In this document: positions 1-64,000 of the stretch, piece after piece
Layout of the letters: each line of letters starts with the position of its first letter
Numbering within the stretch: position 1 is the stretch's first letter
Source: Halobaculum sp. MBLA0143
GTDB lineage: Archaea > Halobacteriota > Halobacteria > Halobacteriales > Haloferacaceae
DNA: 64,000 bases
Direction: 5' to 3'
Assembly: GCF_041361465.1 (NCBI RefSeq)
Contig: NZ_JBGKAC010000001.1
Span: 2,728,001 to 2,792,000, forward strand
The notes under the pieces: generated by a model
Told to the model about the DNA's origin: nothing
Databases searched by the model: none
What the model saw: only the letters and a program-made list of their open reading frames with translations
Program-made: the position numbers and the translations under genes

Positions 1-328
1 GGAATTCGTGACGAGCGACCAGATCCGCCACGAGCGCACCCTCGTCCACACTCTCCGGAACCCACATCTCCACCTCGCGCCGCCCAGTCTCACCCTCACT
101 TTCGTACTCCAGCGTGATCTCCGCAGACTCCGCGCCGGCGGCGATCAGCGACTCCACGCGCTCGCTGTGGCGCTCGATCCGCGTCGGATCGATTCCGATC
201 TCGGTCGCCTCCAGCAGCGAGGTCTTCCCAGAGTTGTTCCGGCCCGTCAGGACCGTCACCTGGCCGGGGTCGAACGCCAGCGAGGAGACGCCCTTGAAAT
301 CGGACACCTCGACGTGGGTCAGCTTCAC
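1..328 (-). CDS. AAA/SMC-like ATPase, N-terminal part only (runs off the window)
   Basis: The visible N-terminal part starts with a GTG at 328 and reads MKLTHVEVSDFKGV. A P-loop follows (GRNNSGKTSLLEA) about 31 residues in. This arrangement, a short beta strand leading to an FKG/FRN-type turn and then a Walker A with GxNNSGKT, is typical of SMC/RecF/OLD-like ATPases that act on DNA. The C-terminal part lies outside the window, so the subfamily and any nuclease or coiled-coil domain cannot be judged. Confident about the P-loop class, not about the role. Confidence 0.75.
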   Translation of the reverse strand, partial: MKLTHVEVSDFKGVSSLAFDPGQVTVLTGRNNSGKTSLLEATEIGIDPTRIERHSERVESLIAAGAESAEITLEYESEGETGRREVEMWVPESVDEGALVADLVARHEF

Positions 329-404
329 GGCTGTTGTTCGGTACTCCGTCGTCGCACAGTGTAAACCTCGGCCCACGAGCGGAGGCAACGCGGCGAAACG
401 GCAG

Positions 405-1163
405 TCACTCCCCGGCGCACTCGCTCGCCAGCCGCCCCAACACCGGAATCTCCTCCAACCGCTCGTCCTCCAGCGCGTCCCAGTCGATCCCGGTCGGCCG
501 ACAGAACTCGCGGTCGTCGTCGCCGGGCGTCAGCGTCCGCTCGGGCGTGCAGACCACGTCCACGGGTACGTCGTGACGGTCGAACGACGCCGCCGGCGCC
601 GTGCGGACCTGCGACTCGTGGATCGTGGTGGCGACGGTCGTCTCGTCGTCGACGGCGTCGAACGCCGACAGCACGGCGAACTCCAGGTCGCTGTACCCCT
701 CGCCCTTCCCGATCCGGCCGCCGTCGGGCGTCACGAGGACGCTCCCGGAGACGATCAAATCGACGTGTGACACCGCCTCCGGCGCGACCGGGTCGCCGTA
801 CTCGGAGATCCCCGAGACGGTCGTGGCGTCGTCGATCTCGTCGGGCGGGATCGCGGCCGGATCGAGTTCGAGGAACGGCTCCGGCTCGCGTAGGCGCGGG
901 ACGGCAGCGTAGACGGTCTTGCCCGCCCGCAGCGCCGCGCGCCGCACCGGGAGCTGCGGGGCGTCCGGGTTCGCCTTCACCGTCTCGGCCGTCTCCCAGG
1001 CCGTCGTCTCCTGGAGTCGGTCGGCGGCCGCGTCCGCCCCGGCGAAGTTCGGGATGCGGCCGTGTGGCGGGAACGGGAACCGCGCCTCGCCGGCGTCTTC
1101 GAGGTGGTCCCAGACGCGCTCGCGGAGGGTGTCTTTGTCCGTGGTGTCGTGGTCGTCGGTCAC
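405..1163 (-). CDS. 5-formyltetrahydrofolate cyclo-ligase family protein
   Basis: Predicted cytosolic protein of 252 residues. It resembles the 5-formyl-THF cyclo-ligase (MTHFS) family: an early segment rich in Phe-Pro (RFPFPPHGRIPNFAGAD), a central segment VSHVDLIVSGSVLVTPDGGRIGKGEGYSDLE, and the family's ATP-side signature GRIGKGEGYSDLE (about residues 150–162 from this start). The family makes 5,10-methenyl-THF from 5-formyl-THF. Haloarchaeal members are divergent and their substrate is not proven. The GTG at 1163 was chosen because the longer reading frame adds a low-complexity, non-conserved leader. The gene runs away from the partial ATPase on the same strand. Confidence 0.8.
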   Translation of the reverse strand: MTDDHDTTDKDTLRERVWDHLEDAGEARFPFPPHGRIPNFAGADAAADRLQETTAWETAETVKANPDAPQLPVRRAALRAGKTVYAAVPRLREPEPFLELDPAAIPPDEIDDATTVSGISEYGDPVAPEAVSHVDLIVSGSVLVTPDGGRIGKGEGYSDLEFAVLSAFDAVDDETTVATTIHESQVRTAPAASFDRHDVPVDVVCTPERTLTPGDDDREFCRPTGIDWDALEDERLEEIPVLGRLASECAGE

Positions 1164-1378
1164 GGGTAATCTTCTGGGCGGGAAGTCATACGTACGCTGA
1201 TCGAGTGCTACCACTCTACAGATGAACACCAACATCAGCGAGATTCACATCTACCCGGGCTATGCGATTGGGTTTAACAGTGAGTTTCGGCCAGATGAGT
1301 CGTCCACAGTGTTATGAATTAACTGGTGGACCGAACTTCAACGGTGGAGATAAGTGCGATGGCACATACAGTACGTGT

Positions 1379-1663
1379 ATGCCGCGAACCGAAGAGATGG
1401 AGTTCGAGGTGGTGGGTAGTGAGAACAACCACCTGTGGTTCCGTGTCCTCTACGGATCAGACAAGGGGATGCGTGTCTCCGTCCCGGTTCGCCACCCAGA
1501 GTACGATACCAGTGAGATTTCGATCCTCAACAAACTCACTGAAGGAGACATTGTAGCTGCGACTCTGATCAACGAGAACGGAGAGTATGCCGGTTGGCGG
1601 GTCGAGTCGATTCGGACGACCTCGCCCGATTCGGACGTAACTGCCCCTTCGACCGCAGACTAA
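1379..1663 (+). CDS. Small hypothetical protein, predicted beta-rich
   Basis: I do not recognise a family. From the ATG at 1379 it is 94 residues, begins MPRTEEMEFEVVGSENNHLWF, and alternates short beta-like stretches (FEVVG, LWFRVLYG, MRVSVPV, DIVAATLI, YAGWRVESI), consistent with a small OB or beta-barrel domain. An upstream in-frame start at 1262 exists but would add a Cys-rich leader. The codon composition is less GC-rich than in neighbouring genes. Its stop codon abuts the stop of the convergent membrane-protein gene with no base between. Existence likely, function unknown. Confidence 0.55.
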   Translation: MPRTEEMEFEVVGSENNHLWFRVLYGSDKGMRVSVPVRHPEYDTSEISILNKLTEGDIVAATLINENGEYAGWRVESIRTTSPDSDVTAPSTAD

Positions 1664-2719
1664 CTACTTTCCCTCGGAGTCGTCGTGATTGGGTTCAGCG
1701 TTGCTGTCCAGCTCTGTCCGCTCGCGAGAGACACGGTGACGAAACTCCGTCGGGAGTTCACTCTGCTCCGACTCAATAGCAACCGCGTAGTCGGTAAACA
1801 GGTACTCAACGAAGTCCTCCGCCTGTGATTCGTACGATCGGTTTGCTAAGAGTGTAGCGAACACGGCAGGGACGAGTAGCTGCCACGCTTCCGCCCACGA
1901 CTGGTATACGTTTGGAGTGTTGTATTTCCAGCAGATATCCGAGTTTCCGAGTAGTACAAAACATTTTGAGAATTCCGATCCCTCGAAACAGAAAACGAGT
2001 AGTGTCGAAAGAGCGATCAAACCACTGAACCACCACATGGCGATCCAACTGCCCCGGTAGAAGTTTCGCAGTGCTTGGATTCGAACTGCACGGTTGGGTG
2101 CGGCCTCCGAGTCGACCTTGCTGATCATCAGGTGATAAAGCACTTGAAAGTCGTCGAAGTCGGGCGAAACACCGTGTGCGTCGACGAGGTGTTGCCGGAT
2201 GCTTCCAGTAAGCACTGCATCGTCTAGCTCTCGCCCTTCTGGAGGGCCTGCCCACCCGACGAGTGGGTCGAGAAGCGCCCTACTGTAACGACGGTGGGCC
2301 AACAACCCAACCTTCTCTTGCAAACCGGACCTGTCGGTCGTGTCGCCGGCATCGGATTTGTTCTCTTTGTTATCATCAGATTCGTTTTCTGTAGAGAGGT
2401 CTGTCGTGGAGTCGATTGTCAGGTCGAACGTCTCACGATTGCCAGTTGCGACAGAGGCGTGGCGCTGAATAAACCCACCAATCACGAATGCACCAATTAG
2501 CGACACCCCGATCGCAACGACTCCAACGTCCTGAACGCTGACGTGTGAAAATCCGTAGATCCCTCCGAGAAGAATCAGCCCGGGAATTAGATTCCCGAGA
2601 AGGTCGTATGCGGTCAGACCTCGAAAGTATCGCCCGAAAGTAGACACGTTGGATGTAATCTTACGTTTCTGCGTGTCAACAGTTTCGGTTCTGGTCGAGG
2701 AATGATTCTGATACGACAC
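1664..2719 (-). CDS. Hypothetical membrane protein, about four transmembrane helices
   Basis: About 351 residues from the GTG at 2719 (a start further in, near VSTFGRYFRG, is also possible). Hydrophobic helices are visible at LLGNLIPGLILLGGIYGF, VVAIGVSLIGAFVIGGF, WIAMWWFSGLIALSTLLVF and LLVPAVFATLLA, with a Ser/Asp/Lys-rich loop between the first and second pairs (around residues 100–140) and a polar C-terminal tail. No catalytic motif is seen. AT content is clearly above that of the flanking genes, which suggests recent acquisition. The open frame extends upstream to 3187 but that part opposes the UbiA gene and looks non-coding. Confidence 0.6.
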   Translation of the reverse strand: MSYQNHSSTRTETVDTQKRKITSNVSTFGRYFRGLTAYDLLGNLIPGLILLGGIYGFSHVSVQDVGVVAIGVSLIGAFVIGGFIQRHASVATGNRETFDLTIDSTTDLSTENESDDNKENKSDAGDTTDRSGLQEKVGLLAHRRYSRALLDPLVGWAGPPEGRELDDAVLTGSIRQHLVDAHGVSPDFDDFQVLYHLMISKVDSEAAPNRAVRIQALRNFYRGSWIAMWWFSGLIALSTLLVFCFEGSEFSKCFVLLGNSDICWKYNTPNVYQSWAEAWQLLVPAVFATLLANRSYESQAEDFVEYLFTDYAVAIESEQSELPTEFRHRVSRERTELDSNAEPNHDDSEGK

Positions 2720-2782
2720 TTCTAGCACAGAGAGTGCACACTCGTCGTGGCACTTAACCACACGACACGCCACTGTACGTGC

Positions 2783-4045
2783 GTGACAGTAGCACGCGAC
2801 GCGGCCGGTCCGGCCGCGGCTCTCCGCGCGTTCGCCTCGCAGGTCCACCCGGTGTTCATGCTGCCGCCGTTGGCGGGGTCGGTGTTCGGCGCGGTGCTGG
2901 CGGCGGGGACGGTGCCGGACCTGGGCGGGTCGTTCGAGCCGGTCGCGGCCGCGGTCCACGTCGCGGCGATGTTCTTCGCGGTGTACACCGCCCACGTCAA
3001 GGACGGCTACGTGGACTTCTACCGCCGCGAGGAAGACGACGACCACCCGTTGTCGGAGTGGGGCTGTCGGGCGGGGCTCGTCGGCGCGGCGGTCGGATTC
3101 TTCGCGGCGCTCGCGGGCGTGACGCTGTTGGGCGGCCCGGTCGCGGCCGCGCTCGCGCTGCCGACGTGGGTCGTCGGCTACCTCCACGCCCCGCAGTTGG
3201 ACACGAATCCGGTGACAGCCACCGGGGGGTACCCGGTCGGGATCGCGCTGTGTATCCTCGGCGGGTACGCCGTCCAGACCGGCGGGCTGGCGGCCGCGCC
3301 GGTCGCGTTCGCGGGGGTGTTCCTCGCAGTTCTCACCGGCGTGAAGGTGATCGACGACGCGACGGACTACGAATACGACCGGTCCATCGACAAGCGGACG
3401 GTCGCGGTCGTGTTGGGTCGGGAACGGTCGCGTCGGCTGGCGTACGGGCTGATGGGGTTGGGACTGTTCGCCGTCGTCGCGTTCACCGTCGACGGACTGT
3501 TCCCGCCGGCGTCACCCGCGGGTGGGCTGGCGTTCGCCGTCGTGGCCGTGCTGGCGGCCGACCGCGACCCGAAGACGGCGACGATGCTGCTCGTCCGCGG
3601 GGCGTACCTCCTGTTGGCCGGGCTGGTCGTCGCCGTGTTCTTCCGCCCGCTCGCGGGCGTCCCGTTGCCGGACGTGACCGTCCTCGGACCGTACACCTAC
3701 CTGGCGACGGAGGTCGTGTTCGGGAGCGCCGCGTTCGCGTTGTTGACGCGGGCGGGGGCCGTGCGGCGCGCCCTGACGACCGTCGCCGCGCTCTACCCGG
3801 TCGCGTACCTCTGGGACTGGTACACGCTCACCGTCGGTGTGTTCGCCATCCCGATGCGGACGGGCGTGGAGCTGTTGGGTATCCCGTTGGAGGAACACCT
3901 GTTCATGCTGGTGGTGCCGGCGTTCGTCCTCGGGATCCACGAGACGATCTACGGCGACGGTCGGCCAGAACGAGCCACCGACGACGAGCGAGAACGGGGG
4001 CCGGAGCCGGAGCCGGACGCTTCGGTGACGGAGACGCTGGACTGA
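2783..4045 (+). CDS. UbiA-type prenyltransferase fused to a lycopene-cyclase-like domain
   Basis: About 420 residues, polytopic membrane protein. The N-terminal ~270 residues look like the UbiA prenyltransferase superfamily: a first acidic motif in AHVKDGYVDFY and a second in KVIDDATDYEYD, each followed by membrane helices. After a proline-rich linker the last ~120 residues resemble one half of a CrtY/CarR-type lycopene cyclase, including the PLEEHLF signature (GIPLEEHLFMLV). In haloarchaea both families act in C40/C50 carotenoid synthesis from lycopene, so a carotenoid or related isoprenoid role is a reasonable inference. GTG at 2783 chosen; an ATG-type start at 2747 lies upstream. Stop codon abuts the convergent gene. 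Confidence 0.75.
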   Translation: MTVARDAAGPAAALRAFASQVHPVFMLPPLAGSVFGAVLAAGTVPDLGGSFEPVAAAVHVAAMFFAVYTAHVKDGYVDFYRREEDDDHPLSEWGCRAGLVGAAVGFFAALAGVTLLGGPVAAALALPTWVVGYLHAPQLDTNPVTATGGYPVGIALCILGGYAVQTGGLAAAPVAFAGVFLAVLTGVKVIDDATDYEYDRSIDKRTVAVVLGRERSRRLAYGLMGLGLFAVVAFTVDGLFPPASPAGGLAFAVVAVLAADRDPKTATMLLVRGAYLLLAGLVVAVFFRPLAGVPLPDVTVLGPYTYLATEVVFGSAAFALLTRAGAVRRALTTVAALYPVAYLWDWYTLTVGVFAIPMRTGVELLGIPLEEHLFMLVVPAFVLGIHETIYGDGRPERATDDERERGPEPEPDASVTETLD

Positions 4046-5074
4046 CTACCGGGGCGTCCACTCCTCGCAGGCGTCCATGTCCTCCATCACCTCGTCGTGG
4101 TAGCCGCAGTACGGCTGCATCCCGTCCTCGGTGCGGACGTACTGGAAGTGGGCGCAGCTGCCGCAGTAGGTGTCGGCCGGCGACCCCGTCGCGTCCGGCT
4201 CGCCGCTCGGGCCGCCCCTGTTCGTCGGACCACTCGGGGCGCCAGGACCGCCGGAGCCACCCGTCCCGCCGGTGTCCGTCGAACCGCTCGGACCGCTCGG
4301 GCCACGCGGACCGCCGGGCGACGACGCGCCGCCGACGCGGTCGACGCCCGTGTCGGTCGTGTCGTCGTCTCTCTCCCGGAGCCCGGTGATCCCCGCCGGC
4401 GTCGCGCCGCCGTCGCTGGCGCCGGCGCCGACCCCCCCGTCGTCCGCGACGTGGGCGTCGGCTCGGTTGGTCTGGGTCTCGACTTCACCGTCCGGGGTGT
4501 CGCCGAAGAAGCCGACGCCGCCGGTCGTCGCCGACTCCTCGTTCTCCAGCTTCGACTTCGACACCTCGATGGTCTTCGTCTCGCCGCCACGGTTCACCTC
4601 GAGCTCCACCGTCCCGCCGGGGTCGTTGCGGGACGTGAAGTTGGCGACGCCGACGAACAGACACCAGAACGCCGTGATGACGCCCAGGAAGTACACCGCG
4701 ATGGTCTGGAGCGTGAGGTCGCCGGGCGCACAGTTGGCGCCGGCCCACCGACAGGGGTAGGCGTGTGCGAACAACGACACGCCCAACAACGAGACGCCGG
4801 CACCGACGACCGCCGCCGCCCGGGTCACCCGTCCGGCCGGCAACACGGCGAACACGCCCAGGAACACCGCCGGCACACCCACGCCGGCCAACACACCCGC
4901 GAGCCACCGCGCGCGTCGAATCGTCTCTATCGACCCCGTCTGTGTCGTTGCGGCGGCGATGGCGACGACGACGGACAACGAGCCCGCGAGGAACATTCCC
5001 ACCCCGAGGTAGAGTCGGCGCAGGTCGGCCGTCTCGCCGACCTTCCCCTCGTACACGTCCGCGAGGCTGGTCAT
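4046..5074 (-). CDS. Membrane protein with Gly/Pro/Ser-rich linker and C-terminal Cys-rich (zinc-binding-like) domain
   Basis: From ATG 5074 the protein has 342 residues. The N-terminal half has four hydrophobic helices (LYLGVGMFLAGSLSVVVAIAA, LAGVLAGVGVPAVFLGVFAVL, AAAVVGAGVSLLGVSLFA, TIAVYFLGVITAFWCLFVGVA). A long, low-complexity, Gly/Pro/Ser/Thr-rich stretch follows (about 225–295), and the C-terminus carries Cys residues in YCGSCAHF and PYCGYHDEVM...CEEW, a likely zinc knuckle. This is the architecture of a conserved haloarchaeal family (DUF7139-like, from memory). Function unknown. The ATG was preferred over an upstream start at 5101 because it directly precedes a conserved-looking SLADVYEGKVGE segment. 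Confidence 0.7.
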   Translation of the reverse strand: MTSLADVYEGKVGETADLRRLYLGVGMFLAGSLSVVVAIAAATTQTGSIETIRRARWLAGVLAGVGVPAVFLGVFAVLPAGRVTRAAAVVGAGVSLLGVSLFAHAYPCRWAGANCAPGDLTLQTIAVYFLGVITAFWCLFVGVANFTSRNDPGGTVELEVNRGGETKTIEVSKSKLENEESATTGGVGFFGDTPDGEVETQTNRADAHVADDGGVGAGASDGGATPAGITGLRERDDDTTDTGVDRVGGASSPGGPRGPSGPSGSTDTGGTGGSGGPGAPSGPTNRGGPSGEPDATGSPADTYCGSCAHFQYVRTEDGMQPYCGYHDEVMEDMDACEEWTPR

Positions 5075-5193
5075 ACGGTTCGATACGACTCCCTCCCACA
5101 AAACACTGCGTCAGACGCTCGCACGACACCGCCGACAATCCGGGTCGGCACGGACCGGAAGGCATTACACCGGGCGACCGCGAACCGCGAGGT

Positions 5194-5481
5194 ATGAGCG
5201 ACGACGACGGCGACGAGGCGGAGCCGGCGGTGGAACTCGGCGAGGGGCCGGACGTGGAGGGCGCTCCCGTCGCACGGGTCGCCTCCCGGCTCACCTGGCC
5301 CCAGGAGCGCTCCCGCATCGAAGACAAGGAGGGCGACGCCGTGATCCGGACACCCGACGGTCCACGGGAACTGTCGGCCGTGCTGGCGGACGTCGAAGAG
5401 ACGTACTTCGACCGACGGCAGGCGTTCCTGGCCGAGGTACGGGACGTGATCGGCCACGGCCCCGTCGAGACCGCCGAGTGA
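5194..5481 (+). CDS. DUF5789-like small haloarchaeal protein
   Basis: 95 residues from ATG 5194: a short acidic leader (MSDDDGDEAEPAVELGEGPD) and then a compact domain with RLTWPQERSRIEDKEGD, IRTPDGPREL and a helical C-terminus (VEETYFDRRQAFLAEVRDVIGHG). This matches a family found throughout haloarchaea whose biochemical role is unknown. A longer in-frame ORF starting at 4765 covers the neighbouring antisense gene and is a shadow. Divergent from the membrane protein at 4046–5074 with about 120 bp between. Confidence 0.75.
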   Translation: MSDDDGDEAEPAVELGEGPDVEGAPVARVASRLTWPQERSRIEDKEGDAVIRTPDGPRELSAVLADVEETYFDRRQAFLAEVRDVIGHGPVETAE

Positions 5482-5523
5482 GCGGGCCGAAAGAGCCGAG
5501 TCGTCCCGCGACGACCGACCACC

Positions 5524-5889
5524 GTGAGCGAGAAGGTGGACCTCGCAGACGGCTTCGACAGCTTCGACGAACAGTGGGCGCCCCGGCTCGCTGCCGCGCC
5601 GAACGACCACACGGTGAAGCTCGCCCGCATCGAAGGGGCGTTCGTCTGGCACAGCCACCCGGACAGCGACGAGCTGTTTCTGGTCCGGGACGGTCGCGTC
5701 AGGATCGAACTGCGCGACCGTGACGACGTGACCCTGGAGACCGACCAACTGTTCGTCGTCCCGGCGGGCGTCGAGCACCGTCCGGTCGCCGACGGGGAAG
5801 CGGAGATCCTCCTGTTCGAGGCGGCAGACGTAGTCAACACCGGCGACGCCGACACCGACCGGACGAGCGAGACCGTCCCGTTGGAGTAG
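5524..5889 (+). CDS. Cupin-domain protein
   Basis: 121 residues from a GTG start. A single small cupin beta-barrel: first metal-site motif region FVWHSHPDSDELFLVRDGRV (H-x-H-x6-E, with G at the end), second motif QLFVVPAGVEHRPV (P-x-G-x-x-H). The two His of motif 1, the Glu and the His of motif 2 are all present, so metal binding is expected. Substrate unknown; the C-terminal tail is acidic and probably disordered. It follows the DUF5789-like gene by 42 bp on the same strand. Its TAG stop abuts the stop of the convergent gene. Confidence 0.85.
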   Translation: MSEKVDLADGFDSFDEQWAPRLAAAPNDHTVKLARIEGAFVWHSHPDSDELFLVRDGRVRIELRDRDDVTLETDQLFVVPAGVEHRPVADGEAEILLFEAADVVNTGDADTDRTSETVPLE

Positions 5890-6633
5890 CTACTCGCGGA
5901 GTCGGCTGCCGAGTCGGCGACGTTCTCGCCGGAGGAGCCCCTCCCAGACGGACAACAACGCCGAGTTCAGCCGGTAGCTGACGTTCACGTCCCGGACCCA
6001 GGCGTCGTCGCCGAACAACGCGAACTGCGCCCGACGGGCTCGCTGTGACAGGGTCTCCCGTCGGCCGGCGTACGCCGCGGCCGACTCGCGCAGCGTCTCC
6101 GTCAGGAGGTCGTCGGGGACGGACAGCCCACAGGTCGTCGCCACGTCCCGGAACCACTCGACGTGGAGCACGGCGTCCGCCAGGAGGAATCGCTCGGCGA
6201 ACCCCAGTTCCGGGACGACACTCGACAGTCGTTCGTCGTCGACACGGACGGCCTCGGGTGTCGAGAAGGACGGGCGCGAGACCGTCCGGTCGGCGCGGTC
6301 GGCGTACGGGGCCGCGACCCGAGACAGCCGGCGGTCCGCGAGCGCGATCGGTCCGGCCAGCAGCGCCCGGTACCAGCCGGGCGTCCACCGGAGGAACGGC
6401 CGGGCGAAGGCGGCGTCACCCAGCAACACCGCCGCGATCGTCCGGGCGAGCGGCGGCGACACGTCCGTCCGGTCGTCGCGCATCGCCGCCGTTCCTCGTT
6501 CGAGGTGGTCCGGGAGCGGTCCGGGGTCGACGTCGAGCGCCCGGGCGACACGGAGCGTGTACTCCGTGCCGGCGCGGAACCAGTCGGCGAAGTCGGCCGG
6601 CGAGGTCAGCGAGACGAGCGGGCGGAGTGTCAC
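5890..6633 (-). CDS. Hypothetical haloarchaeal protein, mostly helical
   Basis: 247 residues from the GTG at 6633 (MTLRPLVSLTSPADFADW). I do not recognise the family. Predicted largely alpha-helical and Arg/Ala-rich, with segments such as YTLRVARALDVDPGPLPDHLERG, RTIAAVLLGDAAFARPFL and FAERFLLADAVLHVEWFRDVA. No transmembrane helix or catalytic motif is obvious. The longer reading frame (to 6741) would overlap the AI-2E-type gene upstream on the same strand and has a low-complexity leader, so the internal start is preferred. The two genes are 22 bp apart and probably co-transcribed. Confidence 0.65.
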   Translation of the reverse strand: MTLRPLVSLTSPADFADWFRAGTEYTLRVARALDVDPGPLPDHLERGTAAMRDDRTDVSPPLARTIAAVLLGDAAFARPFLRWTPGWYRALLAGPIALADRRLSRVAAPYADRADRTVSRPSFSTPEAVRVDDERLSSVVPELGFAERFLLADAVLHVEWFRDVATTCGLSVPDDLLTETLRESAAAYAGRRETLSQRARRAQFALFGDDAWVRDVNVSYRLNSALLSVWEGLLRRERRRLGSRLRE

Positions 6634-6655
6634 GAGCGGGGTTGGCTCGCCGGCG

Positions 6656-7900
6656 TCAGGTGTCTGTCGATCCCTGGCCTCGCCCCGTGTCGGTGTCGTC
6701 GCGGGTCGTCGTGTCGTCGGTTGCGAGGTCGATGTCGTCACCGCTGTCGTCGTCCGTCTGCTCGTCTGTCGACGGGTCGCCGTCGGCCAACGGGTCGGTG
6801 CCGATCTCGACGCCCTCGTCGGACTCCGGGACGAACGCGGAGCCGTCCGCGAGATCCGGCAGAACGTGTTTGAGGAACTGGACGCCGGAGACGACGATCA
6901 ACGGACCGAGGAACAACCCGTACCACCCGAAGTACGCCGCCCCGAGCACGTAGCCGAACAAGACGAGCCCGGAGTGGAGCGACCGGCCAGAGACGTACGG
7001 CCGGACGACCGTCTGCGGGAGGATGTCCAGGAACAGGAACGCGACGACCAGGAACGCGACGGGGAAGCCGAGCCAGGCGTCCGTGCGGAGCGCGTTCCAG
7101 AACAGGACGGCCGTGACGGGGACGTACACGAGCTTCCCGACGACGATGGGGACGAACGTGGCGAGCCCGGTGAGGACACCCAACAACGTCGGCACCGGCG
7201 GCGACACGGCCGTCGGCGCGATCAGGTCGTAGGCGTTGTACACCGCGACGGAGGCGATCGTCACGCCGACGACAGTGAGGACGTTCCCGAAGTACACCGT
7301 CTCCAGGTCGGCGTCGACCCCCCGGAGGAAGACGTGCGCCGTGGAGTCGCCGGCAGCCACCTCCGACCGGAACCACTCCTCGACGCGGTGCCCGTCTCGC
7401 AGCAGGAAGAAGGTGAGTGCCAGCGCGAGCGACAGGCGGAGCAACACGCCGCCGACGAACCCGACGGTGCCGAGCACGGTCGCCAGCCCGTCCTGGAGGT
7501 TGGCCACCTGGAACTGCGACAGCAGCGTCGTCGGGTCGTCGAGAGCGTTCGTGACCGCCGTCGGCTCGCGGACGAACTCCGACAGCACGCGCTGTGCGGT
7601 CTCCGTACCGAACGCCGCCAGCAGCCCCTGGACGGCCAGCCCGGTGCCGTACAGCAGGATCGCCAGGAGCGGTACCGCTGCGACGAGCACGGTCGCCACC
7701 GCCGTCTCGACCGTGCTGTCCGTGTACGGCGCCAACCGACGGTAGATCGGTCGGACGGCGTAGTAGACGAACAGCCCGAACACGAGCGTCCCGACGAACG
7801 CTCGGACGACGAAGCCGACGACGGCTGCCAGCACCAGCGCCACGATCCACCACCCCGCGCGCCGCCGGTCGATCCCGGCGCTCGTCACCGTGTCACCCAT
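6656..7900 (-). CDS. AI-2E family transporter (PerM/YdiK-like permease)
   Basis: 414 residues from ATG 7900. It shows the eight-helix layout of the family: an N-terminal hairpin (WWIVALVLAAVVGFVVRAFV, LVFGLFVYYAVRPIYRRL), a third helix, a long soluble loop (about 105–160), then a C-terminal helix bundle with LRLSLALALTFFLLRDG, FVPIVVGKLVYVPVTAVLFWNAL, FLVVAFLFLDILPQTVVRPYVSG and GLVLFGYVLGAAYFGWYGLFLGPL. The segment DILPQTVVRPYVSG is characteristic of the family. Some members export AI-2 or act as Na+/H+ antiporters; the substrate here is unknown. The C-terminal 75 residues are acidic and disordered. Confidence 0.85.
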   Translation of the reverse strand: MGDTVTSAGIDRRRAGWWIVALVLAAVVGFVVRAFVGTLVFGLFVYYAVRPIYRRLAPYTDSTVETAVATVLVAAVPLLAILLYGTGLAVQGLLAAFGTETAQRVLSEFVREPTAVTNALDDPTTLLSQFQVANLQDGLATVLGTVGFVGGVLLRLSLALALTFFLLRDGHRVEEWFRSEVAAGDSTAHVFLRGVDADLETVYFGNVLTVVGVTIASVAVYNAYDLIAPTAVSPPVPTLLGVLTGLATFVPIVVGKLVYVPVTAVLFWNALRTDAWLGFPVAFLVVAFLFLDILPQTVVRPYVSGRSLHSGLVLFGYVLGAAYFGWYGLFLGPLIVVSGVQFLKHVLPDLADGSAFVPESDEGVEIGTDPLADGDPSTDEQTDDDSGDDIDLATDDTTTRDDTDTGRGQGSTDT

Positions 7901-8068
7901 TCGCTCGACACGTCGACACCCCACCACTTCACAGTTCGGTCCGGCCGTCGCCGACTGTGACGGCCGGCGGGCTCACGCTCCGTGACGGGGGATCGACCCG
8001 AAACGGTGGGGCGGAGACGGGGGACTCCCGTCAGTTTTATTTTGTCGTGTTCGTCTACGTCCGAACGG

Positions 8069-8203
8069 GTGGTCACAGTGCCAGTCGCTCCGCACTACCC
8101 CTCCGACGAACCCGACAGAGAGCGTCGTGCGCCGGACATCGGCGACGTAGTCGATCGGATTCTGGATCGTGAGGACCCGTCGCCAGTGGTGGCTAGGACG
8201 TGA
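8069..8203 (+). CDS. Possible very small protein (44 aa), uncertain
   Basis: A GTG-started frame encoding MVTVPVAPHYPSDEPDRE and ending in a helix IGDVVDRILDRE. The helix resembles by eye the first helix of gas-vesicle GvpA/J proteins, but nothing else of that family follows. It lies just upstream of the 36-bp repeats in a spacer otherwise without genes. It could be a small gene, a remnant or chance. Confidence 0.25.
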   Translation: MVTVPVAPHYPSDEPDRERRAPDIGDVVDRILDREDPSPVVART

Positions 8204-8310
8204 CGGCCGGCCACTCCCGCCGGCTGTCTCGGAGCGTGACAGTCGGCCACTCCCGCCGGCTGTCTCGGAGCGTGACAGTCGGCCACTCCCGCCGACTGTC
8301 TCGGCCACCG
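8203..8310. repeat. 36-bp tandem repeat, about three copies
   Basis: Three consecutive units of about 36 bp, each with ggccactcccgccgg followed by ctgtctcgg; the first two are near identical and the third diverges at its end. They lie in the spacer between the AI-2E-type gene and the HAH_0734-like gene. No protein in any frame looks real across them. Confidence 0.8.
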
Positions 8311-8389
8311 ACGACTCCGAACCCGACCGACAGCCGCCGCTCCGCGGCGAGTCGAAACGCTTAGCAGTCGACTCCGGCAACGCGCGAGT

Positions 8390-8656
8390 ATGCGAAAGCT
8401 GATCGTCCGCGGCGACCCCGGGATCAGGCGGGACGCCGTCGTCGAGTACGACGGCCAGGAGCTCCAGGTCTTCTCCGTCCAGGTGCAAGGGGAGTTCCAC
8501 GGCCCAGACGAGCCCCAGCTGTGGTGTACCGTCGGGACGGAAGACGAGCGGGAGACGTTCGAGCGCCGGCAGTTCGTCCCCCACTGGCTCGACGTGGAGA
8601 GCGTCGACGCCGAGGCCGTCACCGTCCTGCAGCGCGGCGGCGAACTCAACGTGTAG
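8390..8656 (+). CDS. HAH_0734 family protein
   Basis: 88 residues from ATG 8390: MRKLIVRGDPGIRRDAVVEY with two further beta-rich stretches (QELQVFSVQVQGEFHG, QLWCTVGTEDERETFERRQF) and HWLDVESVDAEAVTVL. This is a small family conserved in haloarchaea, named after the Haloarcula locus; no biochemical role is known. Start choice is firm because the codon is an ATG followed at once by the conserved N-terminus. A TATA-like or leaderless promoter is expected immediately upstream but is not clear-cut. Confidence 0.75.
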   Translation: MRKLIVRGDPGIRRDAVVEYDGQELQVFSVQVQGEFHGPDEPQLWCTVGTEDERETFERRQFVPHWLDVESVDAEAVTVLQRGGELNV

Positions 8657-8961
8657 TCGGTCGTCGTTCGAGACCGACTCGACGCCCACTCTCTCGTCCG
8701 TGAGGCGTTCCTCGTCCCGTCGGGTGAAGGTCTCCACTAAGACTAAATATTTCCCACACGACCGGGATACTGTCGACGAGAGAAGACACGGACACAGCCC
8801 CCGAGAAAGCCGTACGTGACCAGTGTCGGTCCCGCCGAGGACCGCAGACGATAGCGATTGAGCCGTCACACCGGAAAGCTCTCGTCCGCCGGGCGACCCC
8901 CGGCGGCAACCGTTCCTCCCTTCCCCCACTCCCGACGAGACAGAGTGACCGTGCCGGAGAG
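8657..8961. other. Intergenic spacer without recognisable gene
   Basis: Spacer between the HAH_0734-like gene and the 3' end of the DUF2298 gene. It contains an AT-rich heptamer region (actaaatattt near 8743) and a short GC-rich hairpin near 8889–8909 (ccgccgggcgacccccggcgg). No coding sequence that I can support. Confidence 0.5.
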
Positions 8962-11439
8962 TCACTCGTCTCCCGGCAGCTTCGACCGATCGACTCGGTA
9001 CAGCGTGACGCCGTTCTCCTCGACGACCGGCTCGACGCCGGCGATCCGGTCGAAGTCGACCCGCGACATGCCGTAGCGGTTCCGTTCGGCCTGGCCGACC
9101 CAGACGTAGCTCACGTCGTGCTCTCGGAGCACGGTCACCGCGGCCGTCCGATCCGTGTACGCCCGGTCGACGATCCGTACCCGGTCGTAGAACGCCTCTC
9201 GCCCGCGGTATCCCACTTCGTGGCCCCAGCCGGCCAGCGTCGGCAGTCCGGTGAGACTCGCGGCCGGGCTCGACCTCCAGGAGTACATCCCCGGCGGATT
9301 GCCGAAGCCTTCTCCCGGCGACCAGCCCGCCCCCGGCGCCGACAGCAACACCGGTCGCCCCGGCCTGTCGTCGAGGTAGTCCACGCCGGCGGCGACTCCA
9401 GGGTGGAACTGCTCGACGTGTGCCGTGGCGTCCAGCGTCGGCTCCTGGGGGTAGTCGTAGTCGTAGGCGCTCGTCGGCGCGTCGCCGTTCCCGGCCGCGA
9501 ACTGGTTCGGCACCGTCACGACGGCGTAGCCGCCGGCCCCACAGACGGCGATGGCCAGGACTGCGGCCACGGCCACGTGTCGCCCCCTCGCGGTCGGCCA
9601 GACTGCGAGGGCTGGCGTCTCGACGCGACGCCACAGCCCGGCGGCGGCGACGCCCGCGGCGACGGCCCAGATCGCCCACACCTGCGAGTACGTCTTGAAC
9701 ACGGTGTTGAGTCGCCCCGGACCGGCCTGTTCGGAGACGTACACCACCTCCACGATCAGCGCCAGCCCCGCGCCGCCGGCGAGCAACACCGCCTCGAAGC
9801 CGGCGCGGTCCGTCCGGGCGGCGATCCACCCGCCCAACAACACCGGGCCGATCAGCCCGACGGCGGGGAACGACAACTGCGCCGCGACGACCCACAACAC
9901 ACCGATCGCCGCCAGGAACTCCCAGGGACGACGGTCGCCGGTACGATCCAGGAGGTAGCTCCCGAACACGAGCAGGAACGCACCGTGGACGATCGCCAGC
10001 CCGCCCCAACTGCTCCGGTCTGCGGCCGCCAGCACCGCAATCTCCCGTGAACTGCCGGAGGCCGCCGTGCCGACGAGGAACGGCGCCGCGAGCACGGCCG
10101 CGAGCACGCCGGCGACACCGACCAGTCCGGTAGCGACGACCGGACGGGCGAGTTCCGCGCCGAGCCGTCCGTTCTCGCGTTCCGAACCCGTCGTCACGCC
10201 CCCGTCCGTCGCCGGCCGGCCGACGAGTCGCGCCACCGGCCCGCGGGCCGCCCGCGGCAACAGCCTCCACGGCGGCGTCGGCGACAGCGACAACGCCAGC
10301 CACGCCAGTCCGAACACGGTCGGAAACGCCCAGGTGTGGACGACCGCCTGCAACGCGCCGACGACCGGGACGAGCCCGAACAGGACGGCACGACGACGGC
10401 CCGTCGTCGGCGCGTCGTACAGCACGAACGCGAGTGCGGCCGCCAACAACAGGAACGTCGGCCCGATCATGTGAGCGTGGAGGTCACCGTTCAGGAACGC
10501 GAACAACGGGAACTCGTTGATCGTCCCCGGAATCACCCGGCTGGACGCCCACATCGCCCGCCTGGGGAACCAGTACCCGCTAGACAACCACTCCGTGACG
10601 TTCAAGCCGACGTGCGGCTGGATCTGGGCGACCGCCCACGACTGGAGGCCAGCCGGGAACGCCTGCAACAACAGCCGCCCGCCGGTCTGGACGTTGCCCG
10701 CGAGCCCGACCGCGAACGCCGCTCCCCACGCCGCCAGTCGCCGGCTGTACCCCCGCGCCGCCGCGACGGTCCCCGCCAGGTCGAACGCCGCCGTCACGTA
10801 CGTGGCGAAGAACGTCGCCAGCGCCAGGTTGTACGCGAACCGTCTGGGCGTCCCGGTGAGCCGCGCCAACAGGTCGCTCAACAGGTGGCCGCCGTAGTAG
10901 TAGCTCACCGCCTCGCCCGCGAACCACATGTCCTCCGGCGGGAGCGTCTCCGTCCGCGCCAACGACTGCAACAGGCCGAAGTCCAAGAACTTCTCCCCGC
11001 CTCGCGGCACGATCGCCGGGTCGACCGCCCTGACCGCCACGAGGAACCCGAACGCCACCAGGAACACTGCGCCAGTCTCGACGACCGCCCGCCGGCGGAC
11101 GCGCTCGTGGTCGATCCGCAGTCCCGCGACGACTGCCGTCACCACGCGCCCGACCGACAGCTCACCCTCGTCTAACGCCGCCCGCACCGCCTCTCGATCC
11201 AGCCCGACGGCGACCGTCGCCGTCGCCAGCACCACCAGCCCGGCGACGAGCGCCGGCGTGCCGTACGCGACTCTGCCGACCCAGAACGCCGTCACGCCCA
11301 ACGTCACGAGCGCCACCGGCAGCGTGAACCCCACGCCGGCCGTCGGCCACCGTCCGAACAGTCGCGTCGCGAGCGGCGCCGCCAGCGCCGCCAGCGCGAC
11401 CAGTCCCAACAGCCACACCGCGACGAGCCCGTACTCCAT
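8962..11439 (-). CDS. DUF2298 domain large membrane protein
   Basis: 825 residues, roughly 18–20 predicted transmembrane helices from the first residues onward (MEYGLVAVWLLGLVALAALA). A loop after the early helices contains PPEDMWFAGEAVSYYYGGHLL, and a later one NEFPLFAFLNGDLHAHMIG, both of which match the archaeal/chloroflexal DUF2298 ('YYY') family; the YYYGGHLL stretch gives the family its nickname. The extracellular C-terminal part (from about 640) contains AHVEQFHPGVAAGVDYL. Members resemble polytopic glycosyltransferases of the GT-C type, but the reaction is unknown. It stands alone on the minus strand. Confidence 0.85.
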   Translation of the reverse strand: MEYGLVAVWLLGLVALAALAAPLATRLFGRWPTAGVGFTLPVALVTLGVTAFWVGRVAYGTPALVAGLVVLATATVAVGLDREAVRAALDEGELSVGRVVTAVVAGLRIDHERVRRRAVVETGAVFLVAFGFLVAVRAVDPAIVPRGGEKFLDFGLLQSLARTETLPPEDMWFAGEAVSYYYGGHLLSDLLARLTGTPRRFAYNLALATFFATYVTAAFDLAGTVAAARGYSRRLAAWGAAFAVGLAGNVQTGGRLLLQAFPAGLQSWAVAQIQPHVGLNVTEWLSSGYWFPRRAMWASSRVIPGTINEFPLFAFLNGDLHAHMIGPTFLLLAAALAFVLYDAPTTGRRRAVLFGLVPVVGALQAVVHTWAFPTVFGLAWLALSLSPTPPWRLLPRAARGPVARLVGRPATDGGVTTGSERENGRLGAELARPVVATGLVGVAGVLAAVLAAPFLVGTAASGSSREIAVLAAADRSSWGGLAIVHGAFLLVFGSYLLDRTGDRRPWEFLAAIGVLWVVAAQLSFPAVGLIGPVLLGGWIAARTDRAGFEAVLLAGGAGLALIVEVVYVSEQAGPGRLNTVFKTYSQVWAIWAVAAGVAAAGLWRRVETPALAVWPTARGRHVAVAAVLAIAVCGAGGYAVVTVPNQFAAGNGDAPTSAYDYDYPQEPTLDATAHVEQFHPGVAAGVDYLDDRPGRPVLLSAPGAGWSPGEGFGNPPGMYSWRSSPAASLTGLPTLAGWGHEVGYRGREAFYDRVRIVDRAYTDRTAAVTVLREHDVSYVWVGQAERNRYGMSRVDFDRIAGVEPVVEENGVTLYRVDRSKLPGDE

Positions 11440-11937
11440 CGGCAGGAACCGCGTCCGCAGTGGACATACCTCTTACGACCGACCTTTTTCACTCCTCGGG
11501 TGGGGCGCGCTGCGCGCGCCCACCCGAGGAAAAAACGTCGATGAAAAAGTGCGAGACTCGACCGGACGGGAGAGCCTCGATGCGAACGGGGAGTGAAACG
11601 ACCCGTGAGCAGCCGCTCCGTTCGGGCCTTCGGCCCTCACTCCGCGGTTCGGTGTGCTAGTGCCGGACCGCTCCGCGACCGCTCCGCTGCCGCCCCACCC
11701 CGAACTGTTTCGGGTCGGCGACGTTCCGCAACCGCCTCCGCGACCGCTCCGCTGCCGCCCCACCCCGGACTGTTTCGGGTCGGCGACGTTCCGCGGCCGC
11801 CGCCGCGGCCGCTCGGCCGTGAACTGCCTCGGGTCAGTGGTGGTCCGTGGCCGCCACGGCTCCGCCTCGACTCCAGCGCCGTCTGCTCGCCAGCAGTGGC
11901 GGTCGAACGGAGACGGACGGAGAGAGGCGTCGGCCGC
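11440..11937. other. Gene-free spacer with hairpin and repeats
   Basis: About 500 bp between the DUF2298 and SLC13 genes without a convincing gene. It contains a near-perfect GC-rich hairpin around 11495–11530 (arms cctcgggtgggg / cccacccgagg) flanked by ttttt and aaaaaa, and a 65-bp tandem repeat. It probably holds the SLC13 transcript end and the DUF2298 promoter. Confidence 0.6.
11671..11870. repeat. 65-bp tandem repeat, two good copies and a degenerate third
   Basis: Units begin ctccgcgaccgctccgctgc at 11671 and 11736 and contain tttcgggtcggcgacgttcc. A third unit starting near 11800 is diverged but keeps cgggtcagtgg. Located in the spacer upstream of the DUF2298 gene. Confidence 0.75.
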
Positions 11938-13791
11938 TCACGCGAAGAAGAACTGTACGCCGATCGGGGTGACGACCGCAAAGAGGGCCTGGAGCGGGCC
12001 GCCGACGCGGACGTAGTCCGTGAAGCGGTACCCCCCGGGCCCGTAGACGAACAGATTCGTCTGGTAGCCGACGGGCGTCATGAACGCCGTGCTCGCGGCG
12101 AACGTGACGGCCATGGCGAACGCCAACGGATTCTGTCCCAGATCGACCGCCGCCTGGATCGCCACGGGGATCATCAACACGACACTCGCGTTGTTGCTGA
12201 CGACGTTCGTCAGCGTCGCCGTGACGACGTAGAACAACGCCAGAATCGCCAACGGCGGCAACACCGCCGCGGCGTCGACCACGAGCCCCGCCAGTAGTCC
12301 GGCCGCCCCCGAGGTCTGGAGCGCGATCCCCAACGGAATCACGCCCGCCAACAGGAAGATCACGTCCCAGTGGACGGACTCGTACACCTCCTGCGGATCC
12401 AGACAGCCCGTCACCACCATCGCCAACGACCCCGCGAGCCCGGTGACGACGATCGGTGCCACGTCCAGCGCCGCCAGCCCGACGACCGCCGCGACGATCC
12501 CGACCGCGACCCGTGTCTTCCCGCTGCGTTCCGCCTCTCGGTCCGCCTGCGCCGCGACGATGAAATCCCGGCTGTCGTCCAACCGACCGATCGCGTCGAC
12601 CGACGCCTCCACGAGCAACGTGTCGCCCGGCTCCAGTTGGACGGCGTCCAACCGCTCGCGGACCAGTTCCTGGCCCCGCCGAATCGCCAACACCGTCGCG
12701 TTGTACTGCTGTCTGAACGAGACTGACGCCAACGACTCCCCGACGAGCTCCGTCCCCGGCGCGACCACCACCTCGACGAGATTCTGACCCGACTCCGGCG
12801 TCTCCAACTCCGCGTCGTCCACCGTCGCGTCCGGCACCAGCTCCAGCCCCTCCACGTCCGACAGCTCCACGAGCGTGTCGCGGTCCGTCCGGAGAGCGAA
12901 CACGTCGCCTCCGCGGATCTCCTTGGCCCCCAACGGCTCCACGAACACCTCCGCCCCGCGGATCAACTGCACCACGTCCAGATCGTACAGGGTCTCCCGC
13001 AGCGCGTCCGACACCCGTTGGCCCACCAACGGCGAGTCCTCCCGGACGACCACCTCCGTCAGGTACTCCCGGACCTGGTACTCGTCTGTCAGGTCGCCGC
13101 TGGGTTCGACCCGGGCGGGAGTGAGCCACCGTCCGACCGTGAGGAGATAGAGGGTGCCGACGATCAAGAGAACCGCGCCGAGCCCGGTGAACTCGAACAT
13201 CCCGAAGCTGCGCGCGACCGCCTCCGGAGCCAGCCGGGCGTACAGATCCGACGCCAGGACGTTCGTCGACGTGCCCACGAGCGTGAGCGTCCCGCCGACC
13301 ATCGAGGCGTACGACAACGGGAGCAACAGCTTCGACGGCGAAGTGCCTCCGCGGTCGGCGATCTCCGACACCATCGGCAGCAGGATCGCCACCGCGGCAG
13401 TGTTGTTGACGAAGCCGGAGACGGGCGCGACGAGCCCGATGGTGGCGCCGAGCTGCCGGGACTCGTCGTCGCCCGTCAGCTCCCGCACGCGGTCGCCCAG
13501 CCGCCGGACGAGCCCGGTCCGACGCACCCCCTCGCTCAACACGAACATCGCCAGCACGGTCAGGGTCGCGGCGTTGGCGAACCCCGACAGCCCCTGTTCG
13601 ACCGTGACGAGCTGGATCGGCTCGGCCAGCAGCCCCAGGTCCGTCAGCGTCTCCGTGGCCGGGCCGACGAGCAACAGCGTCACGGCGACGCCGAGCGCGA
13701 CCACGTCCGGCGGGTACGGCTCCGTGGCGAACAACACGAGTGTCACCACGACGATCAGACTGACGAGGATCACGGCCGGCGTCACTGCCAC
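11938..13791 (-). CDS. SLC13/DASS family permease with two TrkA-C (RCK_C) domains
   Basis: 617 residues, GTG start at 13791. N-terminal helices include PAVILVSLIVVVTLVLFA and a re-entrant-like segment APVSGFVNNTAAVAILLPMV (the SNTA-like motif of the DASS family). After five or so helices there is a cytosolic block with two TrkA-C-like domains (about residues 215–300 and 305–395; e.g. REDSPLVGQRVSDALRE and PGTELVGESLASVSFR), then a second helix bundle with VVSNNASVVLMIPVAIQ, the second NNA motif. These permeases move sulfate, phosphate or dicarboxylates, usually with Na+; the substrate cannot be assigned. No neighbour suggests one. Confidence 0.85.
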   Translation of the reverse strand: MAVTPAVILVSLIVVVTLVLFATEPYPPDVVALGVAVTLLLVGPATETLTDLGLLAEPIQLVTVEQGLSGFANAATLTVLAMFVLSEGVRRTGLVRRLGDRVRELTGDDESRQLGATIGLVAPVSGFVNNTAAVAILLPMVSEIADRGGTSPSKLLLPLSYASMVGGTLTLVGTSTNVLASDLYARLAPEAVARSFGMFEFTGLGAVLLIVGTLYLLTVGRWLTPARVEPSGDLTDEYQVREYLTEVVVREDSPLVGQRVSDALRETLYDLDVVQLIRGAEVFVEPLGAKEIRGGDVFALRTDRDTLVELSDVEGLELVPDATVDDAELETPESGQNLVEVVVAPGTELVGESLASVSFRQQYNATVLAIRRGQELVRERLDAVQLEPGDTLLVEASVDAIGRLDDSRDFIVAAQADREAERSGKTRVAVGIVAAVVGLAALDVAPIVVTGLAGSLAMVVTGCLDPQEVYESVHWDVIFLLAGVIPLGIALQTSGAAGLLAGLVVDAAAVLPPLAILALFYVVTATLTNVVSNNASVVLMIPVAIQAAVDLGQNPLAFAMAVTFAASTAFMTPVGYQTNLFVYGPGGYRFTDYVRVGGPLQALFAVVTPIGVQFFFA

Positions 13792-13837
13792 GCGACTCCA
13801 GTGTGTTCGGGCGGTCTTAAAGGGCCGCGTCTCTGTG

Positions 13838-14144
13838 AGCGTTCGTCTCGGCGGGAGCCCCGCTGTTCGTGTGACTCTCTGTCTGGATCGTGTCTGCGAA
13901 CAGCCTGGAAGCCCCGCGATTCGGTCGATTCTCTGCTTTCATCGTGTCTGCGAACAGCCTGGAAGCCCCGCGATTCGGTCGATTCTCTGCTTTCATCGTG
14001 TCTGCGAACAGCCTGGAAGCCCCGCGATTCGGTCGATTCTCTGCTTTCATCGTGTCTGCGAACAGCCTGGAAGCCCCGCGATTCGGTCGATTCTCTGCTT
14101 TCATCGTGTCTGCGAACAGCCTGGAAGCCCCGCGGGTCTGCGCT
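13838..14144. repeat. 54-bp tandem repeat, four full copies plus partial ends
   Basis: Four identical 54-bp units at 13894–13947, 13948–14001, 14002–14055 and 14056–14109, each starting ctgcgaacagcctggaagcc. A truncated fifth unit follows to about 14134 and a degenerate unit precedes at about 13853–13893. Because the period is a multiple of three, two strands give open frames with an 18-residue repeat, but no start site or conserved protein supports translation. Confidence 0.9.
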
Positions 14145-14155
14145 CGGTACGCTCG

Positions 14156-14618
14156 CTGCGCTCCTCGGTCGCTCACGGCTCGCGGCTCACTACGTTCGCC
14201 GCTCGCCGTCGAGGCCTCCCTCCGGTCGGCCTCGCACTCGCTCCCTGCGGTGCTTGCATCGCGTGCCTTCGCGCAGACCCGCGCCCCTTCCAGTCCCACC
14301 CCGTGGAGAGTCGCAACGAGCGTTCGCTGACCCGACTGTCGACTGACAACATCCTGTTGGACAGTCGGGGCTCAGTACATCCCCACCCCTCCCCGCACGG
14401 CGGCCCCAGAGGGCCGCCGCGCGCGTCCTGTGGACTATCGGTGAGCGTGCGCTCGGTAGACAGTCATCCCGGGCGCGCGCCGCGCTCGCGGTTCTGCGAG
14501 CGCGAGCGCGCGAGGGACGAGCACCGCAGGGAGCGAGTGCGAGGCCGACCGGAGGGAGGCCTCGACGGCGAGCGGCGAACGTAGTGAGCCGCGAGCCGTG
14601 AGCGACCGAGGAGCGCAG
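14156..14618. repeat. Perfect 99-bp inverted repeat with 265-bp spacer
   Basis: Left arm 14156–14254 and right arm 14520–14618 are exact reverse complements; the match breaks on the next base at both ends. Left arm begins ctgcgctcctcggtcgctc and ends tccctgcggtgct. The spacer contains a GC-rich palindrome-like stretch (cggcggccccagagggccgcc) near 14400. Possible mobile-element remnant, structured element or recombination site. Confidence 0.9.
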
Positions 14619-14876
14619 GAGGCTGGGGAGGATTGAGGATGCGGTCTCGGGTGGGACTGAAAGGGGCGTCGCGTTGCGACCCTCCGACGACGCAAGCACC
14701 GCAGCCGAGTGACTGGAGGGAACGAGGCGAGGAGCACAGCGAGTCAGAGGGTCGCAACGCGACGGGGCTTTCGGCCTGTTCGCAGTTCCACGCTAAACGG
14801 AAGAGACGACTGACAGCGGGGCTCTCAGCCTGCTAGTAGCCTCACTTCAGACTGGAAGGAAGACACACCAGACCGA

Positions 14877-17462
14877 TCATTCGATCTGTGACTGCCAGTC
14901 CGAGATCCGGTCCACACCGACCCCGTCGACCTCGTCGGCCAGCGTCTCGGGATCGGCGTCCGCCAGGTCCCCCACGTCCTCCACACCGGCAGCCTGGAGC
15001 TTCTCCGCAGTCTTCTCCCCGATCCCGTCGATCGTCTCCAGCTCCGAGCCGGCCTGGCGGGCCTGGTACTCTCGGTAGTTGCAGATCGGACACCCCAGCT
15101 CCCACGGGTCGTCCCCGTCCTCGACCACGAGGTGCGGGAGGTCGTGATCCGCGCACCGCTCCTCGGTCACCTCGATCTCTCCGCGGCGCGGCAGCGGCAG
15201 CGAGTACTCACAGTCCGGGTACCGGGTGCAGCCGACGAGTCGGTTGCCCGACCGGAGCTGTTTGATCGCCAGCTCGCCGCCGTCCGTCTCCCCGCAGTCC
15301 GGACAGGCGCCGATCACGACGTCGTCCGTCGCGTCCGCCTCCTCGGCCTTGCAGGCGGGACAGCCGTGGACGAACGTCTTCCGGCCCGCCAGCATCTTGA
15401 CGTGCGCGAGGTCGTGGTCCTCGCAGCTCTCCTCCAACACGAGGGGCTTGCCGGTCGAGGGGAGCGGGAGCGTGAACTCACAGTCCGGGTAGCCGTCACA
15501 GCCGACGAAGTACGACCCGCCGCGGGCCTGACGGACGAGGAGGTCGTGGTCGCTCTCGGGACACGGACCGAGCCGTTTGTCCGCCTTCAGCGACTCCCGC
15601 AGGTGGTCGCCCACCTCCTCGCGGGAGTCGGTCAGCTCCTCGAACACGCGTTCGAGCATCCGACGAGACTCCGCGGAGACGCTCTCGAAGTCGGCCTCGC
15701 CGTCGGCGATGGCGGCCATGTCCCGCTCCAGTTGCGCGGTCATCTCCTCGGTGACGATCTGGTCGGCGAACTCCTCGGCGGCGTCGACGACCGCCTCCGC
15801 CAGCCGGGTGGGTCGGGGCGGGTCCGACTCCACGTAGTTGCGGTCGTACAGCTTCTCGATGACGTTGTGTCGTGTGGACTTCGTCCCGACGCCGAGTTCC
15901 TTCATCTTCTCGATCAGCCGGGACTGCCCGTAGCGGCGGGGCGGCTGGGTCTGTTTCGCCTCCGACCGGGTGTCCGCGACGACCAGTTCCTCGCCTTCCG
16001 ACACGTCCGGAACGAGCGTCTCGGAGGCGGAGCCGTACGGGTAGACGGCGTGGTACCCCTCCGACAGCAGCCGTTGGCCGTTGGCCTTCAGCGACAACGG
16101 CTCGGAGGCGGCGGCTGGCGCGACGCCGCCGTCCGCCTGGGCGGTCCCCTCGCCGGCGCCAGCCCCCTCCGCGAGCGCGTCCACCTCGCCGACGACACGG
16201 AGGTGTTCCCACTCGGCGGCCGGCGCACACGTCGCCAGGAAACGGCGGACGATCAGCTCGTACACCTCCCACTCGTCTTCCGAGAGATCGCTGCGGTCGG
16301 GAATCTCCGTGGTCGGGTGGATCGGCGGGTGGTCGGTGGTCTCCTCGTCGCCGGCGGTCGGGTCGACGTCCGACTGTTCGAGCAACGAGGCGGCGTCGTC
16401 GGCGAACGGCCGTACGTCGGCGAACGTCTCCAGGAGATCGCGCTCGTCGAGATCTTCGGGGTAGACGGTGTTGTCCGTCCGGGGGTAGGTGACGTAGCCG
16501 GCGGTGTACAGCTCCTCGGCGACGCTCATGCCGCGTTGGGCGGAGTAGCCGAGCGAGCCGGCCGCGGAGATGAACGCCGTCGTGTCGAACGGCGCGGGCG
16601 GCGCGTCCGTCCGGGAGCGCCGGCGGACGGACGTGACCGGCGCGCTCTCGGCTGCACGCAGGCGGGCGGCGACCGTCTCGGCGGTCGCCTCGTCCCACAC
16701 TCGTTCGGCCTCCGTCCCGTCGTCCGCCTCGTAGAAGTACTGCGCCTCGAAGGCGGCGGCGTCCGTCTCCGTCTCGGCGGCCGCCGACGACTGGAGGTCG
16801 GCGAACAGCTCCCAGTAGTCCTCGGGGTCGAACGCGCGAATCTCCCGCTCGCGGTCGACCAACAGCTTCAGCGTCGGGCCCTGAACTCGACCGACGGAGA
16901 TGAAGTCGTCGCCGAGTTGGCCGGCAGAGAGAGAGAGGAACCGTGTGAGCGCCGCTCCCCACACGAGATCGATCACCTGACGGGCCTCGCCGGCGGCCGC
17001 GAGGTCGAAGTCGATCTCGTCGGGGTTCTGGAACGCCTCGTTCACCGCTCTGTCCGTGATCGACGAGAAGCGGACGCGGTCGACCGGCACCTCCGGGGCG
17101 GCCTCGCGGACGATCTCGTACGCCTCCTTGCCGATGAGCTCCCCTTCGCGGTCGTAGTCGGTGGCGATGACGACGCGGTCGGCCTCCGCGGCCAACGACC
17201 GCAGCGCCGCGACGATCCCCTCCTTCGTCGGTTCCTTCTCGACGGGCGCGTCGATCAACTCGACCGGCTCGACGTCCCGCCAGTCACTGTACTCCGGGGG
17301 GAAGTCCAACCCGACGACGTGGCCGGACAGACCGACACACCGGGTCACTCCCCAAGAGTAGACGTTCGTCCCGGCGCGTCGCTCCGTGTCGAAGGTGTCG
17401 TCGCTGCGGATCTCCGCCAGCCGCCGCGCGGCGTTGTCCTTCTCCGTGACGATCAGCTCCAT
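14877..17462 (-). CDS. topA: DNA topoisomerase I (type IA)
   Basis: 861 residues, relaxes negative supercoils by single-strand passage. The Toprim domain at the N-terminus has the acidic metal site TDYDREGE (D102, D104, E106). The catalytic tyrosine lies in GYVTYPRTDNT (Y326). After the topoisomerase core (to about 600) there are several Cys-rich zinc-ribbon units with repeated CDGYPDCEF/CTRYPDCEYSLPLP patterns (about 630–800), and the protein ends with a helix-hairpin-helix segment (ETIDGIGEKTAEKLQAAGV). Full length for the archaeal/bacterial topA type. Starts at ATG 17462; a ggcgag-type SD is not evident. Confidence 0.95.
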   Translation of the reverse strand: MELIVTEKDNAARRLAEIRSDDTFDTERRAGTNVYSWGVTRCVGLSGHVVGLDFPPEYSDWRDVEPVELIDAPVEKEPTKEGIVAALRSLAAEADRVVIATDYDREGELIGKEAYEIVREAAPEVPVDRVRFSSITDRAVNEAFQNPDEIDFDLAAAGEARQVIDLVWGAALTRFLSLSAGQLGDDFISVGRVQGPTLKLLVDREREIRAFDPEDYWELFADLQSSAAAETETDAAAFEAQYFYEADDGTEAERVWDEATAETVAARLRAAESAPVTSVRRRSRTDAPPAPFDTTAFISAAGSLGYSAQRGMSVAEELYTAGYVTYPRTDNTVYPEDLDERDLLETFADVRPFADDAASLLEQSDVDPTAGDEETTDHPPIHPTTEIPDRSDLSEDEWEVYELIVRRFLATCAPAAEWEHLRVVGEVDALAEGAGAGEGTAQADGGVAPAAASEPLSLKANGQRLLSEGYHAVYPYGSASETLVPDVSEGEELVVADTRSEAKQTQPPRRYGQSRLIEKMKELGVGTKSTRHNVIEKLYDRNYVESDPPRPTRLAEAVVDAAEEFADQIVTEEMTAQLERDMAAIADGEADFESVSAESRRMLERVFEELTDSREEVGDHLRESLKADKRLGPCPESDHDLLVRQARGGSYFVGCDGYPDCEFTLPLPSTGKPLVLEESCEDHDLAHVKMLAGRKTFVHGCPACKAEEADATDDVVIGACPDCGETDGGELAIKQLRSGNRLVGCTRYPDCEYSLPLPRRGEIEVTEERCADHDLPHLVVEDGDDPWELGCPICNYREYQARQAGSELETIDGIGEKTAEKLQAAGVEDVGDLADADPETLADEVDGVGVDRISDWQSQIE

Positions 17463-17527
17463 TACTCGCCACGAGTTGACTCACCACCAGTCAAAAGGTT
17501 TCCGTGGCAACGGCCGTCAGTGTCGCC

Positions 17528-19036
17528 TCACTCCGCGCGCCGGTAGCGTCGCCGTCCGACTGTCAGTGTCGTCGTCTCGCCCGTCGTGTCGAACTGTGCC
17601 GTGGCGGCGCCCTCGCCCCCACAGATCGTGAAACGGTAGACGCCGTCGTCTGTCGCCGTCTCCTCGTCTGTCGCCGTCTCCTCGTCTGTCGCCGTCTCGT
17701 GCGTCGCTCCGGCGTCTGCCGCCGCCACCGCGGCGTCGTCCGGCGCCGCTCCGGGCTCGTCCGTCACCGGAGACAACGGCCGCACACTCGCCGTCAGCGG
17801 CCCGTCAGCCGCCAGCGTGAGCCGTCCGTCCTCTCGGGTGACGTGGGCCCGACGGACGCCACAGACGCTCTCGTATCGCCCGGTGAGCCGGTCGAGCCGG
17901 CGGCGCCGGGCGAGCGTCGGCGCGGCCGCGACCGGGTCCGTGCCGACCGTCGCGCCGAACACCCCCGCCCCCAGCGCCGACAACGGGTAGTCGGGCACCG
18001 CGTTCGCCGCGAGCGCGACGCCGGTGCCGGTCGCCGGGCAGTAGCCGACGTAGCCGCCCGACACCGCCACGTCCCCGGCGCGCTCGAAGGTCGTCCGACC
18101 GCAGATCTCCCGCCGTCGCCACCCCGGCGGGGGGCTGGGCTCCGTCGTGTCGGACCCACCCGCGGAGCCGTCGGGAGTGTCGCCGCCGACGGTGTCACCC
18201 CCGAGCCCGCAGGCCACCACCTCGCGGCCGTCGTAACGACCGTCGCCGAGACCGAGTCGGGCCAGCGCCGCCAGGTGACGGACGGACGCGAGCAGTCCGG
18301 TCGCCGGGCGGAGCCGTTCGTCCGTCGGCAACGACGCCGCCGTCGGCTCCCCGTCCTCCAGGAGGTACTGGGTGGCGTGGTCGTCGTCCATCGAGAACTG
18401 CGTGTCGTCGAACGTCGCGCGGTCGGCCGCCAGCGGCTCCAGGAGGTGTTCGTCCACGTACGCCGCGTACGACCGCCCGGTACACGACCTGACGACCCGT
18501 CCGAGGAGGACGTACCCGGCGTCGCACCGAGCGACACGCTCACCCGGGGGCGCCAGGAGGTCGGCCGTCTCCACCCGGCGCAGGTGAGCGCACACGTCGT
18601 CCCAGTCGGCCAACGGGAGCGTGTCCGTACCGATCCGGAGCCGGCGCGCCAGGAGCGTCTCCCGTAGCCCGACGGCCGGCAGCCCGGACGTGTGCGCGAG
18701 CAGGTGCCGGAGTCTGATCGGCTCGCCGTCCGGTCCGCGAGGCAGCCCCACGTCGACGTGGTCCGTCACCGGGTCGGCCAGGTCACACAGCCCCGCGGCC
18801 GACAGCTGTCTGACGGCCGCGGCCGTCAGCGGCTGTGTCACCCCGCCGACGGCGAACATCGTGTCCGGGCTCACCGGACGGTTGCCGGCCGCGTCCCGCG
18901 CGCCGAAGCCTTCGGCCCACGTCGTCGCCGTCCCCCCGTCCGTCTCGACGACCGCGACCACCACCCCCGGGAGCGAGTCGCGTCGTTGGACGCGCCGCAA
19001 GAAGCGCGCGACGACCCCCGCCGTCTCCGTGTCCAT
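17528..19036 (-). CDS. Beta-lactamase-fold (serine hydrolase family) protein lacking catalytic motifs
   Basis: 502 residues. The N-terminal 370 residues align by eye with class C beta-lactamase/EstB-type serine hydrolases: GVVVAVVETDG, then FAVGGVTQPLTAAAVRQL where active enzymes have SxxK (S and K replaced by G65 and Q68), RLRHLLAHTSGLP intact, PGERVARCDAGYVLLGRVV where the YxN motif should be (now R170-C171-D172), and VSGGYVGYCPATG at the HxG/KTG position. The C-terminal ~130 residues are a separate beta-rich domain followed by an acidic Thr-Asp-Glu repeat (about 445–470). No signal peptide: probably cytosolic. Likely a non-hydrolytic binding protein, but active-site relocation cannot be excluded. 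Confidence 0.8.
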   Translation of the reverse strand: MDTETAGVVARFLRRVQRRDSLPGVVVAVVETDGGTATTWAEGFGARDAAGNRPVSPDTMFAVGGVTQPLTAAAVRQLSAAGLCDLADPVTDHVDVGLPRGPDGEPIRLRHLLAHTSGLPAVGLRETLLARRLRIGTDTLPLADWDDVCAHLRRVETADLLAPPGERVARCDAGYVLLGRVVRSCTGRSYAAYVDEHLLEPLAADRATFDDTQFSMDDDHATQYLLEDGEPTAASLPTDERLRPATGLLASVRHLAALARLGLGDGRYDGREVVACGLGGDTVGGDTPDGSAGGSDTTEPSPPPGWRRREICGRTTFERAGDVAVSGGYVGYCPATGTGVALAANAVPDYPLSALGAGVFGATVGTDPVAAAPTLARRRRLDRLTGRYESVCGVRRAHVTREDGRLTLAADGPLTASVRPLSPVTDEPGAAPDDAAVAAADAGATHETATDEETATDEETATDDGVYRFTICGGEGAATAQFDTTGETTTLTVGRRRYRRAE

Positions 19037-19130
19037 ACAGCCTGCCAGCGGAGCCGCGGGTTTGAAACGTCCGGCCGCTGGAGGGAGGCAGGAACGACTA
19101 CCGCTCGTCGTCGGGGCGCGACCGGGACGG

Positions 19131-19709
19131 CTACGACCCGTCGTCGCTCTCCCCGGTGCCGTGGACCGCCTCGCCGTCCGCGTCGACCACGCTCTTCCCG
19201 GTCGCCTCCGGCACCACCCGCCGGTCGGCGTCCGTCCACTCGCGGTCGAGTTCGCGTCCCTCGAACAGACGATCCAGGAACACTGCCAGCCCCGCGATCT
19301 CCGAGTGGGGTTGGTTCGTGACCGCGACGTTGTAGTCCGCCAGATCGTAGAACTCGAACGGCACCTTCTCGCCGCCGACGACGACCAAGACGGGCTCCGT
19401 CTCGTGAGCCTCGCGCACGTCCGCCGCCACGTCCTGAACCGGCAGGCCGTACATCGTCAGGTGAACCACTGTCCCGTCCCAGTTGCGGGCGATTCCCGGC
19501 CCCACGTCGTAAGTCTCCACCTCGAACGGGCCGCCGAACCGCTCGGTGATGTCCCGGACGGTGTCGGCCGACCCACTGGCCACCTCCGGGATCACGACCT
19601 TGTCGGCGCCGAGCGCCCGCGCCGTCAGCCCGACGTGGGTGGTCGTCCGGCCGTCCCGCCCCGGGCGGTGGCCGTAGCGGACGACTACGACCTCGCTGTC
19701 CTCGTTCAC
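19131..19709 (-). CDS. tRNA (cytidine(56)-2'-O)-methyltransferase
   Basis: 192 residues from the GTG at 19709 (VNEDSEVVVVRYGHRPGRD). A SPOUT-class methyltransferase of the archaeal aTrm56 family: RYGHRPGRDGRTTTHVGLTARALGA near the start, then VVHLTMYGLP, VVVGGEKVPFEFYDLADYNVAVTNQPHSEIAGLAVFLDRL, which forms the trefoil-knot SAM site (GGEKVP and NQPHSEIAGLA). It methylates C56 in the T-loop of archaeal tRNAs. The C-terminal 40 residues are acidic. The longer frame to 19808 adds an unrelated basic leader, so the internal start is preferred. Confidence 0.9.
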   Translation of the reverse strand: MNEDSEVVVVRYGHRPGRDGRTTTHVGLTARALGADKVVIPEVASGSADTVRDITERFGGPFEVETYDVGPGIARNWDGTVVHLTMYGLPVQDVAADVREAHETEPVLVVVGGEKVPFEFYDLADYNVAVTNQPHSEIAGLAVFLDRLFEGRELDREWTDADRRVVPEATGKSVVDADGEAVHGTGESDDGS

Positions 19710-19755
19710 GTCTGCTCGTGACCGCGTGTGCGGGAGGGTGTTTCGCTTTCGGCGG

Positions 19756-20004
19756 CTACAGACAGCGGTCCAACTCCTTGCAGAACCGTCGAAAGCTCTT
19801 GGCGCCACACTGGTTTGCGATAGAGCGGAGTGTTCCCTCCGGCAGCGGGTCGGTCGTCATCGGGACGACGACCATCCGAACCTCGGACGTGTTGGGTGCC
19901 TCCCAACGGAATTTGGCGTGGCTACCGGTACGACCGGCAGGGTCGTAGTTCCAGTAGTTGATGAGGACCTTCGCGACCTCTCGGCCAGAGAACTGGGTCC
20001 GCAT
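19756..20004 (-). CDS. hicA: HicA-like toxin (type II toxin–antitoxin)
   Basis: 82 residues from ATG 20004 (an upstream start at 20049 is possible, 97 residues). The sequence has the dsRBD-like HicA fold: SGREVAKVLINYWNY, then the catalytic-site region TGSHAKFRW with its conserved Gly-Ser-His, MVVVPMTTDPLPEGTLRSIANQCG, and a C-terminal helix. HicA proteins are mRNA-binding ribonucleases that inhibit growth. The antitoxin gene lies upstream on the same strand (gap of about 57–100 bp). The surrounding DNA is lower in GC. Confidence 0.8.
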   Translation of the reverse strand: MRTQFSGREVAKVLINYWNYDPAGRTGSHAKFRWEAPNTSEVRMVVVPMTTDPLPEGTLRSIANQCGAKSFRRFCKELDRCL

Positions 20005-20106
20005 GTGGTAACAGATAACACCCTGCACAGGTAAATATGTTTCTGCCAACTAGAGTGGGCATAGCTATTTCTGTCGATTAAAAAAGTCTAGCTACCCAGA
20101 AGCACT

Positions 20107-20547
20107 TCAAAACGGATTGCCGTCGGCGCAGCCGTCGGTGTCGGAGTCTTCCAACTCCGTGAGCGCAGTACCGTCGAGGTCGTCTTCCTCGGCCACCTCG
20201 ATGGCCTCTGCGAGGCTCCGGAGTGCCTCTGCCCGCGTGTCGCCAGCGCTGGCGACACCGACCTGGGTGTCGTGTGCGGAGTAGCCATCAGTCTCTGGAC
20301 GAAGAACGACCACGTCCCGCTCGTGCCACCAGGCGATCTGCCGGTCGTTCATGCGGATCTGTTCGAGTTCGCCCGCGTCAGACAACGCCTCCAGCCGACG
20401 TTTCGCCTGCTCGTTCGAGAGGTCGAAGTTCTCCGAAACCTCCGCAGTGCCGTAGAACGGCCGGTCGCCTGTCTCGAAAAAGAACAGGATGTCGTCGTCG
20501 GACACTGACTCGACGAAGCGGCCGTCACTGCCACGTTGCTCTGGCAT
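20107..20547 (-). CDS. hicB: HicB-like antitoxin with N-terminal winged helix
   Basis: 146 residues. Residues 15–75 look like a winged-helix DNA-binding domain ([20 protein letters not shown]...[19 protein letters not shown]). Residues 85–125 look like a partial HicB fold ([31 protein letters not shown]). The protein should neutralise HicA and repress its own operon. The gene precedes hicA, the reverse of the usual bacterial hicA–hicB order. A TATA-like tetramer (gcttaag, about 20568–20576) lies about 24 bp upstream of the ATG, as expected for leaderless haloarchaeal transcripts. Confidence 0.8.
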
Positions 20548-20782
20548 GGGATTCTGCGTACACTACGGGGCCACTTAAGCCACACGGTCTAGACTACATG
20601 GATAGAGACGGGGTCACAGGCCCTCAACCGTCTGTTTCGTCGCTTGCCGAACATCTGTACGTGGTGAGTCGAGCCGGTCAGCAGGTGGGTTCGACCGCGC
20701 TATCAGCGACGACCGCCGCGAGTCGTTCCTTCAAAACCGGTCTCGACCGAACGGCTATGTCGCTCGCGCCCCAGGAACACCC

Positions 20783-21712
20783 ATGACGGATCGACCGGAG
20801 GCGGCGGCGGGCGTGACGGACGCGGACATGGGGGGAAAGACAGTGCTCGTGACGGGGTCGACGAGCGGAATCGGGCGCGAGGCGGCGTTGTCGTTCGGCA
20901 GACTCGGCGCGGAGGTGTTGGTCCACGGGCGCGACGAGACGGCGGGGGAGGCGGTCGTCGAGGAGATCGAGCGGTTGGGCGGGGAGGCACGATTCCTGCC
21001 GGCGGACTTCGCGGACGTGGAGGCGGTCCACACGCTGGCGGACGTGGTCGAGACCAGCGTGGACGAACTGGACGTGTTGGCGAACAACGCCGGGGGGTAC
21101 TTCCGGGACGGGCAGCTGACGGATCTGGGCGTGGAGTACACGTTCCACGTCAACCACCTCGCGCCGTACCTCCTGACGGCGAATCTGTTGCCGGTGTTGG
21201 CCGACGACGCGCGGGTCGTGACCACCTCCTCGGCGGCCCACCGCGGGACACAGCTCGACGTCGACGCCGTCAAGTCCGTCGACGACTACCGCGGGATGCG
21301 GGCGTACCAGCGATCGAAGCTGGCGAACGTCCAGTTCACCGCAGAGTTGGCGCGGCGGTTCGACGCCGCCGACGGCGACCGCACCGCCAACTGCTTCCAC
21401 CCGGGGGCGATTCCGGGGAGCGGCTTCTTCCGGTCGCTGCCGGGGCCGTTGCCGCGTCTGGTCCAGTCGTTGGACGTGTTGCCGTTCGTCCCGTCGCCGG
21501 CCGACGGCGCCGCGACGCTGGTCTACCTCGCCGTCTCCGACCGGGTCGCCGACAGTTCCGGGCGGTACTTCGCCGACTGCGCCCCCGAGACCCCGTCGGA
21601 CGCCGCCCGCGACTCGGACGCCCAACGCCGGCTGTGGGAGGAGAGCGCCCGACTCCTCCGGGTCGACGAGCCGCTGGCGGACGCCGTCGCCGACCCCGCT
21701 CGTGCGGACTGA
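20783..21712 (+). CDS. SDR family oxidoreductase (retinol-dehydrogenase-like)
   Basis: 309 residues. Classical short-chain dehydrogenase: nucleotide motif VLVTGSTSGIGREAALSFG near residue 22, LANNAGGYF, catalytic Ser in TTSSAAHRG and the YxxxK motif in AYQRSKLAN. The pattern (NAG then TSSAAH then YQRSKL) resembles the retinol/WW-domain oxidoreductase subgroup. It uses NAD(P)H on an unknown substrate. It stands 76 bp upstream of an epimerase on the same strand; both have ATG starts. Confidence 0.9.
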   Translation: MTDRPEAAAGVTDADMGGKTVLVTGSTSGIGREAALSFGRLGAEVLVHGRDETAGEAVVEEIERLGGEARFLPADFADVEAVHTLADVVETSVDELDVLANNAGGYFRDGQLTDLGVEYTFHVNHLAPYLLTANLLPVLADDARVVTTSSAAHRGTQLDVDAVKSVDDYRGMRAYQRSKLANVQFTAELARRFDAADGDRTANCFHPGAIPGSGFFRSLPGPLPRLVQSLDVLPFVPSPADGAATLVYLAVSDRVADSSGRYFADCAPETPSDAARDSDAQRRLWEESARLLRVDEPLADAVADPARAD

Positions 21713-21787
21713 GACGACTCCCGTCGGTGGGGCGGGCGAGCGACGTGCGACCGCAAGAGACTTTCCCGAACCGGGTGACAACGGGGT

Positions 21788-22717
21788 ATGGACCTGACGG
21801 ACGCGACCGTGCTCGTCACGGGTGCGGCGGGGCTGATCGGCTCACACCTCGCCGAGCGACTCGCCGCGGACAACGAGGTCGTCGCCGTCGACGACCTCTC
21901 GAAGGGGACCCGCGACCGGGTGCCGGACGGTGTGGAGTTCCGCCAGGCGGATCTGACTGACCGGGAGGCGACGGAGCGGGTCGTCACCGAAGACGTCGAC
22001 GTCGTCTTCCACCTGGCAGCGATCACGGACACGAACTTCGACGACGACCGCGTGTTGTTCGAGCAGAACACGTCGATGACACACAACGTCTTGGAGGCGG
22101 CCCGGGCGGCCGGCGTCTCGAAGTTCGCGTTCACCTCGTCGTCGACCGTCTACGGCGAGGCGCCGCGACCGACGCCGGAAGACTACGCCCCGTTGGAGCC
22201 GATCAGCGTGTACGGCTCCAGCAAACTCGCCGACGAGGGGCTCGTGTCGACGTTCGCACACAGCTACGGCGTCCAGTCGTGGGTGTTCCGGTTCGCCAAC
22301 ATCGTCGGGCCGCGCCAACGCGGCAACGTGATCCCCGACTTCGTCCAGAAGCTCCAGGAGGACCCGGAGACGCTCACTATCCTCGGGGACGGCCGGCAGG
22401 AGAAGTCGTACCTCTACGTCGAGGACTGCGTCGACGCGATGGTGCACGTCGTCGAGAACGCCGACCGGTCGTTGAACACGTACAACCTGGGCACCCGGAC
22501 GACCACCTCCGTCGACCGGATCGCCGACATCGTGAGCCAGGAGCTGGGCGTCGATCCGGAGTACGAGTACACCGGCGGCGACCGCGGCTGGACCGGGGAC
22601 GTGCCGCGCATGCGGCTGTCCGTCGAGAAGTTAGCTGCGCTGGGCTGGGACGCGCCCGGCACCAGCGACGACGCCGTGCGTCGGGCCGCCAGAGAGATCG
22701 TCGCGGAGCTGACGTAG
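21788..22717 (+). CDS. NAD-dependent epimerase/dehydratase (UDP-glucose 4-epimerase-like)
   Basis: 309 residues, extended SDR fold. Motifs: VLVTGAAGLIGSHLAERL (NAD site), VDVVFHLAAITDTNF, the catalytic triad Thr/Ser in FTSSSTVYGE and YGSSK for YxxxK, and FRFANIVGPRQRGNVIPDFV and GDGRQEKSYLYVEDCV in the substrate half. These are typical for UDP-sugar epimerases such as GalE-type proteins used in S-layer or cell-surface glycan synthesis. The exact sugar is not determinable. ATG start at 21788. Confidence 0.9.
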   Translation: MDLTDATVLVTGAAGLIGSHLAERLAADNEVVAVDDLSKGTRDRVPDGVEFRQADLTDREATERVVTEDVDVVFHLAAITDTNFDDDRVLFEQNTSMTHNVLEAARAAGVSKFAFTSSSTVYGEAPRPTPEDYAPLEPISVYGSSKLADEGLVSTFAHSYGVQSWVFRFANIVGPRQRGNVIPDFVQKLQEDPETLTILGDGRQEKSYLYVEDCVDAMVHVVENADRSLNTYNLGTRTTTSVDRIADIVSQELGVDPEYEYTGGDRGWTGDVPRMRLSVEKLAALGWDAPGTSDDAVRRAAREIVAELT

Positions 22718-22724
22718 CCGTCGC

Positions 22725-23057
22725 TCACGACACTGTCGCAGTCGTCGTGGCGTCGGCGTCGGCGTCGTTGGCGACGAGCTCGCCGCGGACGTGGTAGTCG
22801 CCGGCCGGTGGGTCGTCCCAGCCACCCTCGAACGTCGCCGTCTCGCCGGGTGCGAGGTCGACGCTCCCCAGCGCCTGGCCGAACATCCGGCCGTCGCTCC
22901 ACCGCCACGCCGTCTCGCCGTCGCGTTCCACGACGAACTCCGCACGCTGGGTGTCGGAGAACTGGAGCGACACCGGGCCGTCGCCGTCGTTCTCGACGGT
23001 CAGTTCACACACGAGTGTGCCGTCCGTCTCCGTGGCCGCCAGCGTCGCCGTCACCAT
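22725..23057 (-). CDS. BsuPI-like intracellular proteinase inhibitor domain protein
   Basis: 110 residues, a single beta-sandwich without signal peptide: LVCELTVENDGDGPVSLQFSDTQRAEFVVER, then TAWRWSDGRMFGQALGSVDLAPGETATFEGGWD and GDYHVRGELVAND. This order (neg strand, FSDTQ/SGQ-like turn, W-S-x-D/GRMF, LxPGE, W..) matches the Bacillus BsuPI-type proteinase inhibitor domain. In Bacillus BsuPI inhibits the intracellular subtilisin. Here the gene lies 55 bp downstream of a subtilase on the same strand, so inhibition of that protease is a strong inference from context, not proven. Confidence 0.75.
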   Translation of the reverse strand: MVTATLAATETDGTLVCELTVENDGDGPVSLQFSDTQRAEFVVERDGETAWRWSDGRMFGQALGSVDLAPGETATFEGGWDDPPAGDYHVRGELVANDADADATTTATVS

Positions 23058-23112
23058 ACCGAGCGTTCGACGCCGCCGAAGAAAAGTTCGTCGCCGAGCG
23101 ACGGAAACCGCG

Positions 23113-24297
23113 TCAGTTGTCGCTGGAGTCGAGTCCGGCGGCGGCGGCCACGTCGAGCAGTCCGCTGCCGGTCTCGTTGCTGGCGAGTCCGATGTCTTCC
23201 GCGCTGGAGGTGAGCGTGCTGCGGACGTCGGAGGCGGTCGCGCCGTTGGCCATCAGGACGCCGGCCGCGCCGGCGACGTGCGGACACGACATCGACGTGC
23301 CGGAGTACTCGGTGTAGCCGCCCGGAATCGTCGAGAGCACGCCGACACCCGGCGCGGCGATCTCCACTTCCGACCCCGTGGAAGAGAAGCTCGCCAGGCT
23401 GTCGGTGGAGTCCGTCGCGCCGACGGCCACGACCTCGCTGTAGGAGGCCGGGTAGCCGACACACTCCGTACACGGTCCGGAGTTGCCCGCGGACGCGACG
23501 AGGAACACGCCCTTGTCCGCCGCGAACTGGACGGCGTCCTTCAGCGCCGCCGAGCCGCTGGAGGCTCCGAGCGACATCGACGCCACGTCCCAACCCTTGT
23601 TGGCGACGTACTCGACGCCGGCCGCGATGTCCGAGAAGGAACCGGAGCCACACGTCTCCAACACCTTCACGGCGTGGAGCGTCGCCTCCGTGGCGACACC
23701 GACCACGCCCTCCGTGTTGGCGGCCGCGTCCGCCGTCCCGGCACAGTGGGTGCCGTGGTTGTTGTCGTCGTCCCAAGACTGCTTGCAGGTGTTGTCTGCC
23801 GGCTTCGCGCCGTACCGGCAGCCGCCCTTCGTCGAACAGGTCGTGAACGCCTTCCCCTCGCCGACGTTGGCTTGGAGGTCCGGGTGGTCAGAGTCGATAC
23901 CGGTGTCGAGGATCGCGACGTCGGCACCGCTGCCAGTGTCACCGTTGGCACGCGTCACGTCGGCGTCGACGCGGTCGATGCCGTACGGCTGGGTCTCCCC
24001 CAGCGCCTGCATCGTGCCGTTCTCCTCTACGTAGCGGACGTTCGGATTGTTGTCCAGCGCGTCCGCCGCCGCCCGTGGCATCCGTGCCGTCCCGGCGTCG
24101 AAGTCGAACTCCCGCACGACGTCGTCCGCCTTCCGTCGGAACGCGCGCGCCCCCGCGCTGTTGGCGAAGCCGACGTTCACCTCTACCTTCTCACCCGGGT
24201 GCGCCGACGCGAGTCCGGACACTCCGGCCGCCCCCGTCGCCGCTCCGATAGTCTTCAGTGCACCCCGTCTCGAGAGATCTGTGGGTTGGTCTGCCAT
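23113..24297 (-). CDS. Subtilisin-family (S8) serine protease, halolysin-like, Tat-exported
   Basis: 394 residues. Signal: twin-arginine motif LSRRGALKTIG with hydrophobic stretch ending at GLASAHP. An inhibitor-I9-like propeptide spans about 34–98. The catalytic core shows D131 (AILDTGID), H181 (NNHGTHCAG), N272 (SAGNSGP) and S335 (YSGTSMSCPH). Unusual for the family are eight cysteines (154, 160, 171, 185, 216, 276, 279, 338), three of them in a small loop after D131. Unlike many halolysins it lacks a long C-terminal extension and ends soon after the core. Secreted and folded by Tat, processed by itself. Followed by an inhibitor gene. Confidence 0.95.
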   Translation of the reverse strand: MADQPTDLSRRGALKTIGAATGAAGVSGLASAHPGEKVEVNVGFANSAGARAFRRKADDVVREFDFDAGTARMPRAAADALDNNPNVRYVEENGTMQALGETQPYGIDRVDADVTRANGDTGSGADVAILDTGIDSDHPDLQANVGEGKAFTTCSTKGGCRYGAKPADNTCKQSWDDDNNHGTHCAGTADAAANTEGVVGVATEATLHAVKVLETCGSGSFSDIAAGVEYVANKGWDVASMSLGASSGSAALKDAVQFAADKGVFLVASAGNSGPCTECVGYPASYSEVVAVGATDSTDSLASFSSTGSEVEIAAPGVGVLSTIPGGYTEYSGTSMSCPHVAGAAGVLMANGATASDVRSTLTSSAEDIGLASNETGSGLLDVAAAAGLDSSDN

Positions 24298-24461
24298 TCC
24301 GTCTGTGAACTACACCCAAACACACTTGTAACTAATGGAGTATTACGAACAAAACACGCGTTGATACTGGATATTGAGTGGAAGTGTGTGAATTCCAGAG
24401 AGAAACGAACGTTCGTCTCGTGTCGGTCGAGCGAAACTTTCCCGGGAGGTGTCGTCCGGGC

Positions 24462-25289
24462 TCAGCCGGCCAGCCGGGTGAGCAGCCCCCACAGCCGGGT
24501 GCGGGCCCAGGCCGGGAGGAACCCCGACAGCGTCGCCGCCCGGGCGACCGGGCCGACCGGGTAGCGGGCCGCCGGGTCGGTGGAGACGGCCGCCTCGACG
24601 ATCTCGGCCGCGACCGCCTCCGGCGGGACGGCCAGTGGTCCGCCGCCGCTGACGGCGTCTAAGTCCTCGAACAGCCCGTAGACGCTCTCGTAGGCGTCCG
24701 TCCGGTCGAGGTCGTCCGCCTCGGCGCTCGCGCGGTCGTCGAACGCCGTCGCCACCGGCCCCGGCTCCACCTCGACCACGTCCACGCCGTCGTCGGCCAC
24801 CTCCGCCCGCAACGCCTCGCCGGTCGCCGACAGCGCCGCCTTCGAGCCGCTGTACACGCCGCCGCCGGGGAACGGCACCCGCGCGGCGACGCTCGTCACG
24901 TTCACCACGGTGCCGTCGCCACGGCGACGCATCTCCGGGAGCACCCGCCGCATCAGCCGGAGCGGCCCGTACACGTTCACGTCGTACTGCCTGACGACCC
25001 GCTCCGTCGGTACGTCCTCTACCGGTCCCAGCTGGGCGTAGCCCGCGTTGTTGACCAGACAGTCGACCCGCTCCGTCTCGTCGATCACCCGTTCGACGAC
25101 CCGCGCCACGTCGTCCGCGACGGTCACGTCCAGCTCGTCGACTCGACAGCCGTCGCGTCCCTGGAACTCCGCGAGGTCGTCCGTGTCACGCGCCGTCGCG
25201 TACACCGTCCACTCCTCGTCTAAGAACGCCTCGACGGTCGCGCGCCCGATCCCCGACGAACACCCAGTGACCAACGCCGTCCGTTCCAT
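24462..25289 (-). CDS. SDR family oxidoreductase
   Basis: 275 residues, classical SDR: ALVTGCSSGIGRATVEAFL near the N-terminus, CLVNNAGYAQLGPVED, catalytic Ser in NVTSVAARVPFPGGGVY followed by YSGSK, and a C-terminal membrane-leaning tail with Leu/Ala-rich stretches. The pattern with DVNVYGPLRLMRRVLPEMRRRG is that of the 17-beta-HSD/retinol-dehydrogenase-like cluster. Substrate unknown. It is on the minus strand upstream of the protease with about 165 bp between; that gap is AT-rich and probably holds the protease promoter. Confidence 0.9.
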   Translation of the reverse strand: MERTALVTGCSSGIGRATVEAFLDEEWTVYATARDTDDLAEFQGRDGCRVDELDVTVADDVARVVERVIDETERVDCLVNNAGYAQLGPVEDVPTERVVRQYDVNVYGPLRLMRRVLPEMRRRGDGTVVNVTSVAARVPFPGGGVYSGSKAALSATGEALRAEVADDGVDVVEVEPGPVATAFDDRASAEADDLDRTDAYESVYGLFEDLDAVSGGGPLAVPPEAVAAEIVEAAVSTDPAARYPVGPVARAATLSGFLPAWARTRLWGLLTRLAG

Positions 25290-25378
25290 ACGAGCGTCTC
25301 CGGCCGGGTGGCGCTAAATCGTGGCGGATTCGCGCGGCGGATATATTACTTGCTTCTGTTTGCATACCATCTTATTTT

Positions 25379-25398
25379 GAAAAACGCTTATTATCAGT
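25379..25398 (+). promoter_or_regulatory. Candidate archaeal promoter (TATA) for the 25417 gene
   Basis: A low-GC stretch with cttattatcag centred near 25391 lies about 26 bp before the ATG at 25417, the spacing expected for a leaderless haloarchaeal transcript. The 60 bp upstream are also AT-rich. Confidence 0.5.
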
Positions 25399-25416
25399 CT
25401 GCTGTACCTTTCGCAC

Positions 25417-26172
25417 ATGGCGGAAGATCAATCTGCCAACGAGACAGGACGGAGAGCAGTTCTGAGAACAGCCGGAGCCACAGGAGCAACGCTCTTGCTC
25501 CCATCTGTCGGAGCAGCAACTGGCTCCGGAGACACCAGAGGTCGTAGGGTGGACCGAACGGTCGTCGCGGAGACGCAGCAGAAGCTGCGTGTCAGAGTCG
25601 TTCTCAGGTACGACGCCGGGGAGGTGATCCGGAAGTCACTCTTCGATGTCGACAAGCGTGGCGGTAGTGTGACTATCGTCGACACTGCCGGGCCAGGTGA
25701 GGAACTGAGCAGTGTTGGGACAGACACGCACAAGAATTGGGTCGAGAAGTACGACGGGTGGTACGCAGACATCGGTGACTGTGGCGGCAAGATCGCCGAT
25801 AATCACTACGTAGCCAACTTGGCGATCGAGACCGGCGACTCTCTGGAGGAGCACGAGGGTCAGCTTGCAATGCTCATAGGAGGAGTCGCCGGGGCGGCAA
25901 TCGGAACACGTGGAGGACCGGCTGGTACCGTGGTTGGGGTCGCAGTCGGGTCTCTCGCTGGAATCGCAATCGACTCTGCGTTTCTCGAACACTTCGACCT
26001 GTCGGGACGAACCTTCACCTTCCAGTGTTGGGATGTCCACCCGACGGTCGAGGAGGTCCGGGTCGGAGCATTCCTGAGCTACGATCCGACAGCCGACGCA
26101 GGACGGTCGATATACAGGAAAGGGTTCCCAGGCCACCTAGGCGTAGGAGAAAAGATAGCTGATTACATCTGA
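25417..26172 (+). CDS. Tat-exported protein with glycine-zipper segment, unknown role
   Basis: 251 residues. Begins with a Tat signal (NETGRRAVLRTAGATGATLLL). The secreted part is predicted beta-rich at first (RVRVVLRYDAGEVIRK, GSVTIVDTAGPGEEL), then contains about 40 Gly/Ala-rich residues (LIGGVAGAAIGTRGG... TVVGVAVGSLAGIAI, about 150–190) with a glycine-zipper pattern, and ends with FTFQCWDVHPTVEEV and a short tail. Glycine zippers are seen in membrane-inserting and pore-forming proteins. Codon GC is lower than in the neighbourhood. The next gene starts 11 bp on. I cannot match it to a known family; a halocin-like toxin is one possibility. Confidence 0.6.
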   Translation: MAEDQSANETGRRAVLRTAGATGATLLLPSVGAATGSGDTRGRRVDRTVVAETQQKLRVRVVLRYDAGEVIRKSLFDVDKRGGSVTIVDTAGPGEELSSVGTDTHKNWVEKYDGWYADIGDCGGKIADNHYVANLAIETGDSLEEHEGQLAMLIGGVAGAAIGTRGGPAGTVVGVAVGSLAGIAIDSAFLEHFDLSGRTFTFQCWDVHPTVEEVRVGAFLSYDPTADAGRSIYRKGFPGHLGVGEKIADYI

Positions 26173-26182
26173 GGACGGCCCG

Positions 26183-26419
26183 ATGATCGACAGAATCGTG
26201 GAGAAGGTGCGAGAGCGGAGTGGGTGGGGGCTCGGAGCCTGGAACCACCCGCTCCGATTCGGGCTCGGTGTAACGCTCCTGCTAACACTGTCTGGTGTGT
26301 TCTACCTCCGGCTGTACACGGATCACTCGCCGGTTCCAATTTCTTATCAGTTGTTCGGGTTACTATACTTTCCAGCAGTGGCGTTGCTAGCGTCTGTTCT
26401 CCTTGCGATACTCGACTGA
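26183..26419 (+). CDS. Small two-helix membrane protein, partner of the upstream gene
   Basis: 78 residues: a basic amphipathic start (IDRIVEKVRERSGWG), then two hydrophobic helices (FGLGVTLLLTLSGVFYL and YQLFGLLYFPAVALLASVLLAIL) linked by a short polar loop. No known family. Ten bases separate it from the stop of the Tat-exported protein, so both are probably co-transcribed. Small two-helix proteins of this kind often protect a producer from a secreted or membrane-active partner; that is inference from architecture and context only. Confidence 0.6.
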   Translation: MIDRIVEKVRERSGWGLGAWNHPLRFGLGVTLLLTLSGVFYLRLYTDHSPVPISYQLFGLLYFPAVALLASVLLAILD

Positions 26420-26530
26420 GACCGTGTCGGGCCGGGCCGCTCCCGCAGTTCGTGGGTCGTGTCTTCTCGCTGGAACTGACCACCTGCCGTCTCGGTCAGA
26501 TTCATACCCACAGGGGCCCTGACTCCGGGT

Positions 26531-26701
26531 ATGCAGTGTCACTACTGCGACCGCGACGCCGCCTACGCGGCAGAGTCGGAGGAGGTTCGCGTCGGACTCT
26601 GTGAGGAGCACTTCCGGGAGCGGGTCGAGGAACTCGCCGAGAACGAGGGGCTAGAACGGATCCGCGACCAGGTCGACGTGCGACAGCCCGACCACGAGTG
26701 A
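26531..26701 (+). CDS. Small zinc-finger protein (DUF6757-like)
   Basis: 56 residues read directly from the sequence: MQCHYCDRDAAYAAESEEV, then VGLCEEHFRERVEELAENEG. Cys3/Cys6 and Cys24/His27 form a plausible zinc site, with a charged helix after it. Small zinc fingers of this shape are common in haloarchaea and often affect stress or biofilm phenotypes, but this one has no known role. ATG start; the preceding 30 bp contain a TATA-like stretch (attcatacc). Confidence 0.65.
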   Translation: MQCHYCDRDAAYAAESEEVRVGLCEEHFRERVEELAENEGLERIRDQVDVRQPDHE

Positions 26702-26933
26702 GCCGGACCGGACGGTGCCGGACTGTGGAGCACCAGCGACGAGCCCGGTCGTCTGTCGAACCCCTTCGAGCGTCTGCTGCAGTCGGGCGTGCGTCGTGTT
26801 GTCGATGTCCGTCGCGGCTGTTGGGTATCCGTCGTGGTTGTCGGGCACCCGTCGTGCTGCTTTCACGCGCGTGTGCGTGAGCGCGCACGCACGTGTCGGG
26901 TTGAAGTGCGTGGAGGCGGTAGTGTTGTTCTGT

Positions 26934-27131
26934 ATGAGCTCCGTAAGCGACCTCGGCGAGATCTTCGAGTCGGTGACTGGTACTGACGAGATCACCGACG
27001 AGCAGGACTGTGACGCCGCCAACAGCGCTGACGGCGACGCCTCGGAGACGGGCGAGGACTTCAATCTCCAGTCCGTCCGCAACGACCTGTTGGCCGACGC
27101 CGCAGACGACATGGACGGCGGAACCCGGTAG
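26934..27131 (+). CDS. Small acidic hypothetical protein
   Basis: 65 residues from ATG 26934, strongly acidic (about a third Asp/Glu), beginning MSSVSDLGEIFESVTGTDEI and ending in a helix-like VRNDLLADAADDMDGG. No domain recognised. A longer in-frame ORF from 26715 has a low-complexity leader and was not used. It lies 51 bp upstream of the large 27183 gene on the same strand. Plausible but not certain. Confidence 0.5.
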   Translation: MSSVSDLGEIFESVTGTDEITDEQDCDAANSADGDASETGEDFNLQSVRNDLLADAADDMDGGTR

Positions 27132-27182
27132 ACGGACGACTCCGTCGCAACGTTCGTACTGCTGGCCCTCCTACACGCGTCC

Positions 27183-28898
<1,716 letters not shown>

Positions 28899-28910
28899 GT
28901 CGTTCGGCGT

Positions 28911-29444
28911 TCACCACTCGACGCGGTAGGTACACGCCTCCGCGCCGTCCTCGCGGCAGTCGTCGCCCACCTCCGTCAGGTCGGCGTAGCCGTCTGTGAA
29001 CCGTTCGACCGTCGCCGTCAGGACCCCCTGGTCGTACACGCAGGGGTACGGTGTCCGGCAGCGAACTGTCGCGCTGTCGTCGCTCGTCTCGCGCAGTTCG
29101 TAGGCGCCGATGTCGCCGCCCCGGTGGTTGAGCTCGTAGGCGTCGTCGATCGACTCCAGTCCCGCCAACGGGCCGTCGACGTCCGGCGGCCACTCCGCGT
29201 TCTCCGGAACCGACTGCCCGGTCTGTCTGAGCGTCTTGTCCCCGACTCGACTGGCGATCTTCTCGTAGGCGTCCAGGTACGCCCGCTGGGAGTACCACTC
29301 GTCCGGGTCCAGCTCCTCGATTCCCTCCTCGGCCAGCATCTCTCGGGCGCGACCCTCGAACGCCGCGGGAACGCCTTCGACGATCGACATCACTGCTTGC
29401 CCTTTCACCTCGATTCCCTCCTCGAACGGCTCGAATACTACCAT
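28911..29444 (-). CDS. Hypothetical haloarchaeal protein
   Basis: 177 residues from ATG 29444, starting MVVFEPFEEGIEVKGQAVMS. Segments LDPDEWYSQRAYLDAYEKIASRVGDKTLRQTGQ and, near the end, CREDGAEACTYRVEW (two Cys) recall 4-vinyl-reductase (V4R)/TIGR02265-type proteins, which bind small ligands or heme-like molecules. The resemblance is by eye and weak. Predicted soluble. A TATA-like stretch (aacttactag on the minus strand, near 29470) lies about 25 bp upstream. Confidence 0.6.
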   Translation of the reverse strand: MVVFEPFEEGIEVKGQAVMSIVEGVPAAFEGRAREMLAEEGIEELDPDEWYSQRAYLDAYEKIASRVGDKTLRQTGQSVPENAEWPPDVDGPLAGLESIDDAYELNHRGGDIGAYELRETSDDSATVRCRTPYPCVYDQGVLTATVERFTDGYADLTEVGDDCREDGAEACTYRVEW

Positions 29445-29514
29445 TATTTCGTCTAGGAGACGTTACTACTAGTAAGTTTTCACTGTTCTCGACGCGTGTA
29501 GGTCGTGCGGGGGG

Positions 29515-30570
29515 CTACGCGCCGTCCGAGACGACGTGTGCGGCCGACGGCGGGAACCCGACCGTCACCGTCGTGTCGACGGCCGGCGGCTCCGACACGC
29601 GCAGCGTGATCGTCCGGTCGCCCCAGTCGGCGCGGACCCGCGTCGTCTCGCCCAGGAACTCCGTCTCCCGTACCGTCGCTCGGATCCGGTTGTGTGCGGC
29701 GTCGGCCGCGAGCCCCTCCGGCCGCACGCAGAACGTGACTCGGTCGTCGGTCCGGAGTCCCTCGTCCGCGATCAGGAACTCCGTGTCGGCCACCGCGACC
29801 GTCGCGGTGTCGTCGTCACTCTCCGTCACCCGGCCGGTGAAGACGTTGTTGTCGCCGACGAACTCCGCGACGAACCGGGTCGCCGGCCGTCGGTACAGCC
29901 GGCGCGGGGGCGCGACCTGTTCGATCGCTCCGTCGGAGACGACCGCCACCCGGTCGGAGATCGCCAACGCCTCCGCCTGATCGTGTGTGACGTACACCGT
30001 CGTGATCCCGAGTTCTCGCTGAATGCGGCGGACCGTCCGTCGGAGTCGCTCGCGGAGCCGCGCGTCCAACGCCGACAACGGCTCGTCCAACAGGAGGAGT
30101 CGCGGACCGGGCGCCAGAGCGCGCGCGAGCGCGACCCGTTGCCGCTGGCCGCCAGAGAGGCTCTCCGGCTCCCGGTCGCCCGCGTCCGGCAGGCCGACCA
30201 GCTCCAACAGCTCCGTGACCCGTTCGGTCGTCGACACCCCGCCCGGTGGGTCGGTGAACCGGAGCCCGTAGCCGACGTTCTCCGCGACACTCATGTGCGG
30301 GAACAACGCGTAGTGTTGGAACACGACACCGACGCCGCGCGCCTCCGGCGGGACGCCCGTCACGTCCCGGCCGTCGATCCGGACCGTCCCTCGTGTCGGG
30401 CGCTCGAACCCCGCAATCGTCCGGAGTGTGGTCGTCTTCCCACAGCCAGACGGGCCGACGAGGGTGAAGAACTCTCCGGCCCCGATCTCCACGTCGACGT
30501 CGTCCAAGGCCACCGTGTCCCCGTACGCCTTCCGGACGCCGGACAGCGTGACCGTCGCGGGGTCGCTCAC
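29515..30570 (-). CDS. thiQ: Thiamine-type ABC transporter ATP-binding protein
   Basis: 351 residues. ABC ATPase with Walker A GPSGCGKTT (about 38–46), Q-loop VFQHYALFPHM, signature LSGGQRQRVALARAL, Walker B LLLLDEPLSALD and H-loop VTHDQAEAL. The extra C-terminal domain (about 240–350, with TFCVRPEGL) is a TOBE/MOP-like domain as in CysA/PotA-type ATPases, longer than E. coli ThiQ. It overlaps the upstream permease gene by 4 bp and so is co-translated with it. The thiamine assignment comes from the substrate-binding gene of the same operon. Confidence 0.85.
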   Translation of the reverse strand: MSDPATVTLSGVRKAYGDTVALDDVDVEIGAGEFFTLVGPSGCGKTTTLRTIAGFERPTRGTVRIDGRDVTGVPPEARGVGVVFQHYALFPHMSVAENVGYGLRFTDPPGGVSTTERVTELLELVGLPDAGDREPESLSGGQRQRVALARALAPGPRLLLLDEPLSALDARLRERLRRTVRRIQRELGITTVYVTHDQAEALAISDRVAVVSDGAIEQVAPPRRLYRRPATRFVAEFVGDNNVFTGRVTESDDDTATVAVADTEFLIADEGLRTDDRVTFCVRPEGLAADAAHNRIRATVRETEFLGETTRVRADWGDRTITLRVSEPPAVDTTVTVGFPPSAAHVVSDGA

Positions 30571-32390
30571 ACCCCCTCACCTCCGACGCGGTCCAACACG
30601 ACGAACGACACCGTCGTCACGAGCAACAACACCGTCCCCATCGCCGTCGCCGGGCCGAGCCGTCGCCCGACGTACCGCTCGACCGCCACCGGCATCGTGT
30701 ACGTCCCGCCACCCTCCGCGAGAACGACCGTCGCGTCGAAGTCACCGACGCTGACCGCGAACGCGAACGCCGCACCCGCGAGCACCCCCGGCCAGATCAG
30801 CGGCAGTTCCACGTCGACGAGCGCACGAGCCCGGCTGGCGCCGAGGCTCCGTGCCGACTCCACGAGCTGTTCGTCCAGGTCGTCGATCGCGGGCGCGACG
30901 TTCCGGACGACGAACGGGTACGCCGCGACGGCGTGGGCGGCCGCGATTGCGGCCGGTCCCGACACCGTCACCCGGTAGCCGAACACGACGGTGCCGAACA
31001 CGAGCCCGCGCAACAGCCCCAGCCCGACGACGATTCCCGACACCGCGAACGGTGCCGCAGACAACAGGTCGACGAGCGTTCCCCCGCGACCGCGCCGCGT
31101 CGTGACCGCGACCGCGACCCCCGCCGGCAGCGCGATCACCAGCGTCGCCACGCCGAACAACAACGAGTTTCGTACCGCCGGCCACGGCTTCACCTGGAAC
31201 GCCGCCCCCGTCTGCTGGCGTCGGATCAGGAACTCGTAAGCGGTCGTCGTCACCGTCCCGTCGACCACCAAGCTCTCGTACACGACGCTGGCCAACGGGC
31301 CGACGAACACGACTGCGACGACCAGCCCGTACGCCACGACGGCCAGCCGCGACCCGAGTCGCCGCGCGGTCCACGTCGCCGGCGCCCGCCACCCCTCCGG
31401 GAGGAGCGACCGGCGCGGCAACGGCCGAACGGCACCGCGTTCCGTCCGCGCCCGCCGCTCGTAGCGGAGGTACGCCGCCGTCAGCACCAACGAGATCCCC
31501 GTCTCCAGCACCGCCAGCGCCGCCGCCTCGCCGTAGTCCAACTGCTCGATCGCCGAGAACAGCAACACCTCGACGGTGGCGAACCGTACCCCACCCAGCG
31601 CCAACACGATCGGGAAGGAGGCGAACGTGAACACGAACGTCAGTGTCGCGCCGACCAACACCGCCGGCAACAACTGCGGCACCACCACGTCCCGGAACGC
31701 TCGTCGGCGGGACGCCCCCAGCGCGCGTGCCGTCTCCACCGCCCCGGCGTCTACGCGCTCGTAGGCCGCCGTCACCACCCGTGTCACCAACGGCGCGTTG
31801 TAGAAGGCGTGTGCCACCACGACCGCCGGCAGCGACGGCACCAGATCCGGCGTCGACAGGCCTACCGCCGACGCCAGCTCGACGAGCGTGCCGTCCGTGC
31901 CGAACGCCGCGTAGAACCCCACGACGACCAACATCGACGGGAGGATGAACGGCAGAATCGTCACGGAACGGAGCGTCCGCCGGCCCCGAAACTCGAACCG
32001 GGACAACACCCACGCCCCCGGGAGGCCGAGCGCGACGCTGGCGAGCGTCGACAGGAACGCCTGCCAGGCCGTGAACCCGAACCGTCCGAGCTCTCCGACC
32101 GACCGGAGCGACACGGACGCCGGATCGGCCAGCCAGCCGACGTAAAACGAGTCGGACACGACACCCGAGAGCGGCGCCAGCGACACGCGTCCGTCGACGG
32201 TGACGGCGTCGACGAACACTGTCGCCACGGGGTAGTAGAACACGACCGCCAACAACGACGCCGTCGCCGCCGACAGCGCCGGCAACAGCAGTCGCTGTGG
32301 CCGGGCGGCGACGCGTCGGAGGCCGCCGGCGAGTCGCCCGACCCCGCGGCGCAGCCAACGGCTCAGTTGCCGGCGAAGCGTCGCGTCCAC
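30567..32390 (-). CDS. thiP: Thiamine-type ABC transporter permease (two fused membrane domains)
   Basis: 607 residues with about twelve transmembrane helices. It contains two BPD_transp_1 modules in one chain, each with an EAA-like loop: VETARALGASRRRAFRDVVVPQLLPAV (about 218–244) and VESARSLGASRARALVDVELPLIWPGV (about 509–535). Fused permeases of this sort are known for ThiP and FbpB. It overlaps the substrate-binding gene by 28 bp and the ATPase gene by 4 bp, so the three form one operon transcribed to the left. Confidence 0.85.
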   Translation of the reverse strand: MDATLRRQLSRWLRRGVGRLAGGLRRVAARPQRLLLPALSAATASLLAVVFYYPVATVFVDAVTVDGRVSLAPLSGVVSDSFYVGWLADPASVSLRSVGELGRFGFTAWQAFLSTLASVALGLPGAWVLSRFEFRGRRTLRSVTILPFILPSMLVVVGFYAAFGTDGTLVELASAVGLSTPDLVPSLPAVVVAHAFYNAPLVTRVVTAAYERVDAGAVETARALGASRRRAFRDVVVPQLLPAVLVGATLTFVFTFASFPIVLALGGVRFATVEVLLFSAIEQLDYGEAAALAVLETGISLVLTAAYLRYERRARTERGAVRPLPRRSLLPEGWRAPATWTARRLGSRLAVVAYGLVVAVVFVGPLASVVYESLVVDGTVTTTAYEFLIRRQQTGAAFQVKPWPAVRNSLLFGVATLVIALPAGVAVAVTTRRGRGGTLVDLLSAAPFAVSGIVVGLGLLRGLVFGTVVFGYRVTVSGPAAIAAAHAVAAYPFVVRNVAPAIDDLDEQLVESARSLGASRARALVDVELPLIWPGVLAGAAFAFAVSVGDFDATVVLAEGGGTYTMPVAVERYVGRRLGPATAMGTVLLLVTTVSFVVLDRVGGEGV

Positions 32391-33478
32391 TGGTCAGTCC
32401 ACCCGCCTACCTTCCCTTTCAGCTCTCGGTAGGAGAACGTCACTGGCTCCGGCGGTTCCTGCGCGTACTCGTCGTACGTCTCCGACAGCGGCGCGTCCGC
32501 GATCGCCGGGAACGTCACGTTCCGCTTGGCGACGCCCGCCTGGATCTCCGGCCGCATCAGGAACGAGAGGAACTCCTCGGCCAGCTTCGGCGCGTCGGTC
32601 TGCCGGAACAACGCCGCCCCCTCGGGGTTGGCGTACCCCTGGTCGTCCAGGAACCTGATCTGGTGGCGGTCCATGTTCTGGTCCGCGCGGTTGGCGTACA
32701 CCTGGTCCGTGGAGTACGACACCACCATCGGCGCCTCACCGTTGCCATACGCCGCGTACGAGTCCGACCAACTCCCGAGGACGGTCACGCCGCCCTCGCG
32801 CAGGCGCTCCCAGTAGTCCAAGAACCCGTCCGGCCCGAACTTGTCGACCGTGTGCAGCATGAACGCCTTCCCCGTCGTCGACGACGCCGGGTTCTGTGCC
32901 AACAGCCGACCGGCCGCCCCGTCGGCGAGCCCCTCGAACGTCTCCGGCGCCGTGAACGTCCCCTCCTCGGCGGTCGCGTCCCACACCAGACTGATGTAGC
33001 CCGTCGAGAACGGAACCGCGCGGTCGTCCGGGTCGAACTCCAGCCCCGACCGCACTCGGTCGCGTCCCGACACGTCCGCCGCAGACCGGAACAACGGCTC
33101 CGTGTACTGCCCTTCGCCACGCCGGCCGTCCACCCGCAACAGCATCTCCGTGTCCAAGCCGACGTACACGTCCGCCTCGAAGTCGACCCCCTGGATCGCC
33201 CGCTCCAGGTAGTAGTTGATCTCGCTGTCCGGCGTCTGGTAGACGAGCGTGGCGTCGAACTCCGACTCGAACTCGCGTTTCAGCCACGCGCCCGGGCTCG
33301 AGCTCGGCGCGTTCACGAACGCCGGGTACGTCGTCACGACCAGCGTGTCTGCACGGTCCGTGGCAGTTCCCGTCTGTGCCCCCTGCCCGCTCGAGTCTTC
33401 TACCCGTTGCGCCTGACAGCCCGACAACAGCGCTGCCGCGCCACTGCCGACTGCTCCGAGGTACGCGCGTCGTCTCAC
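32363..33478 (-). CDS. thiB: Thiamine ABC transporter substrate-binding lipoprotein
   Basis: 371 residues from a GTG. Begins MRRRAYLGAVGSGAAALLSGCQAQ: a Tat-like arginine pair and a lipobox (LSGC) for lipid anchoring at the cell surface. The body fits TbpA/ThiB: TLVVTTYPAFV at the start, DVYVGLDTEMLLRV, PASSTTGKAFMLHTV, YANPEGAALF. In this family the ligand is thiamine, TMP or TPP. First gene of the thiB–thiP–thiQ operon, with a 28-bp overlap to thiP. I see no TPP riboswitch upstream. Confidence 0.85.
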   Translation of the reverse strand: MRRRAYLGAVGSGAAALLSGCQAQRVEDSSGQGAQTGTATDRADTLVVTTYPAFVNAPSSSPGAWLKREFESEFDATLVYQTPDSEINYYLERAIQGVDFEADVYVGLDTEMLLRVDGRRGEGQYTEPLFRSAADVSGRDRVRSGLEFDPDDRAVPFSTGYISLVWDATAEEGTFTAPETFEGLADGAAGRLLAQNPASSTTGKAFMLHTVDKFGPDGFLDYWERLREGGVTVLGSWSDSYAAYGNGEAPMVVSYSTDQVYANRADQNMDRHQIRFLDDQGYANPEGAALFRQTDAPKLAEEFLSFLMRPEIQAGVAKRNVTFPAIADAPLSETYDEYAQEPPEPVTFSYRELKGKVGGWTDQWTRRFAGN

Positions 33479-33555
33479 AACTCGGTGGTTACACGCCGTG
33501 GTTCAAAAGCGACGCGAACCGTGACCGTGGCCGTGCAGTCCAGACTGGATCGCCG

Positions 33556-35595
33556 TCACTCCGCGTCACCGTTCCCCTCGTCCGCGTCTCCCTCGTCACC
33601 ACCGGCCGTCAGCCCGTCACCCTCGGGCCTGTCGAGCGCCCGCTCCGCGTCGTGGTGCTCGGAGTAGCCGTCGAACCACCGCACGATCCGTTCGATCCTG
33701 TCGACGACGTGGTCTGGCTCCCCGGACCGGGACAGCTCGTGGCCCTCACGCGGGTACCGCACCATTCGCGTGTCCGTCCCGTGTTTCCGCAGAGTCCGGT
33801 AGAACAGCTCCGCCGTGTTCGCCGGCGTCCGGTAGTCCCGGTCCGAGTGGACGACCAACGTCGGCGTCTCCACGTCTGCGGCGTGGCCCACGGGCGACTG
33901 CTCCCACAGGAACTCCGGCTCCTCCCACGGTGTCGTGTCGTAGTCCCCCTCGACGAGCTTGTACGCGCCGTCCGTCGACCCGTAGAAGCCCGTCAGATCG
34001 TACACGCCCCGCTGGGCCACCGCCGCACGGAACCGGTCCGTCTGGCCGACCGCCCACGCCGTCAGGAACCCGCCGAACGACCCGCCCGTCAAGAACACGT
34101 TCGTCTCGTCGACGTACGACCGCTCCGTCACCTCGTCGGCGCCCGCGAGCACGTCGGTGAGCGTCACTTCCCCCCAGTCGCGGGCGATCGCTCCCTGGTA
34201 CGCCTCGCCGTAGCCGGTCGACCCCCGCGGGTTCGACCAGAACACGACGTACCCCCGGGCCGCCAGCGTCTGGAACTCGTGCCACATCGTCCCCGCGGTC
34301 GTCCACATCGCGTGTGGCCCGCCGTGGACCTCCACCGCCAACGGGTACGTCTCCGTCTCGTCGAACTCGGGCGGCGTCAACACCCACCCCTCGACTTCCC
34401 TCTGTTCGGACTCGAAGGCGATCGACTCCGGCTCACTCACCGCCGTCTCCGCGAGGTACGACTCGTTGAGCCGCGTCAGCCGCCGCTCTTCTCCACCACC
34501 GACGACGAACAGATCTCCCGGGTGGTCCCACTCGCTGCGCGCGACGACGGTCGTCTCTCCCACCGTCGCGCCTCCGACCGCGCCGCCGCGGTACACCCGC
34601 GCCGGCGACGTGCCCCCGTCGCCGGGCGCACGCCACAACGCCGTCGCTCCCTCGTCCGGCGTCGTGAAGTACACCACTTCCTCGTTCGGTCCCCACTCCG
34701 GCGTCGCCTCGTACCCGACCGTCCGATCCAGATCGGCGGTGAGTTCCCGGCCCTCGCCCGCCTCCCGGTCGTACACGTGCAGCTCCGTCTGTCTGATCGT
34801 CGTCCGATCCGGCTCCGTGTGCGTGTGTGCGATCTCGTGAGCCGTCGTCACTGCCAGCGGTCCCGGCCACCCGCCCGCCCGGTGGACACCCGTCGTCTCC
34901 GCGCTCGTCGTGTCGTACGCGACGATGTCGTACTCGTCGCTGTCGTCCGGGTCCGAACCGACCCTGTCCGCTACGAAGTACACCGTCTCCGCGTCCGCCC
35001 ACGCGGGCGAACTGTGGTCGTGTCCTCCGCTCGTCACCCGCGTCACCTCGTCCGCCTCTAAGTCGACGACGTACACCTGACTCCGGGCGCCGTCGCTGTA
35101 CTGCTGTGCCGTCCGGTACACCGTGTCGTCGATCACCCGTGGGTCCGACTCTCCCGGCTCGTACTCCGCGTCGACCGCGAGATCACGGTCCGCGTCTCTG
35201 TCCGCGTCGTCGACCGACTGGACGAACGCGATCCGGTCGCCCTCGGGCCCCCACGCAATCTGTGAGACCCCGCCGACGACCTCGGTGACCTGCCGCGCCT
35301 CACCGCCACCCGTCGGGAGTACCCACAGCTGCCGGTCGTCACCCTCCCCACGTGTCGAGGTGAACGCGAGTCTGTCACCCGACGGCGACCACCGCGGCTC
35401 CGCGTCACTCCCTCCCCGGACCGTGTACCGCCGCGCACCACTCGCGTCCGTCGGGGCGACGTACACCGTCCGCTCGTCTGTCTCGCCGTCCCGCGGCTCT
35501 CGACGAACGAAGGCGACGTGCTCCCCGTCCGGCGCGAGCTGTGGATCCTCCGGCCGGGCGATCTCGTGGTGATCTGCCGCGGTGACCTGTGTCAT
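33556..35595 (-). CDS. S9 family peptidase (prolyl-oligopeptidase/acylaminoacyl-peptidase type)
   Basis: 679 residues from ATG 35595 (MTQVTAADHHEIARPEDPQLAP). The N-terminal ~410 residues form a beta-propeller of WD/PD40-like repeats (RWSPSGDRLAFTSTRGEGDDRQLW, QIAWGPEGDRIAFV). The C-terminal alpha/beta hydrolase domain has the nucleophile Ser in LTGGSFGGFLTAW, Asp in LVVHSDRDYRTP and His in REGHELSRSG. It acts on short peptides in the cytosol. The frame is open much further upstream through the tRNA-Cys gene, but that is not coding. Confidence 0.9.
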   Translation of the reverse strand: MTQVTAADHHEIARPEDPQLAPDGEHVAFVRREPRDGETDERTVYVAPTDASGARRYTVRGGSDAEPRWSPSGDRLAFTSTRGEGDDRQLWVLPTGGGEARQVTEVVGGVSQIAWGPEGDRIAFVQSVDDADRDADRDLAVDAEYEPGESDPRVIDDTVYRTAQQYSDGARSQVYVVDLEADEVTRVTSGGHDHSSPAWADAETVYFVADRVGSDPDDSDEYDIVAYDTTSAETTGVHRAGGWPGPLAVTTAHEIAHTHTEPDRTTIRQTELHVYDREAGEGRELTADLDRTVGYEATPEWGPNEEVVYFTTPDEGATALWRAPGDGGTSPARVYRGGAVGGATVGETTVVARSEWDHPGDLFVVGGGEERRLTRLNESYLAETAVSEPESIAFESEQREVEGWVLTPPEFDETETYPLAVEVHGGPHAMWTTAGTMWHEFQTLAARGYVVFWSNPRGSTGYGEAYQGAIARDWGEVTLTDVLAGADEVTERSYVDETNVFLTGGSFGGFLTAWAVGQTDRFRAAVAQRGVYDLTGFYGSTDGAYKLVEGDYDTTPWEEPEFLWEQSPVGHAADVETPTLVVHSDRDYRTPANTAELFYRTLRKHGTDTRMVRYPREGHELSRSGEPDHVVDRIERIVRWFDGYSEHHDAERALDRPEGDGLTAGGDEGDADEGNGDAE

Positions 35596-35685
35596 GGTCG
35601 TGGCTGTGGCCCGTGTGTACTCGGTCTTTCGGTTCGAAGGAACGCCGGGCCAGATCTGGACCACGCTCACTCCGAATTCGCAGAA

Positions 35686-35761
35686 AGCCACGGGCCGGAT
35701 TCGAACCGGCGTAGGACGGCTCTGCAGGCCGTTGCGTCTGACCAGACTCTGCCACCGTGGC
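35686..35761 (-). tRNA. tRNA-Cys (GCA)
   Basis: Read on the minus strand: acceptor gccacgg pairs with ccgtggc at the 3' side; anticodon stem acggc/gccgt encloses loop ctgcaga with anticodon GCA; T-arm ggttcgaatcc. Discriminator is U; CCA is not encoded. It lies just after the 5S rRNA gene on the same strand, the normal place in haloarchaeal rRNA operons. Confidence 0.95.
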
Positions 35762-35819
35762 GCAGTCAACACTCCCTCGTGGAGTGAATTAAGTGTAGCG
35801 GTCTGACCCGCTGCACATG

Positions 35820-35855
35820 CAAAAAGCCCGGCAGAGGGTATCCTCTGCCGGGCTC
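35820..35855 (-). terminator. Hairpin and T-tract terminator after the 5S gene
   Basis: Perfect 13-bp inverted arms agcccggcagagg (35825–35837) and cctctgccgggct (35842–35854) with a 4-base loop. On the minus strand the hairpin is followed at once by ttttt. It lies 10 bp after the 5S 3' end and before tRNA-Cys, so it would stop or weaken transcription at this point. Confidence 0.75.
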
Positions 35856-35863
35856 TGATGAGT

Positions 35864-35985
35864 GGTAGGCGGCGAACCGGTTTTCCCAGAGGCTCGCGCA
35901 CTCCAGTACTCACTGGAACGCTGGCGGACTTAACTTCCGTGTTCGGGATGGGTACGGGTGTTTCTCCGCCGCTGTGGCCGCCCGA
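35864..35985 (-). rRNA. rrf: 5S ribosomal RNA
   Basis: About 122 nt on the minus strand. Start at ggcggccacagcgg, conserved core cccgtacccatcccgaacac and ggaagttaag, 3' end ggttcgccgcctacc closing against the 5' end. Ends are placed by comparison with known haloarchaeal 5S and may be off by 1–3 nt. Third rRNA gene of the operon. Confidence 0.9.
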
Positions 35986-36028
35986 AGGCCGACCACCGGG
36001 AACGATCCGGTGAATGCCAACGTCGGTC

Positions 36029-39066
<3,038 letters not shown>

Positions 39067-39210
39067 TCACACACCCCAGTCGATTGCTGGGCGCGTGTTC
39101 GACCCTTCCCACCCACGTTCACACGGAGTGGTGCATCGGTCTTGGTTGGGATTCCGGGTAACGCCCTGTCCCGTATAAGGGACACGGTTTCGACCCGGTT
39201 TCCCGCTGAG

Positions 39211-39282
39211 TGGACCCACTGGGATTCGAACCCAGGGCATCCTCCTTGCAAAGGAGGCACTCTACCGCTGAGCTATGGGCCC
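39211..39282 (-). tRNA. tRNA-Ala (UGC)
   Basis: Minus strand: 5' gggcccatagctcagcggt, anticodon stem cctcc/ggagg around loop tttgcaa (anticodon UGC), T-arm gggttcgaatccc, 3' acceptor tgggtcc with discriminator A. CCA not encoded. Located in the 16S–23S spacer, the standard archaeal position. Confidence 0.97.
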
Positions 39283-39293
39283 AACCTCTGACG

Positions 39294-40935
<1,642 letters not shown>

Positions 40936-41094
40936 ACATCAGATACCGTCTTGCGGCGGACCGCAGGGGCGGAATCCTCATCTCTTTCGGATCTGAACAG
41001 TGTCCCGCAGGGGACTTAACCCCTTCGGAACACGTCCGATCCGACCAACGCCCCGTGACCCCGGGGCGCCGGTGTGCGTGTTACCACCGAGGAG

Positions 41095-41300
41095 ACGTTC
41101 GGGTATAAACCCGTCGAACCTCGGTGAGTGGACGACGGCTGCACGGTGGGCGGCCGTCGTCCGGGCTTGCTTCGCATTCCCACCTGAGTGCCCGACGACG
41201 AAGTCGTCGAGCCCGAGCGGGAACGCCGTCGTGCCGGGTCTGCGTCGCACGTCCCGGCGCGACCTTCGCATTCCATTCGAAGGCAGGAGCACTGATAAGC
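41095..41300 (-). promoter_or_regulatory. Candidate tandem rRNA operon promoters
   Basis: Upstream of the 16S processing stem. On the minus strand there is a TATA-like ggtttatacccg at about 41101–41113 and two copies of gaatgcgaag (41170–41179 and 41264–41273, 94 bp apart), a motif similar to elements of multiple rRNA promoters in other haloarchaea. Start sites are not determinable here. Confidence 0.5.
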
Positions 41301-41956
41301 TCGTTGTTTCGTCCCCTCCACGTCATGCGGTTTCACGCCGCGCGAGTATGAACATCCGTGTAGGACAGGAGCCGTTTCGGGGGGAGACCTCCTCTCGGGG
41401 GCGATCGAGAGCGGGCAGGTCGTTGTAGAGTGGGAGAGAGGAGGAACTACGCGAGGGGACAGCTCCGGGAGACGGCTGTACCACCCGCGTAGTGTGCAGG
41501 ACACGGTGACTGTGCCCGGCCCTCGACTCCGGCGACTCACGGTGTCCGGTGTGTGAGGCGGGGAGACCGCTCGTTCTGTGTGTAACACTACAGGAACTGC
41601 TCGTACCGTACTACAGGAACTGCCCGTACGGTGTACGTGGTGGTCTCGTATTGTGTGCGCGGTGCGCGTCCCGTGCGGGCGCGCGGGCCCACGCGCGGGG
41701 CGTGTCTCCGGAGTGAGAGTCGACGGCGTCGACCTGTGGCCCGTCGGAGCCGACAGCGTCGGGCTGTCGGCAGACACCGAGACGGACGGGCGCGTGTAGC
41801 GAGGCTAGGGGTGGACGGGTCGTCCCGCGCGAGTGCCCGGTCACACCGGGTGAGATCACGCGGAGAAGGTGAGTAGCCGTTCGTACGGGCACTGTCCGTT
41901 CCGCCGGCGGGAGGACGGCTGACAGCACTGTCGTCACGAGGTCGCTGGGTGGGTAG
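41300..41956. other. Long upstream spacer without recognisable gene
   Basis: Between the rRNA promoters and the MC1 gene. A short direct repeat tactacaggaactgc occurs twice near 41588 and 41612, and another inverted cgtacggg/cccgtacg pair near 41625 and 41885. Open frames here have no conserved features; I see no gene. Confidence 0.5.
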
Positions 41957-42265
41957 CTACTCCTCTAGGTGTTCGATCCCCTTCTTCGAGACGTTCGCCT
42001 CGGTGATCTCGCCCGGCATCCAGTCGGGCTTGTTGTCCGGTGCCGTCTCCTCCCAGGCCCAGCCGTCGTAGATGTGCACTTTGTCTGTCCCCTTCTCGCG
42101 GAGCCTGAGCTCCGTCTGTTCGGCTGCGTCCTCCGAGCCGGCGGGCTCCAGCCGACGGGCGGCTTTCAACGCCGCCTGTCGCGGCGTGTTCCCGGAGAAC
42201 ACACTGGGCTCGTCCCCATCTCCCTCTCGAAGGGCGAAGTTCCGCTTACCGTCGTCACGTACCAT
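41957..42265 (-). CDS. Archaeal chromosomal protein MC1
   Basis: 102 residues from ATG 42265. Small basic/acidic DNA-bending protein of the MC1 family: MVRDDGKRNFALREGDGDEP, FSGNTPRQAALKAARRLEP, TELRLREKGTDKVHIYDGWAWEE. The first two thirds contain the family's ALR..., TPRQAALKAA and ELRLRE-GT-KVH-Y-GW motifs. It compacts DNA in haloarchaea and some methanogens. The adjacent promoter is well formed: gataaac near 42302–42308 (minus strand gtttatc) and an SD ggagg at about 42274–42278, 8 nt before the ATG; a second TATA (tttataagc, minus strand) lies further up at about 42342–42351. Confidence 0.9.
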   Translation of the reverse strand: MVRDDGKRNFALREGDGDEPSVFSGNTPRQAALKAARRLEPAGSEDAAEQTELRLREKGTDKVHIYDGWAWEETAPDNKPDWMPGEITEANVSKKGIEHLEE

Positions 42266-42341
42266 GGTTTTGCCTCCGTGTGAAACGAACACACACTGGG
42301 GGATAAACGTATCGGGCAAAGTCGTCGCCCTCTTGCGGTTT

Positions 42342-42351
42342 GCTTATAAAG
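42342..42351 (-). promoter_or_regulatory. TATA box of the MC1 gene (distal)
   Basis: Minus strand ctttataagc, about 80 bp upstream of the MC1 ATG. A nearer TATA-like gtttatcc (about 42301–42308) and a GGAGG ribosome-binding site (about 42274–42278) complete a well-shaped promoter region. Confidence 0.5.
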
Positions 42352-42481
42352 TAACTCTGTTTGACAGGCGACGACGACCCAGATGCCGTGTGAGGCGAAC
42401 GGCTACGAGGGGTGTGGGGGCTCGCGCGCGCCCGGACGGCCAAGCGGGACGTTCATACCCACGGCCGTCCGGTCGTCTACC

Positions 42482-43459
42482 GTGTACGCGCTCGAACTCG
42501 TCGGTGAGGAAGACGACTTCGCGGCTGCGGAGGCGGCGACGGCCGCGGCGACGGTCGAACTCGTCGCTCCCGGCCTCGCCGTCGCGCGTGGACTCCGGAC
42601 GGACCGTGTCTCTCGGCTGGCGTACACGCGAACGGCGAGTCGGGTCGTCGGTAGGACGGACGCGGACGTAGAGAGCGTGCGTGCGCTGCTGTCGGCCGCG
42701 GCGTTCGACGACACGGACGCGACGGTCGCCGTCCGCGCCAGAGACGTCCGCGCGACGGCTGGAGTGAGTACGTCGCGCGCCGAACGAGAGCTCGGAGCGG
42801 TGCTCGTCGACCACGGGTTCGGCGTCAACCTGGACGACCCCGACCGAGAGCTTCGCGTCTCGTTCGCGGGCGACACCGCGTTGGTGGGGTGGCTCGTCGC
42901 CGAGTCCGTGCGTGACTTCGGCGAGCGTGCGCCGACGGACCGACCGTTCTTCCAGCCCGGGAGTATGGCACCGCTCGACGCCCGAGCGTACGCCAACCTC
43001 GCGGGCGCCGGACCGGGCCAGACGATCCTCGACCCGATGTGTGGCACCGGCGGTCTGCTGATCGAGGCTGGTCTCGCCGGCAGTCGTGTCGTCGGCGTCG
43101 ACGCACAGACGAAGATGGTCCGTGGCGCACGCCGGAACCTCGGCGCGTACCTAGACGGCGAGTTCGCGCTCGTCCGGGGCGACGGGACGAGCCTCCCGGT
43201 CGCCGCCGACGCGGTCGACGGTGTCGTCGTCGACGCGCCGTACGGCAGACAGTCGAAGGTCGCCGGCCACCGACTCGACGAGCTCGTCGGGGGTGCGCTC
43301 GCCGAGGCGGCCCGCGTCGCCCGCCGCTGTGTGCTCGTCGGCGACCGGGACTGGACGACCTCGGCGGAGGAAGCCGGGTGGAGTGTGCGGGCGACGTTCG
43401 CCCGGCGTGTCCACCGTTCACTCGTGCGTCACGTCCACGTTCTCGACGGGAGCGAGTGA
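42482..43459 (+). CDS. tRNA (guanine(10)-N2)-methyltransferase
   Basis: 325 residues from the GTG at 42482. N-terminal THUMP-like/ferredoxin-like half (about 1–150) with DVRATAGVSTSRAERELG; C-terminal Rossmann methyltransferase with ILDPMCGTGGLLIEAGL (SAM motif I), VVGVDAQTKMVRGARRNL and the catalytic motif VVVDAPYGRQS (D-x-P-Y, used for N2-guanine methylation). This is the archaeal Trm-G10 type that makes m2G10/m22G10. A longer frame from 42383 has a non-conserved leader. Confidence 0.9.
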   Translation: MYALELVGEEDDFAAAEAATAAATVELVAPGLAVARGLRTDRVSRLAYTRTASRVVGRTDADVESVRALLSAAAFDDTDATVAVRARDVRATAGVSTSRAERELGAVLVDHGFGVNLDDPDRELRVSFAGDTALVGWLVAESVRDFGERAPTDRPFFQPGSMAPLDARAYANLAGAGPGQTILDPMCGTGGLLIEAGLAGSRVVGVDAQTKMVRGARRNLGAYLDGEFALVRGDGTSLPVAADAVDGVVVDAPYGRQSKVAGHRLDELVGGALAEAARVARRCVLVGDRDWTTSAEEAGWSVRATFARRVHRSLVRHVHVLDGSE

Positions 43460-43487
43460 GCGAGCCGGTGGTCGCTCGCGGCCGCGC

Positions 43488-44090
43488 TCACTCGACGATC
43501 ACCGTCTCGCCCGCCCGGACCGCGTCGCCGACGGCGACCGTCACGTCCTCGGGGTCGTACTCCGGCGGCAACACGAGATCCGCGCGCGAGCCGAAGGCGA
43601 TGTGACCGGTCCGTTCCCCCCGGGCCAGTTCACCCCCGGCGTCGACGTACGGCGTGATCCGGCGGGCGAACCACCCGGCGATCAGTGCCCCGTCCACGTC
43701 GTCGACGCGGTACTCGAGGCGTTCGTTGCGTTCCGACTCCTTCGAGAACGCCGGTCGGTGACCGCCGTCGCGGTGGTCGAGCCGTTCGACACGGCCGTCG
43801 GTCGGGGCGCGCGTGACGTGAACGTCGAACGGGCTCATGAAGATCCCGACACGCACGCGATCGTCGTCCGTCCGGAGCACGGAGACGTGTCCGTCGGCGG
43901 GCGCGACGACCGCTGCGTCCGGCGTCGTCCGTTCGGGGTCGCGGAAGAACCAGACGACGAAGCCGGCGACGGCCAGCGAGACGGCAGCCAGGGGCGGCGC
44001 GAACGGGACAGATACGAGTGCGACCGCGAGCACCGGCGTCGCCCACCGTCGCACCCCCGGAGCGAACCGCGTGGTGAAGCTCGTGTCCAT
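43488..44090 (-). CDS. asd: Archaetidylserine decarboxylase (PSD-related)
   Basis: 200 residues. One or two N-terminal membrane helices (ATPVLAVALVSVPFAPPLAAVSLAVAGFVVWFFRDPERTTP), then the PSD core: FFRDPERTTP, VVAPADGHVSV, RVGIFMSPFDVHVTRAP and FGSRADLVLP. The Gly-Ser in AFGSR is the self-cleavage site that leaves a pyruvoyl group. It decarboxylates archaetidylserine to archaetidylethanolamine in the membrane. It is 4 bp downstream of the rfcC gene on the same strand. Confidence 0.85.
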   Translation of the reverse strand: MDTSFTTRFAPGVRRWATPVLAVALVSVPFAPPLAAVSLAVAGFVVWFFRDPERTTPDAAVVAPADGHVSVLRTDDDRVRVGIFMSPFDVHVTRAPTDGRVERLDHRDGGHRPAFSKESERNERLEYRVDDVDGALIAGWFARRITPYVDAGGELARGERTGHIAFGSRADLVLPPEYDPEDVTVAVGDAVRAGETVIVE

Positions 44091-44094
44091 CGGC

Positions 44095-45138
44095 TCAGGC
44101 GGACGCTGTCAGCTCCTGGTCGAGCGACCGACGCCCGGCAGCCCACGACGTGAGGAGGTGGGTGAGGTGGAGTCGGTCGTCGGTGCCACGCGCCATCGTG
44201 AGGTCTACCTCGCCCGCGAGGGCGTGGAGCCGGGCGGCGCCGTCCGCGCCGATCTCGGAACTGCTGCGGGAGACGCGCAACAGCTCTCGCAGCAGTGTGT
44301 CCCCGTCGAACCCCTCCTCGTACAACAGATCGTCCAGTGTGTCGCGAGCCGCGCGCACGTCGCCGCCACGGGCGTCCAACAGCGCTCCGCGGAGGTCGTC
44401 GTCGACGCCGACGCTGTCGAGCGTCTCGTAGGCCGTCTGCATCGTGATCTCGTCGTGTTCGACGGCGGTCGCCTGTGCCGACAGGATCGCCCGGCGGAGG
44501 TCGCCGCCGGCGGCGCTGGCGACGAACTCCAGCCCCTCCGACTCCACAGACACCGCCTCGCGGTCGCAGATGGCGGCGAGCACGTCGATCACCTCGTCCG
44601 TCGTCGGCGCCCGCACGGGGACGGGGAAACACCGCGACCGGATCGGCGGGATCAGCTTCGACGGCTGCCGGGTGACGATGGCGAACTGTGTCGTCCGGTG
44701 GTACTGCTCCATCACTCGTCGCAGTGCCTGTTGGAAGTCCTCGCGGATCGCCTCCGCGTTGTCGAGTACGACCGTCTTGTACTCGCCCGCGACGGGCGCG
44801 TTCGCGGCCGACTCCTTCAGAACGTGGTTCACCATGTCTCGCTTGGGCATCGACGACCGACCGGCGAGGAAGGGGGCGAAACGGGGGTCCTCGCGGATCT
44901 CCTTCTTCGTCCGGTCGAAGAAGTCCGCGACGTTGATCTCGACGAGGTCGGCGTCCGGATTCTCGTGGGCCGCGTCGGCGAGCGCACGAACCCCGGCGGT
45001 CTTCCCCACCCCCGACGGTCCGTGGACGACGAGGTTCATCGGCTCGTCGACCGCGCGCTCCAACCGCTCGCGGAGACTGTCCTGCGGGAGTTCCGCCAGT
45101 GACGGTGCGTGTCGCTCCGTCCAGGTCGGCCCGTCCAT
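44095..45138 (-). CDS. rfcC: Replication factor C small subunit (RfcC type)
   Basis: 347 residues from ATG 45138. AAA+ clamp-loader subunit: Walker A GPSGVGKTAGVRAL, Walker B in VVLDNAEAI, SRC motif PPIRSRCFPVPV, and a C-terminal collar domain. The Walker B Glu (normally DEAD/DEAE) is replaced by Asn here (DNAE), so this subunit may not hydrolyse ATP well. Haloarchaea have up to three RFC genes of which RfcC is the divergent one. A box ttcatactc at about 26–30 bp before the ATG may be its promoter. Confidence 0.85.
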   Translation of the reverse strand: MDGPTWTERHAPSLAELPQDSLRERLERAVDEPMNLVVHGPSGVGKTAGVRALADAAHENPDADLVEINVADFFDRTKKEIREDPRFAPFLAGRSSMPKRDMVNHVLKESAANAPVAGEYKTVVLDNAEAIREDFQQALRRVMEQYHRTTQFAIVTRQPSKLIPPIRSRCFPVPVRAPTTDEVIDVLAAICDREAVSVESEGLEFVASAAGGDLRRAILSAQATAVEHDEITMQTAYETLDSVGVDDDLRGALLDARGGDVRAARDTLDDLLYEEGFDGDTLLRELLRVSRSSSEIGADGAARLHALAGEVDLTMARGTDDRLHLTHLLTSWAAGRRSLDQELTASA

Positions 45139-45203
45139 CTCTGTGGGCCGTACAGGCGCCGCGAGTATGAACCTGGCCGTTCCGTCGGTCCGGAGAGTCG
45201 GCG

Positions 45204-46382
45204 TCAGTCCTCGGGAGAGTCCCACGCCTCCGGCATCTCGATGACGTACCGGCCGTCCTCGCGCAGTGAGATGATGAACTCCTCGCGGTCGTACAGTTCG
45301 ACGAGATTCAGCTCGTACTCTCCCGGGCGGACGATCCGGATCGACTCGAACTGGTCGTTGAGCTCCTCTCGCATCCGCTCGAACTCCGAGTCGACGACCG
45401 GCTCCTGTGTCTCGTCCGGCCGTGAGGCTGCCGGTGTCGAGTCGGGACTGGCGTCGGATCCCGTGTCGGATGTGGCGCCCGATTCCGCGGGAGTCGTGTC
45501 GGGTTCCGTCGCCGGTGCACTGCCGGACTCCGGGTCGGAACCGTCGTCGCGGTACTCCGGGAGTTCGTCGCCGGAGACGATCGCCGAGCGGGCGTCGGCC
45601 TGCGCGGTGTCCTCGACGCTCGGGTCGCCGCCGTCGTCCCGGGCGGACGGAGCGGGGTCCGTCTCGACATCTGCGTGTGGACGGTCACCCGTCACCGAAC
45701 CCGGCCGGTCCGGTGAGGTGTTCGACTCCTGGGACGTGTTGCCCTCGGTGTCCGTCTGTGGTGTCTCCCGGGTCTCTCGCGTCTCGGATGTCCCGCGTGT
45801 CTCGTGCGTTTCCGGTGTCTCGGATGTTCCGCGTGTCTCTCGCGTCTTCTCCGTCTCGCGTCGGCGCTGACGGTCGTCGTCGAGCGTTGGCTCTCCGGCA
45901 GAGCCCGTCTTGTCGTGGGCGTCCGGGGGTGTCGTCGACGCAGTGTCGGGCCAGTCGTGGGACTCGAACGGGTCGTCCGTGTCGACACTGGAGTCGGTGG
46001 AGGTGGTGCGGTCGGAGTCGACTGGGTCGGGCGAGTTGGTGGTGGTCCGTTCGGTCGGGTCGGGCGAGTCGGTGGTAGTCCGTTCGGTCGGGTCGGGCGA
46101 GTTGGTGGTGGTCCGTTCGGTCGGGTCGGGCGAGTTGGTGGTGGTCCGTTCGGTCGGGTCGGGCGAGTTGGTGGTGGTCCGTTCGGTCGGGTCGGGCGAG
46201 TCGGTGGTGGTCCGTTCGGTCGGGTCGGAGCCACCTCGGGTCTCGCTCTCGCCTTCGGCGGTGTCCGCTCCGGACGACGGGTCGAACTTGAACTTGTTAC
46301 CCCCACAGTCCGGGCAGCCCGACAACATCTCCTTCGAGCCGTCGGGGAACGTTCGCCCGCAGTTCGTGCATTCGTGAGGCAT
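45204..46382 (-). CDS. oapC: OapC-like zinc-ribbon protein with 11-residue repeats
   Basis: 392 residues. N-terminal zinc ribbon (C5, C8, C23, C26; HECTNCGRTF ... GCPDCGG). After this, six tandem 11-residue repeats DPTERTTT(N/D)SP (about 51–118), then a long, disordered acidic/Thr-rich region, and a folded C-terminal domain (about 325–385: LNDQFESIRIVRPGEYELNLVELYDREEFIISL). In haloarchaea OapC is encoded with OapA and OapB next to the main origin. Its role is not established. Confidence 0.85.
   Translation of the reverse strand: MPHECTNCGRTFPDGSKEMLSGCPDCGGNKFKFDPSSGADTAEGESETRGGSDPTERTTTDSPDPTERTTTNSPDPTERTTTNSPDPTERTTTNSPDPTERTTTDSPDPTERTTTNSPDPVDSDRTTSTDSSVDTDDPFESHDWPDTASTTPPDAHDKTGSAGEPTLDDDRQRRRETEKTRETRGTSETPETHETRGTSETRETRETPQTDTEGNTSQESNTSPDRPGSVTGDRPHADVETDPAPSARDDGGDPSVEDTAQADARSAIVSGDELPEYRDDGSDPESGSAPATEPDTTPAESGATSDTGSDASPDSTPAASRPDETQEPVVDSEFERMREELNDQFESIRIVRPGEYELNLVELYDREEFIISLREDGRYVIEMPEAWDSPED
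46020..46230. repeat. 33-bp tandem repeat within oapC (about six copies)
   Basis: Units contain gttggtggtggtccgttcggtcgggtcgggcga with small changes; each codes for DPTERTTTNSP or DPTERTTTDSP in the oapC reading frame. Copy number is likely variable among strains. Confidence 0.85.
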
Positions 46383-46556
46383 GTTATGCGTTGAGTTGCG
46401 ACATCTTGCTCGTGGGTGTGGGGTGGTTCAGTCGTCGTGTCTGCGTCCGCGTTCGTCCGGGATGTTCCCGTCGTCGTCTTCGGGTTCGTCCGGAGCGGGT
46501 TCGTGTTCGTCCGGAGCGGGTTCGTGTTCGTCCGAGCCGTCCGCGTCGCCGGTCGT

Positions 46557-46952
46557 CTACTTCCGGGAGACGAGTGTGCTGATGAAGTCCTCGTCTTTCT
46601 CGATGGTCTCGATCTGGTTCGCCGGACCGATCACGGTGAGCTTGTTTCCCTCCGTCTCGGAGCCGGTGAGTCGGCTGATGAACCCGCCCGAGGAACTGCT
46701 GGGGCGTGGGTACGTCTCGATCTCGATTCCCGAGAAGTCGTCCGGACTGATCTCCGTCATCGTCACCTCGATCAGCCGCGACTCCTCGTCGGGCGTCAGC
46801 CCCTCCTCCAAGACGACGATGTCGCCGTCGCGGACGGAGTCTAAGATCAGCCGGATCTTCTCCATCGAGGTCAGACCGTCCATCCGGGCTCCGCTGATCA
46901 AGTCCATCCGGACACCGTCTGCCTCGCCGTCGTGCGTGGTTGCCTCTGCCAT
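46557..46952 (-). CDS. oapB: OapB (DUF2073 family)
   Basis: 131 residues. DUF2073 protein: MDGLTSMEKIRLILDSVRDGDIVVLEEGLTPDEESRLIEVTMTEI, DDFSGIEIETYPRP, and LTVIGPANQIETIEKDEDFISTLVSRK. Located between oapC and oapA, 6 bp downstream of oapA. Function unknown; its partner is probably the GTPase OapA. Confidence 0.9.
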   Translation of the reverse strand: MAEATTHDGEADGVRMDLISGARMDGLTSMEKIRLILDSVRDGDIVVLEEGLTPDEESRLIEVTMTEISPDDFSGIEIETYPRPSSSSGGFISRLTGSETEGNKLTVIGPANQIETIEKDEDFISTLVSRK

Positions 46953-46958
46953 ACTGTC

Positions 46959-47600
46959 TCACCCGAAGTACTCTGCGATCTTCTCGTACACTTCGTCCAT
47001 GTTGTCCCCCTCCAGCGCCGAGAGCGGGACCGTCTCGTGTTGCGGGAAGGCGTCCGAGACCCGCTTGACGTCCGCGTCGCTCAAGTCCGTCTTGTTGGCG
47101 AAGATGAGCACCGGGAGCTCCTGGCTCTCGATGATCCCGACGAGCATCGTGTTCACCTGCGTGAACGGGTCGTTCGTGCTGTCGAGCACGTACACGACCC
47201 CGTCGACGTCCTCCCGGAGCCAGTGCATCGCCTCGGCGACGCCTTCCGTCGCCTCCCGGGACCGCTTGACGGCGTCGTCTTTCTCCATGTCGTGGTCGAG
47301 GAACTCCTTGTAGTCCACCTTCGTCGCTACCCCGGGGGTGTCGACGATGTCGATGGTGACTGTCTTCCCGTTCCGTTCGATCGTCACGTCCTCCTTCCGA
47401 CGAGCGCGTCGTGTCTCGTGTGGGATGTGACTCTCCGGCCCGACCGCGTCTCCGGTCCAGTCGCGGGCGATCCGGTTCGCCAGTGTGGTCTTTCCGGCGT
47501 TCGGCGGTCCGTAGATTCCGATCCGTTTCGGCTCGGACTCCGAGAACAACCGGTCTGTGACCCGTGAGATACTGTCTCTGAGATTCGTGAGCAGACCCAT
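46959..47600 (-). CDS. oapA: OapA, Era-like GTP-binding protein
   Basis: 213 residues from ATG 47600 (MGLLTNLRDSISRVTDRL). GTPase with G1 GPPNAGKTT (about 26–34), G3 DTPG in TIDIVDTPGVATKV, G4 NKTD in LIFANKTDLSD and G5 near VPLSALEGD. The conserved context oapA–oapB–oapC next to orc1 marks the haloarchaeal oriC1. It may link origin function or ribosome state to GTP, but the role is unproven. First gene of the oap operon, reading away from the origin. Confidence 0.9.
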   Translation of the reverse strand: MGLLTNLRDSISRVTDRLFSESEPKRIGIYGPPNAGKTTLANRIARDWTGDAVGPESHIPHETRRARRKEDVTIERNGKTVTIDIVDTPGVATKVDYKEFLDHDMEKDDAVKRSREATEGVAEAMHWLREDVDGVVYVLDSTNDPFTQVNTMLVGIIESQELPVLIFANKTDLSDADVKRVSDAFPQHETVPLSALEGDNMDEVYEKIAEYFG

Positions 47601-47793
47601 TCTGACCTCCGCCTCCCTTCCCGTGGATGGCGTTGTCGGCACAAGCCCGCCACGTCACTTAAACACTACGTCGGTCCGAACCACCGGGCGGAGGATTCGG
47701 GCGGATCACGGCCTCGAACACCGACGCTGGGCGACTGGGACAGTCTGTACAGAGTCTTGCGGTGGGTGTGGGTTCTGGGGGTGAGACGGATTC

Positions 47794-47920
47794 GGCTGGT
47801 AGTAGAGGTGGACTCGGCTGGTAGTAGAGGTGGACTCGGCTGGTAGTAGAGGTGGACTCGGCTGGTAGTAGAGGTAAGCTCGGATAGTAGTGGAGGTGGA
47901 CTCGGCTAGTGGTAGGAGCG
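47794..47920. repeat. 22-bp tandem repeat in the origin region
   Basis: About five units of ggctggtagtagaggtggac (22 bp with tc), the last two diverged. Frames across them are shadows, not genes. Confidence 0.85.
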
Positions 47921-48039
47921 GGATCTGGCAGTGGGACGAGGTCGAGCGGGTGAGGAGTAGACGGGCAGCGTGGAGCGCGGAACACGGAGCACGGGTCACA
48001 GGGTACAGAGTACGGGGCACAGGGCACGGGGTACGGAGC

Positions 48040-48125
48040 ATCGAATTCTATATAGCGTATATACTCGTGTGTTGTCTATTACTACTGGGTGACGAGCGAG
48101 CTATTAGCATAGTTTTACTCTGAGT
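48040..48125. other. AT-rich stretch, candidate DNA unwinding element
   Basis: One of the few strongly AT-rich stretches in this GC-rich window, with ctatatagcgtatatact and gagtatatactcgacg. It lies about 55 bp left of the first ORB. A second, milder AT-rich patch (gataataaaaccttctacat) lies between the ORBs at about 48343–48372. Confidence 0.55.
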
Positions 48126-48180
48126 ATATACTCGACGACTGTAGCCGTACCACTCTGTAGTCGGCGTAGTGGACGAGAGA

Positions 48181-48208
48181 ACCCCCCCACCCCATCGTTT
48201 CGAGTGGA
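48181..48208 (-). other. Origin recognition box (left arm)
   Basis: Reads on the minus strand tccactcgaaacgatggggt followed by a run of seven G and a final a/t pair, a form of the haloarchaeal ORB with a G-string. It is the exact reverse complement of 48413–48440. Confidence 0.8.
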
Positions 48209-48412
48209 AGCGGAGGACGGTGGGGGCGGTGGTGAGCGTTGAGCGGAAGTAGTGCGTAAGACACAGCTGCCGCGTACAGCACAACAACCACGACACGACA
48301 GAAAAGAACCGGTTGCTGTGTCGTGCGGGTATGGTTAGTTGACGTGGATAATAAAACCTTCTACATACAGATACCCCCCTGGGGGGAGGGGGGACCCCCT
48401 CCGACTCCCGTC

Positions 48413-48440
48413 TCCACTCGAAACGATGGGGTGGGGGGGT
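48413..48440 (+). other. Origin recognition box (right arm)
   Basis: Reads tccactcgaaacgatggggt followed by seven G. Exact inverted copy of the left box at 48181–48208, giving two ORBs in opposite orientation, as expected for Orc1 binding. Confidence 0.8.
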
Positions 48441-48449
48441 CTCCCCCGA

Positions 48450-48560
48450 CCACTTCGAGTCGAACGGCCGGCGACGGCTCCACTTCGACTCGAACACCAC
48501 GGGCGAGGACCGGTTTCCAGTCGAACTGCACCACTCCCGATCGGTTCGACTCGAACCGCT
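48450..48560 (+). other. Further ORB-like boxes near orc1
   Basis: Four shorter boxes sharing (t)tcga-tcgaac: ccacttcgagtcgaacgg, ccacttcgactcgaacac, tttccagtcgaactgcac and ggttcgactcgaaccg. They may be weaker binding sites for Orc1/Cdc6. Confidence 0.55.
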
Positions 48561-49018
48561 CCCCCGAGCTCGGTTACCCCGAACCCCAGTCGGGGTGACG
48601 AGATCGACTAACTTCGTGCGGCAGCACCGGCCGCCGCCACGCTCTCGTTCGGCTCACTCCTCCGGCTCGCTCTACTCCGTCTCCGCTGGCCTCGAGGTCG
48701 GCGACGTGTTGTGACCGACGTTCCTCCGCCCTCGGTTCTCTCACCTCCAGTCTCTCTCGCGATCGCTCTGTCCGCGCCGTCCCTCCCCTCTCTGCCGTGG
48801 CCCGCCGTCTCTGCCGTCCACTCGAACGATAGATCCGTTCCGACCTCGGCCTGTTGGATGGAAAGGCTTTTTACCCGGCTATTCGTCTATTTCGTTTGCA
48901 TCAATTGGAGCGGGGTCGGGGCCCGTCTAGACGAGAATCGGCTCGTGAAGGGTACAAGACTCCGTTCTCTCCGGCAGAGTGGGTGATCTCCACCCGAAAC
49001 AGAGGGGTAACGACGCGT

Positions 49019-51013
49019 ATGACACGAGACGATCCGACGGACGGCGCCGACGACGAGCAGACCGACGGTGGGGCGTCGGGTGCGTCCAGCGACGCAGAGA
49101 GTCCGTCCGACCACCGAGACGCACAGCACGACCGCGATCGCGCCGACGAGAGCTCCGACACCGAGACCACTGACGACGAACTCGGCGAGGGACGAGAGGA
49201 GCCGGCGTACACCGGAGACGACACCGGAGACGCCGACGGCACGACCGGGAACGATCGGGGACAGAATCGCCGGATCGACTCCGTCGACGAGCTCGTCACC
49301 ACCGACTCGTCTGGAGACGGTAACCCAGACCCGACGGACACGGACGGCACGACGCCTTCGGCGAACACGGACGGCACGACCGCCGAGACCGGTGCAGGGG
49401 ACGAGTCGAACCCACAGTCCGGCGGTGATCGCCCGGCGAACGACGCCCGCGACGACACTGCTCGGGACGGCTCCACGGATGCCGGCGCCACGGACACCGC
49501 GCCAGGCGACGCCGAGAACGTCGGCACTCCGCCCGGGGTCACGGACACGACGGTGACGCCGGACTCGCGTTCGCGGTCCGACACGGCGGTCGACCTGGAC
49601 GTGGACGAGGTGCTCGGCGACGAAGACGACTCCACCGGGTTGTTCGACGACCTCCTCTCGGGAGATCCGATCTTCGAGAACAAGGAGGTGCTTCGGCCGT
49701 CGTACACGCCACAGAACCTCCCTCACCGAAACGACCAGATCAACCAGATGGCGACGATTCTGGTCTCCGCGCTCCGGGGGGACACGCCGTCGAACATCCT
49801 GATCTACGGGAAGACGGGGACGGGGAAGACGGCGAGTGCGAAGTTCGTCTCACAGGAACTGGAGTCGACGAGCCAGCGGTACGACGTCCCCTGTGAGGTG
49901 GAGTACATCAATTGCGAGGTGACGGACACCCAGTACCGGGTGCTCGCGCAGTTGGCGAACAAGTTCATCGAGAAGAACCGGGAGACCATCGCGGACCGCC
50001 TGGACGACCTCCGCTCGGTCCGTTCGCGTGCAGTCGAGGACGCGAGCACGCTCCACACGACGGAGTTCGACTCCGTCACGGAGCTAGACGACCGGATCGA
50101 GTCGTTGGCGACGGACCGCGACGAGATGGAAGAGGTGCCGATGACGGGGTGGCCGACGGACCGCGTCTACTCGGCGTTCTTCGACGCCGTCGACCACCAC
50201 GAACGGGTCGTCGTCATCATGCTCGACGAGGTGGACAAGCTCGTCGAGAAGTCCGGCGACGACACGCTGTACAACCTCTCGCGGATGAACTCCGAGCTGG
50301 AGCACGCCCGGATCTCGATCATGGGGATCTCGAACGACCTGAAGTTCACCGACTTCCTCGACCCTCGGGTGAAGTCGAGTCTGGGCGAAGAGGAGATCGT
50401 GTTCCCGCCGTACGACGCCAACCAACTGCGCGACATCCTCCAGCACCGTGCCGAGGTGGCGTTCGAGCCGGACGCGCTCACGGAGGACGTGATCCCGTTG
50501 TGTGCCGCGTTCGCGGCCCAGGAGCACGGTGACGCTCGACGCGCGCTAGACCTCCTCCGGACTGCGGGTGAACTCGCAGAACGCAGCCAGGCGAACCGCG
50601 TCGAGGAGTCGCACGTCCGGCAGGCACAGGACAAGATCGAGCTCGACCGGGTCGTAGAGGTCGTGCGGACCCTCCCGACGCAGTCGAAGATCGTCCTGTT
50701 CTCGATCACGCTCTTAGAGAAGAACGGCGTAGAGGCGATCAACACCGGTGAAGTGTTCAACATCTACAAGCGGCTGTGCGAGGAGATCGACGCCGACGTG
50801 CTCACACAGCGGCGCGTCACGGACCTGATCTCCGAGCTCGACATGCTCGGGATCGTCAACGCGGTCGTCGTCAGCAAGGGGCGGTACGGCCGGACGAAGG
50901 AGATCTCGCTGTCCGTCCCGTTGGACGAGACGGAGGCAGTGCTCCTCTCCGACTCGCGGCTCGGCGACATCGACGACGTCCAACCGTTCGTGCAGGCCCG
51001 TTTCGACAACTGA
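49019..51013 (+). CDS. orc1: Orc1/Cdc6 replication initiator with long acidic N-terminus
   Basis: 664 residues from ATG 49019 (MTRDDPTDGADDEQTDG). The first ~190 residues are acidic, Thr/Asp/Gly-rich and probably disordered. The AAA+ core begins near IFENKEVLRPSYTPQNLPHR, with Walker A YGKTGTGKTASA (residues 264–271 region), Walker B IMLDEVDKL, sensor SIMGISNDL, and ends with a winged-helix domain (TQRRVTDLISELDMLGIVNAVVVSKGRYGRTKEISL). It recognises the ORBs in the upstream spacer and loads the MCM helicase. Upstream extension of the frame to 48854 lies in the origin and is not used. Confidence 0.93.
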   Translation: MTRDDPTDGADDEQTDGGASGASSDAESPSDHRDAQHDRDRADESSDTETTDDELGEGREEPAYTGDDTGDADGTTGNDRGQNRRIDSVDELVTTDSSGDGNPDPTDTDGTTPSANTDGTTAETGAGDESNPQSGGDRPANDARDDTARDGSTDAGATDTAPGDAENVGTPPGVTDTTVTPDSRSRSDTAVDLDVDEVLGDEDDSTGLFDDLLSGDPIFENKEVLRPSYTPQNLPHRNDQINQMATILVSALRGDTPSNILIYGKTGTGKTASAKFVSQELESTSQRYDVPCEVEYINCEVTDTQYRVLAQLANKFIEKNRETIADRLDDLRSVRSRAVEDASTLHTTEFDSVTELDDRIESLATDRDEMEEVPMTGWPTDRVYSAFFDAVDHHERVVVIMLDEVDKLVEKSGDDTLYNLSRMNSELEHARISIMGISNDLKFTDFLDPRVKSSLGEEEIVFPPYDANQLRDILQHRAEVAFEPDALTEDVIPLCAAFAAQEHGDARRALDLLRTAGELAERSQANRVEESHVRQAQDKIELDRVVEVVRTLPTQSKIVLFSITLLEKNGVEAINTGEVFNIYKRLCEEIDADVLTQRRVTDLISELDMLGIVNAVVVSKGRYGRTKEISLSVPLDETEAVLLSDSRLGDIDDVQPFVQARFDN

Positions 51014-51050
51014 CGGGTCGACGGCCTGGACGGCCACCCGGTCGCCGACC

Positions 51051-51125
51051 CCGACTCCACTCCAGCCGACGACCGAGACTCCACCCCAGCCGACGACCGA
51101 GACTCCACCCCAGCCGACGACCGAA
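51051..51125. repeat. 24-bp tandem repeat, three copies
   Basis: Units of cagccgacgaccgagactcc plus accc, three nearly identical copies just after orc1. The remaining spacer to 51312 shows nothing I can name. Confidence 0.8.
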
Positions 51126-51312
51126 GCCCTGCTCTAACCGACGACCACGATTCGTTCCCCACCCCAGACGCCGCCGGTACGACTCGAACGCCTTTTGTGA
51201 CGCAACCACGAAACGGAGAGTCCGCGCTCCCGTTCCGACAACCCGTGACTGCCGTCGTCACCCCTTGTTTTCGATTGCAGAACCGCAATACGGCACGACG
51301 ACGACTTCGAAC

Positions 51313-52419
51313 TCAGGCTCCAGACGAAACGGTGGTCCGTTCGGAGTCGACACGAGCCGTGGTGCCCCGAGCGGCGTCGCCCGAGACCGAACAGACTCCT
51401 GGCCCGCGTTCGACACCAGCCGCTGCTGCTACAGTTCCGGCGCCACCTGTCGTCGCCACAGCCCGGGTGCCGGCCGTCGGCGCTGTCACGGCGCCGGGTG
51501 CCGCCGTCGGCGTCGCGGCGGCGGCGAGCCCCAGGTCCACGACTGGCCCGGGCGTCGTCGTCGCCGCGCCGGAGAACACGAGCCTGATCCAGCCCAGCAA
51601 CGGGATACGGATCCGAGCGACCCCGCGGACCCACTCCGGCCGCACCGGCGGTGCGCCGATGGCGTTCACCTGGTCGTACATCGCGTTGTTGTCGCCTTTC
51701 GTGACGAACCCGGCGTTCGGCGCGGGGCAGTTCGGCACCTCGTCACAGGAGTCCCCGGGGAGGTAGTCTGGGTTCGCCCGGTCGTACCAGTTCTCGCCCG
51801 CCTCCACGTGGAAACGCGCCCGGTGAATGATCGGTGGGCCGTACCGCCCGGGTTGTCTGTAGACGATCACCGAGCCGGCCTGGCCGAACGTGGAGTAGCC
51901 GGCCTCGGAGCCGACCTCGTAGGTGACGATCCCCGTGGTCCCTCGTGCGGCGTCGGGAGCGAACCGTCCGGGCTCGGTGACGAACACGAGGTCACCTTTC
52001 TGCATGTGGGGCTCCATACTGCCGGACTCGACGGCCACCATCGGCGGCCAGATCCCGGAGACGGCGAACAACAGCGCGCCGACGACCGCGACGATCAGCG
52101 CCGACGACAGCGTCTCCCGGAAGAGAACGACCGGCGTCGACTCCGACTCGCGGAACCGGGTCACGATGCCGGCGTCCGCCAGCTCGTCGTCGAGGCGGCC
52201 GTCGTCGATGCCCCCGTCGCCGTCACCACGCACGGCTCCGTCGCCGAAGCCGTGCTCCCCGCCGCGACTGTCCCCTGCTGGTTGCTCGTCGGCTCCTCCG
52301 GTGTCCTCTGTCGGTTCCCCCGGATCGGTTCCGTCTGCCGACGACGGGCCGTCGACACCGTCCCCCGACCCGGTGGACGGCGACGCCCCACTGTCTCGCG
52401 GGGCCTCCTCGTCTGTCAT
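51313..52419 (-). CDS. Signal peptidase I (archaeal, S26B-like)
   Basis: 368 residues. An acidic N-terminal tail (about 1–95), one transmembrane helix (TLSSALIVAVVGALLFAVSGIW), then the catalytic domain: Ser134 in VESGSMEP, His199 in PPIIHRARF and Asp243 in GFVTKGDNN, the Ser–His–Asp set used by archaeal signal peptidases. A C-terminal helix region (PLLGWIRLVFSGA) and a long Ala/Thr-rich tail follow. It removes Sec signal peptides at the outer face of the membrane. Convergent with orc1. Confidence 0.92.
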   Translation of the reverse strand: MTDEEAPRDSGASPSTGSGDGVDGPSSADGTDPGEPTEDTGGADEQPAGDSRGGEHGFGDGAVRGDGDGGIDDGRLDDELADAGIVTRFRESESTPVVLFRETLSSALIVAVVGALLFAVSGIWPPMVAVESGSMEPHMQKGDLVFVTEPGRFAPDAARGTTGIVTYEVGSEAGYSTFGQAGSVIVYRQPGRYGPPIIHRARFHVEAGENWYDRANPDYLPGDSCDEVPNCPAPNAGFVTKGDNNAMYDQVNAIGAPPVRPEWVRGVARIRIPLLGWIRLVFSGAATTTPGPVVDLGLAAAATPTAAPGAVTAPTAGTRAVATTGGAGTVAAAAGVERGPGVCSVSGDAARGTTARVDSERTTVSSGA

Positions 52420-52594
52420 CGACGGCGATTTAGCGGCGATGTGGGTGAACCTTCTGGTTCACTGGACTGCAGAGAAGGTCGTCGTGTCACCGTCGGGTCA
52501 CACGCGACGACGCGATATCTCCCGCGATGCGGGCAGTCTCGCGGGAACTCGGTCACTCCGCTCCCCGTTCCCGCTCGACGAGCAACGCCGTCGC

Positions 52595-53899
52595 CTACGG
52601 CGACAGACGTTGCCTGTCTCGCGGGAACAACACGGCTTCCCGGATGTTGTCCAGCTCCAGCATCGTCGTCACGAGCCGGTCTGCGCCCATCCCCCACCCG
52701 GCGTGAGGCGGCATCCCGAACCGGAACATCTTCGTGTAGTACTCGAACTCCTCGGGGTCCAGCCCCTGTTGTTCGAACCCGGCGACGAGCTCCTCGTACC
52801 GGTGTTCACGCTGTCCCCCGGAGACGAGTTCCATCCGCGGGTGGTTCAGGTCGAACCCGGTGGACACGGTCTCGTCGTCGTCCGTGTCCATGATGTAGAA
52901 CGGTTTGATCTCGGAGGGCCAGTTCGTGATGAAGTGGTGCCCGCCGATCTCCTGGCCGAGGACGTGTTCCGCCTCCGTCGAGAGGTCGTCGCCCCACTCC
53001 AGCGTCTCGTCCAGTTCGCCCGTCTCGTTGACAGTGTCCAACGCCTCGCGGTAGGTCACCCGCGGGAACTCCCCTTCGGGCACGTCGAACTCGTCTGTGA
53101 TCTCCAACGCCTCGAGTTCGTCCGCACAGTTGTCCGCGACCGCCTCGTAGGCGTTCCGGACGACGGCCTCCGCCACGTCCATCGCCTCGTGGTGGTCGTA
53201 GAACGCGGACTCGAAGTCGATGGAGGTGGCCTCGTTGAGGTGACGCGGCGTGTTGTGTTCTTCCGCCCGGAAGATCGGGCCGATCTCGAACACGCGCTCG
53301 ACGCCGGAGCCGGCGACGAGCTGCTTGAACAGCTGCGGCGACTGGTTCATGAACGCCTCCTGCCCGAAGTACGAGATCGGGAACAGCTCCGTCCCCCCCT
53401 CCGTCCCGGTGGCGACGATCTTCGGCGTGTTGATCTCCGTGGCGTCGTGGTCGCGGAACGTCTCGCGGGTCGCCCGCAGCACCTCCGACCGGATCTCGAA
53501 GATCGCCTCCACGTCCGGCTTCCGGGCGTCCAGCGTCCGGTTGTCCAGCCGCGTCGGCAGTTCGGCGTCCACCTTCCCGGAGGGGTCCAGCGGCAGCTCC
53601 GGGTCCGCGCCGGCGACGACCTCGAACTCCTCCGGCGTGATCTCCACCCCGGTCGGGGCGCGTGGCTCCTCCTCTACGGCGCCGGTCACTCGGATGACCG
53701 ACTCACGGTGGGCGTCCAGCCCGCGCTCTACGAGGTCGTCGTCCATCTCGTCTTTCTCGAACTTCACCTGGATCTTCCCGGTCGTGTCGCGCACGATGAG
53801 GAAGGCGATCCCGCCCAGGTCTCGTACCTCGTGCACCCAGCCGGCGACCGTGGCCGTCTCTCCGGCCGTCGCGTCTGCCGTGTACGTTCGTCCGTCCAT
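52595..53899 (-). CDS. aspS: Aspartyl-tRNA synthetase (archaeal type, possibly non-discriminating)
   Basis: 434 residues, full length. N-terminal OB-fold anticodon-binding domain ([21 protein letters not shown]), then class II motif 2 ([24 protein letters not shown]) and motif 3 ([28 protein letters not shown]). The insertion pattern is that of archaeal/eukaryotic AspRS. Many archaea use it also to charge tRNA-Asn when AsnRS is absent; the window does not show whether that applies. ATG at 53899. Confidence 0.95.
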
Positions 53900-53943
53900 A
53901 CCGGTCGGTCGGCCGCGGACCGGTTAAAACCGGTCGATTCGGC

Positions 53944-54093
53944 TCACCGACGACCGCCCGACACGCCGGCACACTCGGCACACAGTCCCGTCGTCCCCTC
54001 GTAGTGGTCGTCACACACGGCCGCGCCACAGGCGTCACAGGCGTACCTCGCGGACGACGCTTCACACACCTGACACAGTCCCGCACGGTTCAC
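53944..54093 (-). CDS. Small zinc-finger protein (49 aa)
   Basis: 49 residues from a GTG at 54093, not long enough for usual gene finders: MNRAGLCQVCEASSARYACD, then CGAAVCDDHYEGTTGLCAEC. Cys at 7, 10, 19, 22, 27, 38, 41 with His30 form one or two zinc sites, similar to a B-box or HIT-type finger. It lies just upstream of aspS on the same strand. Function unknown. Confidence 0.6.
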   Translation of the reverse strand: MNRAGLCQVCEASSARYACDACGAAVCDDHYEGTTGLCAECAGVSGGRR

Positions 54094-54182
54094 ACCGACA
54101 CTCCGAGTGCCGTCCGTTCGAAACTTTTGGCCGTCCCCGCCGCCGACGACGGATTTACGACCGCTCGGCCCGCAGACGAGGC

Positions 54183-54728
54183 GTGGACAGAGACACGCTC
54201 GTCCTGGGCATCGCCGCGGTGTTCGCGGGGACGTTCGTGACGATGAGTGTTCTCGCCCTCTCTCACTCGTTGTTCCTCGCGTTCGTCGCCGTCCCGTTCG
54301 GCGCGGCCGCGTACTTCATGTGGTGGCAGGTCTCCGGCGACCTGGAAGAACGGTTCCGCGGGCGACGCGCCCCGGGCGACCGCCGCGCGGCCGAGGCGCG
54401 CCGCCGCGCCGCCGAGGGGACCACTGGCGGCAGCTCTCGGTTCGCCGAGGAGGCCCGGAAACGCGCCGCGGAGGGTGCCGCCGGCCGAGAGCGTCGCCGG
54501 GCCGCGGGTGCACGCGCGGGCTCCGGTCGCGGTCCCGGCACTGCCGGCTCGACCGGGATGCCCGCGAGGGAAGCGTACGACACCCTCGACCTCTCGCCGG
54601 ACGCCTCCAACGAGGAGGTGAAGTCGGCGTACCGCGACCGGGTGAAGGAGGTCCACCCGGACAGCGGCGGAGACGAGGAGGCGTTCAAACGGGTCAACCG
54701 GGCCTACGAGACGCTCCGAGAGGACTGA
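54183..54728 (+). CDS. Membrane-anchored J-domain protein
   Basis: 181 residues from a GTG. Two N-terminal helices (DTLVLGIAAVFAGTFVTMSVL and SLFLAFVAVPFGAAAYFMWW), an Arg/Ala-rich charged helix-like linker (about 60–115), and a C-terminal J domain (YDTLDLSPDASNEEVKSAYRDRVKEVHPDSGGDEEAFKRVNRAYETL) with the HPD motif needed to stimulate a DnaK-type chaperone. The J domain is at the C-terminus, facing the cytosol if both helices cross. Function at the membrane inferred. Confidence 0.85.
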   Translation: MDRDTLVLGIAAVFAGTFVTMSVLALSHSLFLAFVAVPFGAAAYFMWWQVSGDLEERFRGRRAPGDRRAAEARRRAAEGTTGGSSRFAEEARKRAAEGAAGRERRRAAGARAGSGRGPGTAGSTGMPAREAYDTLDLSPDASNEEVKSAYRDRVKEVHPDSGGDEEAFKRVNRAYETLRED

Positions 54729-54826
54729 CCCCTCCCCGACGAACCCCCTGACTCCGGAGAACTCGGCCACTCACCGAGGTGAGCGGCGTGAAAAGGTTGA
54801 TACTCGTCGGTGACCCACAGTGTCAC

Positions 54827-56461
54827 ATGTCCGCGGATCGGGCTCCGCTCAGGCGGGCCATCCGGCGCGGCGAAGAGGAGGGCGGCAACGTCGAGTTCAA
54901 GACCCGCCTCACGCGGGACGTCCACCTCGGCGACGGACGCATGGAGAGTCTGGTCGCTCAGCTCCGTCACCGCGTGTTGTCGGGCGACGGCGAGGCGCTG
55001 TACGTCGTCGGCGTGACGGACGACGGCGGTGTCGCCGGGATCGCGCCCGAGGCCTTCTCCGAGACGATGGACGTGTTGTCGTTGCTCGCCGAGGAGGCGG
55101 ACGCCCACATCGAAGACGTCGAGACGTGGAGCGGCGGCGACGGCTCCGCCGACGAGGACGGACTCGTCGGGCTCGTCGAGATCCGCGAGGGGGCGATGCT
55201 GGAGACGAACGACGAACACATCGTCGTCGGCACGGCCGGCCACGTCGACCACGGGAAGTCGACGCTCGTCGGCTCGCTCGTGACGGGCCAGGCGGACGAC
55301 GGCGAGGGGGGCACCCGGTCGTTCCTCGATGTCCAGCCTCACGAGATGGAACGTGGGCTCTCTGCGGACCTCTCGTACGCCGTCTACGGGTTCGACGACG
55401 ACGGTCCCGTCCGGATGGACAACCCACACCGCAAGTCCGACCGCGCGCGGGTCGTCAGGGAGGCCGACAGGCTCGTCTCCTTCGTCGACACGGTCGGTCA
55501 CGAGCCGTGGCTCCGGACGACGATCCGAGGGCTCGTCGGCCAGAAGCTGGACTACGGGCTGTTGACGGTCGCGGCCGACGACGGCCCGACGAAGACCACC
55601 CGCGAACACCTCGGGATCCTGCTCGCCACGGATCTCCCGACGGTCGTCGCCGTGACGAAGGTCGACGCGGTCGACGCCGACCGGATCGAGGCCGTCGAGC
55701 GCGAGGTCGAACGGATGCTCCGGGACGTGGGGAAGACCCCGCTCCGGGTCGACCGCCACGGCGTCGCCACGGCCGTCGAGGAGATCGGCGACGGCGTCGT
55801 CCCGGTGTTGCGGACCTCCGCGGTGACGGAACGCGGCCTCGGTGAACTCGACCGCCTGTTCGAGGCGTTGCCCAAGCGGTCGAACGACGCCGACGGTCGG
55901 TTCCGGATGTACATCGACCGGACGTACGACGTGAAGGGTGTCGGTGCGGTCGCCTCCGGCACGATCCGGTCGGGCGAGGTGGAGGCGGGCGACGAACTCC
56001 TGGTGGGGCCGATGCCCGACGGCCGATTCCGCGAGGTGGAGGTTCGCTCCATCGAGATGCACTACCACCGGGTGGAGGCCGCCCGCGCCGGCCGGATCGT
56101 CGGCATCGCGCTCAAGGGGATCGACGAGTCGGAGATCAACCGCGGCATGGCGTTGGTGCCGCGAGACACCGACCCGACGCCCGTCCGGGAGTTCGAGGCG
56201 GAGGTGGTCGTGTTGAACCACCCGACGAGCATCCGCGACGGCTACGAGCCGGTCGTCCACCTGGAGACGGTGAGCGAGGCGGTCGTGTTCCACCCCGACG
56301 GCGGTCAACTGCTGCCGGGCGACTCCGGCGACGCCACTGTCGAGTTCAAGTTCCACCCGTACCTCGTGGAGGAGGGCCAGCGGTTCGTCTTCCGCGAGGG
56401 GCAGTCGAAGGGGGTCGGCACCGTCACCGGGATCGAGCGCACCGCCGACCGCTCGGAGTAG
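54827..56461 (+). CDS. GTPBP1-like translational GTPase
   Basis: 544 residues from ATG 54827. N-terminal domain of about 130 residues, then a G domain: G1 GTAGHVDHGKSTLVGSL, G3 DTVGHEPW, G4 TKVD; domain II/III like EF-Tu/GTPBP1 with KGVGAVASGTIRSGEVEAGDELLVGP and FKFHPYLVEEGQRFVFREGQSKGVGTV. Members of this haloarchaeal/archaeal branch are related to GTPBP1 and elongation factors; a role in translation or mRNA surveillance is inferred. Its TAG stop abuts the stop of the convergent HAD gene. Confidence 0.85.
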   Translation: MSADRAPLRRAIRRGEEEGGNVEFKTRLTRDVHLGDGRMESLVAQLRHRVLSGDGEALYVVGVTDDGGVAGIAPEAFSETMDVLSLLAEEADAHIEDVETWSGGDGSADEDGLVGLVEIREGAMLETNDEHIVVGTAGHVDHGKSTLVGSLVTGQADDGEGGTRSFLDVQPHEMERGLSADLSYAVYGFDDDGPVRMDNPHRKSDRARVVREADRLVSFVDTVGHEPWLRTTIRGLVGQKLDYGLLTVAADDGPTKTTREHLGILLATDLPTVVAVTKVDAVDADRIEAVEREVERMLRDVGKTPLRVDRHGVATAVEEIGDGVVPVLRTSAVTERGLGELDRLFEALPKRSNDADGRFRMYIDRTYDVKGVGAVASGTIRSGEVEAGDELLVGPMPDGRFREVEVRSIEMHYHRVEAARAGRIVGIALKGIDESEINRGMALVPRDTDPTPVREFEAEVVVLNHPTSIRDGYEPVVHLETVSEAVVFHPDGGQLLPGDSGDATVEFKFHPYLVEEGQRFVFREGQSKGVGTVTGIERTADRSE

Positions 56462-57082
56462 CTACACGATCACGGCCCGGACGCCCGCCCGGCGCGCGGC
56501 CGCCAAGTCCGTCCCGCTGTCGCCGACGTGGACCGCCCGTTCGGGCCCGACACCGAGCACCGACAGCCCGCGTCTGATCGGCTCCGGATCCGGCTTCGCC
56601 GGGCAGTCGTCGCCCGCGAACACGACCCCCTCGACCCGGTCGTCCAGCCCGACCGCGGCGAGTTTCTGCCGCTGCGTCTCTCGTGGCCCGTTCGTGACGA
56701 CCGCGTACGGCACGCCGCGGCCGTCGAGCCCGTCGAGGAACCGCTCGGCACCGCGGCACCACCCGACGTTCCCGTGGTCGCGCTCGGCCGCGAACGCCCG
56801 GGCGAGCGAGCGGCCGGTCTCCGGATCGTAGTCCCGCTCGGCCGCGAGCGCGGCGAAGCACTCTCTGCGGAGTTCTCGCATCGAGTCCGTCCGCTCGGCG
56901 AACTCGTCGAACCGGTCGTAGTACGCCTCCACCGGAAACGGGGGGTCGACACCGACCCGGTCGCCGGCGACCGCGAGCAACTCCCCCGGCGACCGCCGGT
57001 AGTCGACGAGCGTCCCGTCCAGGTCGAGCGTCACACCGTCGGGGTCGCCCAGATCGGTCGGGGCCGTCGGAGCGCGCGTCAC
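56462..57082 (-). CDS. HAD family hydrolase (phosphatase-like)
   Basis: 206 residues. Motif I VTLDLDGTLVDY (nucleophile Asp), motif II region VTNGPRE, Lys in the CPAKPDPEP segment (motif III) and motif IV GDSGTDLAAARRAG. Small cap between motifs I and II. Typical phosphoglycolate-phosphatase-like HAD of unknown substrate. ATG start 57082; the upstream gene ends 3 bp before. Confidence 0.85.
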   Translation of the reverse strand: MTRAPTAPTDLGDPDGVTLDLDGTLVDYRRSPGELLAVAGDRVGVDPPFPVEAYYDRFDEFAERTDSMRELRRECFAALAAERDYDPETGRSLARAFAAERDHGNVGWCRGAERFLDGLDGRGVPYAVVTNGPRETQRQKLAAVGLDDRVEGVVFAGDDCPAKPDPEPIRRGLSVLGVGPERAVHVGDSGTDLAAARRAGVRAVIV

Positions 57083-57084
57083 GG

Positions 57085-57738
57085 CTACGACTCCAGTGCC
57101 GCGTGTGTCGCCGCCGTGGCGACGTACGTCGGCTCCCCGCTCGACTCGCCGGCGTCGGCGTCGAGCAGCCCGAGCGCGGCCAGCCAGTCACACAGCCGGA
57201 CGACACGGCCGCGCCACACCTCCTCCCAGTCGTCCGTCCGGGTGCGCTCCCACCGCGGGATCAGCGGCTCGACCGCGTCGAAGACCGTTTCGACCGTCGT
57301 CGCCCCGCCGGCTGTGCGTTCGGCTGTCTCGGCGGCGGCGGAGTCGTCGGTGTCGCCGCCGACGGCCCGCTCGGCGATCTCGCGTGCCCCGACCACCCCG
57401 TCGAGCAGCCCCGCCCGGAGTCCGTCGAGCGACGGCTCCGTCCGCGTCCGCCGGAACCCCTCGTCCGTCTCGACGGCGAGGTCGAGCCCGCGGAGGAACG
57501 TGAGCCAGGTCCGCGACACGTCGCGGCGCTCGTAGCCCAGCCGCCGGACGAGCCGGGCACAGCAGTCGTCTTCGCTCCCGGGGACGAGCGGGACGGCTCC
57601 CTGGACCTCGGCGACGTAGTCGACGACCGTCCCCGGATCGACCGCCCCGGCGACGGCACCGAGCGTGTCGCCGTCGCCGACCCCGACCGCGAGCCCGACG
57701 GGCGTCCCCGCGAGCGTCGGCACGTGTTTCACCCGCAC
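57085..57738 (-). CDS. Hypothetical haloarchaeal protein
   Basis: 217 residues from ATG 57738 (MRVKHVPTLAGTPVGLAVGVG). Not recognised; segments VRRLGYERRDVSRTWLTFLRGLDLAVET and DWEEVWRGRVVRLCDWLAALGLL suggest a helical fold, perhaps winged-helix-like. It begins 4 bp after the mch stop and ends 3 bp before the HAD gene, so mch, this gene and the HAD gene look like one operon. Confidence 0.65.
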   Translation of the reverse strand: MRVKHVPTLAGTPVGLAVGVGDGDTLGAVAGAVDPGTVVDYVAEVQGAVPLVPGSEDDCCARLVRRLGYERRDVSRTWLTFLRGLDLAVETDEGFRRTRTEPSLDGLRAGLLDGVVGAREIAERAVGGDTDDSAAAETAERTAGGATTVETVFDAVEPLIPRWERTRTDDWEEVWRGRVVRLCDWLAALGLLDADAGESSGEPTYVATAATHAALES

Positions 57739-57741
57739 CCG

Positions 57742-58686
57742 CTACACCTCCGGGAGGTCCCAGGAGTCGGCCAGCAGATCCTCGTGGGTATCGCCGTGGA
57801 CGTACGTCGGACCGTCGATCACGTCGACGGTGACCTGCGCCGGGGCGAACACGGACTCGTCGACGTCGTAGAAGTCGTACTCCGCGTCCGCGAAGATCTC
57901 CTCGAACGGGGTGCCGTACTCCGCGGCCGCGGTCGACGGGACGTTCTCGAACACGGTCGGGTCGTCGTCGTCCACGAGGAGGTACACCTCGCCGCCGTAC
58001 GCCAGCGCGTCGTTCGTCCGGCCCATTGCGGCCGTCTCGTCGTAGCCGACCGGAGCGACCGGCGCGGAGCCGCTGACCGTCTGGATCGCCGTCGGGTCGT
58101 ACCCCAGCTCGAACAACCGGAAGACGGCGAGCTCTGCCGCGCGGGCGGCCGTCGTCGCGCTGCCGGCGAGCGAGCCGGTGGCACACGTCGGCAGGAACAC
58201 GGCCGACGGAGAGACGTTCGCCCGGTCGGCGATGTGGTCGGCGACCGACTCCCCCGGCAGTTCCGCGGCCTCGACGCTCAACACCGTGAGGTCGAACTCG
58301 TCGTAGTACCCGACGGCGGCGAACTCCGCCTCCTCGCCGACCAACGCCCGTGCCGGCCCGGAGCCGAGCCCCTCGAAGTCGTCGACCGCGAGCTCCCAGC
58401 CGGCCTTCTGTGAACACAGGAGGGCCCGCGCCGGGTGGTCCGTGGTCAGCTCGACGTGGGGCCGAACCCCTCCGGCGACATCGTCCACACGGGTCTGGAT
58501 CGTCGCCAGACCGGCAGTCTGGATCTCTGCCAGCAACAGGCCGGCCTCCAGTCCGCCACGGGCGTCCACCCCGAAGTCCAACACCGTCGCTCCGGAGTCC
58601 AGTTCGTAGGGTGTCACCCCCAGCTCGTCGGCGAAGTCCAGCGCCTCGTCGACGAGTTCGACCGCGTTGCGGTTGAGACTCTCCAT
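57742..58686 (-). CDS. mch: Methenyltetrahydromethanopterin cyclohydrolase
   Basis: 314 residues. Mch family: MESLNRNAVELVDEALDFAD, GARVLDFGV-like GATVLDFGVDARGGLEAGLLLAEI, CSQKAGWEL, and LPTCATGSLAGSATTAARA with SGSAPVAPVGYD. It opens methenyl-H4MPT (or methenyl-THF in haloarchaea) to the formyl form. Haloarchaea are not methanogens, so this is probably part of a folate-type one-carbon pathway. Full length. ATG at 58686. Confidence 0.9.
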   Translation of the reverse strand: MESLNRNAVELVDEALDFADELGVTPYELDSGATVLDFGVDARGGLEAGLLLAEIQTAGLATIQTRVDDVAGGVRPHVELTTDHPARALLCSQKAGWELAVDDFEGLGSGPARALVGEEAEFAAVGYYDEFDLTVLSVEAAELPGESVADHIADRANVSPSAVFLPTCATGSLAGSATTAARAAELAVFRLFELGYDPTAIQTVSGSAPVAPVGYDETAAMGRTNDALAYGGEVYLLVDDDDPTVFENVPSTAAAEYGTPFEEIFADAEYDFYDVDESVFAPAQVTVDVIDGPTYVHGDTHEDLLADSWDLPEV

Positions 58687-58738
58687 ACGCCGGGTACGAC
58701 GGCTCCCGGGAAAGGGCTTGCCGGTCTCGACCCGCCGT

Positions 58739-58849
58739 CTAGCGTCGGCGGCGCCGCAGCCACAACGACGCGGCGGCGACCAGTAAGACGATCACGGCGA
58801 GCGCGACCCCGACGGAGCCGTCTGTCGAGACGCTGGTCTGGATCAACAC
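58739..58849 (-). CDS. Possible 36-residue membrane protein
   Basis: GTG-started frame MLIQTSVSTDGSVGVALAV followed by a hydrophobic helix (VIVLLVAAASLWL) and five Arg at the end. Single membrane span with a positively charged cytosolic end; plausible tiny membrane protein upstream of mch, but evidence is limited to composition. Confidence 0.4.
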   Translation of the reverse strand: MLIQTSVSTDGSVGVALAVIVLLVAAASLWLRRRRR

Positions 58850-58953
58850 GACACGTCGTCTCGTCCCCGAGAAGGTAACTCTCACCCTGCGCCCTCCGTC
58901 CGTACGCGGTCGCCCGACGGGTTCCAGTCGAAACGGAGGGGTACGGCGACGTG

Positions 58954-60642
58954 TCACACGGTCGACTCGGCGCTCGGTCCGTCCGTGTGGTTCCGGCCGG
59001 TCGACAGCGACAGCGTCACCACGCTCCCGCGGGGGTCGTTGTCGGCGAAGCGGAGTCGTCCGCCCGCGGCCGTCGCGCCCCACTGTGCCGTCCAGAGCCC
59101 GAGCCCGCTGGAGTGGCGGAGCTGGTCTTCCTCCCCGGCGTCGATCACGGCCCGCTCGTGGTCCGGAACCCCGGGCCCGTTGTCGGCGACTGCGAGCTCC
59201 AGACTCTCGTCTGTCACCTCCGCGGAGACGACGACGAACGGCTCCGTGGCGTCGTTGTGCTCTGCGGCGTTCTCGACGACGTTGCGGAGCGCGACCGCCA
59301 GCGCCTCCCGGTCCGTCTCGACGGTGACGCTCGGCACGGCCGTCGTGAACGACACTGCCGGGTGGTCGTCGGCGACGGTCGACACCACTGTCTCCGCGAG
59401 TTCGTCGACGGCGACGCTCGTCTGCTCCCCGCCGATCCGGTCGATCTCTCGGGCGCGCTCGGCGGCGTCCACGAGCTCCCGTGTCGTGTCCACGATCCGG
59501 TCGGCACACGTCTCCGGGTCGCCGCCGTCGCCGATCAGCTCCGCGTTGGCGACGATGCTGGAGGCGTCGTTCCGGAGGTCGTGACGCAGCGTCCGGTTGA
59601 ACACGGCGAGCCGTTGCTCCCGGGTGCGCTGGCCGGTCACGTCGCGCAACACGAGGACGCTCCCGCGGGCGGCGTCACCACGGTCCCGGACGACCGAGCG
59701 GGTCACCGCGAACTGTCTGACCCCGTCGACGGTGTCCAGCTCGACCGTCGCTCCGTCGTCGAGACCGTCGTCGTCGACGACCGCCGACAGCGGCCCGGCG
59801 GTCGCCTCCTCGTCGGTCACGCCGAACGTCTCGCGGGCGACCGCGTTCAGCCGGAGCACCCGCCGGTCGTCGTCGACGACGATCACGGCGTCGTCGACTG
59901 AGTCCAACACCACCTCCGGGGCGACGTTGCCGGCCATCGGCGAGGCGTCGAACAGCCCCAGCGGTCCGACGGCCGCGGCTGCCGCCAGCCCGCTCAGCGC
60001 GTAGCCGCTCGCGACGACCGTGACGCCGACACCCAGTCCGGCGACGGCGGTGACCTGCGGTACGAACAGGTTCGCCAGCCACGGCCACACGCCGACGAAC
60101 GACACTACGGGCACGAGTCCGGCGTCCAGGCGGTCGTAGCGGCGAACTGTCCGGACGACGAGTCCGATCGCCAACAGCATCACGGCCGTGGTGTAGTACA
60201 GCCCCGCGTCCAACAGCGTCCCGGCGAGCCCAGTCGACGGCGCGAGCGCCGCCGGCGCCGGGACCGGCGCGACCACACCGGGACTCATCTGCGGGGTGAA
60301 GACGACAACCACCGCCCCGCCGACGGCACCCAACACCGCCGGCACGGTGGCGACGACCCGCGCCGACCGCCCTCCGGGCACCGTGATCCCGTAGTAGTCG
60401 AAGGCGAACCCCGCGAACGTCAGCGGGACGGTCAGGCTCGTCCCGATCCACACCAGCTTGTACGGTACTCCGGTGTGGGCCGTGACGGCTGCACACAACG
60501 CCGTCACGGCCAGACTTCCGAGCAACACTGCGTAGGAGGTGGCCGCGAGCCCGTCGCGGCGGCTGTGAGTCCAGTAGGCGAGCCAGGCGAGCGCGACGCC
60601 CGCCCCGGCGGCCAGCAGACGTCCGACGGTGAGGAGACGCAT
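58954..60642 (-). CDS. Membrane-bound histidine kinase with PAS domain
   Basis: 562 residues. Six to seven transmembrane helices at the N-terminus (residues 1–225), similar to haloarchaeal 7TM-type sensor modules. A PAS-like domain follows (about 245–340; DSVDDAVIVVDDDRRVLRLN). The dimerisation/phosphoacceptor box is FNRTLRHDLRND with His354. The ATP-binding domain has NVVENAAEHN, VADNGPGVPD and SGLGLWTA. No receiver or response regulator is adjacent; most haloarchaeal kinases of this type are orphans. It senses an unknown signal at or in the membrane. Confidence 0.9.
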   Translation of the reverse strand: MRLLTVGRLLAAGAGVALAWLAYWTHSRRDGLAATSYAVLLGSLAVTALCAAVTAHTGVPYKLVWIGTSLTVPLTFAGFAFDYYGITVPGGRSARVVATVPAVLGAVGGAVVVVFTPQMSPGVVAPVPAPAALAPSTGLAGTLLDAGLYYTTAVMLLAIGLVVRTVRRYDRLDAGLVPVVSFVGVWPWLANLFVPQVTAVAGLGVGVTVVASGYALSGLAAAAAVGPLGLFDASPMAGNVAPEVVLDSVDDAVIVVDDDRRVLRLNAVARETFGVTDEEATAGPLSAVVDDDGLDDGATVELDTVDGVRQFAVTRSVVRDRGDAARGSVLVLRDVTGQRTREQRLAVFNRTLRHDLRNDASSIVANAELIGDGGDPETCADRIVDTTRELVDAAERAREIDRIGGEQTSVAVDELAETVVSTVADDHPAVSFTTAVPSVTVETDREALAVALRNVVENAAEHNDATEPFVVVSAEVTDESLELAVADNGPGVPDHERAVIDAGEEDQLRHSSGLGLWTAQWGATAAGGRLRFADNDPRGSVVTLSLSTGRNHTDGPSAESTV

Positions 60643-60720
60643 TCTCGGTTCCGTCTAGCGACGACCCGGGGAAAAAACCGACCCCGGCGGCCGCACGGCT
60701 CGCACAACGGCGACCCGGAC

Positions 60721-61092
60721 TCACTCCTCGCCGAACGTCTCGATAGCGTCGTGGACGTTGTCCACCCACTCGTCTAAGGCGCCGTGGAGCAGTTCCTTCG
60801 CCTCCGGCAACGGCGTCGCGGTGTACTGGTAGACGTAGCCGCCAGGGTCCAACAGCCGCCGTTCTCGACTCGCCAACCCCTTCTCCAACAACGTCGTCAG
60901 CGAGCGGTTGACGTTCGATCTGTCCCGGTCCAGCTCGTCGGCCAGCTCCTCCACCGTGCTCCCGGGGTTGCCCAGCAACACGAGGTAGGTCCGACTCTCG
61001 TGTTCCTGGATCCCGAAGACGCACGCCATGACGTGTTGGAAGCTGGGATCCTCGGTCTGGACGAGATCCCCCATCTCCGGTGTGTCGGTCAT
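60721..61092 (-). CDS. TrmB-like/MarR-like winged-helix regulator
   Basis: 123 residues. Winged helix in residues 25–85: CVFGIQEHESRTYLVLLGNPGSTVEELADELDRDRSNVNRSLTTLLEKGLASRERRLLDPGG. This matches the N-terminal DNA-binding module of TrmB/archaeal MarR-like regulators. No sugar- or ligand-binding domain. Target unknown; it is divergent to nothing nearby and lies on the minus strand upstream of the kinase gene. Confidence 0.85.
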   Translation of the reverse strand: MTDTPEMGDLVQTEDPSFQHVMACVFGIQEHESRTYLVLLGNPGSTVEELADELDRDRSNVNRSLTTLLEKGLASRERRLLDPGGYVYQYTATPLPEAKELLHGALDEWVDNVHDAIETFGEE

Positions 61093-61141
61093 CGATCTAT
61101 CACTACGGACTGCGCCGGTCTAAAACCTCACCCTCGAACGG

Positions 61142-61390
61142 TCACACGTCATCTGTCTCCGTCCGTCCGTAGCCCATCCGCTCGATACACGTCCGCATCT
61201 CCTCGGCGTCGTCGTGTTTGTGGAGCCGAGTGGGGGTGTCACAGTAGAACGTCTCACCGTCGTGTCGCAGCGTCATCTCCCGTTCCGCGCCGAAGATGTC
61301 CGCCCGGACGACGATCCGGCGGCCGTCAGTCATCGCCGTGATGATCTCGTCGGCGGTCAGCTCCCCGGCCTCGACTCGAAGTGGGTCCAT
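61142..61390 (-). CDS. Small hypothetical protein
   Basis: 82 residues from ATG 61390: MDPLRVEAGELTADEIITAMTDGRRIVVRADIFGAEREMTLRHDGETFYCDTP and a C-terminal helix with two Cys-like positions. Beta-rich, charged. I cannot name the family, although small proteins of this shape are common in haloarchaea. It starts 52 bp downstream of the membrane-protein gene on the same strand. Confidence 0.6.
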   Translation of the reverse strand: MDPLRVEAGELTADEIITAMTDGRRIVVRADIFGAEREMTLRHDGETFYCDTPTRLHKHDDAEEMRTCIERMGYGRTETDDV

Positions 61391-61442
61391 CGTCCGTAGG
61401 TGACGCTCGGGGATACAAAAGTCACCCGTGCGTGTCGACGGT

Positions 61443-61829
61443 TCACAGACAGGCCCGCAGCGTCGCGTCCGTCGCCAGCCCGAACGCCAGCGAGTAGACG
61501 AAGTTCGCCAGCGTCCCCGCGAGGTAGTACGAACTGTCGCTCTTGTCCATGTCGTCCTGTCTGACGATAGACTTTCCCGTGACAACGACACTGAGGGCGG
61601 TGTACGCATTGACGAGAACGAGTAGTAACACGAGGACGTTCTCCAGCTTCCCGATCACGGTCCCGGTGTCGACAGTGTCGCCGCTGGGTGGGTCGATATC
61701 TGCCAGCGTGAGAACCACGTTCACCGGGATGCCACTCGTCAGAAGCAACATAATAGTCCAAACCGAGGTGACGACGACTGTCCTCACCGGCGCGGCAAGC
61801 AGCGATTCGAACAGAAGTGGGTCTTTCAC
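61443..61829 (-). CDS. Small membrane protein downstream of the SatD-like gene
   Basis: 128 residues with about four hydrophobic segments: VRTVVVTSVWTIMLLLTSGIPVNVVLTL, LENVLVLLLVLVNAYTALSVVV and YLAGTLANFVYSLAFGLA. It has no known family by eye. It follows the SatD-like gene by 12 bp and has the same lower GC content, so the two probably act together. Confidence 0.6.
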   Translation of the reverse strand: MKDPLLFESLLAAPVRTVVVTSVWTIMLLLTSGIPVNVVLTLADIDPPSGDTVDTGTVIGKLENVLVLLLVLVNAYTALSVVVTGKSIVRQDDMDKSDSSYYLAGTLANFVYSLAFGLATDATLRACL

Positions 61830-61841
61830 TGACTGCCACGA

Positions 61842-62519
61842 TTAGTCTCGAAGTAAAAAATCTTCTGCGTCAGTGGTAACAGATAAGTTCTGAAGACTAT
61901 CGTCGACGACAGACTCTGTCTGTCGAACGAGCTTCACAGAGTCGCTGGTCAGGTGTTGGTTGATAGCTTGACGGGAAACGTCGAGGAGATTCGCGGCTTC
62001 CACCTGGCTCCCCAGTCTGTCGTACGCACGAATCGCTCGGACGCGGTTCGCCGTCCACCTACTCCTGACGTGGTCTGTGAGGTTGAAGACGGTAGAGACG
62101 TACTCCTCTTCCATCGGGAGGCCAGAGATGACGAACGTCAGACCCTGTTCTTCTATCCGGCCGAGTTCGTCGGCTGCCCCCGCGAACCCAGCTCCGTCCA
62201 TCTTCCCGACAGTCTCTGCCGAAAGGTCGTTTACCTCCCCACGGTAGGCCACGAGTCGGACCCGCTCCGGGTGGAGGCCCAGCGTGAGTGTACGCCGAAC
62301 GTCTACGAGTGACCTCACAGACCCGAGAACAGCACCGATCTCGTCGATCCCTTTTAAACGATCGAAGTCTGCGATTACATCTCGTTCGTACTCTTCGCTG
62401 ATATGCCTGAGTAAGGCGTCTAACGCCAACTCGAAGCGGTCTCTCTCTTCTATCTCCCGGGAATCGACCACGTCCCCGAGAACTATCCAGGCCCTGTCTG
62501 GCTCGGTCACAGTCAACAC
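61842..62519 (-). CDS. SatD-like protein with C-terminal helix-turn-helix
   Basis: 225 residues from the GTG at 62519 (another GTG at 62510 is possible). The N-terminal ~150 residues resemble the SatD family (IVLGDVVDSREIEERDRFELALDALL; LVAYRGEVND); the middle contains FAGAADELGRI and FVISGLPM. The C-terminal part is a helix-turn-helix (YDRLGSQVEAANLLDVSRQAINQHLTS) like Fis/Xre HTH. Bacterial SatD proteins usually sit with a membrane partner and are named for acid tolerance in Streptococcus; the role here is unknown. A palindromic operator overlaps the promoter (62525–62560). Confidence 0.65.
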   Translation of the reverse strand: MLTVTEPDRAWIVLGDVVDSREIEERDRFELALDALLRHISEEYERDVIADFDRLKGIDEIGAVLGSVRSLVDVRRTLTLGLHPERVRLVAYRGEVNDLSAETVGKMDGAGFAGAADELGRIEEQGLTFVISGLPMEEEYVSTVFNLTDHVRSRWTANRVRAIRAYDRLGSQVEAANLLDVSRQAINQHLTSDSVKLVRQTESVVDDSLQNLSVTTDAEDFLLRD

Positions 62520-62524
62520 TGTAC

Positions 62525-62560
62525 GCTTTACATCCCGGAAGTAAAGCGTTGTGGCTTTAC
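62525..62560. promoter_or_regulatory. Putative operator: three gtaaagc half-sites
   Basis: Half-sites cgctttac (62525–62532), gtaaagcg (62541–62548) and gctttac (62554–62560); the last two form the palindrome gtaaagc-gttgtg-gctttac. They sit just before the SatD-like gene and between it and the divergent VOC gene. Autoregulation by the HTH protein is a good guess. Confidence 0.55.
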
Positions 62561-62609
62561 ACAGCCGACGGTCAGAACACCCTTGTCGCTCCCACCACTT
62601 GCGTCGAGT

Positions 62610-63011
62610 GTGGACGCCACAGCCATCGACCACGTCAACCTCCGTATCCCCGAGGACGGTGTCACGGACGCGCTCGACTTCTACCGCGACGCGCTCGGCT
62701 TCGAGATCGAAGGGCTCGCGCGGTACCGCGCCGACGAGAAGCCGTTCTTCGACGTGCGGCTCACGCCCGCCCACGTCGTCCACCTCTGGCCCACCCCGGA
62801 GTTCGACGAGCCGACGGCGACCAACTACGACCACCTCGCGGTGCTCGTAGACGCAGACGTCGAACAGATCCACGACGAACTGACAGACGCCGGAGTGGCA
62901 GTCGAGTCAGAACTCGACGCTCCACTGGGGGCGACCGGCGAGGCGCCGGCCGTCTACGTCCGCGACCCGTTCGGCTACCGGGTGGAACTGAAGGCCGCGA
63001 CTGCCGACTGA
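62610..63011 (+). CDS. VOC family (glyoxalase-like) protein
   Basis: 133 residues from the GTG at 62610. One full VOC domain of two beta-alpha-beta-beta-beta units: DHVNLRIPEDGVTDALDFYRDALGF, HLWPTPEFDEP, NYDHLAVLV, YVRDPFGYRVELK. Metal-site residues are likely His (DHVNL), the His/Glu in the second unit and E in VEL. Glyoxalase, dioxygenase or resistance role cannot be separated. A TTG start at 62583 is less likely. Confidence 0.85.
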   Translation: MDATAIDHVNLRIPEDGVTDALDFYRDALGFEIEGLARYRADEKPFFDVRLTPAHVVHLWPTPEFDEPTATNYDHLAVLVDADVEQIHDELTDAGVAVESELDAPLGATGEAPAVYVRDPFGYRVELKAATAD

Positions 63012-63016
63012 CCGGC

Positions 63017-63751
63017 TCAGTTGGTCGTCGACCGGGAGCGCCCGGCGACCTCGTCGTCCTCGCCGACGGTGTCGGCCGGGGGCTCTGCGCCCTCGGCGGC
63101 CTCGGCGGCCTCGACCGTCTTCTGGGTGTCGACGTGCCAGCGGTCCACCTCGTCTTCGTACTCCGCGAGCCGCTCGGAGACGGCCGTCTTCAGCTCGTCG
63201 TCGTTGACGTTCACCTCGAACACGAACGTCGGCCCGTCCCCGCTGTCCCGGGCCGTCTTCTGGAGGTTCGCCGACACCAGTTCGTTGTCGAAGTAGTACG
63301 GCGCCAACTGCGTCATCACGCGCCGGTACAGCGTGTCCTCCACCGACCGCACCGCACGCCGCCCGGCGGAGTCGGCCGCCCGAACCACGTGGTCGATGGA
63401 GTCGTGCCACCGCCGGAGGGCCCGCTCGCCGTCGCCGTTCTCCACCTCCTCGTACGACTCCGACAGCTTCTCGCCGGCCGTCCGGAGGTCGTCCGAGGGA
63501 GCCTCGCCCGCCTTCTCGCCTTCCCCCTCGGAGACGCTGGCCTGTTCGGCCGTCTTCTCCTCGACGTCTCGGCTCAGTCGCTCGTGCGCCTTCGGCCGCC
63601 ACTCGTCCCACTCCTCGAACGCCCGCCGCCGCGCGTCCTCCTCGCCGTCTACCGCACCGACTTCGCGGAGCGCCCGGGTGATCCGTTCACCGTGTTCGGT
63701 GACCTCCCCCCAGTCACCGCGCGCCTCGAACCCGGAGATACTCTCTTGCAT
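63017..63751 (-). CDS. DUF5828 family protein
   Basis: 244 residues. Mostly helical, highly charged: ISGFEARGDWGEVTEHGERITRALREVG, RRWHDSIDHVVRAADSAGRRAVRSVEDTLYRRVMTQLAPYYFDNELVSANLQKT, and a C-terminal part with VFEVNVNDDELKTAV. A haloarchaeal family with unknown function. Disordered acidic region around residues 70–95. ATG at 63751; stops 6 bp from the convergent VOC gene. Confidence 0.75.
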   Translation of the reverse strand: MQESISGFEARGDWGEVTEHGERITRALREVGAVDGEEDARRRAFEEWDEWRPKAHERLSRDVEEKTAEQASVSEGEGEKAGEAPSDDLRTAGEKLSESYEEVENGDGERALRRWHDSIDHVVRAADSAGRRAVRSVEDTLYRRVMTQLAPYYFDNELVSANLQKTARDSGDGPTFVFEVNVNDDELKTAVSERLAEYEDEVDRWHVDTQKTVEAAEAAEGAEPPADTVGEDDEVAGRSRSTTN

Positions 63752-63809
63752 GAGACCGTGGTCGTCCTACGAGCGCTACGGACATAAACTCCTTCGGGCC
63801 GTCGGGCGA

Positions 63810-63971
63810 CTACCGCGAGAACAGACTCCCTACCCACGCCCGCACTCGACTCGTCTCCGCCGCCGCTCGCGACGCGTCACGCTCTCCGGCGTACGGGTCC
63901 CGACAGGCCCGCTCGTGGTCGTCGACGCGTTCTTCGGTCTGATCCGTCGTCGGCACTGTCCCGTGGTCCAT
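63810..63971 (-). CDS. Small hypothetical protein (53 aa)
   Basis: 53 residues from ATG 63971: MDHGTVPTTDQTEERVDDHERACRDPYAGERDASRAAAETS, ending in a basic, aromatic tail WVGSLFSR. Highly charged and probably helical; no family recognised. It reads towards the DUF5828 gene on the same strand with about 60 bp between. Possible real small gene. Confidence 0.5.
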   Translation of the reverse strand: MDHGTVPTTDQTEERVDDHERACRDPYAGERDASRAAAETSRVRAWVGSLFSR

Positions 63972-64000
63972 GGTACTCGTTACCACCTCACTACCAGGTT

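What the first reader, a model, noticed from the sequence alone, without database searches (positions are those of the whole stretch)
22725..24297. Secreted subtilase paired with a BsuPI-like inhibitor
The protease gene is followed after 55 bp on the same strand by a small beta-sandwich protein resembling Bacillus BsuPI, which inhibits intracellular subtilisin. The inhibitor has no signal, so it could guard the cytosol against early-activated protease before Tat export. I know of no described haloarchaeal protease–inhibitor operon of this kind.
Basis: partly seen in the sequence, partly recalled or inferred. Interest (0 to 1): 0.65.

Follow-up and report, generated by a model that had tools for sequence, protein, structure and literature searches.

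The report
Protease and cytosolic inhibitor gene pair
A salt-loving archaeon carries, side by side, a gene for a protein-cutting enzyme that is exported already folded and a gene for a small protein that stays inside and probably keeps that enzyme switched off until it has left; the same arrangement recurs across many salt-loving archaea, although a 2013 survey reported that these two kinds of gene are never neighbours.

Summary
On the minus strand a 394-aa Tat-exported S8 subtilase (24297..23113) is followed after 55 bp by a 110-aa protein (23057..22725) that matches PF12690 BsuPI (E 3e-27). Its AlphaFold model matches Bacillus IPI (3ISY) at Z 16.4. The pair is conserved: 25 of 80 BsuPI loci sampled across Halobacteriales have same-strand subtilases nearby, 23 of them ending under 700 bp upstream, never on the opposite strand, in eight families and at least three genomic neighbourhoods. 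The only IPI-family survey I found (2013) says no sequenced species has the two genes close together. BsuPI-carrying genomes nearly always have subtilases (156/161, against 77/132 without BsuPI). Haloarchaeal BsuPI proteins start at the domain and lack a signal peptide; those of several bacteria are lipoproteins. Best reading: a cytosolic guard against subtilases that fold before Tat export, a danger shown experimentally for halolysin SptA. An intracellular subtilisin inhibitor (NSI) purified from Natrialba magadii had no known gene as of 2012; BsuPI is a candidate.

The parts
23113..24297 (-). S8 subtilase, 394 aa: Tat signal (SRRGALKTIGAATGAAG), N-terminal propeptide region (about residues 35-98), catalytic domain with D/H/S motifs, no C-terminal extension
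   Evidence: ORF; PF00082 6e-54; TAT_signal_seq above cut-off; aligned with subtilisin Carlsberg over residues 100-387
22725..23057 (-). BsuPI/IPI-family protein, 110 aa, starts at the domain, no signal peptide, acidic (22 D+E, 5 K+R)
   Evidence: PF12690 3.2e-27; phmmer to 3ISY 1e-6; AF2 model pLDDT 96.9; VIA Z 16.4, rmsd 1.7 over 110 residues to 3ISY
22866..22907 (-). codons for residues 51-64 of the BsuPI protein (WRWSDGRMFGQALG), which hold the proposed reactive loop; equivalent to residues 62-68 (KMFTQAF) of Bacillus IPI
   Evidence: alignment to 3ISY; W51, G56, F59 and Q61 are among the most conserved positions in 81 haloarchaeal sequences; the loop was assigned by docking in PMC3901451
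23058..23112 (-). 55-bp intergenic region
   Evidence: median spacing in other paired loci 64 bp
23078..23087 (-). AACTTTTCTT, TATA-like box at about -30 to -21 of the BsuPI ATG (own leaderless promoter, inferred)
   Evidence: AT-rich peak at -30..-26 in 26 paired and 54 unpaired loci; TTWW in -34..-22 in 16/26 and 27/54, against 0-4 at other positions
21788..22717 (+). NAD-dependent epimerase, the usual convergent right-hand neighbour of the locus; not part of the system
   Evidence: PF01370 2e-55; conserved synteny

Best explanation
The BsuPI protein is a cytosolic inhibitor of Tat-exported subtilases. Haloarchaeal subtilases fold inside the cell before export, where the propeptide can be auto-cleaved too early. 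The BsuPI protein would sit in the active-site cleft of any prematurely matured enzyme, through the conserved W-R-[WYF]-S-D-G-R-M-F-[AT]-Q loop, and block it reversibly. It stays behind when the protease is exported, so the secreted enzyme is free outside. Shown: the two genes, their families, their conserved order, the absence of a signal on the inhibitor, Tat motifs on the proteases, genome-wide co-occurrence. Shown elsewhere: the danger of intracellular activation (for SptA) and inhibition of subtilisins by the Bacillus family member. Inferred: that the haloarchaeal protein inhibits, that its target is the neighbouring protease, and the loop mechanism.
For: Family and fold. Conserved S8-then-BsuPI order on the same strand in 8 families, with arrays of up to several S8 genes upstream of one BsuPI gene. 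The pair recurs in different genomic neighbourhoods: the DUF2797/epimerase/Trm56/TFE locus, a MatE locus, and a third locus in family f12 whose BsuPI and S8 both group with f1 sequences. In the window genome DUF2797 lies 1 Mb away, yet the pair is intact. L048 and L098 have sister BsuPI proteins but non-sister S8 partners, as if the partner was replaced. The S8s most like the window's that lack a C-terminal extension lie in the BsuPI locus 86 times in 110, those with an extension 3 in 40. Co-occurrence: 156/161 against 77/132 genomes with S8; mean 4.8 against 1.2 S8 per genome. 57 of 58 adjacent S8s have an RR motif (this tally includes two bacterial rows). Haloarchaeal BsuPI proteins lack signals, whereas several bacterial ones and their two S8 neighbours look like lipoproteins, so the inhibitor's compartment goes with the place where the protease folds. 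The Tat-signal mutant of SptA gave intracellular active enzyme and cell death (PMC6085418). Bacillus IPI inhibits subtilisins with Ki about 1e-9 M (PMC3901451).
Against: No binding or inhibition data for any haloarchaeal member. Whether even Bacillus IPI is a true inhibitor or a competing substrate is disputed, and MEROPS dropped the family (PMC3901451). Most haloarchaeal BsuPI genes have no S8 neighbour. The within-genus test of co-occurrence is only suggestive (p 0.095), so part of the genome-wide signal may be phylogenetic. The window protein has G at position 60, where nearly all others have A or T. The subtilase already has its own propeptide. A structure prediction of protease and inhibitor together failed.
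Confidence: 0.66

Rival explanations
1. Folding or export companion: the BsuPI protein binds the propeptide-containing subtilase in the cytosol to help it fold or to hold it export-competent for Tat, and inhibition is incidental.
For: Same location, pairing and absence of signal as the favoured reading; the Ig-like fold is a general protein-binding fold and Rigden et al. raise non-inhibitory binding (PMC3901451); arrays of several S8s per BsuPI gene suit a shared companion.
Against: The loop proposed to enter the active site is among the most conserved parts. Subtilases have a propeptide chaperone of their own. Bacterial relatives are outside the cytosol, which does not suit an export companion.
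Confidence: 0.13
2. The BsuPI protein controls a different, intracellular protease or has a housekeeping role, and the S8 genes are neighbours by locus history only.
For: About 70% of sampled BsuPI genes have no S8 next to them and stay in the same housekeeping locus; the gene has its own promoter-like box; five BsuPI-carrying genomes had no S8 at E 1e-20.
Against: Pairing in several genomic neighbourhoods and 8 families, always same strand, with S8 upstream in all but one haloarchaeal case; S8s of several clades beside BsuPI, with at least 11 label changes forced by supported branches; strong genome co-occurrence; two independent bacterial pairs, in a Myxococcota MAG and in bacterium HR33.
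Confidence: 0.17
3. Self-protection against external protease: the secreted subtilases act on competing cells and the BsuPI protein is an immunity protein for enzyme that gets back in.
For: Halolysins take part in antagonism between haloarchaea by activating precursor peptides (PMC12893001); the arrangement effector then cytosolic partner resembles toxin-immunity pairs.
Against: Halolysin HlyR4 alone had no killing effect in that work; no sign that the subtilase enters cells.
Confidence: 0.04

Closest known systems
Bacillus subtilis Isp1 (IspA) and IPI (BsuPI, PDB 3ISY, formerly MEROPS I22)
   Same: Same inhibitor family (PF12690) and fold (Z 16.4); protease of the same family S8; inhibitor acting in the cytosol as first described.
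   Different: In Bacillus the protease is intracellular and the genes are not neighbours (PMC3901451). Here the protease is Tat-exported and the genes are adjacent. The Bacillus gene has an alternative start with a signal peptide; the window gene shows none within 40 codons upstream.
Halolysins (SptA, Nep, HlyR4)
   Same: Haloarchaeal Tat-exported S8 subtilases with propeptide.
   Different: Classical halolysins have a C-terminal extension; the window enzyme does not. The near relatives without extension are the ones found beside BsuPI (86/110 against 3/40).
NSI, intracellular subtilisin inhibitor of Natrialba magadii
   Same: Intracellular inhibitor of subtilisin in a haloarchaeon; related Natrialba species carry a BsuPI gene (L149, L153, L160).
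   Different: Gene of NSI had not been identified as of the 2012 genome paper (PMC3403918); the purification paper is not held here, so size and properties could not be compared.
Gemmatimonadota-like bacterium HR33 and a Myxococcota MAG, S8 plus BsuPI neighbours (L193, L191)
   Same: Same gene order, S8 then BsuPI.
   Different: BsuPI and S8 both look like Sec-exported lipoproteins, so the inhibitor is placed outside, where those proteases fold.

Membership tests
BsuPI / IPI family (PF12690) | Profile score above Pfam's gathering cut-off | tested here: met
   94.9 bits against 22.9, residues 3-97 to profile 2-99 of 101
BsuPI / IPI family (PF12690) | Ig-like beta sandwich like 3ISY | tested here: met
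   AF2 pLDDT 96.9; Foldseek best hit 3ISY, TM 0.86/0.81; VIA Z 16.4 with the next row at 9.5
BsuPI / IPI family (PF12690) | Conserved wedge loop (IPI 62-68) | tested here: met
   RMFGQAL aligns with KMFTQAF; Q61 kept in 73 of 81 haloarchaeal sequences, M in 8; position 60 is G in the window, an unusual letter
BsuPI / IPI family (PF12690) | Inhibits subtilisins | not testable with these tools
   Needs purified protein; even for Bacillus IPI debated (PMC3901451)
Peptidase family S8 (subtilase) | Profile match and D/H/S catalytic motifs | tested here: met
   PF00082 183.7 bits; motifs VAILDTGID, NNHGTHCAG and SGTSMSCPHVAG align with subtilisin Carlsberg
Halolysin (classical) | Tat signal and propeptide | tested here: met
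   TAT_signal_seq 18.3 bits against 16.7; region of about 60 residues between signal and catalytic domain. Pfam I9 was not hit, so the propeptide is by position and likeness
Halolysin (classical) | C-terminal extension after the catalytic domain | tested here: not met
   ORF ends at residue 394, catalytic alignment reaches 387
Operon (co-transcribed pair) | Single transcript with no promoter of its own for the second gene | tested here: inconclusive
   55-bp gap suits an operon, but a TATA-like box lies at about -28 of the second gene; no transcript data

The most novel reading that the evidence does not exclude
Haloarchaea widely use a dedicated cytosolic inhibitor, set beside or in trans to their subtilases, as a safety catch for proteases that must fold before Tat export; in BsuPI families the inhibitor is placed wherever its protease folds (cytosol for Tat, outside for Sec), and NSI of Natrialba magadii is a member.
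Probability: 0.5. Interest if true: 0.72.

Novelty: new variant of a known kind. Interest (0 to 1): 0.6.

Why it matters
It gives the disputed I22/BsuPI family what it lacked: a conserved genomic tie to subtilases, in two domains of life. It contradicts the only published survey of gene neighbourhoods for the family that I found. It offers a mechanism for a real problem, namely how a cell exports a folded, self-activating protease by Tat without digesting itself, and it proposes a gene for an archaeal subtilisin inhibitor (NSI) that had been purified without one. All three can be tested in Haloferax, whose species H. marinum carries the pair.

Tried and rejected
1) Natural S8-BsuPI fusion in the window genome (C2:52694, weak BsuPI match E 0.1 inside a 533-aa subtilase frame): the C-terminus reads like a PPC-type domain by eye, so not taken as a fusion. 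2) L171 looked like an in-frame fusion, but its subtilase lies in four broken frames in a MAG contig; not used. 3) Modelling protease and inhibitor as one read-through chain (Haloferax marinum L121, TGA read as W): the first alignment placed inhibitor rows on the protease; the second was aligned well but too shallow for the protease, and the model failed (pLDDT 63, pTM 0.50). By my criterion set beforehand it says nothing about binding. 6) AsaP1 prodomain as a related inhibitory prodomain (VIA Z 9.1, 26% identity): the profile match is weak (E 0.39) and tied with unrelated Ig domains; left as a lead. 7) Inverted repeats near the pair: one weak overlapping palindrome outside it. 8) NSI purification paper: not held.

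Full report
What is there. The minus strand of the window holds a 394-aa subtilase gene (24297..23113) and, 55 bp further on, a 110-aa gene (23057..22725). The first matches PF00082 with its catalytic motifs intact and carries a Tat signal above NCBIfam's cut-off. The second matches PF12690, Intracellular proteinase inhibitor, at 94.9 bits against a cut-off of 22.9. Its AlphaFold model (pLDDT 96.9) has Bacillus IPI, 3ISY, as its best match both by Foldseek and by VIA-align, with Z 16.4 and rmsd 1.7 over 110 residues, far above the next row at 9.5.

Is the pair conserved? PF12690 occurs in 161 of 293 Halobacteriales genomes, nearly always as a single gene. I fetched 80 of these loci, chosen by score and spread of genera rather than at random. 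In 25 a subtilase lies on the same strand within the fetched 10 kb, and in 23 of them it ends under 700 bp upstream of BsuPI. None is on the opposite strand. In one locus (L039) the subtilases are downstream. The paired loci come from eight family codes (f1, f4, f5, f6, f7, f8, f12, f17). With about 8 subtilases in 3600 genes, chance predicts about 0.1-0.2%; relatedness makes the formal p value meaningless, but not the spread over families. Named examples are Haloferax marinum, Haloprofundus, Halegenticoccus, Halobium, Halostella, Haloglomus, Halapricum, Halorussus and Haladaptatus, the last two with arrays of up to several tandem subtilases.

This bears directly on the literature. Rigden et al. 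2013 (PMC3901451) wrote that in none of the completely sequenced species is the IPI gene close to a subtilisin gene. With today's genomes that no longer holds. A full-text search for BsuPI found that paper and one unrelated one, and I found no later account of the pair; only open-licence papers were searched.

Locus history. The usual haloarchaeal locus reads DUF2797 (minus), [subtilases], BsuPI, epimerase (minus), Trm56, TFE, DUF2110. BsuPI keeps this place in many genomes without a subtilase, so the single pair can be read as subtilase loss or gain at a standing BsuPI gene. Three observations speak for a functional tie rather than mere synteny. First, pairs also sit in other neighbourhoods, with a MatE gene in f4 and f6 and in a third locus in f12, and the f12 BsuPI and subtilase both group with f1 sequences, as expected if they moved together. 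Second, L048 and L098 have sister BsuPI proteins but subtilases of different clades. Third, the subtilase tree needs at least 11 changes between 'beside BsuPI' and 'elsewhere' on supported branches. The BsuPI tree rests on 111 columns and is weakly resolved, and the subtilase tree is a FastTree. In the window genome DUF2797 has been moved 1 Mb away while the pair is intact.

Co-occurrence. Of the genomes with BsuPI, 156 of 161 have a strong S8; of those without, 77 of 132. Mean S8 counts, capped by the tool at about 7-8, are 4.8 and 1.2. Within genera holding both states the trend is the same but weak (permutation p 0.095), so shared ancestry explains part of it. Among the 150 listed subtilases most like the window's, those without a C-terminal extension are in the BsuPI locus in 86 of 110 cases, those with one in 3 of 40 (the frame length of 470 aa was my cut, and the two properties may be linked through relatedness).

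Location. In 81 haloarchaeal sequences BsuPI starts directly at the domain, with no hydrophobic N-terminus (median best 12-residue hydropathy 0.70). A few start codons were chosen by a simple rule and may be off by some residues. By contrast several bacterial BsuPI proteins have lipoprotein-like signals, and in the two bacterial pairs found, a Myxococcota MAG and bacterium HR33 (L191, L193), the subtilases look like lipoproteins as well. Adjacent haloarchaeal subtilases carry the twin-arginine motif (57 of 58 rows in the tally, which includes the two bacterial rows). Tat exports folded proteins and Sec unfolded ones (established knowledge), so the inhibitor seems to be placed where the protease folds. 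This rests on two bacterial pairs and on signal reading by eye and by hydropathy.

Mechanism. For halolysin SptA it has been shown that blocking the Tat signal leads to intracellular mature enzyme and cell death, and that the active enzyme accumulates in ageing cells (Du et al. 2015 as reported in PMC6085418). The need for a guard is therefore real. The loop that docking placed in the subtilisin cleft (IPI 62-68, KMFTQAF; PMC3901451) aligns with RMFGQAL in the window. In haloarchaea W51, G56, F59 and Q61 are among the most conserved positions, in paired and unpaired sequences alike. That suggests unpaired copies act in trans on subtilases elsewhere in the genome. Inhibition itself is not shown for any haloarchaeal protein, and even for Bacillus IPI it has been questioned.

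Operon or not. Upstream of BsuPI there is an AT-rich box at -30..-26 in both paired and unpaired loci (AT fraction 0.69 and 0.71 against about 0.35 around it). A TTWW element lies in -34..-22 in 16 of 26 paired and 27 of 54 unpaired loci, against 0-4 at other positions. This is where a haloarchaeal TATA box of a leaderless transcript is expected (established knowledge). The inhibitor can thus probably be made independently of the subtilase, which would suit a standing guard. Read-through from the subtilase is not excluded.

A lead. Natrialba magadii has a purified intracellular subtilisin inhibitor, NSI, whose gene was unknown when its genome was described (PMC3403918). Related Natrialba species carry BsuPI. 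My unverified memory is that NSI ran at about 35 kDa, which would not fit a 12-kDa protein unless it is oligomeric or runs oddly; the paper is not held.

What failed. A read-through chain of protease and inhibitor from Haloferax marinum was modelled to look for confident placement of the two domains; the protease itself was not modelled well (pTM 0.50), so there is no evidence either way. Other dead ends are listed under Tried and rejected.

Verdict. The guard hypothesis is the best-supported reading but rests on context, location and homology. It is a new variant of a known kind: the IPI-subtilisin theme, moved to proteases that fold inside and work outside.

Noticed in passing
window 23078-23087 and upstream of BsuPI in L033-L112: A TATA-like box at about -28 of the BsuPI ATG is shared by paired and unpaired loci, pointing to an own leaderless promoter.
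   Followed up: yes
L076, L085, L088, L091, L158, L170, L179, L180, L224-L228: Halorussus and Haladaptatus have arrays of several tandem Tat subtilases upstream of a single BsuPI gene; the subtilases are of several clades.
   Followed up: partly
window 24462-25289 and G000:C1:1721889: The DUF2797 gene that normally lies left of this locus is 1 Mb away in the window genome, and an SDR gene takes its place: a rearrangement just beyond the pair.
   Followed up: partly
L191, L193: Subtilase-BsuPI neighbours in a Myxococcota MAG and in bacterium HR33, both proteins with lipoprotein-like N-termini.
   Followed up: partly
model m368ecebe9a88 against PDB 2x3a/2x3b: The prodomain of the Aeromonas metallopeptidase AsaP1 resembles BsuPI in fold with 26-27% identity over about 105 residues, though tied in Z with unrelated Ig domains.
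   Followed up: partly
L071, L086, L093, L100, L121: A subgroup of BsuPI proteins has M instead of the conserved Q at position 61 (proposed P1), a possible change of target specificity.
   Followed up: no
window 25417-26172 (+): 251-aa ORF with a Tat-like N-terminus and a glycine-zipper-like stretch, no confident Pfam family.
   Followed up: no
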